This document shows, piece by piece, positions 1 to 40,373 of a stretch of 40,373 nt of DNA. Source of the DNA: Candidatus Colwelliibacteriota bacterium. Its GTDB lineage: Bacteria > Patescibacteriota > Minisyncoccia > UBA6257 > Colwellbacteraceae. Under the pieces are notes generated by a model that saw only the letters and a program-made list of their open reading frames with translations, did no database searches and was not told where the DNA came from. The stretch is taken from contig JACOXB010000002.1 of NCBI GenBank assembly GCA_016176505.1, positions 1 to 40,373 on the forward strand, written 5' to 3'. Within the stretch, counting starts at the first letter, position 1. Every line of letters starts with the position of its first letter. The position numbers and the translations under genes are program-made.

Positions 1-99
1 CTCATTTAAATCTTTGGTAAATTTATCCTCTTCTTCAGGAGTTAATTCAACTCTTGAAAGACCGGAAAAGTATTTAATATCGAATTCTTTATCTGGCAT
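1..99 (-). CDS. gatC: Asp/Glu-tRNA amidotransferase subunit C, N-terminal part (runs off left edge)
   Basis: Minus-strand translation from ATG at 97-99: MPDKEFDIKYFSGLSRVELTPEEEDKFTKDLNE, a typical GatC N-terminus; not in ORF track because truncated. Confidence 0.75.
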   Translation of the reverse strand, partial: MPDKEFDIKYFSGLSRVELTPEEEDKFTKDLNE

Positions 100-105
100 G
101 CTCCG

Positions 106-2148
<2,043 letters not shown>

Positions 2149-2151
2149 TCA

Positions 2152-2499
2152 TTAGAATCCTATTAATTCTAGGGCTCGAGAGGTACGGCCGGACCGGCCA
2201 ATAGCCTTAATTGAAGCGCCAGAATCAATAGTTATAAAACTTGAGTTGTTTCCAAGCTCCACTGGATCGCCTTCTTCGCCGCAATCTTGACCCGCATCCT
2301 GATATTTTTTATAAAGGGCGCATTCAAGGCCGGAATCAGCGGCAAAAATCGAACGGGTCGAGCTTAAAATATCAGAAGCCTGGCGCAATTGGTGAAGCAC
2401 CAAGAGGCCGGCTAAAGAAGTGGCGCCTAAAACTGCTCCAGAAAGCAGCATCACGGTTAAAAGCATAACTTGCCCCTTCTTTTTCTTTTCTTTCCTCAT
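2152..2499 (-). CDS. PilX-like / pilus-associated small protein
   Basis: N-terminal hydrophobic segment (GQVMLLTVMLLSGAVLGATSLAGLLVLHQLRQ), position inside prepilin cluster. Confidence 0.6.
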   Translation of the reverse strand: MRKEKKKKGQVMLLTVMLLSGAVLGATSLAGLLVLHQLRQASDILSSTRSIFAADSGLECALYKKYQDAGQDCGEEGDPVELGNNSSFITIDSGASIKAIGRSGRTSRALELIGF

Positions 2500-3026
2500 G
2501 TATCTAAAATCCTTGAGCTGATGGTGGTTTGAAGATGAGTAGTGATTTCCTGTTCACTGGTGACCCCCAGGATAACCGTTATTCGCGGCGGGAAATTATC
2601 ACCGGCCTGGGTACCTAGAAGAATAAATTTAAGTTCATCAAGACCAACTTCGGGAGAGGTCATAATTTCATAATCATTATCACTTGAACAATCATTAATA
2701 CACCGCCCCACCCCATTTACTGATTGGCCCTCATTGGTGTAGGTAATTAACTTGTAGCTTACCTCATCGCCGTCATCATTGATAAACTGGAGCGTATCCA
2801 CCTCCCCGCTAGTATTATTAAACGAAGAACCGGTCCTGATTTCGCGGGCTATTGTCTCGATAACAAAAGCAACATCGTTCATAGTAACGCTTAAGCTAGT
2901 CACAATGCGCTGAGTTCTTAGGGTTTGGATAAAAACTCCGGAGGCCAAACCAACAAGGACAATGAACAAACCTGAAGAGATCAGTAATTCGACTAAGGTG
3001 AATCCGTTCTTTCTCATGGTCTCCAA
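2496..3026 (-). CDS. type IV prepilin-like protein (N-terminal methylation motif)
   Basis: RKNGFTLVELLISSGLF prepilin motif. Confidence 0.85.
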   Translation of the reverse strand: METMRKNGFTLVELLISSGLFIVLVGLASGVFIQTLRTQRIVTSLSVTMNDVAFVIETIAREIRTGSSFNNTSGEVDTLQFINDDGDEVSYKLITYTNEGQSVNGVGRCINDCSSDNDYEIMTSPEVGLDELKFILLGTQAGDNFPPRITVILGVTSEQEITTHLQTTISSRILDT

Positions 3027-3514
3027 TTGTAAAAATGGTCTTCTAGGTCAACGCTGAAGCTCGTGCCGCCGCGACTTTGCCATTCGACCCGGGAATTAAC
3101 CCGAACTTCGTCCTGGCTAATATTGTCTATAGCAATAATCCTCTTAAAGTTGGTATCCCTGCCAGTTGAGTAGTTATATCTGCCGGTATCCTCATCAAAT
3201 TTTAACTTTTCCTCGGCTAGATTCGGGTCGAGAACAAGGCTTGAATATTCAATCCCGAATTCCCCGTCCGTTTCAACCCCATCATTCCAAGGATTTCCCT
3301 CGATAATATTATGGTCGACAATATTTTTAACAACTTCGATTCCTTCAGCCGCCAAATGGGCCGCGATATACTGTTCAGCCGCCACCCGATTCAAACCTAA
3401 ACTTTGGGAAAGCAGAGTAAAAATACCCAAGAGGCCAATTACCATCACGCTAATCGCCACCATCAATTCAACCAAAATCTGCCCCTTATTCAGCTTTAAC
3501 CTGTCCTGCTTCAT
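3014..3514 (-). CDS. PilV-like prepilin
   Basis: NKGQILVELMVAISVMVIGLLGIFTLLSQSL N-terminal pilin-like helix; cluster context. Confidence 0.7.
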   Translation of the reverse strand: MKQDRLKLNKGQILVELMVAISVMVIGLLGIFTLLSQSLGLNRVAAEQYIAAHLAAEGIEVVKNIVDHNIIEGNPWNDGVETDGEFGIEYSSLVLDPNLAEEKLKFDEDTGRYNYSTGRDTNFKRIIAIDNISQDEVRVNSRVEWQSRGGTSFSVDLEDHFYNWRP

Positions 3515-4037
3515 TAACAGTTACTGTAAAATCGCCTGAACCGTCGACGAGCTCGACCACAATCGATGCTTCGGTTTGGCCATCGTTTATCTCAACGTCC
3601 GGGTCAGGCGGAATAAAGACGATGTCCTCTAAGGAGGTGTCGTCGCCGATTCTCATAACGTTAAGATCAAGAGTTATTTCATTTAATTCGCCTGTTAGCC
3701 TTAAATCGTCGTCTTCGTTATAGCGGTCATCGGCCGGGCATTCGGGATCGCGATCTTGAAAAATAAAAATTTCACCAGCCGCTTGATCAACGGTTACGCC
3801 GTAAGCGCAAATTTCAGGATCATCCTCTGTAAAAAACGTCTCGATACTTAAAAACTTAGCCCGGGAGATAAGGCTTAAGAGCTTTGCCTCGGTGCTTGTG
3901 AGCAAAAGCTGCTTACTCGACTGGCTGCTGTAACCAATAAGAATAGACGAGAGAATAACGATGATGGAGACAACAATCATCGTTTCAGTCAGCGTGAATC
4001 CAGATGAATTAGGAGAAGAGGGCGAAATAGCCATCAA
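3486..4037 (-). CDS. GspH/FimT-like prepilin
   Basis: NSSGFTLTETMIVVSIIVILSSI prepilin motif. Confidence 0.8.
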   Translation of the reverse strand: MMAISPSSPNSSGFTLTETMIVVSIIVILSSILIGYSSQSSKQLLLTSTEAKLLSLISRAKFLSIETFFTEDDPEICAYGVTVDQAAGEIFIFQDRDPECPADDRYNEDDDLRLTGELNEITLDLNVMRIGDDTSLEDIVFIPPDPDVEINDGQTEASIVVELVDGSGDFTVTVNEAGQVKAE

Positions 4038-4857
4038 GAATATGGTAACCGAAAAAGAAGATGACTGTCACGCCTAAAGCGATAAAGGGACCGAAGGGGA
4101 GACTGCTTTTTAGCCTCTTCTTCCCTAAAACCATAAGAACGAGACCGACTACGGCTCCGAGAATAAAAGCGGCGGCAAAGGAAAAAATAATATCTGGCCA
4201 GCCGACAAAAAGGCCCAAACTGGCTGCTAATTTGACATCGCCCATCCCCATACCCCGACCGCGGCTTAAAAAGTAAAGCGCCCCGAAAAGAAAAAGACCC
4301 ACTAGGGCCCCGGCTAAGTAGTTAATCCAGGCAGTTTCGCCGAGCCAAAAGATTAGAGCGTAACTACCAAGGCTTGAACCAAGGATTTTTCCGTTAACAA
4401 GACCAAAACTTCCGGTTAGTTCAGCAGAGATCAATCCGATGACTCCCAGCCCTAAAATAACTAGATTTAGCTGATCTGGAATCAGCCTCAGGCGGATATC
4501 AATTAGGGTGATGACAAGGAGGATGAGAAAAAGAAAGAGCCAAAGCAAGGTTTCGGGCCCAAAGCCCAATTTAAATGGGACAAAAATAAAAATAAGACCG
4601 GTTATGACTTCAACAATGGGATAACGGAAAGTTAATTTATTGCCGCAGCGTCGACATTTACCCTTTTGGGCCAAGAAGCTTAAAAGCGGGATTAGCTCAA
4701 ACCACCTAAGTGCTTTTTCGCAGCCCTCGCAGCGCGAGCGGCCACGCAAACTATCTTTAAATCCTCGCTTGGTTGAGTAGCGAGTAGCTAGGACATCAAG
4801 ATAGCTGCCGATTAAAGTGCCGAAAAAGAATAAGAGGAAATAGCCGAATAAGTTCAA
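4009..4857 (-). CDS. pilD: prepilin peptidase (type IV leader peptidase)
   Basis: GSYLDVLATRYSTKRG..RSRCEGCEKALRWFELIPLLSFL..CRRCG, GMGDVKLAASLG motif. Confidence 0.95.
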   Translation of the reverse strand: MNLFGYFLLFFFGTLIGSYLDVLATRYSTKRGFKDSLRGRSRCEGCEKALRWFELIPLLSFLAQKGKCRRCGNKLTFRYPIVEVITGLIFIFVPFKLGFGPETLLWLFLFLILLVITLIDIRLRLIPDQLNLVILGLGVIGLISAELTGSFGLVNGKILGSSLGSYALIFWLGETAWINYLAGALVGLFLFGALYFLSRGRGMGMGDVKLAASLGLFVGWPDIIFSFAAAFILGAVVGLVLMVLGKKRLKSSLPFGPFIALGVTVIFFFGYHILDGYFALFS

Positions 4858-4866
4858 TTTTTAAGC

Positions 4867-5337
4867 CTAAGATGAAATGCAGTAAACCAAGCCGGCATCA
4901 TCACAATTGACGCCATCAACACTAGCGCCGTCAACATCAGTATCAAGGACACTGTTATCTCTCTCTAACTCGGCACCGATCGTGTAGTTTAGCCGACCGC
5001 CAGCCGCGTCCACGCCGTAATCATACTCAAAGTTAGTTGACTGCGGCTGAGGCAGATTAGAAGTAATATCCTGCATCGCTGTCGTCAGTTCAGCCCAAGT
5101 GTCTGGATCGCTAGCAGTACTGCAATCGTCAGCACCCGGATAAAATCCGCATCTGTTGAAATAAAGCTCAAGGAAATTCTGGACGTTTTTCATGTCGCCG
5201 ATCCTTCTCGTGTCTCTCGCCGTTGCCTGGAAACCGGTGACGCCAGTCAAAATCACGCCCGCAAGAATTGCGATCACCGCAATCACAATAAGCATTTCAA
5301 CTAAGGTAAAACCCCCTTGTTTCATCATTAATTTCAT
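4867..5337 (-). CDS. type IV major-pilin-like prepilin (PilA/GspG type)
   Basis: KQGGFTLVEMLIVIAVIAILAGVIL and a C-terminal Cys-containing region. Confidence 0.85.
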   Translation of the reverse strand: MKLMMKQGGFTLVEMLIVIAVIAILAGVILTGVTGFQATARDTRRIGDMKNVQNFLELYFNRCGFYPGADDCSTASDPDTWAELTTAMQDITSNLPQPQSTNFEYDYGVDAAGGRLNYTIGAELERDNSVLDTDVDGASVDGVNCDDAGLVYCISS

Positions 5338-5346
5338 TATATCAAA

Positions 5347-6555
5347 CTAGAATGTTTGAGCTAAGTTATAGATGGGGATAAGTATTGAGGCGAAGAGTCC
5401 ACCCACTAGAAGCCCAACAACTACAAGCAAAAGCGGCTGGATCAGCTCCACGAGCTGGTTCACCGAAGTCTCAACTTCCCGAGTATAAAAGGATGAAACT
5501 CGTCCAAGCATTTCATCAAGCCGGCCAGTACTCTCGCCAATCGCAACCATCTGACCAACTAAGGGCGGGAAAAGTTCGCCCCTCATGGCCAGAGACCTTG
5601 AGAACAGTTCTCCCTGCCTCACCTCATTAGCCGTCTTGGCTAAGGCTTCAGTGTAGGCCGCACTGCCGACAGTGGCTCCGGTAATCTCAATTGCCTGGGC
5701 AATCGGAATCCCCCCCTTAATCAAAACCCCAAGGGATTCGGCAAGACGGGCCACGTAAAGCTGTCTCAAGAGTTTATTAATAACCGGCGTCCTCAGAACA
5801 ATTTCATCTCTAAAAACTTTTCCTTCATTGCTCCGGAAATAGTTGATTCCCCAGAAACCAAAGATACCGAAAAGGATAAAAATGGCCCACCACCAGGAAC
5901 TTAAAAATTCGCCTCCTTTTAGTAGAACCCGAGTGAAAACCGGTACTTCGACTCCGGCTTCTTTAAAAATCGGGCCGATCTGGGGAAAAACAACCACCAC
6001 CATCACCCCGGCGACTATAAAAAACAGTCCAAGTAAAATAACCGGATAAATTAAGGCGCTTTTAATCCGCGCCGTCAGATTAACTTGTTTTTCAATATAA
6101 TCAGCCAAGAAATTAATCGATTCATCGAGCCGGCCGGTTACTTCGGCTGAGCGAACCATATTAACGTAAAAATCGGAGAAAACCCGATTGTATTTTTGGA
6201 GTGATTGCGAAAGCGAAAGGCCTGCATCAACGTCAGCCGCTACATCGCCAACAATTTTCCTCAAGGTCTCATTAATGGTTTGGTTCTCAAGTGTTTTTAA
6301 GGCATCGCCAAGGGAAACCCGGGCTGACATTAAAGCAGCGAATTGACGGGTAAAAATCATTAAATCCTTGCTCTTAACTCGATTGAAATAGTCGAGAAGC
6401 TGGCCGAGAATCTCCCGGCGACCTATCTCCTCAAGCGAAAGAATAAAAAGTTCGTGACTGGAAAGAATACTCGTGGCCTCATTCCTATTCAGGGCCTCGA
6501 CCGATCCCACCTGGAGTTCGCCTCCTTTAGTTCTCGCTTGGTATTTAAATTTCAT
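5347..6555 (-). CDS. pilC: type IV pilus inner-membrane platform protein PilC
   Basis: Two T2SSF domains; FTRQFAALMSARVSLGDALKTLENQT; GKST-like GESTGRLDEML. Confidence 0.95.
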   Translation of the reverse strand: MKFKYQARTKGGELQVGSVEALNRNEATSILSSHELFILSLEEIGRREILGQLLDYFNRVKSKDLMIFTRQFAALMSARVSLGDALKTLENQTINETLRKIVGDVAADVDAGLSLSQSLQKYNRVFSDFYVNMVRSAEVTGRLDESINFLADYIEKQVNLTARIKSALIYPVILLGLFFIVAGVMVVVVFPQIGPIFKEAGVEVPVFTRVLLKGGEFLSSWWWAIFILFGIFGFWGINYFRSNEGKVFRDEIVLRTPVINKLLRQLYVARLAESLGVLIKGGIPIAQAIEITGATVGSAAYTEALAKTANEVRQGELFSRSLAMRGELFPPLVGQMVAIGESTGRLDEMLGRVSSFYTREVETSVNQLVELIQPLLLVVVGLLVGGLFASILIPIYNLAQTF

Positions 6556-7625
6556 TATCCTCGCTCTAGTAAGACCCTTAATTCGGCAGGGTTAACTGAG
6601 TAAAGTTCGGCGTTCTCAAGCGAAATCTCCTTGCGCCTTACAAGTTCAGCCAAAGACCGGTTAAGGGTCATCATGCCTTCTTGGGTGCTTGTTTCAATCA
6701 CTAGATCGATTTGATAAACCTTTCTTTCGCGAATCAGGTTCCTAATGGCCGAATTCACGAACATCACTTCGCAGGCCGGTACCCGACCGCCATCAATCCG
6801 GGGGATTAATCTTTCGGAGACTATGCCGACAAGCACGGCCGCAAGCTGGGAGGCAATCTGGCCCTGCTGATTGGCCGGGAAAGAATCAATAATCCGATCA
6901 ATGGTTTGGGCGGCCGAGTTCGTATGCAAAGTGGAGAAAATTAAGTGGCCAGTTTCAGCCGCGGTTAAAGCGGTAGCAACGGACTCCTGATCCCTCATCT
7001 CGCCAACCAGAACCACATCCGGGTCTTGGCGCAGGAGCGAACGAAGGGCCCGACGAAAACTTGGACTGTCACTCTTAACTTCGCGCTGGGAAATAATTGA
7101 TTTGTCCTGGACAAACAGATATTCAATCGGGTCCTCAACCGTAATAATGTGTTCGGTTCGGTTATGGTTAATTTCATCGATTAGGGCGGCGAGGGTAGTT
7201 GACTTACCGTGACCAGCCGGTCCCACCATCAGCACAAACCCCTGGTTAAGCCGAGTGAATTCCCTAAGAATTCCCGGCAGGGCCAGCTCTTCAATGGTTT
7301 TGATATCCGCCGGAATCAAACGGAGAGCCGCCGCCATAAAGCCGCGCTGGAAAAAAACATTAACCCTAAACCTCGCCTTATCTTCAAAAGCAAAAGAAAA
7401 ATCTAAATCGCCGAATTTTAAAAATTTTTCCTTTTGAGCCGGATTCAACATGGAAAGCACCAGCCCCTGAGCGTCTTCCGGAGTTAGAATCGGGTCACTG
7501 GCGAGCGGCACAAGAATTCCATCAATTCTCAACGTTGGCTGCCGGCCCACGGCAATATGAAGATCCGAAGCATTTTGCTGGGCCGCCGCGAGCAAAAGTT
7601 CGTTTAATTTTTGCTTATAATCCAT
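6555..7625 (-). CDS. pilT: type IV pilus retraction ATPase PilT
   Basis: Walker A GPAGHGKSTT, LLRQDPDVVLVGEMRD, AETGHLIFSTLHTNSA. Confidence 0.96.
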   Translation of the reverse strand: MDYKQKLNELLLAAAQQNASDLHIAVGRQPTLRIDGILVPLASDPILTPEDAQGLVLSMLNPAQKEKFLKFGDLDFSFAFEDKARFRVNVFFQRGFMAAALRLIPADIKTIEELALPGILREFTRLNQGFVLMVGPAGHGKSTTLAALIDEINHNRTEHIITVEDPIEYLFVQDKSIISQREVKSDSPSFRRALRSLLRQDPDVVLVGEMRDQESVATALTAAETGHLIFSTLHTNSAAQTIDRIIDSFPANQQGQIASQLAAVLVGIVSERLIPRIDGGRVPACEVMFVNSAIRNLIRERKVYQIDLVIETSTQEGMMTLNRSLAELVRRKEISLENAELYSVNPAELRVLLERG

Positions 7626-7671
7626 GTTTTCGTATTCAGTATTCGGTATACAGTATACAGTATACTAAATA

Positions 7672-9411
7672 CTAACTTTCGGCTGTTTCCCTTAAAACGT
7701 CTTCAAATCCGACAATCCCCTGAAGCGCTTTTAAGATTCCGTCCTGGCGCAGAGTAATCATGCCCTGTCGTTTAGCCTCGTCATAAATCTTACTCTCGGT
7801 CGGGTTTGTGTTAATAACTCCTTCTAATTCCCGAGTCATAATAAAGGCTTCAAAAAGGGCAATTCGGCCAACCACGCCCTTCTTTTTGCAGACATCGCAA
7901 CCTTTGCCCCGATAGATCTCGTAAGGCGGTTTATATTTTATCTCGGTCCCGCTAGGAAGATTCTTTAGTTCGCTCGCAATAATTTCCTGAACCTCGGGAC
8001 TCGCGGTCACCGGCCCTTTGCATTTATCACAAAGCCGCCTTACCAGCCTTTGGGAAACCATCAAGTTAAGTGCAGACGGCAGAAGGAATGGCTCAATCCG
8101 CATATCAATTAAGCGCGGGATAACGCCAATAGCATTATTGGTATGGAGGGTTGATAAAACAATTTGCCCCGTAAGAGCGGCGTGAACCGCAAGCTCGGCA
8201 GTCTCATTATCTCTAATCTCACCGACTAAAATCACATCCGGATCTTGACGCACAATTTGCCGCAGACCCGAGGCAAAGTTATAACCGATCTCCGGCCTAA
8301 CCTGAGACTGATTAACCCCTTCGATAACGTATTCAACCGGATCCTCTAAGCTCATCACATTGACATCGATCTTGTTCAAAATCTGCATTAAGGAATAAAG
8401 CGTGGTAGTTTTACCGCTGCCAGTCGGACCACTCACTAAGACCATGCCGAAAGGTCTTTTAATTGCCTCTCTAACCATTTCGGCGGTTCGGCCGATAAGC
8501 CCCAGCTCATCAATTCCTTTTAGGCCGACAGTGGGGTCAAGTACCCGAATAGCCACTTTTTCGCCAATTGGAGTTGGAAAAGTGGAAACCCGAAAGTCAA
8601 TATCTTTGCCAAAAATAATGGTTCGGAAACGCCCGTCCTGAGGAATACGGGTAACGTCAATTTTCAAATTAGAAATAATTTTTATCCGGGAAACGATTGG
8701 CTGATGGAGCTCAATCGGAAAAGAGGTTATTTCCTGAAGCAGGCCGTCCACTCGAAACCTAACCCGCACTTTTGTTTTCTGAGGCTCAATGTGAACATCC
8801 GAGGCGCCAGCCTGAACCGCTTCCTCCATAGTCGAGGCCACAATTTTAATAATTGGCGCTTCTTCCGAGACCATTCCCTCCTCTTCAAGAGCGACCGGTC
8901 TAAATGGCGAAGCCTCGCCGCCCGGCTTAATATCGAGACTCTTAATCGCCCGCTCGATTTCTGATTCGTAGGGTGAATAGCGACGGCGAATTAAATTCCA
9001 ATCAGTCGCCGTAATTAAGTAAACTCCCAGGTTTAGACCATTTCTTTTAGCCAGAAAACGAAGCGCTTCCTGAGCCCTTAAATCCTCTGGATTAACCATG
9101 CCGACCACAAGCAGCTTCTCCTTGAGCTCAAGAGGCGCCACTCGGTAAGTTTCCACTGTTTCTTCCGGAATTGACTGAATTACATTAGCCGGAATTGCCT
9201 GAATTTCTTCAGGTTTAAGCGTACGATAAGGAATTTTTAAAATCTGACTTTTAGTAGCCACAAATTTTGCCTCATCAACCAGATGACGGCTTAAAATAAT
9301 TTCCTCGGCCGGCCTTCTCCCTCGAGCTGCTTCGTTTAAAATTTGGGCGTGAAGCTCGGGCGAAATCAGCGCTTGTTTAAGGAGATTGTCTAGTAAAATT
9401 TTATTATCCAC
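7672..9411 (-). CDS. pilB: type IV pilus assembly ATPase PilB/GspE
   Basis: MshEN-like N-terminus, GPTGSGKTTTLYSLM, IVRQDPDVILVGEIRD, CDKCKG..GKGCDVCKKKG Zn site. Confidence 0.96.
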   Translation of the reverse strand: MDNKILLDNLLKQALISPELHAQILNEAARGRRPAEEIILSRHLVDEAKFVATKSQILKIPYRTLKPEEIQAIPANVIQSIPEETVETYRVAPLELKEKLLVVGMVNPEDLRAQEALRFLAKRNGLNLGVYLITATDWNLIRRRYSPYESEIERAIKSLDIKPGGEASPFRPVALEEEGMVSEEAPIIKIVASTMEEAVQAGASDVHIEPQKTKVRVRFRVDGLLQEITSFPIELHQPIVSRIKIISNLKIDVTRIPQDGRFRTIIFGKDIDFRVSTFPTPIGEKVAIRVLDPTVGLKGIDELGLIGRTAEMVREAIKRPFGMVLVSGPTGSGKTTTLYSLMQILNKIDVNVMSLEDPVEYVIEGVNQSQVRPEIGYNFASGLRQIVRQDPDVILVGEIRDNETAELAVHAALTGQIVLSTLHTNNAIGVIPRLIDMRIEPFLLPSALNLMVSQRLVRRLCDKCKGPVTASPEVQEIIASELKNLPSGTEIKYKPPYEIYRGKGCDVCKKKGVVGRIALFEAFIMTRELEGVINTNPTESKIYDEAKRQGMITLRQDGILKALQGIVGFEDVLRETAES

Positions 9412-9463
9412 GCTCCCTGTAGTTTAGTATAACTAGCTACTAGATACTAACTACTAGCTACTT

Positions 9464-9751
9464 TTAGAATGGAGCAAAGGGATTGGGTCGACCAAATTCT
9501 CCAGTCACGGGTTCGTCAATATAGCGCCTTAACGACTTATAGACTTGGTCGTTAGTAATAAGGTTGGGATTGAGTTCGATCTTCGAAACTTTCGAGATCT
9601 TTTCAAACTCCGGCGGCGCCGTGAGTTCTGCTAGGGGAGCCGGAGCAAAAAAAAGATAGTAAGTAAGGACGACTAAAAGAATAAGCACCCCGCCGCCAAT
9701 TAAATACGGTTTCCAGTTCTTTTTCCTCTCTTCTCCAAAAACTAAAGCCAT
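9464..9751 (-). CDS. small single-TM protein in pilP position, C-terminal GRPNPFAPF
   Basis: One TM helix followed by an extracytoplasmic segment ending in a PilP-like (R/N)PF motif; between pilB and pilO. Confidence 0.6.
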   Translation of the reverse strand: MALVFGEERKKNWKPYLIGGGVLILLVVLTYYLFFAPAPLAELTAPPEFEKISKVSKIELNPNLITNDQVYKSLRRYIDEPVTGEFGRPNPFAPF

Positions 9752-9753
9752 TT

Positions 9754-10314
9754 TTATCGCTGGTAATAAGTTTCGACGGTTAAGTTATAGTTTAAAACAT
9801 TATTGCTAGTCCCGCCGCCGGTAATCTTTAACGAGCCGACGTCCATAATCCTGATATTAGTGGCGAGGGCCGCAAGATAAGCTTTAATCGCGGTGTAGTC
9901 ACCTCGAAGAGTTAAATCCACTCGGAGCTGGCCCAGGGGATCGGCCACATTACCGCCCTTCACTGGTTCGAGCGCGAGTACCTCAAGATTTAAAGAATCC
10001 ATGGCCACGCCGTTAGTTTTTGCAATGCCTTGGAGCTGGTTAACAATCCCCGGCACATCTTCGGTCACCGGCAAAACTAAGCTCAAGCCTCTTTGAAAAT
10101 CGCTAATGCTCTGGTACTGGCTAAGAAGCCGATTAATCGCCTCGACTACGGCTCGCTCTTCTTCAACTAATTGAATCATGGATTGGCGCTCGGCTCGGAG
10201 CTCGCTCACTTCTTTGTAGGCCGGCACCACTAAACTTGAATAAAGCGCCACCGCCCCGATAAAAAAACCTAGGGTTAGAAGAACGCTTAATAGTCTTTTG
10301 TTAGCAGCGGTCAT
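9754..10314 (-). CDS. pilO: PilO-like protein
   Basis: TM + coiled coil + PilO-like fold sequence (LRVDLTLRGDYTAIKAYLAALATNIRIMDV). Confidence 0.8.
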   Translation of the reverse strand: MTAANKRLLSVLLTLGFFIGAVALYSSLVVPAYKEVSELRAERQSMIQLVEEERAVVEAINRLLSQYQSISDFQRGLSLVLPVTEDVPGIVNQLQGIAKTNGVAMDSLNLEVLALEPVKGGNVADPLGQLRVDLTLRGDYTAIKAYLAALATNIRIMDVGSLKITGGGTSNNVLNYNLTVETYYQR

Positions 10315-10868
10315 TTCTTTACGGAAAACGTTTTAGGCTCAAACTCTAGAGTGACTTGGAAGCGAACCACGCTGCCGGCGGCACTCGAGCTTTCCAAAAA
10401 TACTTTCTCGACTGACGGATTATTTTCAAAAATAGCGAGCTGGGCGGCTAAATCTTCGTAAGACCCGGCCGCTCCCTCAAGCCTTAACTCTTGGTCCGCC
10501 ACTGATATATCGGCTGATTCGAAAACTACCCGAGGATGAGTACTCGCCTCAAGAAAAGTGAAAGCCGGCGTAACGTCGACGTGGGCCGCGAGCACTTTCT
10601 GAAGATTATTAATTTGGGAATATAGAGTGATTAAATTTTCCTGCTCTTCAACTGAAACCTCGGCGCTAATAACCTCGGCCTCAGTTCTTAAATCTTCGAT
10701 GGAATTTTCCAGAAATAATTTATAACCGAATCTTAATCCTAGATAAACCAGGATAACCGCCAAAAACGTGATGAAGCTGGCGATTAAAATGCGCCGCGGC
10801 GTGCCTGTAGGCAAGCCGCCGGCCACGGCTTTAAACGCTTGGAACTCGTCCAGACGATAAGGACTCAT
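10311..10868 (-). CDS. pilN: PilN-like protein
   Basis: Single TM then coiled coil; position pilM-pilN-pilO. Confidence 0.7.
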   Translation of the reverse strand: MSPYRLDEFQAFKAVAGGLPTGTPRRILIASFITFLAVILVYLGLRFGYKLFLENSIEDLRTEAEVISAEVSVEEQENLITLYSQINNLQKVLAAHVDVTPAFTFLEASTHPRVVFESADISVADQELRLEGAAGSYEDLAAQLAIFENNPSVEKVFLESSSAAGSVVRFQVTLEFEPKTFSVKK

Positions 10869-11935
10869 TTTTTAATTTGTTTTAAGCCCAACCCTAGGGC
10901 GACAGCTAAGGTCGGCCCGAGCTCTGCCGTTAAGGAGGTGATTTCTCCGGGCAGACCCACTTTAGCAAAGGGTGAAGCCTTGATCGCTGTGAGGCCCAGT
11001 TCGGCTGTGACATATTTTTCCAAGCCCAGGAGATTGGCTCCGCCACCAGAGAGAATAATCCGATCAACTTTGGCCTGATAATCCTTTTCGTAAACCTCTT
11101 TCACCCTTCTTGCCTCGTTAAGTATAGCATCGAGATACGGCATCATTAAAGTGGATACTTCGTATTCGCCGCCGGTTCCGGTAAGCCCTCTTGTCTTTTT
11201 TAATTCTTCGGCCCGAGGAATAGTAATGCCGAGCCCTTTGGAAATTGCCTGGGTTAAGGCGTTACTCGAAAAATCGGTTTGGCTGTTGTATTTTAGATTC
11301 CCCGCCGCCGCCACGGCGATCGCGGTTGAACGGGCGCCAATGTCAATAATCAGGGAGGTGGTCGGATCGCCCCCGGTTAAGACCCGAGCCAAACTTATGG
11401 TTTCAATTTCTAAAGCCCTTAATTTCAGACCGACGTTTGCAAAAATCGTTTGATATTTCCTGATTTGTTCATTAGGCACAGCCACTAAAAAAATTTGTTG
11501 TTTTTTAATTCCCTTCTCATCCTCGACCTCGCCGATCGGCAACCAATCAATCGTAACCTCTTCAAGCGGCAAGGGGACAAAAGCCTTAATTTGATAAGGC
11601 ATGGTTTTCGATATCTCTTCCGGCGACATCAGTGGCATTTCAAGGAGAGTGGTGAAAGCGGAAAAGGCTGGTAATGATGCCGCCACCTCAACTCCTTTAG
11701 GTTTTAACTCTTTAAGCAGGATTTGAAGAAGTTGAACTGTCTCCTCTTCAAGAATCTTCAAGCCGCTCGTCTGGATAGCGTAATTCAAACGCTCCAAATG
11801 TCCCCGGCTTTCTAAGATGCCGTAGTTTTTAAGCGTCGGGCCTTTAGCCGAATTCTCAAGCTCAACGATTTTGATCGAGGCCGTACCAATATCAACTCCA
11901 AGATATGATTTCTCGCCAAAAGAAAACTTAAACAT
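10865..11935 (-). CDS. pilM: type IV pilus assembly ATPase-like PilM
   Basis: KSYLGVDIGTASIKIVEL, actin-fold motifs, RIILSGGGANLLGLEKYV. Confidence 0.93.
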   Translation of the reverse strand: MFKFSFGEKSYLGVDIGTASIKIVELENSAKGPTLKNYGILESRGHLERLNYAIQTSGLKILEEETVQLLQILLKELKPKGVEVAASLPAFSAFTTLLEMPLMSPEEISKTMPYQIKAFVPLPLEEVTIDWLPIGEVEDEKGIKKQQIFLVAVPNEQIRKYQTIFANVGLKLRALEIETISLARVLTGGDPTTSLIIDIGARSTAIAVAAAGNLKYNSQTDFSSNALTQAISKGLGITIPRAEELKKTRGLTGTGGEYEVSTLMMPYLDAILNEARRVKEVYEKDYQAKVDRIILSGGGANLLGLEKYVTAELGLTAIKASPFAKVGLPGEITSLTAELGPTLAVALGLGLKQIKK

Positions 11936-11958
11936 AGAAGCTAGTATTAGTATACCAG

Positions 11959-13332
11959 CTATGGAGCTCCTGTTCCCTGGGTCCAGGTTGTGGTCGAACC
12001 GTCAAGCGCAATCTTTAAATAGGTTATAGTTCCCGCGTTGTTAAAGGCGATAACTAGAATATTCCCCTTGGTATAGATCGCGATCGAATCGTTCGCATCA
12101 AGCTCCGTGGCGGTCGGATTAGTATCCTGCTCGTCTAGAATAAGCCACCCCGAAGCGCCTTCTATATGAAGTTTTGATTGAGGGGCTGTCGTGCCGATAC
12201 CCAAGCCAGTAGAATTAAGCCTCATCTTCTCGCTGAGGCCGATATTAAACAGGGTGGTGCTCGCGGCTATCTGTAAATCTTTATAAACTGAAGTCCCTCT
12301 ATTAATAGAGGTGACGAATCCCGTCGTACCATCATGGCCGATTTCCATGCCCGTTCCCCCCGAAGGAAGCGCGCCGCCGGTCGCCTGTAATCTTCCCGAA
12401 GCAACGGTTAGCACCGCGGTTGGGCTAGTGGTCCCGATGCCGACATTGCCGCTATTGAAGATCGCAGCGTAGTTAGTACCGCTGCCTTCAGCGCTAGCAT
12501 AGATACCAATATTCGTTCCAGACCCCCTCTCGGTGAAATAACCTCCGTAACTAGTACCGCTCAATCCGCCAGCTACTTGTAAGGCAGCCGCGACTGCATC
12601 CAAACTGCCGCCACTACCGAGAATACGCACCGCGCTAGTTCCACTAGAGACGACATGGAGTGAGACGGATGGGCTCGTCGTCCCGATGCCGACGTTGCCG
12701 GCCACGGTTAAGTCTCCTGAAAGTCTTCCGTTTTTCCACCTTAGATCAGGGGCGAGTTGGCCGATGCTATAGGTGTTATCAGTATTCGGCAGGAGGTCAG
12801 CATCAAAAGTAGCGGCCGAAACCCGGGCAATAGCTGACTGAATAGTTTTACTAATCGCTAGCTGGGGATTTGATGAGTTATAAGTTAAGGTCGCATCCAT
12901 CTGAACCGTAGCATGAGCACCAGCAATTTCGTATTTGGTGAATGTTAGACTATTAACTACTACTCGGCTCGTAGTCAGGGTTACCTCGGCGCCGGCCCCT
13001 TGTTTTAAATAAACGCCGTTGGCATCAGAGCGAATCACGGTTGGATCAAGACTAGCGTCCGACATTCTTAACTTTAGCGAACAAAAAGTAGTGCAGGCCA
13101 CGCCCTCATCCGTGCCTTCGTAAACTTTTTCAATCAGGCTCGATTGCCTTACTAGTCGCTCAACCGTAGTCAGAATCAGCGACAACTGCTGGTTAACTTC
13201 GCCACCAGCCTTTTCCCGAGTTTGAGTTCTTGTTCCGACTACCAAAATCCCGGTCAGAACCCCGGTCACAATCGCAAAAATAGCGGCGTAAACTAAAAGT
13301 TCAACTAAGGAAAACCCGCGCTGGTACTTCAT
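11959..13332 (-). CDS. prepilin with large C-terminal tail-fibre-like (GIGTTSP repeat) region
   Basis: N-terminus YQRGFSLVELLVYAAIFAIVTGV; C-terminal repeats NVGIGTTSPSVSLHV / NVGIGTTSPTAVLTV / GLGIGTTAPQSKLHI. Confidence 0.85.
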   Translation of the reverse strand: MKYQRGFSLVELLVYAAIFAIVTGVLTGILVVGTRTQTREKAGGEVNQQLSLILTTVERLVRQSSLIEKVYEGTDEGVACTTFCSLKLRMSDASLDPTVIRSDANGVYLKQGAGAEVTLTTSRVVVNSLTFTKYEIAGAHATVQMDATLTYNSSNPQLAISKTIQSAIARVSAATFDADLLPNTDNTYSIGQLAPDLRWKNGRLSGDLTVAGNVGIGTTSPSVSLHVVSSGTSAVRILGSGGSLDAVAAALQVAGGLSGTSYGGYFTERGSGTNIGIYASAEGSGTNYAAIFNSGNVGIGTTSPTAVLTVASGRLQATGGALPSGGTGMEIGHDGTTGFVTSINRGTSVYKDLQIAASTTLFNIGLSEKMRLNSTGLGIGTTAPQSKLHIEGASGWLILDEQDTNPTATELDANDSIAIYTKGNILVIAFNNAGTITYLKIALDGSTTTWTQGTGAP

Positions 13333-13361
13333 TTACCTAAATTATAGCAAATTTTAGGCGT

Positions 13362-14096
13362 GTGAGATCTGGGGGCGGTATACTAAATACTATCTACAGC
13401 ACACTAAATACAATTCTTGATATTCTTTTCCCGCCGCTTTGTTTGGGCTGCCGAACATACCTAGCCGAGAAAGCCAAGGCCGATCTCCTTTGCCAAAATT
13501 GTTTCAGCAAGATTCCCCTTTATCAAACGATTTTTCGGACCATGCCTACCGGCAGGCAGGCAAACGAAGGTCTCCCTCTTTTTGCAGTTACCCCCTATGA
13601 AGATAAAATAGCTCGGGAGTTAATTCATTATTTTAAGTACAAAAGCTTCCTCGCTGCCCGTAATCCCCTCCAAGAGCTGATTTTTAAATATTTAAATCTT
13701 TTTAAGATTAAACTCGAGAAAACCGTAGCTGTACCGATTCCCCTCCATAAAAAACGGTTTAGGGAACGCGGTTTCAACCAGTCGGAGATTTTAGCCGAAA
13801 TAGTCGGCGAGTATTTTAATCTGCCGATTGAGACCGAGCTCCTCACAAAAAACAAAAAAACTAAAGATCAAATTAAAATGAAGGATTACGACGAGCGAAG
13901 AAAAAATATAAAAGGCGGTTTTGTTTTAAATATAGAAAGACTGAAATATTTAAAAGCGGCGGGGATCGAGAAAATAATTCTAGTTGATGATGTTTATACT
14001 TCGGGCGCTACTATCGAAGAAGCAGCTAAGCTATTCCGCCGAGCCGGATTTAAAAACATCAATATCTTTGTTTTCGCTAAGGCCGGTTACGGTTAA
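13362..14096 (+). CDS. comF: ComF family phosphoribosyltransferase
   Basis: CLGCRTYL..LLCQNC, PIPLHKKRFRERGFNQSEILA, KIILVDDVYTSGATIEEAA PRPP motif. Confidence 0.92.
   Translation: MRSGGGILNTIYSTLNTILDILFPPLCLGCRTYLAEKAKADLLCQNCFSKIPLYQTIFRTMPTGRQANEGLPLFAVTPYEDKIARELIHYFKYKSFLAARNPLQELIFKYLNLFKIKLEKTVAVPIPLHKKRFRERGFNQSEILAEIVGEYFNLPIETELLTKNKKTKDQIKMKDYDERRKNIKGGFVLNIERLKYLKAAGIEKIILVDDVYTSGATIEEAAKLFRRAGFKNINIFVFAKAGYG
13540..13562. repeat. palindromic dispersed element in comF (encodes MPTGRQA)
   Basis: CCATGCCTACCGGCAGGCAGGCAAA. Confidence 0.7.
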
Positions 14097-16587
14097 AAAG
14101 GGCTTTCGTGATTTCTATGGCCGTAATGTTAATCGCGCCAACCGCGACAACTCCTAAGAGCCAAGGCCAAGGGAGACTAACGGTGTCCAAAAAGCTCTGA
14201 AGCGAAGGTGAATAAATTGCCGCTAAAGTCAAAATAATGCCAATAATAACCCCGATTATTAAATATCGATTACCGAATGGATTGTGCTTAAAAATACTCT
14301 CTCCTAATGATCTGATCGAGAAAACCAGAAAAAGAGTATAAAGCCCGAAACTGGCAAAAATAAAAGTTCTTACGATATCAGCCGGGAAGCCCTGGTTAAG
14401 CAAGACAAAATAAAGAGCAAATAAAAGCGCGCTCGAGGCTGTGCCGATACCTAAAATTAAAAACCGCATCTCTCGATCTAGGAGCCCTTTTTGGAATTTG
14501 GGCGGCCGTTCTTTTAAGCGATCGCCGCCGTCCTCAAATGCTAAGGCTACGGCTGGAAAACTATCTGAAAAAAAGTTCACCCAAAGAATCTGAAGCGCAT
14601 TTAAGGGTAGGGGCAGGCCGAAAATTAGAGCTCCGCCGATCAGGAAAAGCTCATCTAGGGAGTCTGAAAGTAAATAGACTATTACTTTGCGGATATTAGC
14701 TAAAATCTTCCGGCCCTCGCTAATCGCTGAAACAATGGTCTTAAAATTATCATCGAGAATCACCAGATCCGAAGCGGCCTGGGCCACATCAGTACCCGAG
14801 CCAACCGCCACCCCAATATGGGCCGCGGCGAGAGCCGGGGCGTCGTTCACCCCGTCGCCGGTTACGGCCACTGTCTCCCCTTTTTGTTCATAGAGTTCAA
14901 CTAATTTTAATTTTTGTTCCGGCGTTACTCGGGCAAAAATTTTGATTTTCGAGAATAATTTCTTTAATTCTTCCTCGCTCATTTTTTCAAGTTCGCTGCC
15001 GGTAATAACCTCGTCTTCCCCGATCTCAAAACCGATTTCTTTGCCCACCGAAAGAGCCGTGCCTTTATGATCACCGGTTACAATTACCGTTTTAATACCG
15101 GCTCGGGCCGCATCGCTAATCATTACCTTAACTTCTGGCCGAACCGGATCTTTAAAAGCAAGGAGGCCAATGAACTCTGAATCTCTTAAGAGGCCCAGCA
15201 CTCGATGGCCGGCAAAAGCTAGTTCGTCTACTTTTAGAATCAGATTTTCTTTTTCCTTATTACTGAGTTTAGTTTTTTCAATTAGATATTCTGGCGCCCC
15301 TAAATAGAGCCGGAAATGTTTTTTGGCGGATTTAATCTCAACAGCTGAAAATTTATCAAGAGAGTTAAATGGTTTTCGATCGATAATTTCGTTCTCGGTA
15401 AAAAGCTCAGTAAGCGATACGCCGGCTCTGGCTCCGGCCTTCACCAGCGCCGCATCAAGCGGCCGGCCAATCAGCCGCCAGTTATCAGTCGGATCATCAG
15501 GGTTTTCAATAATGACGTCAGTCGTAAGAAGGGCTAAGCGCAAAACCTCTTCGCCGAGATGCTGACTTACTATTTCATCAAGTTCCATTTTAGCTTGGGT
15601 TAAAGTGCCGGTTTTATCAGTTAGGATGACCGTTGTACTGCCTAGGGCTTCGGCCGCCAGGAGTTTTCTAACTACTCCTTTTTGCTTAGCGAGTCTCAAA
15701 ACGCCAACTGCTAAAATAACGGTTAAGGCCACTGGCAGTCCTTCGGGCACGGCTGAGACCGCAGCCGCTACCCCGATTAAAAACATATCGTAGGGATCAT
15801 AGCCGACCAGAAGTCCGGCGATAAAAAGAACGCTTATCAGGAGAATAAGAATAGCGCCGGCCCGAAAAGAAAACCTTGAAATTGCAAGCTGAAGCGGCGT
15901 CTTTTCAATTTCTTCCCTACCCACTAAAGCGGCCACTCTCCCAAGTTCGGTTTTTCCGCCAGTAGCCGTGATGATTCCCAGTCCTACGCCCTCGCTTACT
16001 AGGGTGCCGCCCCAAACCATCGAAGAACGGTCGCCAAGCGACGCTTCCAGAGAAACCACCCCGGGTTGTTTCAGAACCGGCAGGGACTCGCCGGTTAAAA
16101 TCGCCTCATCAACCAAAAGATTATTGGCCTTATAAACCCGGGCATCAGCCGCCACCCGGAGACCGGCAAAAAGTCGGATTAAATCTCCTGGCGCTAATTC
16201 TTCGGCATCAACTTCTTTCTCTTTGCCGTCCCTAATAACCCTGGCCCGCTCCTTAATATAGGTTTGAAGTTTCTGAAGCGCGGTTTCGGCCTTATTCTCT
16301 TGATAAAAACCAAGCAGGGCATTCACTAAAAGGGCGGCGAAAATAACCGTGCTACCCTTTAGATCCTGGATAATAAGAGTGACTACGCCGGCAATGAGCA
16401 GAATTAAAATCAGTGGACTCTTGAACTGATTAAGGAAAATCTTTAATTTAGTTGCCCGTTTCCCCTTGGGTAAAACATTGCGGCCAAATTTTTTAAGGCG
16501 GTCTTCGGCCTCGTTTTCGCTAAGCCCTTCACTAGAAGTTCCTAGGACATTAAAAACCTCTTCGGGCGACAAGTTCCAAAATTCCAT
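14077..16587 (-). CDS. cation-translocating P-type ATPase (P2-type, PEGLP motif)
   Basis: ILTDKTGTLTQAKM, AVPEGLPVALTVILAVG, VTGDGVNDAPALAAAHIGVA. Confidence 0.95.
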   Translation of the reverse strand: MEFWNLSPEEVFNVLGTSSEGLSENEAEDRLKKFGRNVLPKGKRATKLKIFLNQFKSPLILILLIAGVVTLIIQDLKGSTVIFAALLVNALLGFYQENKAETALQKLQTYIKERARVIRDGKEKEVDAEELAPGDLIRLFAGLRVAADARVYKANNLLVDEAILTGESLPVLKQPGVVSLEASLGDRSSMVWGGTLVSEGVGLGIITATGGKTELGRVAALVGREEIEKTPLQLAISRFSFRAGAILILLISVLFIAGLLVGYDPYDMFLIGVAAAVSAVPEGLPVALTVILAVGVLRLAKQKGVVRKLLAAEALGSTTVILTDKTGTLTQAKMELDEIVSQHLGEEVLRLALLTTDVIIENPDDPTDNWRLIGRPLDAALVKAGARAGVSLTELFTENEIIDRKPFNSLDKFSAVEIKSAKKHFRLYLGAPEYLIEKTKLSNKEKENLILKVDELAFAGHRVLGLLRDSEFIGLLAFKDPVRPEVKVMISDAARAGIKTVIVTGDHKGTALSVGKEIGFEIGEDEVITGSELEKMSEEELKKLFSKIKIFARVTPEQKLKLVELYEQKGETVAVTGDGVNDAPALAAAHIGVAVGSGTDVAQAASDLVILDDNFKTIVSAISEGRKILANIRKVIVYLLSDSLDELFLIGGALIFGLPLPLNALQILWVNFFSDSFPAVALAFEDGGDRLKERPPKFQKGLLDREMRFLILGIGTASSALLFALYFVLLNQGFPADIVRTFIFASFGLYTLFLVFSIRSLGESIFKHNPFGNRYLIIGVIIGIILTLAAIYSPSLQSFLDTVSLPWPWLLGVVAVGAINITAIEITKALFNRNRP

Positions 16588-16607
16588 CTAATTAATTATA
16601 CCGATAG

Positions 16608-16692
16608 CGGAGGGTACAGGATTCGAACCTGTGAGGGGTTTCCCCCAACCGCATTTCGAGTGCGGCGCATTAGTCCACTCTGCCAACCCTCC
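16608..16692 (-). tRNA. tRNA-Ser(CGA)
   Basis: GGAGGGT/ACCCTCC acceptor, anticodon loop CTCGAAA, long variable arm, TTCGAAT T-loop; no encoded CCA. Confidence 0.95.
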
Positions 16693-16696
16693 TTGG

Positions 16697-16768
16697 TGGA
16701 CCGTACCGGATTTGAACCGGTGACCCCCTCATTGCAAATGAGGTGCTCTGCCACTGAGCTAACGGCCC
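16697..16768 (-). tRNA. tRNA-Ala(UGC), CCA encoded (16694-16696)
   Basis: Cloverleaf with G3:U70 identity pair, anticodon loop TTTGCAA, 3' ACGGTCC-A-CCA. Confidence 0.95.
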
Positions 16769-16781
16769 AATCTTGTTGATT

Positions 16782-17423
16782 TTAGGCGGTTTTTTGCTCC
16801 TTTTCAACGACCTTCACTACTCGGGCCGCTGCTACTCTCCGTTTTTGGAATAAGGCGAAGCCAGTACCAAAAATTACGCCTAAAAAGTCCATGACAATGT
16901 CCCAAACCGTGTCCGCTAAAATCTGGCTACTGCCGCCGCCAAGTAATTGAGTATGCAATACCTTGTCAGAAGTTACTTCGACCACCTCCCAGCCAAGGCC
17001 GGTCACGGTGACTAAAATCGCCGCTATAAGAAGGGCTTTATTAAACGTTTTGCCATACCAGATTTCAATAAACCGTGACAGAGCCACTATAAAAATAAAG
17101 GAAACTACAAGGTGGGCTAATTTATCATAAGGAAAGCCGACAAGGTAAAGCTTATAAAGTCCAAGGCCGCCAAGGCCGTTAATAAAAAGACTGATAGCCG
17201 TTACTCCCTCGAGCTCATCAAGAACTTTGGTTTTGGCTTTACTGTCTGAATTATGAAAAATCATTCGGGGCAGAAAGATAATGAAAATAGAGACTAGGGC
17301 AAGAATAGCCATTAAACGCGGCCGATAAAATTCCGGAAACCAATTAGGATTGCCAAAAAATAATAGAGCGGCAGTTGCAAGATAGGCCGCAATAAGTAAT
17401 TTGATAAATAATCTATTTTTCAT
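16782..17423 (-). CDS. YjdF/DUF2238-like integral membrane protein
   Basis: Multiple TM helices; AHLVVSFIFIV...GLGWEVVEV.SD...ADTVWDIVMDFLG. Confidence 0.55.
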   Translation of the reverse strand: MKNRLFIKLLIAAYLATAALLFFGNPNWFPEFYRPRLMAILALVSIFIIFLPRMIFHNSDSKAKTKVLDELEGVTAISLFINGLGGLGLYKLYLVGFPYDKLAHLVVSFIFIVALSRFIEIWYGKTFNKALLIAAILVTVTGLGWEVVEVTSDKVLHTQLLGGGSSQILADTVWDIVMDFLGVIFGTGFALFQKRRVAAARVVKVVEKEQKTA

Positions 17424-17456
17424 CGCCGAGATTTATTCTATCAAAAATCGAAGCCG

Positions 17457-18014
17457 TTAGCTTGATCGCCGGAAGCAGTGAACCATATGGTCGTCCACCA
17501 TCCCGACTGCCTGCATATGGGCATAAATTATAGTCGGGCCTAGAAACTTGAATCCTCTTTTTTTAAGATCGGCCGCGAACTCGATTGCTTCTGGTATCAC
17601 GGTTGGATAATCGCTGTTTTTGCGGAGCGTGTGTTTGATTTGCTTACTTTTTACAAATCCCCATGAGTACTTGAAAAATGAGCCGAACTCTTTTTGGATC
17701 TCGAGAAAACGCGCCGCGTTATTTATTGATGCTTCGATTTTCTGCCGATTGCGGATAATGCCTGCGTCTTTCAAAAGCTTATTGATTTCGCGTCTACCGA
17801 ATTTAGCCACTTTTTTCGGATCAAAATTAACGTAGGCCTTTCTATAATTTTCCCGCTTTCGTAAAACGGTGAGCCAGTTTAAACCAGCTTGGGCGCTTTC
17901 TAAAACCAGAAACTCAAAAAGTTTCCTGTCGTCCTTAATGATCCCGCCCCATTCTTTATCGTGATATTCTCGAAGCAAAGGATTGCCTCCGGCCCAATCA
18001 CATCGTTTCTTCAT
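17457..18014 (-). CDS. tag: DNA-3-methyladenine glycosylase I
   Basis: KRCDWAGGNPLLREYHDKEWGG...LESAQAGLNWLTVLRKRENYRKAY...HCFRR. Confidence 0.95.
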   Translation of the reverse strand: MKKRCDWAGGNPLLREYHDKEWGGIIKDDRKLFEFLVLESAQAGLNWLTVLRKRENYRKAYVNFDPKKVAKFGRREINKLLKDAGIIRNRQKIEASINNAARFLEIQKEFGSFFKYSWGFVKSKQIKHTLRKNSDYPTVIPEAIEFAADLKKRGFKFLGPTIIYAHMQAVGMVDDHMVHCFRRSS

Positions 18015-18018
18015 TCAG

Positions 18019-18089
18019 TGGACCCACGGGGAATTGAACCCCGGACTTCTCCATGCCATGGAGATGTGTTACCGCTATACCATGGGCCC
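18019..18089 (-). tRNA. tRNA-Ala(GGC)
   Basis: GGGCCCA/TGGGTCC acceptor with G3:U70, anticodon loop ATGGCAT, T-arm GGGGTTCAATTCCCC; no encoded CCA. Confidence 0.9.
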
Positions 18090-18140
18090 GCAACCTCATC
18101 AAATCTTACAAAAACCCGAGCGAAAATCAACTTAACCCCC

Positions 18141-18178
18141 TACTAAAGTTTTTCTGCGATCGCAGAAAAACTTTAGTA
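18141..18178. repeat. 38-bp perfect loopless palindrome between divergent tRNA genes
   Basis: TACTAAAGTTTTTCTGCGA|TCGCAGAAAAACTTTAGTA read directly. Confidence 0.97.
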
Positions 18179-18218
18179 AGTTGAAAAATATCGCTAATGA
18201 GCTAAGATTTGGCCAAAA

Positions 18219-18302
18219 GGAGGGGTCGGATAGTGGTTTATTCCAACGGTCTTGAAAACCGTCGCTCGAAAGGGCTCGTGGGTTCGAATCCCACCCCCTC
18301 CG
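18219..18302 (+). tRNA. tRNA-Ser(UGA)
   Basis: GGAGGGG/CCCCTCC acceptor, anticodon loop CTTGAAA, long variable arm, TTCGAAT T-loop. Confidence 0.95.
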
Positions 18303-21020
18303 CTAAACCACAAAATTAATCAGTCTATCCTTAACGAAAATGGTGCGCTTGATTTTCCCGGCGCCGATTGCTTTTTTGATTTTTTCTTCAGCTAGAGCGA
18401 GTTTCTTAGCTTCGGTCTCACCCACGCCTCGCTTAACCGATACCTGTCCTCGGACTTTCCCGTTAACCTGAACGATCAGTGTAATAGTATTTTGTATTAA
18501 GTATTTAGTATTAAATTTCGGCCAAGCTTGGTTATGAATAGAATACTTATTGCCAAGTTTTTGCCATAGCTCTTCAGTAATAAACGGCGCAAGTGGCGCG
18601 AGCAAAAGTAGGAAAGTCTCAAAATCTTTACGCGATATTTGTTTTTCTTTTTCAAATTTATTAAGCGCGGTCATCAGCTCGGCAATGGCCGTATTGTATT
18701 TTAGATTAGCAATGTCTTCGGTTATTTCTTTAATATGAGGGTGAAGCCAGGGGGAGACCCTACCGGTACTCTGTACCTTGTACCCTGTACCAAGTTTTAC
18801 GCCCAGATTCCAAACCCGATTTAAAAACCTAACGATCCCTATAATGCCGGCGTCGCGCCAATCCCCTCCTTGCTCATATGGGCCGAGAAACATTAAGTAA
18901 AGCCGAACCACATCCGCACCGTATTTTTTAATATAAACATCAGGCACCACCACATTGCCTTTTGATTTGCTCATTTTGGCGCCGCTTGAAATTAAAAGTC
19001 CGTGAGCTCGAAACTCGGTAAAGGGTTCTTCAAAATTAATTAAGCCCATCTCCTTAAAAACCATGGTCAAAAACCGGCTGTAAAGCAGATGAAGCACCGA
19101 GTGTTCAGCCCCGCCGATGTAACGGTTAACCGGCAACCATTTCTTCGCTATTTCTGGCCGCCAAGGGCAGGTCTTGTCATCAACCGAGGTATATCTGAAA
19201 AAATACCAAGCCGAATCAAGAAAAGTATCCGAATCAAGAAAAGTATCCGAAACATCAGTTTCACGACGGGCTTTAGCGCCACATTCCGGACATTTGGTTT
19301 CGTAAAATGATTTAACCGAAGCTAGCGGCGCCTCGCCTTTTCCAGTCGGGCGAAAATTTTTAATTTGTGGCAATTTAACCGGCAGGTCTTTCTCCGGAAC
19401 CGCATACCAGCCAGCATTCTCCTTGCCCGACGAAGCCTTGGCGCAGGCGGGGCAATGAATCATCGGAATCGGCGGCCCCCAATATCGCTGACGCGAGATT
19501 AACCAGTCGCGGAGGTGATAATATACCGCAGGCTTCCCCATCCCCCGTTCCTTCAACCACGTGTCCACCTTCTTTATAGCCGCTTCAGTCCTTAAATTAT
19601 TTAAGAAACCGGAATTGATGTGTCTCCCGTCACCGGTATATACCGCCAGAAAATTAATCGCGCGTGGCTTTATCTCAAGAGTGAAATCCTCCCCTCGCCG
19701 AATAAGCTCGTGATCCTTCCGATTCCCTATCCGAGCCCGCTCTAGAATCTCGATAACTCGATCTACATTTTTCCTGGCGATCTCATAGACCCGAACCGTA
19801 GGGGTCGCATATTCACGTGCTATCCCAAAACGTTTAATTTCCGTCGCCGTCTCAGAGAGATCTTCATCATAGATTTGGACAGAAATTGGACCCAGGGCTT
19901 CGCGTTTTGGCCGCTCAATCACGGAAATAACTGGGAGATGGAAAAGTTTCGCAAATTCAAAATCGCGTTCATCATGTGCCGGAACAGAAAAAATCGCACC
20001 CGTTCCGTAGCTGATAAGTACGAAATCGGATACGAATACCGGTAACTCGACACCGTTCACCGGATTAATAGCGAGGACCCCTTTGAGTCTCACGCCCGTT
20101 TTCTTTTTCGCGAGTAATCCCCTTTCAAAATCAGTTTTTTTCATCGCCTTTTCGGCGTAATGCCGAACTTCATCATAATTTTTAATTTGATGGGCAAGCT
20201 CTGTTATCAAGCCGTGCTCAGGGGCGAGCACAAGAAAGGTGGCACCGAAAATGGTATCGGCGCGGGTTGTAACGACGGTGATAATTTTATCTGAAGCTTT
20301 GATGGAAAAATTAATTTCGGTGCTCTCTGACTTACCGATCCAATTTCTCTGGGCGATTTTGACTTTTTCTGACCAGTCGATTCCTGCCTTGCCGCCAGGC
20401 AGGTTATCAAGATTTTTCAGCAACCGGTCGGCATATTTAGTGATTTTGAAAAACCACTGCTCTAAATCTTTTTTAACTACTTCGGTGCCGCAACGCTCGC
20501 AATCGCCGTTTACGACCTGCTCATCAGCCAGCACTGTTTTACAAGAAGGGCACCAGTTAACGCTCGCTTTTTTCCGATAAGCCAGTCCCCTTTTCCACAT
20601 TTGGACAAAAATCCATTGGGTCCACTTGTAGTATTCAGGGTCATAAGTTTCGAGCCGCTCCTCCCAGGCAAAACCATTACCGATACTTCGGAGCTGATCG
20701 TAAAATCTTTTTTCCGAGACTTTCGCCTGCTTCATCGGATGAGTGCCGATTTTCAAAGCGTAGTTTTCAGAATGAATGCCAAAGCCATCAAGCCCAATCG
20801 GTTGAAATACATCATTCCCCTGCATTCGGCGAAACCGGCCGTAAATATCACTGCCGGTGAAAGCATACATATTGCCGACATGGAGCCCTTCAGCCGAAGG
20901 ATAAGGAAACATCATCAAGTTATAAAAAGGCCGCTTAGCCCGCCTTAAATTAGGCTCGTAAATCTTTGTCTCAAACCACCGCTTGGACCACTTTTTTTCG
21001 ATTTGGGAAAAGGGATACAT
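18303..21020 (-). CDS. leuS: leucyl-tRNA synthetase
   Basis: FPYPSAEGLHVGN (HIGH region), SKSKGNVV (KMSKS), editing domain, VQVNGKVRGQ C-terminus. Confidence 0.97.
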   Translation of the reverse strand: MYPFSQIEKKWSKRWFETKIYEPNLRRAKRPFYNLMMFPYPSAEGLHVGNMYAFTGSDIYGRFRRMQGNDVFQPIGLDGFGIHSENYALKIGTHPMKQAKVSEKRFYDQLRSIGNGFAWEERLETYDPEYYKWTQWIFVQMWKRGLAYRKKASVNWCPSCKTVLADEQVVNGDCERCGTEVVKKDLEQWFFKITKYADRLLKNLDNLPGGKAGIDWSEKVKIAQRNWIGKSESTEINFSIKASDKIITVVTTRADTIFGATFLVLAPEHGLITELAHQIKNYDEVRHYAEKAMKKTDFERGLLAKKKTGVRLKGVLAINPVNGVELPVFVSDFVLISYGTGAIFSVPAHDERDFEFAKLFHLPVISVIERPKREALGPISVQIYDEDLSETATEIKRFGIAREYATPTVRVYEIARKNVDRVIEILERARIGNRKDHELIRRGEDFTLEIKPRAINFLAVYTGDGRHINSGFLNNLRTEAAIKKVDTWLKERGMGKPAVYYHLRDWLISRQRYWGPPIPMIHCPACAKASSGKENAGWYAVPEKDLPVKLPQIKNFRPTGKGEAPLASVKSFYETKCPECGAKARRETDVSDTFLDSDTFLDSAWYFFRYTSVDDKTCPWRPEIAKKWLPVNRYIGGAEHSVLHLLYSRFLTMVFKEMGLINFEEPFTEFRAHGLLISSGAKMSKSKGNVVVPDVYIKKYGADVVRLYLMFLGPYEQGGDWRDAGIIGIVRFLNRVWNLGVKLGTGYKVQSTGRVSPWLHPHIKEITEDIANLKYNTAIAELMTALNKFEKEKQISRKDFETFLLLLAPLAPFITEELWQKLGNKYSIHNQAWPKFNTKYLIQNTITLIVQVNGKVRGQVSVKRGVGETEAKKLALAEEKIKKAIGAGKIKRTIFVKDRLINFVV
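19211..19246. repeat. 18-bp perfect tandem duplication inside leuS
   Basis: CCGAATCAAGAAAAGTAT twice; gives SDTFLDSDTFLDSAWYF in LeuRS. Confidence 0.95.
19417..19453. repeat. palindromic dispersed element in leuS (encodes CPACAKASSGKENAG)
   Basis: Minus: TTGCCCCGCCTGCGCCAAGGCTTCGTCGGGCAA, TGCCC..GGGCA ends. Confidence 0.7.
20387..20404. repeat. palindromic dispersed element in leuS (encodes LPGGKAG)
   Basis: CCTGCCTTGCCGCCAGGCAGG. Confidence 0.7.
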
Positions 21021-21061
21021 TTCTTCAATTATATTAGCGGATTCTAATGATATTCAACCCC

Positions 21062-21113
21062 ATCCCCCCTGCCCTGTGATTAATCACGTGATTAATCACA
21101 GGGCAGGGGGGAT
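21062..21113. repeat. 52-bp perfect loopless palindrome
   Basis: ATCCCCCCTGCCCTGTGATTAATCAC|GTGATTAATCACAGGGCAGGGGGGAT; core is two tandem copies of the 12-bp palindrome GTGATTAATCAC. Confidence 0.98.
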
Positions 21114-21133
21114 AGCGGTGCTATAATAAATAT

Positions 21134-21307
21134 ATGGGGAGAAGATCGATCCCAGAGGAGAATATTAGAAATCTCCAGAAGTCGCGGCGGAGCTATTACC
21201 TTAATCTGCCGATCGAGATGATTCGGCGACTTGGATGGAAAGAGAGGCAGAAAGTGGTGGTGGAAAAACGCGGCCGGGAGATTGTAATTAAAGACTGGAA
21301 AAAATAG
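21134..21307 (+). CDS. AbrB/MazE-like swapped-hairpin small DNA-binding protein (57 aa)
   Basis: MGRRSIPEENIRNLQKSRRSYYLNLPIEMIRRLGWKERQKVVVEKRGREIVIKDWKK; -10 TATAAT at 21122-21127; below the ORF track length cutoff. Confidence 0.8.
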   Translation: MGRRSIPEENIRNLQKSRRSYYLNLPIEMIRRLGWKERQKVVVEKRGREIVIKDWKK

Positions 21308-21320
21308 TAGCTCTAGCCGG

Positions 21321-22235
21321 TTAATGTATTTCGAGCGCGTCCCCGTCGTAAAGGACGTGTTCGAGACCAATCTGTTGGTCAGAGAATTTTGCCGAGGGAC
21401 CTGAAATCTTGATGGTATGCGGTTGCGTAGCGTCGTGGAAGATTTCATCTAAAACGTCTCGGACAGCGGCTCCGCGTGCAAGAACCACTGGTCGTTCCCG
21501 GCCCCCTACATTTATCCGAACAAGTTCTAGGTTGCGCCAAATTGCGTCCCGCAGGGATTGAATGCCAATATTTTTCTCGACTGAAATCGGAACAATTTCT
21601 ATGTCGTGGAACTCTCGTTTGAGCGACGTAATTATGTTTTCTACCCCAGGAAGATCTATTTTATTGCATATCAGAAATTTAGGAGTGGGTAAATCCACGC
21701 GGCGCATCTCATCGCGTACCGCCTTCACTTTTTCGAGCGGAGTGTCTGCGCTCGTCATAAGCACGGCGTAGTTCGCGTTCCGTGCAGCAGCGAGCATCGC
21801 TCGTCCTCCTCCTTTTCCCTCTGCCGCTCCCTCTAAAAGCCCTGGTATTTCAACAACTTGTACGAGAGCGCCATCGAAGTCCACCATTGCGGGTATGGGC
21901 TTCAAGGTGGTGAATTGATAGTCGGCAACTTTGATTTGTATACTACTAAGCTTCTTAAGTAGTGAGGATTTCCCGATGTTCGGCGGGCCAAGAAGCACCA
22001 CCTGCGCATCCCCCTCTTTTTTCACGTCAAAAAATACGCGCGCCTTTACCCGACCGCGTTTTCGGTTTTCCTGTATCTCGCCTTGAAGCCACTTGCGGAT
22101 CTCGCCATACGGCCCCGTCTTGTATCCCGGCATCTCTACAAGAAGCTTCCGGATTTCGCGCTCCTTCTCTTTCCCCTCTTTGCCGACAAGCCGCTTCTTC
22201 GCAAGCTGTTTAAATATTTGATGTGGAACAGCCAT
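21321..22235 (-). CDS. DRG/Obg-related GTPase with C-terminal TGS domain
   Basis: G1 GPPNIGKSS, G2 region YQFTTLKPIPAMVDFDGALVQ, G3-like EIPGLLEGAAEGKGGG, G4 NKID, C-terminal TGS-like (SDQQIGLEHVLYDGDALEIH). Confidence 0.88.
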   Translation of the reverse strand: MAVPHQIFKQLAKKRLVGKEGKEKEREIRKLLVEMPGYKTGPYGEIRKWLQGEIQENRKRGRVKARVFFDVKKEGDAQVVLLGPPNIGKSSLLKKLSSIQIKVADYQFTTLKPIPAMVDFDGALVQVVEIPGLLEGAAEGKGGGRAMLAAARNANYAVLMTSADTPLEKVKAVRDEMRRVDLPTPKFLICNKIDLPGVENIITSLKREFHDIEIVPISVEKNIGIQSLRDAIWRNLELVRINVGGRERPVVLARGAAVRDVLDEIFHDATQPHTIKISGPSAKFSDQQIGLEHVLYDGDALEIH

Positions 22236-22298
22236 GTCTTAATTCTATAACGAATAAAGTTTAATAAAGTTCTAGTATAGCAGCTCGATTAAAGTAGT

Positions 22299-22331
22299 GA
22301 GCCCGCCCCGACACGAAGTCGGGACGGGCTC
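22299..22331 (-). terminator. GC-rich hairpin downstream of the small-protein gene (terminator-like, no T-run)
   Basis: GAGCCCGTCCCGAC TTCGT GTCGGGGCGGGCTC on the minus strand (one position is a U:G wobble only on that strand). Confidence 0.45.
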
Positions 22332-22347
22332 TGAGCGTTGGGTGCGC

Positions 22348-22608
22348 CTATCTATACCAAGCGCCACCTACCTCCTCGTCTGCTCCCAGATTCTCGGCGT
22401 GCTGCCGAAAATCGAAGGGCGGGATGAGCTGCTCCCGGAGGATCTCTTCGACGAGCTCCGCGAGCTCTGCCGGAGTGATACCGACCGACTTCGCCACGGG
22501 CCCGAGCGCGCTGTAGAAATCGTCGCAAGCGATCTCGAAGCGCCGCCGGCTACTGAGCAGATACTTGGATAACCGAGAAGCGATCTCCGCTTTTCGCACT
22601 GCGCCCAT
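22348..22608 (-). CDS. small alpha-helical protein, paralogue family member 3
   Basis: SD AAGGAGGTGG upstream of ATG; shares EIA..L.KY...LG.VA...GI...EL..LV.EIL pattern with 22632-22859 and 24393-24635. Confidence 0.7.
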   Translation of the reverse strand: MGAVRKAEIASRLSKYLLSSRRRFEIACDDFYSALGPVAKSVGITPAELAELVEEILREQLIPPFDFRQHAENLGADEEVGGAWYR

Positions 22609-22631
22609 ATCAGAACCACCTCCTTCTCTAG

Positions 22632-22859
22632 CTAAGAGCCGAAAATACTACGGGGCAGACCCGCGAAGAGCTGCTTCAGGAAAGCGCCGAGCTCCTCCGG
22701 GGGGACATTGATCGCTCTCGCGATCTCCCCGACCCTGCGTCCGAGCACATGCTGAAGAGTTTCTTCCTCGCCCCTAAGCACGCGCTCCGCCACGAGTTGG
22801 TAGAGACAGTACTTGAGAAAGAGCCAGGCGATCTCACCCTTTTGTTGGGGATCCATCAT
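22632..22859 (-). CDS. small alpha-helical protein, paralogue family member 2
   Basis: SD AAGGAGGTG then ATGATG at 22859; KGEIAWLFLKY...LGRRVGEIARAINVPPEELGAFLKQLF. Confidence 0.7.
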   Translation of the reverse strand: MMDPQQKGEIAWLFLKYCLYQLVAERVLRGEEETLQHVLGRRVGEIARAINVPPEELGAFLKQLFAGLPRSIFGS

Positions 22860-22896
22860 GGATTTCACCTCCTTTCCCTACTCGCTGATCCTATGG

Positions 22897-23955
22897 TTAG
22901 GGGCTGAACCCCATATCCTTGTCCGTTTGCCCCATCGCCTCAAGGGGATCTGCGCTGCGGGCGAGAATCCTTATGGCGTCGATGTTCGGCAAGACCGCGA
23001 GCGTGCGGTAGTACAAGGCGAGTTTCAACCGCAATACAGTCGCCTTTCCCTTGGGCGTTACTCGCAAGCTGCCGCCGAAAACAAGAATTGGCGGCACTCG
23101 GTCATCAATTACCCGGGCGAGATTGATGTCGTAAGTCCCCATCACAGAATCGGGCAACACCCGGACACGCGGAACACTACCAAGCCGCTCAATTATAGTT
23201 GAAGCGAGTATTACGCTTCTCGTTTCAATCTCCAGAGAGACCGCGTAGTGTAGCATCCCGGGGATTTGGATGACGCTTTCCACCACGATTTCCATTTCTG
23301 GAAAAAGTTGTTTCAGTTCATCTTCCATTCTCGGAATGTAAGCATCCGCGATCCTGAAGGTGTTGACCCGCTCGGTGACGAGGAAATCGCTTTCCCGCCC
23401 ATCGTACTGCATGACTAGATGAATTCGAACAGATCTAGCGACGTCTCTGAGGGCGGCGAGCACCGGAACCACACCGGAGAGGAAACAGCCTCCCTGACGG
23501 AATTTGTTGCCTCCTTGCGGCGGAGCTACAAGCGGTGGCGAGATCAATCGCCCGCGAGGATACTCGCCATCTTGCAGTATCACGGCTCCTGGAAACGCTT
23601 GGTATTGCTTCTGGAGAGCGTGTCTCATGCCGGGCGCGGCAGCGTCTATGACGATGTCGCACGTCTGCCCTAGGTCAAGTTGCTCAACCGGGTGGAATCT
23701 CAGAAAACCCGAACCGCTGTTGAGCCTAGCAATGGTGTCTTCGGGTTCATCAAGATACACCTTCTTCGGAAGGGCACTACGAGCGAGCGGACCGCCGAAG
23801 TCGTAACGATCGAGTAGACGCTGGAGGGTCGGATCATACTTGAAAATGCCGACCGCCAACTCCATATCCTTGCTTTGAGCAATAGCAATAGCGAGACGGG
23901 AACCAAGCAGGCCGGCTGCTCCACGGATTCCAACCCGAACCTTATCTTCTTCCAT
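22897..23955 (-). CDS. archaeal/type II glyceraldehyde-3-phosphate dehydrogenase homologue (divergent)
   Basis: KVRVGIRGAAGLLGSRLAIAI Rossmann start; GGCFLSGVVPVLAALRD at the position of archaeal SCNTTGL..; C-terminus VLPNIDAIRILA..TDKDMGF matches archaeal GAPDH VPENIDAIRA...T...LG. Start taken at ATG 23955 with SD GGAGGGGG rather than the ORF-track TTG at 23991. Confidence 0.75.
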   Translation of the reverse strand: MEEDKVRVGIRGAAGLLGSRLAIAIAQSKDMELAVGIFKYDPTLQRLLDRYDFGGPLARSALPKKVYLDEPEDTIARLNSGSGFLRFHPVEQLDLGQTCDIVIDAAAPGMRHALQKQYQAFPGAVILQDGEYPRGRLISPPLVAPPQGGNKFRQGGCFLSGVVPVLAALRDVARSVRIHLVMQYDGRESDFLVTERVNTFRIADAYIPRMEDELKQLFPEMEIVVESVIQIPGMLHYAVSLEIETRSVILASTIIERLGSVPRVRVLPDSVMGTYDINLARVIDDRVPPILVFGGSLRVTPKGKATVLRLKLALYYRTLAVLPNIDAIRILARSADPLEAMGQTDKDMGFSP

Positions 23956-23983
23956 TCTCCCCCTCCTTGTTGTTAAAGATCTT

Positions 23984-24027
23984 CTAGACAAACTAAAACG
24001 CCTCAGCTTGTCTAGCCGAGGCGTTTT
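23984..24027 (-). promoter_or_regulatory. candidate pseudoknot/attenuator in the 5' leader of the GAPDH-like gene
   Basis: Interdigitated pairing on + coordinates: CTAGACAA (23984-23991) / TTGTCTAG (24008-24015) and AAAACGCCTC (23995-24004) / GAGGCGTTTT (24018-24027). Confidence 0.6.
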
Positions 24028-24098
24028 TCAGTAAAGAGTTAGAGAATGATTTAAGTTGAATTTATATCCAGATTAAAACCGCCTTGGCTAAACAAACT

Positions 24099-24134
24099 AA
24101 AAATGCCGCAAGTAAAGACAAAAGACTCACGGCA
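24099..24134 (-). terminator. intrinsic terminator-like hairpin in the same leader
   Basis: Minus strand: TGCCGTGAGT-CTTTTGTCTTT-ACTTGCGGCA-TTTTT; two U:G pairs make the stem continuous only on the minus strand. Confidence 0.65.
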
Positions 24135-24239
24135 ATCCGGAGCGATAAGCCACATATTCATTTGGCGGTTATGCTCTTGCATAATAGATAAAACGTTAAA
24201 GGATTTAAGAAGTTACGTCAAGCTTTTCTAAAAATGGTT

Positions 24240-24267
24240 GTGCCCCCCGACTTAAGTCGGGGGGCAC
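24240..24267 (-). terminator. 28-bp perfect palindrome, probable terminator of 24393-24635
   Basis: GTGCCCCCCGACTT|AAGTCGGGGGGCAC followed on the minus strand by AACCATTTTT. Confidence 0.6.
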
Positions 24268-24392
24268 GGGGACAGCACGAGGACGGCGGGGAGAGGTTCT
24301 TGTTCTGCCCTTGGTCCGACATGACGTCGGACGAGGTGCAATTACCCTTTTAGGGGGCGCTTTCGCCCCACCCTAGCCATCCTCGCTTCCGG

Positions 24393-24635
24393 CTACTCGG
24401 CGAAGGTCTCGTCTAGCAGCTCCTGCAGGATCTGCCTCACGAAAGGCGCGAGCTCTCGCAGGGGGACCTCGATCGCTTGGGCAACGCTTCCGAGGTCGCG
24501 CCAGATGCCGTTTCCTCGGAGCTCGATGCCACGCCGGCCGAAGTAGTACTTCAACATCTTGCGAGCGATCTCGCCCCTCCGTAGACGCTCGGCGAGTTCG
24601 ACGGGATCCATCTTCGGATCGCCATCCTTCATCAT
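24393..24635 (-). CDS. small alpha-helical protein, paralogue family member 1
   Basis: SD AAGGAGGTGAG; RGEIARKMLKYYFGRRGIEL...DLGSVAQAIEVPLRELAPFVRQILQELLDETF. Confidence 0.75.
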   Translation of the reverse strand: MMKDGDPKMDPVELAERLRRGEIARKMLKYYFGRRGIELRGNGIWRDLGSVAQAIEVPLRELAPFVRQILQELLDETFAE

Positions 24636-24718
24636 GAGGTTCTCACCTCCTTCCTAATGTGCGGTTTGCTACGAAACCCTCGTAGCGGGGACCCCCGAAC
24701 TATTTCGAGGATATATTC

Positions 24719-24747
24719 ATTATACCAGATTGTACCTTGGTTGTCAA
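24719..24747 (-). promoter_or_regulatory. perfect-consensus sigma70-type promoter
   Basis: Minus strand TTGACA-N17-TATAAT, upstream of 24393-24635. Confidence 0.85.
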
Positions 24748-24777
24748 TCCGCCACTACCTATACATAGGTGTGGGGA

Positions 24778-25632
24778 TCAACCGCTGATGTTGAATACCT
24801 TAAACGCGTTTTTGGTGGTTGTCTCCCCTACTTCTTCGGTGGTTTTCCCTAAAATTTCGGCGAGCTTGGCGGCGGTGTGAATGATAAAGCTCGGTTCGTT
24901 TCTTTTGCCGCGGAAAGGAACTGGCGCGACATAAGGAGCATCGGTTTCGAGTAAAATTCGGTCAAGACCGATGTATTTAATCACTTCGTCATAATCTCTC
25001 GCAAAAGTAATCACTCCGCCGAAGGAAAAATAAAAACCGAGCTCCATAAGTTGCCTGGCGTCTTCTTTGGTGCCGCTGAAAAAGTGGACTACTCCGGCAG
25101 GAGTAGTAAGTATATTGTATTTTGTATTTAGTATCCGAATGAGGTTAGGAAAAGCATTTCGGCAGTGGAGCATTAAGGGTTTGTTAAGTTCGGCAGCGAG
25201 TTCGATTTGAGCAATAAAAGCTTTTGCCTGTTCTTCTTTTGTCTCTTCGGTCAAACGATAATAATCCAAACCGCACTCGCCGATGGCTACGACTTTCGAA
25301 TTTTTACCAAGTTCTTTGTAATAATTGACGTCAAACTCTTCGCCCCGACTCACGAAGCCTTCCTCGCCCGCCGTAGCTTTAGCGAAGGAGGGGCTTAATT
25401 CTTTGGTATCGTGATATGACTTCGAAGTATGAATGGGGTGAAGGCCAATTGTGGCGTAAACACCTTTTTCATATTTTTCAGCCATTTCAACTGCCGCTTT
25501 CGAAGTGTCTTTTTGAGTGCCAACATTAATAAACCAAATGTCATTAGCTAAGGCGCGATCAATTACTTCTTTCGCATCCTCATTAAAGGCCGCGAATTGA
25601 ACGTGAGTGTGAACATCTATCAATCGAGGCAT
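24778..25632 (-). CDS. tatD: TatD family metal-dependent hydrolase
   Basis: LIDVHTHVQF, IGECGLDYYR, HCRNAF, VHFFSGT, LLETDAPYVAP. Confidence 0.95.
   Translation of the reverse strand: MPRLIDVHTHVQFAAFNEDAKEVIDRALANDIWFINVGTQKDTSKAAVEMAEKYEKGVYATIGLHPIHTSKSYHDTKELSPSFAKATAGEEGFVSRGEEFDVNYYKELGKNSKVVAIGECGLDYYRLTEETKEEQAKAFIAQIELAAELNKPLMLHCRNAFPNLIRILNTKYNILTTPAGVVHFFSGTKEDARQLMELGFYFSFGGVITFARDYDEVIKYIGLDRILLETDAPYVAPVPFRGKRNEPSFIIHTAAKLAEILGKTTEEVGETTTKNAFKVFNISG
25361..25393. repeat. palindromic dispersed element in tatD (encodes PSFAKATAGEEGF)
   Basis: Minus: CCTCCTTCGCTAAAGCTACGGCGGGCGAGGAAGG. Confidence 0.65.
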
Positions 25633-25635
25633 AGA

Positions 25636-27096
25636 CTAATCAAGCCTTAGGAAAAGTGGTTTTTCCGGAGCTTTATTTTGCTGAATTAATTCCTGAATTT
25701 TCAAACTCGTTTCCGGCATCAAAGGCTCGAGACTGATGGCCAAATACCAAAGTTTGAGCACTAAATCGGCAATAATTTTTCGAGCCTTTTTAGGGTCACT
25801 TTCAATTAAGTTAAAAGGTTTTTCAGCCTGAATCTCAGCATCAAGCCTGCTGATTTCAACCCAAAGATTGTCAGCCACCCCATTGAATTCGTAGTTTTCA
25901 AGTTCTTTAAAAGTCTCTTGAAATTCACGGCCATAAATCACTCCTTCGGATTTAGGCAGCTCCACATCTAAATCAAGGCTTGAAGCCATTTTCATAATCC
26001 GGCTTACCAGATTACCAAGGCCATTCGCTAAATGAGCATTATAAGCTTCGCGAATGGTGTCTTCAGTCACATCGCTGTCTTCAAACGGATTAACGTGGCG
26101 GAGAAGATAATACCTGATGCTATCCGTCCCGTATTTTTTAACTATTTCAATCGGGTCAATGACATTGCCCAAGCTCTTGCTCATTTTTTGGCCGTGGCTT
26201 GTGATAAAACCTTCGATATAAATTTGGCGGGATGTCGGCAAACCGGCTGACATTAACATCGCCTGCCACATAGCTGATTGCTGGCGCAGATTATCTTTGC
26301 CGGCAATTTGAATCGCGTTCGGGTTCTCCTTAGTTCCCCAAAACTCTTCGAACTTTTTTTCGTCTTCAGGCCAACCAAGGGCGGAAATATAGTTAACCAG
26401 GGCATCAAACCAGACGTACATCACGTGCTTGTCATCCCCAGGCACCGAAATCCCCCACGGCATTTTTTCTTTCAAACGGGAAATACTAAAATCTTGCAAA
26501 CCAGCCTCGACAAACTTTTTTATCTCGTTCAGCCGAAAAGCTGGAACAACAAAATCCGGATGAGATTCATAAAAATCAAGAAGTTTATCTTGATATCTAC
26601 TGAATTTAAAAAAGTAGTTTTCCTCGTCAATCAGTTCGATCTCCGCTTGCGGATGAATTAAACACCGCCCATTCTCAAGTTCAGATTCGGTTTTTTCAAG
26701 CTCGCACTCAACGCAGTACTTAATCTGGTACAGCTTTTTATAAATATCGCCGTTTTTATCACAGCGCTGCCAAAATTCCTGGGCCGCCATAACGTGATGA
26801 GGATCAGTCGTCCGAATAAAGTTGTCATAACTTAAATCAAGCGCCTGTTTAAGCTGGTCAAACTTGGCCGCGTACTCGTCAGCATAAGCCTGGGGGTCTT
26901 TCCCCTCTTTCTGGGCGGCGCGGTAGATTTTTAAACCGTGCTCATCCGTGCCGGTATTGAAAAAAACCTCGTCCCCCATGAGGCGGCGCCAGCGAGCCAG
27001 CGCATCAGCTCGAACTATTTCAAGGGCAAAACCGATGTGAGGCGGCGCGTTAACATAAGGAAGGGTGGTTGTAATATAAAATTTTCGGGCCATCAA
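25636..27096 (-). CDS. metG: methionyl-tRNA synthetase
   Basis: FYITTTLPYVNAPPHIGFALE, GQKMSKSLGNVIDP. Confidence 0.97.
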   Translation of the reverse strand: MMARKFYITTTLPYVNAPPHIGFALEIVRADALARWRRLMGDEVFFNTGTDEHGLKIYRAAQKEGKDPQAYADEYAAKFDQLKQALDLSYDNFIRTTDPHHVMAAQEFWQRCDKNGDIYKKLYQIKYCVECELEKTESELENGRCLIHPQAEIELIDEENYFFKFSRYQDKLLDFYESHPDFVVPAFRLNEIKKFVEAGLQDFSISRLKEKMPWGISVPGDDKHVMYVWFDALVNYISALGWPEDEKKFEEFWGTKENPNAIQIAGKDNLRQQSAMWQAMLMSAGLPTSRQIYIEGFITSHGQKMSKSLGNVIDPIEIVKKYGTDSIRYYLLRHVNPFEDSDVTEDTIREAYNAHLANGLGNLVSRIMKMASSLDLDVELPKSEGVIYGREFQETFKELENYEFNGVADNLWVEISRLDAEIQAEKPFNLIESDPKKARKIIADLVLKLWYLAISLEPLMPETSLKIQELIQQNKAPEKPLFLRLD

Positions 27097-28127
27097 ACAG
27101 TCAGGCGGGCGCGGCTCCGGCGGGACTTAATCCGCATCCAGTCCTCAACTACTTCTTGAAGAAAAACCGTTACCGGAATGGCGACAAGCATGCCAAGAAT
27201 GCCGGCGATCTGAACTCCACCGAGAAGGGCAACGAGAATAATAACCGGATGAATACCAAGCGCTCGCCGCATCACTAATGGAACTAAAACCTGGTTTTCA
27301 AGCTGCTGAATACCTAAGAAAAGAAGTAGAACATATAAACCGAGACTGACCGAGTCAGCCAGGGCAATGGCAACGGCCAAGGCACCGGCAAAAATCGGAC
27401 CAACTACTGGCACAAGTTCAAAAAGCGCCGCGATTATTGCCAAAACTAATCTTTGCTCAACGCCTAATATCCAGAGGCCAATGAAAACCATAAAACCGAC
27501 TACCAAGCTCAAAACAATTTGAGCCTGGAACCAGCGGCCAATTCTTCGCCGGGTGCGACGATAAAGCTGAAGCACCCGATCCTCCATAGTTTCTGGGAAA
27601 ACCGCTCTTAAAAATTTTTCCACTCCATCCCGACTAACGGTGAGATAAAAGGAAAGGACAAGCACTGCCAAGGCAAAAGCCACACCGCCTAGGAGACGTC
27701 CAAGGATAGCGAGAAACGGGACCCCGCCCGAAAGAAGGACGTTAGAAACATTAGTTAGATCCGGGCCAATCAGGTTAATAACTTCAGCCGGAGTTTCAAT
27801 GCCTAAAAACTGGTTAGCCAAACCGCTAAGATTTTTAAAAAGGCTGTTTAACTCTAAGAGGGCAATTGGGAAAATGGCGTAGACAACGAAAGCTAAAATG
27901 GTAAGGAAAATGAGAAAAACAATAATGGTGCCGAGGAGTCTTGGGATGCGCCATTTTTGCATCCGCGCCACAGCTGGTTCAAAAGCCGTGGAAATAATTA
28001 AGGCCAACAGTAAAATAGCGACTGTTTCCCTGGTTAAATAGAGAACAATCACAAAACCGGCCATCATCAAAATCCGCCAGAGACTGCCCCAGGAAATCTC
28101 AATCAGGGTATGCTGTTTTTCGGCCAC
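27093..28127 (-). CDS. AI-2E family transporter (PerM/YdiK-like)
   Basis: Multi-TM; ELVPVVGPIFAGALAVAIAL, LGIQQLENQVLVPLVMRRALGIHPV. Confidence 0.92.
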   Translation of the reverse strand: MAEKQHTLIEISWGSLWRILMMAGFVIVLYLTRETVAILLLALIISTAFEPAVARMQKWRIPRLLGTIIVFLIFLTILAFVVYAIFPIALLELNSLFKNLSGLANQFLGIETPAEVINLIGPDLTNVSNVLLSGGVPFLAILGRLLGGVAFALAVLVLSFYLTVSRDGVEKFLRAVFPETMEDRVLQLYRRTRRRIGRWFQAQIVLSLVVGFMVFIGLWILGVEQRLVLAIIAALFELVPVVGPIFAGALAVAIALADSVSLGLYVLLLFLGIQQLENQVLVPLVMRRALGIHPVIILVALLGGVQIAGILGMLVAIPVTVFLQEVVEDWMRIKSRRSRARLTV

Positions 28128-28176
28128 GCCTTTATTCTACGCTAATTTCAAAATATCGCGCAATTCAGCCTCTTCT

Positions 28177-29280
28177 TTAACTGGGCCGATGATAGCTAGG
28201 TTGAGTAGCGAGAGCGTCCGAGGTCTCAAGGTTAAGCATTAGATTCCCGACTAAATGATCTTTAGCGTGCTGGAGTTCACCCTCAGAAACAGGTTCACTT
28301 ATAAATCGCCTATATTCTCCAAGAATAGCCTGAATAACTTCATTGGTTCGCCGTCCATCAACCCCGGCTCGAGCATTTAAATAGCCGTGATCAATATAAA
28401 GAATGGGATCAGCGCCAACGTAGTAAGCTGCGCCCATTTCACCCCTGATCTTCTGAAAAAGCCGCGAACTCATTCCCCCTCCCAGAATATCGGCGAGGAC
28501 CATTAGAGTATAGCGGCGGGGATCTAAGAAATCGAAAGTTCTGAATCCCAGTAGGAGGTGAGTCTGGTCTGTCTCTTTAAATCTTAAAAGAATATTGGGC
28601 TTATCTTGTTTCTCTTCTATCTTGCTCTTATTCGCCTTAGGACCAGCGGGGATACCGGCGAAAGCTGACTTAATTAAGTCGATCGTTTTTGATTCCTCAA
28701 TAGCGCCGGCGGCCACAATAACCGTAGATGAAGCTACATAATTTTCATCGCGATATTTAATAAAATCTTCTCTCTTAAGATTTCTAATTATCTCCTTTCG
28801 ACCAGCCACATCCCAACCAGCCGGCTGATCGCCGTAAAGCAACTCAGTGAACAAATCGTGTATCTTCTTCATCGGGATATCCTCCTCCATATTCATTTCT
28901 TCGATGATAACCCCCCTCTCTTTCTCGATTTCAGCCGGATCAAAGATTGGATTCAGATACATATCCGAAACAATATCTAAGATCCTATCAAAGTGTTTTT
29001 TATCTGCTTTAGCAAAATAGCCAGTTAATTCGTGCGCAGTAAATGCATTATAAGCAGCGCCGATACTATCAAGTTCTTTTGAAATATCAATCGCCTTCGG
29101 CCTCTTTTTAGTTCCTTTAAAACAAAGATGTTCTAGGAAATGAGAAAGGCCGTTTATCTCTTTAGTTTCGTATTCGGAGCCGGCCTCGACTAAAACGAGA
29201 ATGGTGGCAGCCAGATTTCCAGGCTGAGGAACAGTAATAATCCGGAGCCCGTTATCTAGAACAGTCTTTGTATATTTCAT
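28177..29280 (-). pseudogene. M16 (insulinase-like) zinc peptidase, 3' end frameshifted by internal deletion
   Basis: HFLEHLCFKGTKKR zinc motif, DEMNMEEDIP; ends ..LETSDALATQPSYHRPS while the remnant C-terminus LAIIGPVKEEAELRDILKLA* is readable in another frame at 28137-28199. Confidence 0.75.
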
Positions 29281-30557
29281 AACTTCCCTTTTAAGTAGTC
29301 GGCTAGTTCTTCGATTTTTACTCTTTCCTGATTCATGCTGTCCCGGTCGCGGACCGTTACCGTCTGGTCCTCAAGCGACTGGAAGTCGACCGTGACGCAA
29401 TAAGGCGTGCCGATTTCATCCTGGGCATAATAACGCTTGCCAATATTACCCCGATCATCCCACGCCGTCATATAACGAGAACGGGACTCGTTATAGATTT
29501 GGCGGGCGAGGTCTACGAGTTCTGGCTTATTAGCCAAAAGGGGGAACACAGCCACTTTGTAGGGCGCAAGTTCCGGTTTTAAGCGTAAAACTATTCTTTC
29601 CGGATCACTATCGTCATAGGCCTCGGCGAGAACAGCCAAGACGGTCCGATCCACTCCCCAGGTCGGCTCAATCACATGCGGCCAGAATTCTTCGTTAGTT
29701 TCCGGATCGCGATATTTCAGATTTTCTCCCGAAAATTTTTCGTGGTTTTTTAAATCAAAATCAGTCCGATAAGCCAAACCGTATAGCTCTTTTTGGCCAA
29801 AAGGAAAATCGTATTCAAAATCAATAGTTCGCTTTGAATAATGAGCCCGATCACTTTCCGAAATCTCATGTTCGTGGACTTTCTGAAGATCAATGCCTAA
29901 ATCTTTAATCCAGGCGAGCATCTCCTTCCGCCATTCCTCAAACCACCTTTCCCATTCTTTCTCCTGAACAAAGTATTCGATTTCCATCATCTCAAATTCC
30001 CTTAAGCGAAAGATAAAGTTACCGGGTGTAATTTCGTTTCTAAAAGCCCGACCGATTTGGGCAATACCAAAAGGCAAACTAACCCGAGTTGAATCAAGCA
30101 CATTTTTAAAATCAACAAACATTCCCTGAGCTGTTTCAGGCCGGAAGTAAACAATATTTGCGCTCTCTTCGGCCGGGCCCATAAAAGATTTAAACATTAA
30201 GTTAAACTGCTTGGCTTCACTAAAATCTTCGCCGCCGCAATTCGGACATTTTAATGTATCGTTTTCGTCTTCACGAAAACGAGTGTGGCATTTTTTACAC
30301 TCAACTAAGGGGTCGGAAAATTCTTTCAAATGACCGCTCGCTTCCCAAACTTTGGGGTTCATAATCAGGGTTGAATCAAGGCCGACGATGTCATCCCGAC
30401 GGTGGACAAACCGCTCCCACCAAAGGTTTTTGATATTATTTTTAAGTTCAACCCCCAAAGGGCCGTAGTCATAGCTATTAGCCAGACCCCCGTAGATTTC
30501 CGAACTCGGGAAGATAAAGCCTCTTCGTTTAGCTAGGGAAATGATTTTCTCCATCAT
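29277..30557 (-). CDS. glyS: glycyl-tRNA synthetase (alpha2 type)
   Basis: RRGFIFPSSEIYGGLANSYDYGPLG, CKKCHTRF..CPNCGG, RPETAQGMF. Confidence 0.97.
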   Translation of the reverse strand: MMEKIISLAKRRGFIFPSSEIYGGLANSYDYGPLGVELKNNIKNLWWERFVHRRDDIVGLDSTLIMNPKVWEASGHLKEFSDPLVECKKCHTRFREDENDTLKCPNCGGEDFSEAKQFNLMFKSFMGPAEESANIVYFRPETAQGMFVDFKNVLDSTRVSLPFGIAQIGRAFRNEITPGNFIFRLREFEMMEIEYFVQEKEWERWFEEWRKEMLAWIKDLGIDLQKVHEHEISESDRAHYSKRTIDFEYDFPFGQKELYGLAYRTDFDLKNHEKFSGENLKYRDPETNEEFWPHVIEPTWGVDRTVLAVLAEAYDDSDPERIVLRLKPELAPYKVAVFPLLANKPELVDLARQIYNESRSRYMTAWDDRGNIGKRYYAQDEIGTPYCVTVDFQSLEDQTVTVRDRDSMNQERVKIEELADYLKGKL

Positions 30558-32287
30558 GGTATAACTGTGCCGTCGCCTTCTTTAACTGTTGAGTCGGCCG
30601 GGAGGCGGGTATTAACCGGTTCGGCCGTGGCTCGAATCTCCTCGCCAGTCCACTCGTCTCTCGCGCTCACTCTAGTCTCCCCAATAAGCGGCAGATACTG
30701 GCCGATCCGATTGCTCCTTGGGATCGCCTCAACCTGGAAAACGGCTTCTGGCTTCTCGCCTAAGACTCCTAGAGTAGCAGAGATATTGCCTGGCCGCCAA
30801 ATAACTTCACCTGATTTTTCATCAAATTCCGGCAAACTCTCGACATTGCTTTTTACCTTACCTGTAAAACTAACGCCCTCCTCAAGCCTGGCTCTTACCT
30901 CAACGCCGGTTAAATCAGTGGTGAAGTTCGTAAGCTGCCAATGAATAGTGAAATCAGTTGGCGCGCCCACTTTCGGCGGCAAAGGCCCCTGGTTAATAAT
31001 AAAGGTTCCGGCGTCTCTAAAATAGGCCAGGGCCTCAACCCGAATCTCGCCCCGGATTTTTGTCTCAAGCGTTTTAGAATTTACGGTTTTACTAATTGCC
31101 ACAGGATAAGGCACGGTTGGCGATTCAATCTCGGCTTTGACTCTCAAGGAAAAATTCTTATCGCTTAGTTTGATAATTGAATAATTTTCTTTAGTTTTTA
31201 TTAAGAATCCGAATTGGCCGGTCTCGTTAGGGCTAAACTCTTCAAGCTCAGAAAATCTTGAAGAATCCCAAACCAAGGTATTTGTTCCGCGGATAAACCT
31301 GGCGTCACTGACCAAAGTATTAAAATCAAACATTTCGCCAGTAAGCGAGGCTCGAACGACAACATCTTTTAGGGTTGTGTCGGTGTTGTTACGGAAAGTA
31401 ACGAGATATTTTAATTCTTCGCCCCGGCCGACTGACTCTCTTGGATTTTCAAGCTCCAAATTTAAGGAGAGCGGCGAAGTGTTAAGACTGACCAATTTCT
31501 CCGATTTTAAGAGAGTATGTTCTTCGCCAAAAAGATTCATGCCAACCCGGCCGGTTAAAGTAAAAACTGAGCCGTCCTCGAGATCAGCCTTGCCCCGAAT
31601 CACTAATCTGTCTTCGCGCTCGAACTCGTCCAGAGACCAACCATTATCCCCAATATCCGGGGCCTGATCCGTTTCAACGAGAGTAAATCCTCGCGGATAA
31701 TCCAAGTAAAAATTCCAGTCCTCAAGAGACTCAAGGTCTTCTCCCCTTTTTAAAATAACCGTGCTTTCGAATTCTTCGCCTCGGTAGACAGACTCTGGCG
31801 CCTCAAGCCTGAGTTCAAACTCCGGCCTTTTGACTGCTAGTTCGGTTTCAATTCTTTTTTCAAAAGTGGCAGATATGCCGCTGGGCGAGTAAAAAAGAGT
31901 GGCCCTAAGGTCGTAGCGGAGATCAAGATCTCCCTCGGCCGGAGCGGCTACCACCTTAATACTCTCGCGGTACATTCGGCTCGCGCCAATATCGCCGATT
32001 TCTCTTGTTACGGTTCTATCTTCGGGCGCATCAACTAAATACAAATTGTCGGGCAGATAAACCGTTACCCTCGCCTCTCTTAGGGCTCGCGTTCGATGAT
32101 TGACTAATCTCATTTCTAAATCAAAAGGGATGCCGAGTTCGATCTCTTCCTCGCCAGCTTTCGCGATTTGAAGCTCAATTTCTTTTTCGGTCGAAAACTT
32201 ATAAACGTAAAAGCCGGCGCCCGATAGAACGAGAAGGGCGACAATAACCGCGATTACTTTATTTCTTTTTGAAGCGAAAGACAGCAT
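30554..32287 (-). CDS. membrane-anchored protein with tandem Ig/DUF11-like beta domains
   Basis: N-terminal TM; repeated N.........VTV.LP.....V....(R)I-type domains. Confidence 0.6.
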   Translation of the reverse strand: MLSFASKRNKVIAVIVALLVLSGAGFYVYKFSTEKEIELQIAKAGEEEIELGIPFDLEMRLVNHRTRALREARVTVYLPDNLYLVDAPEDRTVTREIGDIGASRMYRESIKVVAAPAEGDLDLRYDLRATLFYSPSGISATFEKRIETELAVKRPEFELRLEAPESVYRGEEFESTVILKRGEDLESLEDWNFYLDYPRGFTLVETDQAPDIGDNGWSLDEFEREDRLVIRGKADLEDGSVFTLTGRVGMNLFGEEHTLLKSEKLVSLNTSPLSLNLELENPRESVGRGEELKYLVTFRNNTDTTLKDVVVRASLTGEMFDFNTLVSDARFIRGTNTLVWDSSRFSELEEFSPNETGQFGFLIKTKENYSIIKLSDKNFSLRVKAEIESPTVPYPVAISKTVNSKTLETKIRGEIRVEALAYFRDAGTFIINQGPLPPKVGAPTDFTIHWQLTNFTTDLTGVEVRARLEEGVSFTGKVKSNVESLPEFDEKSGEVIWRPGNISATLGVLGEKPEAVFQVEAIPRSNRIGQYLPLIGETRVSARDEWTGEEIRATAEPVNTRLPADSTVKEGDGTVIP

Positions 32288-32804
32288 TCTCTTTTCCTAA
32301 CGAACCGGCGAGCCTAGCGTAGCAAGACTCACATAAAAATATTACATCCGGAGTGATAAAATAAACAATTTGCCCCGAACCGCAGTTAACACAGAGGCTC
32401 TCGTCACTATAAAAACCAAGCACGGTTAAGGTTTTTTCATAAGTTCCCTCATCAAGTTCGCCTTGATGCGCCGCCTCTTTCACTAGTTGCCAAAGGGGGT
32501 AGTCCGGTTCGGCCCAGGGAGTAACTTGATTTAGGAAATCTAAAAAGCGAAGGAAATCCGCGCTCTTATTCTTCGGCCGCTCGCCCAGGACATCAGCTAG
32601 CTGAAGCCGATTCTTCTCTACCAATCTCGCCCGAACTAGGTTCCCGGGCAAAAGATGGGGCGAAAGTTTTGAGAGCGGCCTGCGACTACTCTTTACGAAA
32701 GCTTCAACTTTGCCAAGGTCTTTGGTGAAAAGGGTAACAAGCTCGTCAAACTCGGCTTGGGGTCGCCGGCCAAGCACCAAGGCTTCAGTATAATGCTCGA
32801 TCAC
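32259..32804 (-). CDS. recO: DNA repair protein RecO
   Basis: TEALVLGRRPQAEFDELVTLFTKDLGKVEAFVKSSRRPLSKLSPHL; C-terminal Cys residues. Confidence 0.9.
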   Translation of the reverse strand: MIEHYTEALVLGRRPQAEFDELVTLFTKDLGKVEAFVKSSRRPLSKLSPHLLPGNLVRARLVEKNRLQLADVLGERPKNKSADFLRFLDFLNQVTPWAEPDYPLWQLVKEAAHQGELDEGTYEKTLTVLGFYSDESLCVNCGSGQIVYFITPDVIFLCESCYARLAGSLGKENAVFRFKKK

Positions 32805-32838
32805 TGGTCTTATTTTACCATTATTTAAGCCATTTTTA

Positions 32839-32863
32839 GCCTGCTTTAGCTGGCGAGGCAGGC
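32839..32863. repeat. intergenic copy of a GCCTGC..GCAGGC palindromic element
   Basis: GCCTGCTTTAGCTGGCGAGGCAGGC. Confidence 0.65.
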
Positions 32864-32924
32864 CTCTTTGACTTATCCACTAGGGGTTGAAAAAAGAGGC
32901 TAAATCTGCTAGACTAATATAAGC

Positions 32925-32962
32925 GGTAAGGCTCCCATAAAGGGAGTTTTTTACTGCCTACC
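32925..32962 (+). promoter_or_regulatory. leader stem-loop abutting start codon of the 3D-domain gene
   Basis: CTCCC-ATAAA-GGGAG-TTTTTT (32932-32952) enclosed by GGT(a)AGGC / GCCTACC; ATG at 32963. Confidence 0.45.
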
Positions 32963-33424
32963 ATGAGTAGATACCTCATCTCGGCGCTTCTACTTATCAG
33001 TCTGGGAACCTTGAAAATGGGAATAATCGGTGGGGCAAGCGGTTCGGCTGCAAGTCCCGAAGACGGCGAATCAAGCGAGACTTCAAGCGCTCTTCTTAAC
33101 CAGGCTCCAATTGTGGAAGAGAAGTCCGATGACTCGAAGCAAATCGTTGTGGTTACTGTCACCGGTTATTCGAGTAGTGTTGAAGAAACGGATGATACGC
33201 CGTTCACTACCGCATTAGGAACAAAGGTCCGGCCCGGAGTCGCAGCTGCTAATTGGCTGCCGCTCGGTGCCGAAATTAAGATGCCCGATCTCTTCGGTGA
33301 TCAGGTATTCGTAATTGAAGATAGAATGAACCGAAGGCATCCTAATCGAGTAGATATTTGGTTTCCAACTGCGAATGAAGCGTTGCGGTTCGGTATCAGA
33401 GAGACCCGAATCGAAATCTTATAA
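32963..33424 (+). CDS. secreted 3D (Asp-Asp-Asp) domain protein
   Basis: N-terminal TM/signal; VTGYSSSVEETDDTPFTTALGTKVRPGVAAANWLPLGAEIKMPDLFGDQVFVIEDRMNRRHPNRVDIWF. Confidence 0.88.
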   Translation: MSRYLISALLLISLGTLKMGIIGGASGSAASPEDGESSETSSALLNQAPIVEEKSDDSKQIVVVTVTGYSSSVEETDDTPFTTALGTKVRPGVAAANWLPLGAEIKMPDLFGDQVFVIEDRMNRRHPNRVDIWFPTANEALRFGIRETRIEIL

Positions 33425-33453
33425 GCAAAACCCGCCCTCCGGCGGGTTTTGCC
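33425..33453. terminator. bidirectional intrinsic terminator
   Basis: GCAAAACCCGCC-CTCC-GGCGGGTTTTGC. Confidence 0.9.
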
Positions 33454-33499
33454 TTACTGACTGAAAATAGGACGGCGCCAGAGGACTCTGTGCCGTCCC

Positions 33500-33973
33500 C
33501 TAGCGCCTGAGGAACGATGAGCTGCCGGCGGGTAAGCCCACTCGATCGGCGAGTAGGGCCTCGCCATATCTCTGAACCATAGCTTCGATTTCGGCTCTGA
33601 ACGGCATTGCCATTAACGGAATATCGATACAGAGCCTCGCTATCGAAGCTTTAAGGCTTAGAGATTGCTCCAGGGTCAAAAGGACTGACACCGTGGAGCC
33701 CAGAAGAGAGAACCTCCCCAACCCGAGCCTGAAGCTGACTTCGATCTGGTCGCCATCCCACTCCTCCCGGGGCCGGCTAATCCGGAACCGGAATGGAAGA
33801 CGCGCCAGTTCTTCTCCCAACCTAGAGACGAGGGTTCGGATGTCGGCGTTACCGCTTCCCTCTGCGCCGCCAGCAAACTGCGCCCTCAACTCATTAAGGA
33901 TAAGCCTGAGCCGCTCGAGGGCTTGCTCGCGACTGAGATTGTGCGGAACGATTATGTCGACCTTCGCCGCCAT
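33500..33973 (-). CDS. polyhydroxyalkanoic-acid-system-like (PHA_gran_rgn) small protein, tentative
   Basis: VDIIVPHNLSREQALERLRLILNELRAQF start and C-terminal I..MVQRYGEALL helix. Confidence 0.4.
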   Translation of the reverse strand: MAAKVDIIVPHNLSREQALERLRLILNELRAQFAGGAEGSGNADIRTLVSRLGEELARLPFRFRISRPREEWDGDQIEVSFRLGLGRFSLLGSTVSVLLTLEQSLSLKASIARLCIDIPLMAMPFRAEIEAMVQRYGEALLADRVGLPAGSSSFLRR

Positions 33974-34104
33974 TTTGGCCTCCGCTTCCTAGTTCTGGCC
34001 GTTCTGGCCGCCGGCCGAACGTCGCGGCCCCACTGAATTAGGGCTATCGCGAGGACAGCAACTACGAAGACCGCGATGCTGATGACTAACGCCCCATCTG
34101 ACAT
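33952..34104 (-). CDS. small single-TM protein (50 aa), overlapping start of 33500-33973
   Basis: MSDGALVISIAVFVVAVLAIALIQWGRDVRPAARTARTRKRRPKWRRRST* with SD AGGGGG upstream; below ORF-track cutoff. Confidence 0.5.
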   Translation of the reverse strand: MSDGALVISIAVFVVAVLAIALIQWGRDVRPAARTARTRKRRPKWRRRST

Positions 34105-34182
34105 GGTTCCCCCTTTTTCAGAGAATCAAGGATCGGAATACTGTCTAATTTAATACTAATTGATATAATCAATAAAAACGAG

Positions 34183-34734
34183 GTGGGTAAATCGCTTAAA
34201 ATTCTTTTCATCACTAATGGCATTTTTGTTTTTGCCGCCGCGCTTCTCGGGCCGCTCTACGCTATCTATGTTTGGGGGATAAATAAGGCATTGCTTTCGG
34301 TCAGCTTCTCCTGGTTCGCCTTTCTCGCCTCGAGTATTATTTTTACTTACCTTGTTTCACTCTGGGGCGACAAGATAAAAGAGACCGAGTATCTGCTTCT
34401 TTTGAGTTATTTAATTAGGGCGGTCGCTTGGTTTCTTTTCATTTTCGCTGCCTCTATCCCAGCCGTAATAGGGATTCAGGTAATCTTGGGTGTTGGCGAA
34501 GCCCTAGGCGCTCCCTCTTTTGGAACTATCCTCGCAGAGCACCTGCCCCAAGGCCGTTATGTTAGGGCTTATTCTGATTATCAAATGATTAATTTGCTCG
34601 TCAGCGCGGTTGGAGTCCTACTCGGCGGAGTGATTGTTTCCCAATTCGGTTTTAATACCCTTTTTGTCAGTATGTCTATTTTGGCCCTGGCAGCTACTTT
34701 TATCACTGCCATCCAACCAAGGGAATTGCTCTAA
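34183..34734 (+). CDS. half-length (about 6 TM) MFS-like transporter
   Basis: GPLYAIYVWGI...GVGEALGAPSFGTILAEHL; GTG start, TATAAT 34164-34169 close upstream. Confidence 0.7.
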   Translation: MGKSLKILFITNGIFVFAAALLGPLYAIYVWGINKALLSVSFSWFAFLASSIIFTYLVSLWGDKIKETEYLLLLSYLIRAVAWFLFIFAASIPAVIGIQVILGVGEALGAPSFGTILAEHLPQGRYVRAYSDYQMINLLVSAVGVLLGGVIVSQFGFNTLFVSMSILALAATFITAIQPRELL

Positions 34735-34778
34735 GTTTTTATTCTGTGTATCTCTATACAACCACGCTCGAACCTATT

Positions 34779-35276
34779 TTAGCAAGTACAAATTTTGTTT
34801 ATTTTGCGAGCCGTTAAATAAATCGCAATAAGCATAAGCAGGGTTATGATAACAATAAAATACCAGCGATAACTCAGAACAAAGACAACGCCACCGAATC
34901 CTATGCCGAAAAACGCAAAGAGCGGTGCGAGACAAGAAGCGCAAAAGGCAGTTCCGGCAATGCCAGCAAAAAGAGCACCCAATCCTCCGCCAATTGCCGT
35001 GCTCGCGCTCCCGATCCTTTTTATTTCGCGCATAACGTATGTCTGCATGACTATAAAAAGCGAGGGAAGAGATGAAAGAAGAATAAGCACTAGATAATCA
35101 CGGGAGGTGAAAATATCAAGCTGTATCGCTAGTGTATTGCCCGGCACTGCCCACACGGGGATGAGAACAAAGAGGATAAACATCACCAGAAACAAGCCGA
35201 AAAAGAGAAGAATGTAATTTGGTCTTTTGAGCGGCTCGCGAATACCGAACCACAAAGTATTTAATATGCGTCTCAT
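34779..35276 (-). CDS. integral membrane protein with CxxC in TM, putative mercury/metal transporter of the mer-like operon
   Basis: Multi-TM; GTAFCASCLAPLFAFFGIGFGG; adjacent to merA. Confidence 0.45.
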   Translation of the reverse strand: MRRILNTLWFGIREPLKRPNYILLFFGLFLVMFILFVLIPVWAVPGNTLAIQLDIFTSRDYLVLILLSSLPSLFIVMQTYVMREIKRIGSASTAIGGGLGALFAGIAGTAFCASCLAPLFAFFGIGFGGVVFVLSYRWYFIVIITLLMLIAIYLTARKINKICTC

Positions 35277-35277
35277 A

Positions 35278-35307
35278 TTTTTTAGATACAGCTTTTTTAG
35301 ATACAGC
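35278..35307. repeat. 15-bp perfect tandem duplication across merA stop codon
   Basis: TTTTTTAGATACAGC twice. Confidence 0.95.
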
Positions 35308-36641
35308 AGCTTAATTTGCTTATATCTTTTGTGAATGACAGCGCAATAATTTTTATTGCCTCAGAAAGCGTCGGGAACATTGGCAGAGAATTCACCACAT
35401 CGTCAATCGTGTTTTTGTTTTTGATGAGCATCATTGCTTCGGCGATGAGTTCCCCCGCGTTTGGCGCGAGAATATGTACGCCCAAGATTTGTTTTGTTTG
35501 CGGATGAATTGCCATTTTTATCATTCCCTCGGTGCGGCGCATAATGATCGCTTTCGGCACATGTTCAAACGAAACCGTGCGGCAGGCGCAAACGCCCATT
35601 TGCTTCATCTGTTCGTCTTCGGTGAAGCCCACACCGGCAAGCTGGGGATCGGTGAAGATTGTGTACGGCACAGCATTGTAATCAATGGAAAGCGTTGTGC
35701 CTTTAAGTGCGTTTTCTGCAGCAAGCGTGCCTTCGCGTCCGGCAGTCGGCTCAAGACGTAGAGGGCCATTCGTAACATCGCCGACCGCAAAAATATTTGG
35801 ATTTGAAGTTTTGAAATGTTGGTTGACAATAATCGCTTGCCGCTTGTCAATCTCAACACCGACAGCATCAAGACCAAGCCCTTGCGTGTTGGGTGTTTTG
35901 CCTGCCGCCAAAAGTATCTCGTCCGCGGCCGTTTCCTCTTGCGCGCCGTTTATGGTGTATAAGATAACTTTTTTATTATTCTCTTTGCGCGCGTTTTTTA
36001 CCTCAACATTGGTCTTAATAGTAATTTCTTCTTTTGAAAGTATTTCGGCAAGACGATTGGTGAGCTCTTTTTCGGAATGTGGAAAAATTGAATCGCCGCG
36101 CTGTAAAATAGTTACTTTCGTGCCAAAACGGCTGAACATTTGAGCAAACTCTAAACCAAGAGGCCCTGCGCCGACAACCGCCAGTTCTTCCGGCTGTTTT
36201 GGCATTTTAAGAGCTTCGATATGGGTAATAAAACCAGCCTCACGTATTCCCTCAATCGGCGGAACATTAGCAGTAGAGCCGGCCGCTATGATGAATTTTG
36301 CCGCGCTCAATCTTTCGCCATTCACTTCCACTTCGTACTTTCTCGTATTTCTCTTGACGCAAATTTTCAACGAGCGAGAGCTCATCTTGTACCACTTTTT
36401 GAAAATCAAAGTTTTTTACTTCAACCTCAATGCCGGGAACGCCGTGATGTTTAGCGTGGTGCAAAACTTCGCCAGCATAAAGAAGCGTTTTTGACGGCAC
36501 GCAACCCACATTGACGCAGGTGCCGCCGAGCGGAAGACCGGCGTTGACCATCGCAGTCTTTGCTTTTAATTCGTTGGCACGAATGGCGGCGGCAAATGCT
36601 CCAGCTCCGCCGCCGATGATGATAAGGTCAAATGTTTTCAT
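35297..36641 (-). pseudogene. merA: mercuric reductase MerA (no N-terminal HMA domain), split by frameshift/deletion near 36331-36350
   Basis: GGTCVNVGCVPSK redox active site in the 36267-36641 ORF; NAD/dimerisation domains and C-terminal LSCCI in the 35297-36409 ORF; the two ORFs overlap in different frames. Confidence 0.85.
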
Positions 36642-36955
36642 AGTTTTAATAATCGCCCTTTTACAATCTTCGTAAGCGGCGATTGTTTAAGTTGATAATA
36701 AACGTGGCGGAAATCCCTTCGGTCTTCCACAATGTCTGCCTCTTTGAGCTTTCGGAGCGTGTGCGAGACGGCGGAAATGGAAACGCCGATAATCTCCGCT
36801 ATTTCGCCAACGGATAGTTCTTTGTGGCGGCAGAGAAGATAGCAGACTTTGAGCCGTGTGGGATCGCCGACCACGTTAAATTCCTCGGCGCACCGGACAA
36901 TTTCTGCTTCATTTTGAAGTTCTTTTTGGAGTTGTTTAGTTTTCTTCGTTTGCAT
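36638..36955 (-). CDS. ArsR/SmtB-family metalloregulator
   Basis: DPTRLKVCYLLCRHKELSVGEIAEIIGVSISAVSHTLRKLKEADIVEDRRDFRHVYYQL wHTH. Confidence 0.92.
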   Translation of the reverse strand: MQTKKTKQLQKELQNEAEIVRCAEEFNVVGDPTRLKVCYLLCRHKELSVGEIAEIIGVSISAVSHTLRKLKEADIVEDRRDFRHVYYQLKQSPLTKIVKGRLLKL

Positions 36956-37091
36956 AGCTATTCAAATGATAGCACAAACAGAAAATCTGCACAATAAAAA
37001 TTTTTTGATGGCGACGAAAAATTTCTGGCCTCCCGCGAGGACGCGGCGGAAAGGAAACTCAAAGGGGAAATTCCGACAAAGTTAGTTTTGG

Positions 37092-37176
<85 letters not shown>

Positions 37177-37904
37177 GTTATGAGTTTCGTTTATTCTAAA
37201 GATTTTCTCTCCTTTAGTAAACTTCCTCGTTAAATAGGTGATACTTTCACCATGATACATCTTATTCCATATAATGGATGTTTCTGCCTTCGCGAATCTC
37301 AGATGCAGGACGCCTCTTCCGCCTTTACCGATTTTCCCCCTCACCGACACTAAGCGGTTAAGCGTCTTCTGTAGCCAAACAAGGAAGACAAGACTTGCTG
37401 AAGCAAAAGTTAAATAAAACATATAGCTACTTTTCCAACGCGGATCCCAGTAAGCGTATATAGTTCCGTCGCCGTCAAAACATCCACGCAGGAAGTCGAA
37501 GAAAAATTTATCAGGGATTCTCAATGACCCGATAATCTTGGACTTATTGGGCATCAAACCAATTCCCGTTAACCATCTATAAAATAAGATGTCTCCAAAC
37601 TGCACTCGAAAAAATCTTTTATCCGCACTACTTCCACTCGCCTTCCTTCCAATTTTAGATTCTAAGCCTAAACATTCCCTGAAATTCATAACCTGCTCTA
37701 AATCTTTCGAGCTTAAATCTATATGCCTCCCGTCTTTCGAAAGGGAACCGTCAGCGGTTAGAAGTCCGATAGCGTAAGCTAAATTAGGAGACCACTTGAT
37801 TTTTACATTGCCTTGTGGCTTGGCGCCCCTGCTCATGCCTCAATTATATAGCGTCTACCTATTTATTAGAAGTATATAACTGTGCCCGAAACAGAACTCG
37901 GAGT

Positions 37905-38240
37905 TTATACCCCGAGTTTTTGTCTAATCTTCTTCTCGGAAAGATTGCGAAGATAATAAAGCTTAGCCCGCCTCACTTTTCGCCGCGGCTTGGCTAAAAT
38001 CTCAACTTTTTTAATATTTGGCGAATGAATCGGATAAACTTTCTCAACCCCAACGTCGGCCAGTTTAGCTCGAACCGTAAAAGTAGCGCCGGCCTGCTTG
38101 CCGTGTTTCCGGGCGAGAACCAATCCCTCAAATCGGCCCCCTTTTTCATGGACTCTGACCTTAGTACCAGGCCGAATCTCCTTTAAAATCTCTTCGCTAA
38201 TCACAGAGATGAGTCTAGGGGCTTTTAATCCCCGGGTCAA
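37905..38240 (-). CDS. rplS: 50S ribosomal protein L19
   Basis: IRPGTKVRVHEKGGRFEGLVLARKHG..TFTVRAKLADVGVEKVYPIHSPNIKKVEIL..KVRRAKLYYLR; true start may be internal. Confidence 0.95.
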   Translation of the reverse strand: MTRGLKAPRLISVISEEILKEIRPGTKVRVHEKGGRFEGLVLARKHGKQAGATFTVRAKLADVGVEKVYPIHSPNIKKVEILAKPRRKVRRAKLYYLRNLSEKKIRQKLGV

Positions 38241-38931
38241 GATAGCGGATAATTTTTCTCATATCCTCTGGCAAATTAGCCGCGAGCCTTAAGCGATGGC
38301 CAACCTCGGGTGTAAATTCAAGCGAATAAGCATGAAGCATTTGGCGCTTGGCTCCTCGCGGCACCGCAATTTTCTTCGGGCCGTAAATTCGATCCCCCAC
38401 TACGGCATGCCCTAAAGATGCAAGGTGCACCCTGATCTGATGAGTCCGGCCGGTTCGGGGGGAAAGCTCGAGCAGGCTAAAATCCCTGAATCTTTTTAAA
38501 ACTTTGTATTCAGTTATGGCTTCTCTTGGCCCTCTTCCCCTGAAAGCGGTTCGCTTAATCGTCCCCGGCTTCAAGCTAATCGGCTGATCAATCTCTCCTT
38601 TGTCCAACTTCACTCGGCCGTGAACTAGGGCTAAATAGGTTTTTTTAATCTCGTGATTTTGAAAAAGTTGTTTTAGATAATCAAAAGTCTTTTGGTTCCG
38701 GGCGACTAAAATAATGCCCGACGTGTCTCTATCGAGCCGGTGAACAATTCCTGGCCTTAGCTCGATCTCATCACCGACTTTTTTAATTTCCGGAAATCGT
38801 TTAATAATCCAGTCGGCTAAAGTTGGCTCGTTGGTTTTCCCGGCTCGATGAACAAGTAATCCAGCTGGTTTATCCAGAGCAATAAAATTTGGGTCTTTGT
38901 AAATAAGACGGGGGGTAAGAGAGGTGAACAT
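38215..38931 (-). CDS. RluA/RluD-family pseudouridine synthase
   Basis: IVHRLDRDTSGIILVARN, GRTHQIRVHLASLGHAVVGDRIYG. Confidence 0.95.
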   Translation of the reverse strand: MFTSLTPRLIYKDPNFIALDKPAGLLVHRAGKTNEPTLADWIIKRFPEIKKVGDEIELRPGIVHRLDRDTSGIILVARNQKTFDYLKQLFQNHEIKKTYLALVHGRVKLDKGEIDQPISLKPGTIKRTAFRGRGPREAITEYKVLKRFRDFSLLELSPRTGRTHQIRVHLASLGHAVVGDRIYGPKKIAVPRGAKRQMLHAYSLEFTPEVGHRLRLAANLPEDMRKIIRYLDPGIKSP

Positions 38932-38935
38932 TTGG

Positions 38936-39007
38936 TGGGCAATGCTGGGATCGAACCAGCGACCTCTTCCGTGTCGAGGAAGCGTTCTACCACTGAACTA
39001 ATTGCCC
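38936..39007 (-). tRNA. tRNA-Val(GAC), CCA encoded (38933-38935), C at position 33
   Basis: GGGCAAT/ATTGCCC acceptor, AC stem CTTCC/GGAAG, loop TCGACAC, T-loop TTCGATC. Confidence 0.93.
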
Positions 39008-39019
39008 GACGAGAGTACT

Positions 39020-39703
39020 TTACTCATAGCCTGGGAAGTAATCAAGTTTAATGTGTTCGTTAGGAACGCCCATATCAAGAAGCGTTTTTTCGTAAACTTC
39101 CACCATCGGCTCTGGACCGGAGAGGTAAAAGATTGGTTTCTGGAGATCGGGCGCTGATTGGCGAATATCCTCTTCTTCAATCTGCTCCGGACTTATAAAA
39201 TACTTGACTTTGAATTCGGGGTGAGATTTAGCTAGCCGATCGAGCTCCGGCTTAAAAACAAAATCCTGATCGCCATTCATATAAAGCAGGGTAATATTTA
39301 GCGGTTCGCCGCGATGCTCAAGATCAAGCAGGATGGCTCGATATGGCGTAATCCCTACGCCGCCGGCAATAAAAATATGATTCTCAACTGGATTATCAAC
39401 AGTAAAATCGCCTTTCGGACCTTCGGCTTCAATCACGCTGCCGATTGGTAAATCGAAAAGCGCTTGTTTAAAGGTAGAAGACTCGGGAGCGAGTCTAGTA
39501 GTTAGGCGAACTACGCCTTCATGCGGGACGCTTGAAATCGTAAACCAGCGATAAGTTCTTCGATCGTCCGGATTATCGTGGGGCAAAGTATAGCGGAGAA
39601 ACTGGCCCGGTTGCCACGAGGTCAAACCCTCAATTTCAAAAAAGAAAGAAAATGTATTCGGCGCCTCTTCGAATTTTCGAGTAAGAGTGGGGTTAAATTT
39701 CAT
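39020..39703 (-). CDS. FAD/NAD(P)-binding oxidoreductase (ferredoxin reductase-like)
   Basis: RTYRWFTISSVPHEG, GPKGDFTVD, FIAGGVGITPYRAILLDL, FYLSGPEPMVEV; start set to ATG 39703. Confidence 0.9.
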   Translation of the reverse strand: MKFNPTLTRKFEEAPNTFSFFFEIEGLTSWQPGQFLRYTLPHDNPDDRRTYRWFTISSVPHEGVVRLTTRLAPESSTFKQALFDLPIGSVIEAEGPKGDFTVDNPVENHIFIAGGVGITPYRAILLDLEHRGEPLNITLLYMNGDQDFVFKPELDRLAKSHPEFKVKYFISPEQIEEEDIRQSAPDLQKPIFYLSGPEPMVEVYEKTLLDMGVPNEHIKLDYFPGYE

Positions 39704-39706
39704 TGG

Positions 39707-39778
39707 TGGGCACACCAGGGATCGAACCTGGGACCTCTGTCTTATCAGGACAGCGTTCTACCACTGAACTATGTGCCC
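39707..39778 (-). tRNA. tRNA-Ile(GAU), CCA encoded (39704-39706)
   Basis: GGGCACA/TGTGCCC acceptor, AC loop CTGATAA, T-loop TTCGATC. Confidence 0.95.
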
Positions 39779-39794
39779 TTAATCTTAAATTCAC

Positions 39795-40001
39795 CTACAA
39801 TCCCAAATTATCGAATTCTTCTAAATTAAATTTTAATTCGCTGTTGCCGGCTGGCTCGGGTGAAAAGGCTTTAAAAACATTATTAGCCAGGAAGCTGAAG
39901 GCGTAAATCGCCAGGCTGACGAGAAGCGCAAAAAGGATAAACCCGGCGACGAGAAGCATTCTCTCCTGGTTTATTTTTTTAAAGATCTTCTTTTTAATCA
40001 C
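39795..40001 (-). CDS. small single-TM protein, GTG start overlapping the upstream stop (tentative)
   Basis: VIKKKIFKKINQERMLLVAGFILFALLVSLAIYAFSFL...; upstream PilO-like ORF ends in GTGATTAA. Confidence 0.5.
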   Translation of the reverse strand: MIKKKIFKKINQERMLLVAGFILFALLVSLAIYAFSFLANNVFKAFSPEPAGNSELKFNLEEFDNLGL

Positions 40002-40373
40002 TGAAGAAAATTTCTCCCTTAAGGGTAGCGTTATAACGATTATTACCCTCGGCAATAATATCAAAGCTAACGAGATTGGCAAGGTAGTCTAACTCCTCGA
40101 GGCCCTGAATAAACTCGAGTATCCCAGGATAGCCGCCCTGAACCGTGCCAGTGAAATCGGCCCTCCCCGGTTTACCCGACTCTCCCTTTTCTTCGCCGCC
40201 GAAACTAAAAGAAAGACCAAGATTATTACTAGAGGCCAGCGACTGAAGATCATCCGAGAAAGTGAAAAGCTCGTCTCTTTTTGGAAAAAAGTCGCGGAGA
40301 CTGGCTAGTCTCGGTTCAGCTAATTTAGCCTCTTCCCTTAGTCTGCTTAACTCATTAATTTCTCTTAATCGAA
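39994..40373 (-). CDS. PilO-like protein, C-terminal part (runs off right edge)
   Basis: Manual minus translation: RLREINELSRLREEAKLAEPRLASLRDFFPKRDELFTFSDDLQSLASSNNLGLSFSFGGEEKGES..GILEFIQGLEELDYLANLVSFDIIAEGNNRYNATLKGEIFFSD*. Confidence 0.6.
   Translation of the reverse strand, partial: RLREINELSRLREEAKLAEPRLASLRDFFPKRDELFTFSDDLQSLASSNNLGLSFSFGGEEKGESGKPGRADFTGTVQGGYPGILEFIQGLEELDYLANLVSFDIIAEGNNRYNATLKGEIFFSD

Follow-up and report, generated by a model that had tools for sequence, protein, structure and literature searches.

Three small genes (w1, w2 and w3) bracket a GAPDH-like gene on the minus strand of a Patescibacteria genome. Do they form a functional module with this enzyme, as a first-pass annotation of the locus had proposed, or do they belong to something else? 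The DNA analysed here (the window, a stretch of 40,373 nucleotides) forms contig C2 of a genome of 466 kb (97% complete) that has its relatives among Patescibacteria. The features considered below are as follows.

22348..22608 (-): w1, third small paralogue, 86 aa, no RNA behind it
22632..22859 (-): w2, second small paralogue, 75 aa from its ATG, no RNA behind it
22897..23955 (-): divergent type II GAPDH homologue, 352 aa, a local neighbour outside the recurring unit
23995..24027 (-): hairpin resembling a terminator, within the leader that precedes the GAPDH-like gene
24240..24267 (-): intrinsic terminator with a 12-bp stem, just past the RNA
24277..24386 (-): conserved 3' structured RNA of ~105 nt, with P1, P2, linker CUAAAA, P4, bulged-G-like internal loop and P3
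24297..24299 (-): bulged-G-like core, GAA strand; no variation in 42/42 sequences (alignment A8)
24343..24345 (-): bulged-G-like core, GUA strand; G in 40/42 sequences, U and A in 42/42 (alignment A8)
24393..24635 (-): w3, the unit's canonical small ORF; 80 aa, predicted to form three helices
24636..24718 (-): 5' leader, containing two hairpins and the Shine-Dalgarno AAGGAGGTGA (from the sequence and the leader folds of 26 loci)
24719..24747 (-): sigma-70 promoter TTGACA-N17-TATAAT of the unit, 12/12 consensus matches

The small ORFs form one undescribed protein family

The ORF list of the window contains the three small minus-strand ORFs that had been annotated (22348-22608, 22632-22859 and 24393-24635), and each was indeed found to be preceded by a near-perfect Shine-Dalgarno sequence of the AGGAGGT type. 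The perfect TTGACA-N17-TATAAT promoter of the annotation was also recovered, at 24747-24719; it is the only perfect copy in the region and precedes ORF 24393-24635. The proposed homology of the three paralogues was significant both by pairwise BLASTP, in which w3 matched w1 with E 2e-9 and w2 with E 1e-7 and w1 matched w2 at only 0.004, and by an HMM based on 17 family members of other genomes, which ranked w1-w3 as the top three of the 883 window ORFs (E 1.7e-19, 5.5e-11 and 2.9e-8; next ORF, 1.2). No family in Pfam, NCBIfam or PADLOC matched the small protein above cut-off. Judged by sequence similarity, w1, w2 and w3 are one undescribed protein family.

Family members mostly have 63-86 aa, some being longer or carrying two copies of the domain (fused or tandem duplications at L050, L051, L083, L088 and L090), and the small proteins are ~27-32% identical. 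Two motifs are conserved, RKGEIA...LK and RELGN.AK.IG....EL, and the conserved positions (RKGEIA, K, RELGN, AK, EL) are mostly charged or helix-turn residues. AlphaFold2, run from 16 sequences, predicted three helices (pLDDT 83-85, pTM about 0.6). Foldseek searches against the PDB and viral models gave nothing at E<=0.001, and the weak top matches (E>1) were mostly HTH-type domains; the best Pfam match, NirdL-like_HTH, was also weak (E 0.058). The annotation had ascribed an HTH-like character to the C-terminal half; an HTH-like trihelical fold is a plausible candidate for the modelled protein. A profile match to the designed protein OR366 (E 7e-5) was discarded, as no stretch passes alone and the match reflects a helical-repeat resemblance.

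Other elements of the window were noted in passing. Two similar short elements, GCCAAGGCTTCGTCGGGCAAGGA and GCTAAAGCTACGGCGGGCGAGGA, at 19420-19442 and 25361-25383 (-), lie within leuS and a tatD-like gene, in frame with each, and encode the peptide AKA(S/T)(S/A)GxE (2 matches, 0.09 expected); in this they resemble the palindromic elements that some bacteria have inside their genes. A near-perfect long palindrome, CCCCCCTGCCCTGTGATTAATCACGTGATTAATCACAGGGCAGGGGGG, is located at 21064-21114, between leuS and the start of a short ORF (21134-21307).

The GAPDH-like gene is an incidental neighbour

The GAPDH homologue between the paralogues is real: the product of 22897-23955 aligns over its full length with archaeal-type (type II) GAPDH (NF003251/TIGR01546, PDB 2czc), and its cysteine falls on the catalytic cysteine. 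It is divergent, however, and scores far under the family cut-offs, with 53.9 bits over residues 5-350 against NF003251 (cut-off of 185) and 41.4 bits in a second type II GAPDH comparison (cut-off 232.9); the E value against 2czc was 1.3e-6, and in the pairwise alignment the catalytic His did not fall in register, being shifted by at least one position. No consensus promoter was found before the gene, and the hairpin at 23995-24027, just upstream of its start, is a possible attenuator. Profile searches with PF00044 and PF02800 found no canonical type I GAPDH in the window genome; PF02800 was absent, and the single PF00044 match sits in an ORF (L001) that reads from its sequence as MurD-like. 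Because PGK is present and canonical GAPDH is absent, 22897-23955 may encode the only glycolytic GAPDH of the genome. In another genome of the same order (G082), a different divergent type II GAPDH-like gene (L006:1501-2598, 365 aa, 79 bits to NF003251) was found, and that genome has neither the small ORF nor the RNA described below.

The first-pass annotation had suggested a role of the small proteins in regulating or binding the GAPDH-like enzyme. The gene is physically bracketed by the paralogues in the window genome, with w1 and w2 directly behind it in the same orientation, but this arrangement was seen nowhere else. No GAPDH-like neighbour was found at the homologues in the ~6 other genomes of the first protein search, nor at any of ~40 other family loci, and in a single-sequence search of 150 relatives the gene was found in the window's own genome and in none of the 149 others. 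A neighbourhood survey reaching up to 5 kb from the family loci likewise revealed no recurring gene. We therefore rejected a GAPDH module, in which the recurring neighbour is missing, and regard regulation or binding of the enzyme by the small proteins as very improbable.

Base composition is distinct in this region. The ORFs and the RNA between 22.3 and 24.7 kb have a GC content of 58-62% and the GAPDH-like gene 55%, versus 47% for the window, and GC3 is 0.71-0.80 in the ORFs versus 0.47. The small ORF is duplicated in the window genome, and the two RNA-less copies and the GAPDH-like gene share a compositionally distinct island. The gene is an incidental neighbour with no functional tie indicated and, together with w1 and w2, is a local, compositionally foreign addition.

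A conserved structured RNA follows the small ORF

Directly 3' of ORF 24393-24635 lies an RNA element (24277-24386) that the first reading had overlooked. When the stretches behind the stop codons of the true protein hits were compared, a common string (..CUAAAAGGGUAAUUG..hairpin..CAGAAYAAGAACCUCUCC..) was present behind every one of them, and also at 24277-24386. The window RNA scored 94-95 bits with covariance models R1 and R2, and its fold z-score was -5.1 relative to shuffles. It is the only R1 match in the window, with none behind w1 or w2.

The near-invariant core reads GUAAUUG / CAG-AAYAAGAACC, and 12 core columns are identical in 42/42 sequences. P1 is the outer stem, which ends in RGG/CCY and shows A-U/G-C swaps there. 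P2 is a variable hairpin, followed by the A-rich linker and P4 (NGG/CCN), whose pairing is kept through GC/AU and AU/CG/GC exchanges. An initial P4 register, GGGU/ACCU, was replaced by NGG/CCN because later sequences covary in the latter. An asymmetric internal loop separates P4 from P3, which has a UG..CA base and a variable, covarying arm. Beside P4, the two strands of the loop read GUA and GAA, a combination that is, as judged from sequence, the signature of the bulged-G (loop E, sarcin-ricin) motif.

Among 26 aligned sequences, standard pairs made up 85% of the proposed stems versus 70% after shuffling, double-change cells numbered 151 versus 52, and the covariation score was 0.495 versus 0.203, with all slid controls at or below 0.25. 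In the set of 42 sequences, double-change cells numbered 202 versus 86 and the covariation score was 0.403 versus 0.207; the +1 slide control reached 0.307 because the automatic alignment slips register in the variable arms. These alignments show strong covariation for the predicted three-way junction.

A search of Rfam 15 gave no match over the element in the window region at E<=1 and nothing above chance at 20 other loci, where the one sub-threshold hit was to suhB (E 0.21, one locus), and assignment to a known RNA family was therefore rejected. In open-access texts, an incomplete sample of the literature, a search for reports of a comparable RNA from Patescibacteria found none. As far as Rfam 15 and these texts show, the RNA family was previously uncatalogued.

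Two local roles of the element were considered and rejected. Sequestration of the Shine-Dalgarno sequence by the anti-SD-like ACCUCUCC of the 3' RNA does not hold for the window transcript, in which the Shine-Dalgarno pairs locally and is equally accessible when the 3' RNA is removed. A stop-codon readthrough element was dismissed since UAA occurs in two frames within the core itself.

ORF and RNA are linked across genomes

The survey, which used MAG assemblies, started from a profile of the three window proteins alone. Searched in 199 relatives, it gave plausible matches in ~6 genomes and one further, spurious match inside a 464-aa frame; all 6 plausible genomes proved positive when these 199 were later searched for the RNA. 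A scan of 85,462 species genomes of bacteria and archaea with the pattern AAGGGTAATTG-N20..50-AGAAYAAGAACCT returned 24 loci. Those with an informative name all belong to Patescibacteria (Moran-, Falkow-, Taylor-, Komeili-, Portnoy-, Vogel-, Staskawicz- and Parcubacteria), the remainder being labelled merely bacterium or uncultured bacterium. At most of the 24, the small ORF lies directly upstream. L039 and L043, which are contig ends, and L054, with an eroded ORF, depart from this, and at L056 the C-terminal part of the ORF alone is recognisable.

Model R1 (E<=0.01) found the RNA in 11/199 relatives, 6/382 genomes of the phylum and 18/387 of the class, samples that overlap, and always as one copy per genome. 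With R2, 13 of the 239 genomes of the order were positive; the protein profile was positive in 15 of these 239, with E<1e-4 in 10, and the RNA was present in 9 of the 10. Strong RNA loci that had not been used in model building had a small-ORF homologue immediately upstream in all cases (15/15, 15.7-94 bits), as detected by a protein HMM that contained none of them. Two weak RNA matches without an ORF (L069 and L070, E 0.004-0.008) are probably chance. The pairing of ORF and RNA is near-obligate. The unit is patchy, occurring in about 2-5% of the sampled Patescibacteria genomes, a lower bound because strict filters were used, and as far as labelled records show it is confined to Patescibacteria.

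Some cases deviate from the usual arrangement. In G146 the ORF and the RNA are split between two contigs, each lying at a contig end. At L054/L076 the ORF is eroded but the RNA scores best of all; in G152 (L099) the promoter, leader and ORF are kept and apparently only the outer stem of the RNA is left. Either part can therefore survive without the other, at least for a short time. Besides a complete unit, one genome has a second family protein without RNA (L109 in G019:C52, 31 bits), like the window genome.

Architecture of the unit

The RNA starts within about 0-35 nt of the stop codon, as it does behind 24393-24635 and does not behind w1 or w2. A TTGACA/TATAAT-type promoter with at most two mismatches precedes 29/37 units, compared to 14% of random segments, and 26/37 have a terminator within 100 nt (random segments, 11%). 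Since the messenger nearly always ends in the same folded RNA, the gene and the RNA form one unit, and the promoter, ORF, RNA and usually a terminator make it self-contained. A conserved 5' leader was rejected as part of it: leader hairpins are common, yet they are not one alignable structure. The second leader hairpin of w3 is GCUACGAGGGUUUCGUAGC, and its GGG-bearing loop (e.g. CGAGGGUNUCG) recurs in a minority of the other leaders (L036, L037, L046, L049, L072 and L099); it is possibly a second binding site.

Possible functions of the unit

We tentatively favour, at somewhat less than an even chance, binding of the 3' RNA by the small protein of the same unit, which would give a stable RNA-protein particle or autoregulation of the mRNA. 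In its favour are the covariation of the RNA, the near-obligate pairing with the ORF, the lack of recurring neighbour genes and the mostly charged or helix-turn residues at the conserved protein positions. The promoter would drive a transcript comprising the leader hairpins, the strong Shine-Dalgarno, the three-helix ORF, the RNA and usually the terminator; that ORF and RNA share one transcript is suggested by their spacing and by the position of the terminator. The small protein would then bind the three-way-junction RNA behind its own ORF, and the outcome may be a stable RNA-protein particle or 3'-end control of the mRNA (stability or translation). Several observations count against a protein-RNA pairing. 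The net charge of the small proteins is near zero and their pI 5-10, in which many RNA-binding proteins differ; w1 and w2 have no RNA; single-part remnants occur naturally (L054/L076, G152); and the RNA core changes far more slowly than the protein, as would also be expected if the RNA had some other, conserved partner.

The last point leads to an alternative that we consider rather unlikely, namely that the RNA is the functional product, as a 3'-UTR-derived small RNA or a sensor of a conserved factor or metabolite, and the protein has a separate task, for instance as an HTH regulator repressing its own promoter. The nearly invariant core beside such divergent proteins, the RNA that outlasts its ORF at L054/L076 and the weak HTH-like matches of the protein all agree with it, as do bulged-G-type internal loops, which are found in many sensing and scaffold RNAs. 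Nevertheless, the near-perfect linkage to the ORF across many genome families exceeds the needs of a free-standing small RNA, and a sensor would lack a recurring downstream gene to control. Less probable still is a selfish or defence-type cassette of toxin-antitoxin-like character, whose RNA neutralises or licenses a small toxic protein. Its scattered presence in all four genome samples, the single RNA copy per genome, its own promoter and terminator without fixed neighbours, and the foreign composition in the window could be so explained, but PADLOC gave no match at E<=1, the RNA repeats or larger toxin of type III systems are missing, and elsewhere the units exceed their flanks in GC by only 3 points on average. 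No copy was found in phage or plasmid records, and an origin from either was rejected.

Known systems resemble the unit in part. Ribosomal protein S15 is an example of a bacterial RNA-binding protein that binds a structured site in its own mRNA; such sites are usually 5' leaders mimicking rRNA. As there, a small helical protein stands beside a conserved structured RNA on what appears to be one transcript, but here the element is 3' and the binding putative; Rfam and protein-profile searches found no rRNA or ribosomal-protein match to the unit. In type III toxin-antitoxin systems, RNA repeats lie 5' of a larger toxin. The combination of a small protein gene and a structured RNA in a compact, patchily distributed cassette is shared, whereas the present unit has one RNA, placed 3' of a shorter protein, and defence-family profiles gave no match. 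The raiA motif is a candidate structured RNA from comparative genomics that is held in Rfam (PMC11706538); such motifs likewise have a covarying structure, a conserved core and a consistent genomic context, while the present RNA is outside Rfam 15, tied to one small-protein family and 3' of its ORF. In IS607 elements, the TnpB gene is followed by its guide RNA, a RAGATH-18-derived reRNA (PMC11061315). There too a structured RNA stably co-occurs immediately downstream of a protein gene, but the protein described here has 63-86 aa and no nuclease domain, and transposon ends and a guide segment were not seen.

Significance

A small ORF flagged for its neighbour really flagged an RNA, and what is gained is a covarying RNA family outside Rfam together with a linked protein. 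Regulatory and structural RNAs of Patescibacteria are, to our knowledge, almost unexplored. The consensus AAGGGUAAUUG-N20..50-AGAAYAAGAACCU is searchable and the partner of ~70 residues easily expressed, so that function is directly testable. The unit might, though we think this doubtful, represent a new RNA-protein class found in Patescibacteria only, in which one transcript would give both components, move between lineages and serve a task unlike that of known small RNPs.

Follow-up and report, generated by a model that had tools for sequence, protein, structure and literature searches.

The leader at positions 24221-23956 (minus strand) of the window, the 40,373-nucleotide stretch of DNA analyzed here, belongs to a conserved RNA family, which by sequence comparison appears to span the Patescibacteria and is absent from Rfam. 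We estimate a probability of roughly 0.78 that the leader is a ribosome-mediated attenuator, built on the logic of the tryptophan operon and vmlR leaders and probably responsive to antibiotics. The comparative data establish, as features of the sequence, the conserved element itself, an upstream open reading frame (uORF), the placement of the promoter and four pairings; we infer from them that termination is the readout and that antibiotics are the inducing signal.

Family range and downstream genes

A DNA search with the leader retrieved pieces of 69 to 87% identity from five genomes within the order, each piece lying ahead of a different kind of gene than in the window. Two covariance models, R1 for the 3' half of the element and R2 built on 17 members, found further members across the order, class and phylum, ahead of non-homologous genes. 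R2 matched 32 of 243 genomes of the order and 34 of 384 of the class at E ≤ 0.01, and 10 of 380 of the phylum at E ≤ 0.001, all three counts including some plain terminators. The model matches were curated by eye and plain terminators were removed, leaving 48 members; the loci dropped as plain terminators or chance matches were L028, L029, L031, L032, L034, L050, L056, L058, L060-L062, L070, L072, L073, L086 and L090. A strict DNA pattern occurred at 7 places over 84,980 named species, all of them in metagenome-assembled genomes titled Candidatus Harrisonbacteria, Yanofskybacteria, Jorgensenbacteria, Paceibacterota or "bacterium"; in viral contigs the pattern found no element. The first-pass annotation of this DNA had described a resemblance to a riboswitch or attenuator of no recognized class. 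An attenuator of no recognized class is supported: Rfam 15 gave no family at the gathering threshold besides tRNAs, and nothing credible at E ≤ 5.

Members share the same order of elements: promoter, uORF AUG, segment 1, variable hairpin, segment 2, uORF stop codon, segment 3, and segment 4 with a U-tract. On the 3' side of the U-tract follow a strand termed x', often a boxA-like motif, the Shine-Dalgarno sequence and the gene. Among the 48 downstream proteins scanned, 19 contain MFS_1 and 14 a GNAT domain, and the regulated genes also include one ABC exporter. Since ten host genomes carry only 1 to 4 MFS loci and 0 to 4 Acetyltransf_3 genes each, the association of the leader with both types is strong. 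For each of 12 MFS proteins tested, the best match is a TetA(P) or Tet(40) model, far below the curated cut-offs, and one of the GNAT proteins is similar to acetyltransferases of spermidine and of aminoglycosides. These gene types suggest ribosome-targeting drugs as the signal. Behind the leader in two different genomes lie related proteins of an unknown family (L007:2077-2751 and L005:1573-2061; KFLLVSYN..GFxSGI..GRLII), and L046 and L049 have in common another small family of no assigned kind (GGYKFIV..).

In the window, whose contig belongs to a 466-kb genome that is 97% complete, the regulated gene (22897-23955, minus strand) encodes a divergent type II (archaeal-type) GAPDH-like protein of 352 amino acids, preceded by the Shine-Dalgarno sequence AAGGAGGGGG (23959-23968, minus strand). 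The protein matches NCBIfam NF003251 with an E value of 1.4e-14, under the curated cut-off of that model, and PDB 2czc with an E value of 1.3e-6 and the catalytic Cys aligned. We found no relatives of the gene in the 200 related genomes, viral contigs or phages searched, and therefore the leader, not the gene, was traced further. The GAPDH-like gene is an atypical target of the proposed switch, an unexplained exception among the regulated genes. The glycolytic connection initially entertained for this locus is not supported, as the relatives precede MFS pumps and GNAT acetyltransferases.

On its upstream side, the unit is bounded by a palindrome with 14-nt perfect arms (24240-24267, minus strand), terminator-like in our scan, which belongs to an upstream small gene and lies outside the switch. 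The surroundings have features of their own. A GC-rich island (22348-24635, minus strand; 55 to 64% GC versus about 45% around it) contains the GAPDH-like gene and three similar small ORFs (80, 78 and 86 amino acids; GEIA..LLKYY...) that have common DNA pieces and gave no family match; the contents of the island were possibly acquired together. The upstream small-ORF operon (24800-24640, minus strand) opens with a perfect TTGACA-17-TATAAT promoter and has its own short hairpin leader (GCTACGAGGGTTTCGTAGC). Elsewhere, a 57-amino-acid ORF resembling an AbrB-type DNA-binding protein (21134-21307, plus strand) adjoins a long perfect palindrome (CCCCCCTGCCCTGTGATTAATCACGTGATTAATCACAGGGCAGGGGGG, about 21069-21112).

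Promoter, upstream ORF and alternative helices

The window's promoter (24193-24221, minus strand; joint score, 8.9) consists of a -35 TTGACG (24221-24216) and a -10 TAACGT (24198-24193) separated by 17 nt, with transcription predicted to start at about 24187-24185. Most of the 48 relatives have a -35/-10 pair with about the same 17-nt spacing at the equivalent place, usually of the sigma-70 type, L006 and L019 being without a clear promoter. The AUG of the uORF (MQEHNRQMNMWLIAPDCRESFVFTCGIFSLFSQGGFNLDINST; 24051-24182, minus strand; 43 codons plus stop) lies about 4 nt past the predicted start site; across the family, it is mostly found 4 to 13 nt downstream of the -10 box. When the AUG was picked from the promoter score alone, blind to the frame, the selected uORF was open through segment 2 in 42 of the 48 members, compared with 10 and 8 for the other two frames. 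A short leader ORF with the appearance of a translated one thus sits between the promoter and the putative switch.

The family uORF runs through segment 2, and its stop codon lies ahead of segment 3. In most members segment 2 would encode FNQGG, in others LTKA, and the third frame would hold UAA or UAG; its use in two frames argues that its sequence is kept as RNA. Toward the N terminus, 27 members share the pattern [RCHY][QHK][ML]N, and 21 of these have its Asn at codon 9. The constraint here falls on second codon positions, for hydrophobic and Q/K/H residues, and the invariant AAU may reflect an RNA constraint too.

Segment 1 (24155-24170, minus strand) is made of AACCGCC (24170-24164) and AAATGAATA (24163-24155) and corresponds to uORF codons 5 to 9 (NRQMN). 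It pairs with segment 2 as an anti-antiterminator, 24170-24164 forming a 7-bp duplex with 24083-24077 (-12.4 kcal/mol). Segment 2 (TTGTTTAGCCAAGGCGGTT; 24077-24095, minus strand), the last part of the uORF, can instead pair with segment 3 (AAAACGCCTCGGCT plus the loop AGACAA; 24008-24027, minus strand) as the antiterminator, through a duplex of 24095-24080 with 24023-24008 (-24.3 kcal/mol). Segment 4 (AGCTGAGGCGTTTT at 24008-23995, plus a U-rich stretch; 23990-24008, minus strand) forms with segment 3 a terminator-like hairpin, AAAACGCCTC..GAGGCGTTTT (24027-23995), which has 14 pairs and a CTAGACAA loop and was flagged by our terminator scan. The U-tract behind it is short in the window (UUUUAGUU, UUUUAG); 47 of the 48 members have at least 5 U within 8 nt after the stem. 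Finally, x' (TTTGTCTAG; 23984-23992, minus strand) pairs with the loop of 3:4 in pseudoknot order. The near-identical 15-mer at 23984 and 24088 (93% identity), already remarked upon in the first-pass annotation, arises because segment 2 and x' both complement this one loop. Compared with shuffled sequence, the whole leader has the better fold (z = -3.4; 0 of 200 shuffles).

Support for the four pairings comes from comparing the duplex energy of each member's own segments with that of partners swapped between members. Over the 48 members, cognate pairing gave z scores of -8.8 for 1:2, -10.2 for 2:3, -14.5 for 3:4 (although the arms of the latter had been picked by pairing) and -14.4 for loop:x', while control combinations were null (-0.7, +0.8 and +1.2). 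The result persists in 27 divergent members of less than 60% identity, with a z of -5.3 for 1:2; a cut-off of 0.62 in the first alignment scoring proved too strict, leaving 6 members. Covariation was also evident in a 38-row alignment, fitted to 3:4 only and with two opposite-strand rows among them. Helix 2:3 has 16 pairs, with 87.6% of cells paired and both-side changes in 11 of the 16 (0 of 500 shuffles), and 3:4 has 13 pairs, with 96.4% of cells paired and both-side changes in 9. For loop:x', both-side changes occur in 7 of 8 pairs, the figure of 66.2% of cells paired being due to the uneven alignment of x'. Segments 2 and 4 both covary with the same columns of segment 3, and helices 2:3 and 3:4 therefore exclude each other.

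These results refine the first-pass annotation, whose named sequences, including TTATGC-AAGA-GCATAA, all lie on the minus strand where it had placed them, and whose call for conservation and covariation among homologous leaders is answered by strong signals of both kinds. Its mutually exclusive terminator and antiterminator are supported, but the actual antiterminator segment, 16 nt long, lies more upstream and had been left unconnected in it. The uORF, the promoter and the 2:3 and 1:2 pairings did not figure in it. It had also read a hairpin with its trailing U-run (24134-24099) as a functional strand-specific terminator. The stem does exist (TGCCGTGAGT...ACTTGCGGCA; 24104-24134, minus strand). 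Its arms (24134-24125 and 24113-24104) form 10 bp, two of them G.U pairs, ahead of UUUUU, and in the window it shows local folding (z = -2.1). However, this is the variable, non-conserved interval inside the uORF, where other members have unrelated hairpins or none and no common U-run, so the proposed function is not supported.

Ribosome position, readout and competing explanations

Folding at equilibrium was computed with the ribosome footprint blocked, disregarding pseudoknots and kinetics. In the window, a P site at codons 7 to 11 gave 0.75 for 2:3 and about 0 for 3:4, and a P site at codons 24 to 39 gave 0.96 for 3:4. The family mean for 2:3 (48 members) was 0.18 without a ribosome, about 0.40 for early stalls and 0.04 at codon 30, a mean shift of moderate size. 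The structure is thus predicted to depend on the position of the ribosome.

We propose that transcription would begin just upstream of the near-leaderless uORF and that a ribosome slowed or stalled within the first ~15 codons would cover segment 1. Segment 2 would then be free to pair with segment 3 as the antiterminator, and the gene would be transcribed. With no ribosome, 1:2 would form, followed by the U-tailed 3:4 hairpin; a ribosome running on over segment 2 would likewise let 3:4 form, and expression would be off in both cases. The Tet-type MFS pumps, GNAT acetyltransferases and ABC exporter suggest ribosome-targeting antibiotics as the natural signal.

Two conserved features lie beyond the U-tract, where a plain intrinsic terminator needs neither. 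The boxA-like motif (GATCTTTAACAAC; 23969-23981, minus strand) matches at least 9 of 11 positions of TTCTTTAACAA in 22 of the 48 members, versus 2.0 expected in shuffles. Its identity as a boxA is presumed from its resemblance to E. coli rrn boxA. We set aside confirmation through the native rRNA leader, as no canonical boxA occurs within 330 nt upstream of the 16S rRNA in 7 relatives (L091-L097). In most of these, a UUUUCUAGUUGUCCCAAU-like sequence recurs about 20 to 120 nt upstream of the 16S rRNA, where a boxA would be expected, and may be a native antitermination or processing signal. Strand x' could displace segment 2 from segment 3. The interdigitated pairing noted in the first-pass annotation is real and covaries as loop:x', but the H-type pseudoknot also suggested there is doubtful in strictly stacked form: in the window no more than 1 to 3 nt follow the complete 3:4 stem, which means that x' is a competitor or that the stem opens at its A-U end.

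These downstream elements leave some room, about three chances in ten, for the same uORF and switch to act through a translational or Rho/Nus-dependent readout, in which a pseudoknot of the 3:4 hairpin with x' on full-length RNA, together with the boxA-like site, would control initiation or processivity. In the window, the linker can indeed pair with the SD-AUG region (GAGAAUG) at -18.8 kcal/mol. Across 44 members, however, neither linker:SD nor any other SD pairing tested shows covariation (z from -0.8 to +0.9), and we rejected sequestration of the SD, whether by the linker, by the variable part or by segments 1 or 2; the U-rich stretch kept in 47 of the 48 members and the lack of a canonical boxA ahead of the 16S rRNA of relatives also speak against such a readout. 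A more far-reaching version of our model is similarly tentative. It would make the family a phylum-wide, hitherto undescribed class of ribosome-sensing leaders. The near-leaderless uORF would govern a switch with two steps: first the 1:2/2:3/3:4 cascade, and after the U-tract a checkpoint where x' and the boxA-like site jointly act on the transcribing polymerase or on its coupling to the ribosome. The leaders would then define a general translation-stress or antibiotic regulon before unrelated genes, including the window's GAPDH-like gene.

That the stall might instead report a shortage of one amino acid or its tRNA is improbable. The 1:2, 2:3 and 3:4 architecture is the textbook one for such attenuation and Asn is common at codon 9, but the leader peptides of the family have no run of a single amino acid or rare codon, and the regulated genes are exporters and acetyltransferases, not biosynthetic genes. 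Very unlikely is a metabolite riboswitch, for instance for a glycolytic intermediate, as first envisaged from the strong structure and pseudoknot-order pairing of the leader. No Rfam family matches, conservation is lacking in the stretch that separates segment 1 from segment 2, the downstream genes have no metabolite in common, and what is conserved is an open, translated-looking frame with mutually exclusive helices, not a region resembling a ligand pocket. As for chance hairpins next to the ordinary 3' end of the upstream gene, the terminator-like palindrome at 24267-24240 would fit, but sequence and covariation kept across order, class and phylum, together with a promoter and uORF, refute this explanation.

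Known attenuators and significance

In the attenuator of the tryptophan operon the pairings come in the order 1:2, 2:3, 3:4, and the leader peptide overlaps the first two segments. The Patescibacteria leader shares both the segment order and this overlap; it differs in having no regulatory amino-acid codons and in preceding genes that are not biosynthetic.

Comparable attenuators have been described in Firmicutes and in streptococci (PMC9226507, PMC4191407, PMC4335068). In the B. subtilis vmlR leader, for which the logic of the switch predicted here was demonstrated experimentally, an antibiotic-stalled uORF blocks the anti-antiterminator, so that the antiterminator forms, intrinsic termination is prevented and a resistance gene is expressed (PMC9226507). 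That leader belongs to another phylum, has another sequence and regulates an ABCF factor, whereas the family described here has a near-leaderless uORF, an additional covarying loop:x' pairing and a boxA-like motif after the hairpin. The B. subtilis bmrB-bmrCD system likewise uses a leader ORF with alternative stem-loops for ribosome-mediated transcription attenuation of a drug exporter, induced by protein-synthesis inhibitors, but is a single Firmicutes operon (PMC4191407). Its terminator is described as lying within the coding region of the leader ORF (PMC4191407), and in Patescibacteria the putative terminator is 3' of the uORF stop. The mef(E)/mel leader, compared here by description, is also a macrolide-inducible transcription attenuator with a leader peptide ahead of an efflux pump and is conserved across mobile elements, but its peptide, MTASMRLR, is far shorter (PMC4335068).

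A full-text search of the open-licence literature yielded no paper on leader-peptide attenuation in Patescibacteria. Catalogues of resistance-like genes exist for their genomes (PMC8651080), and according to a 2024 review, inducible expression in these bacteria is still in need of a system (PMC11665869). Regulation in Patescibacteria is almost unknown, and the leader family would represent a previously unreported switch, probably antibiotic induced, in uncultured ultrasmall bacteria. With strand x' and the boxA-like motif comes a specific question of mechanism, that of a step after the terminator. If our reading is correct, these ultrasmall bacteria sense translation stress through a conserved switch placed before Tet-type pumps and acetyltransferases, and this switch would offer a native, testable inducible element for Patescibacteria.
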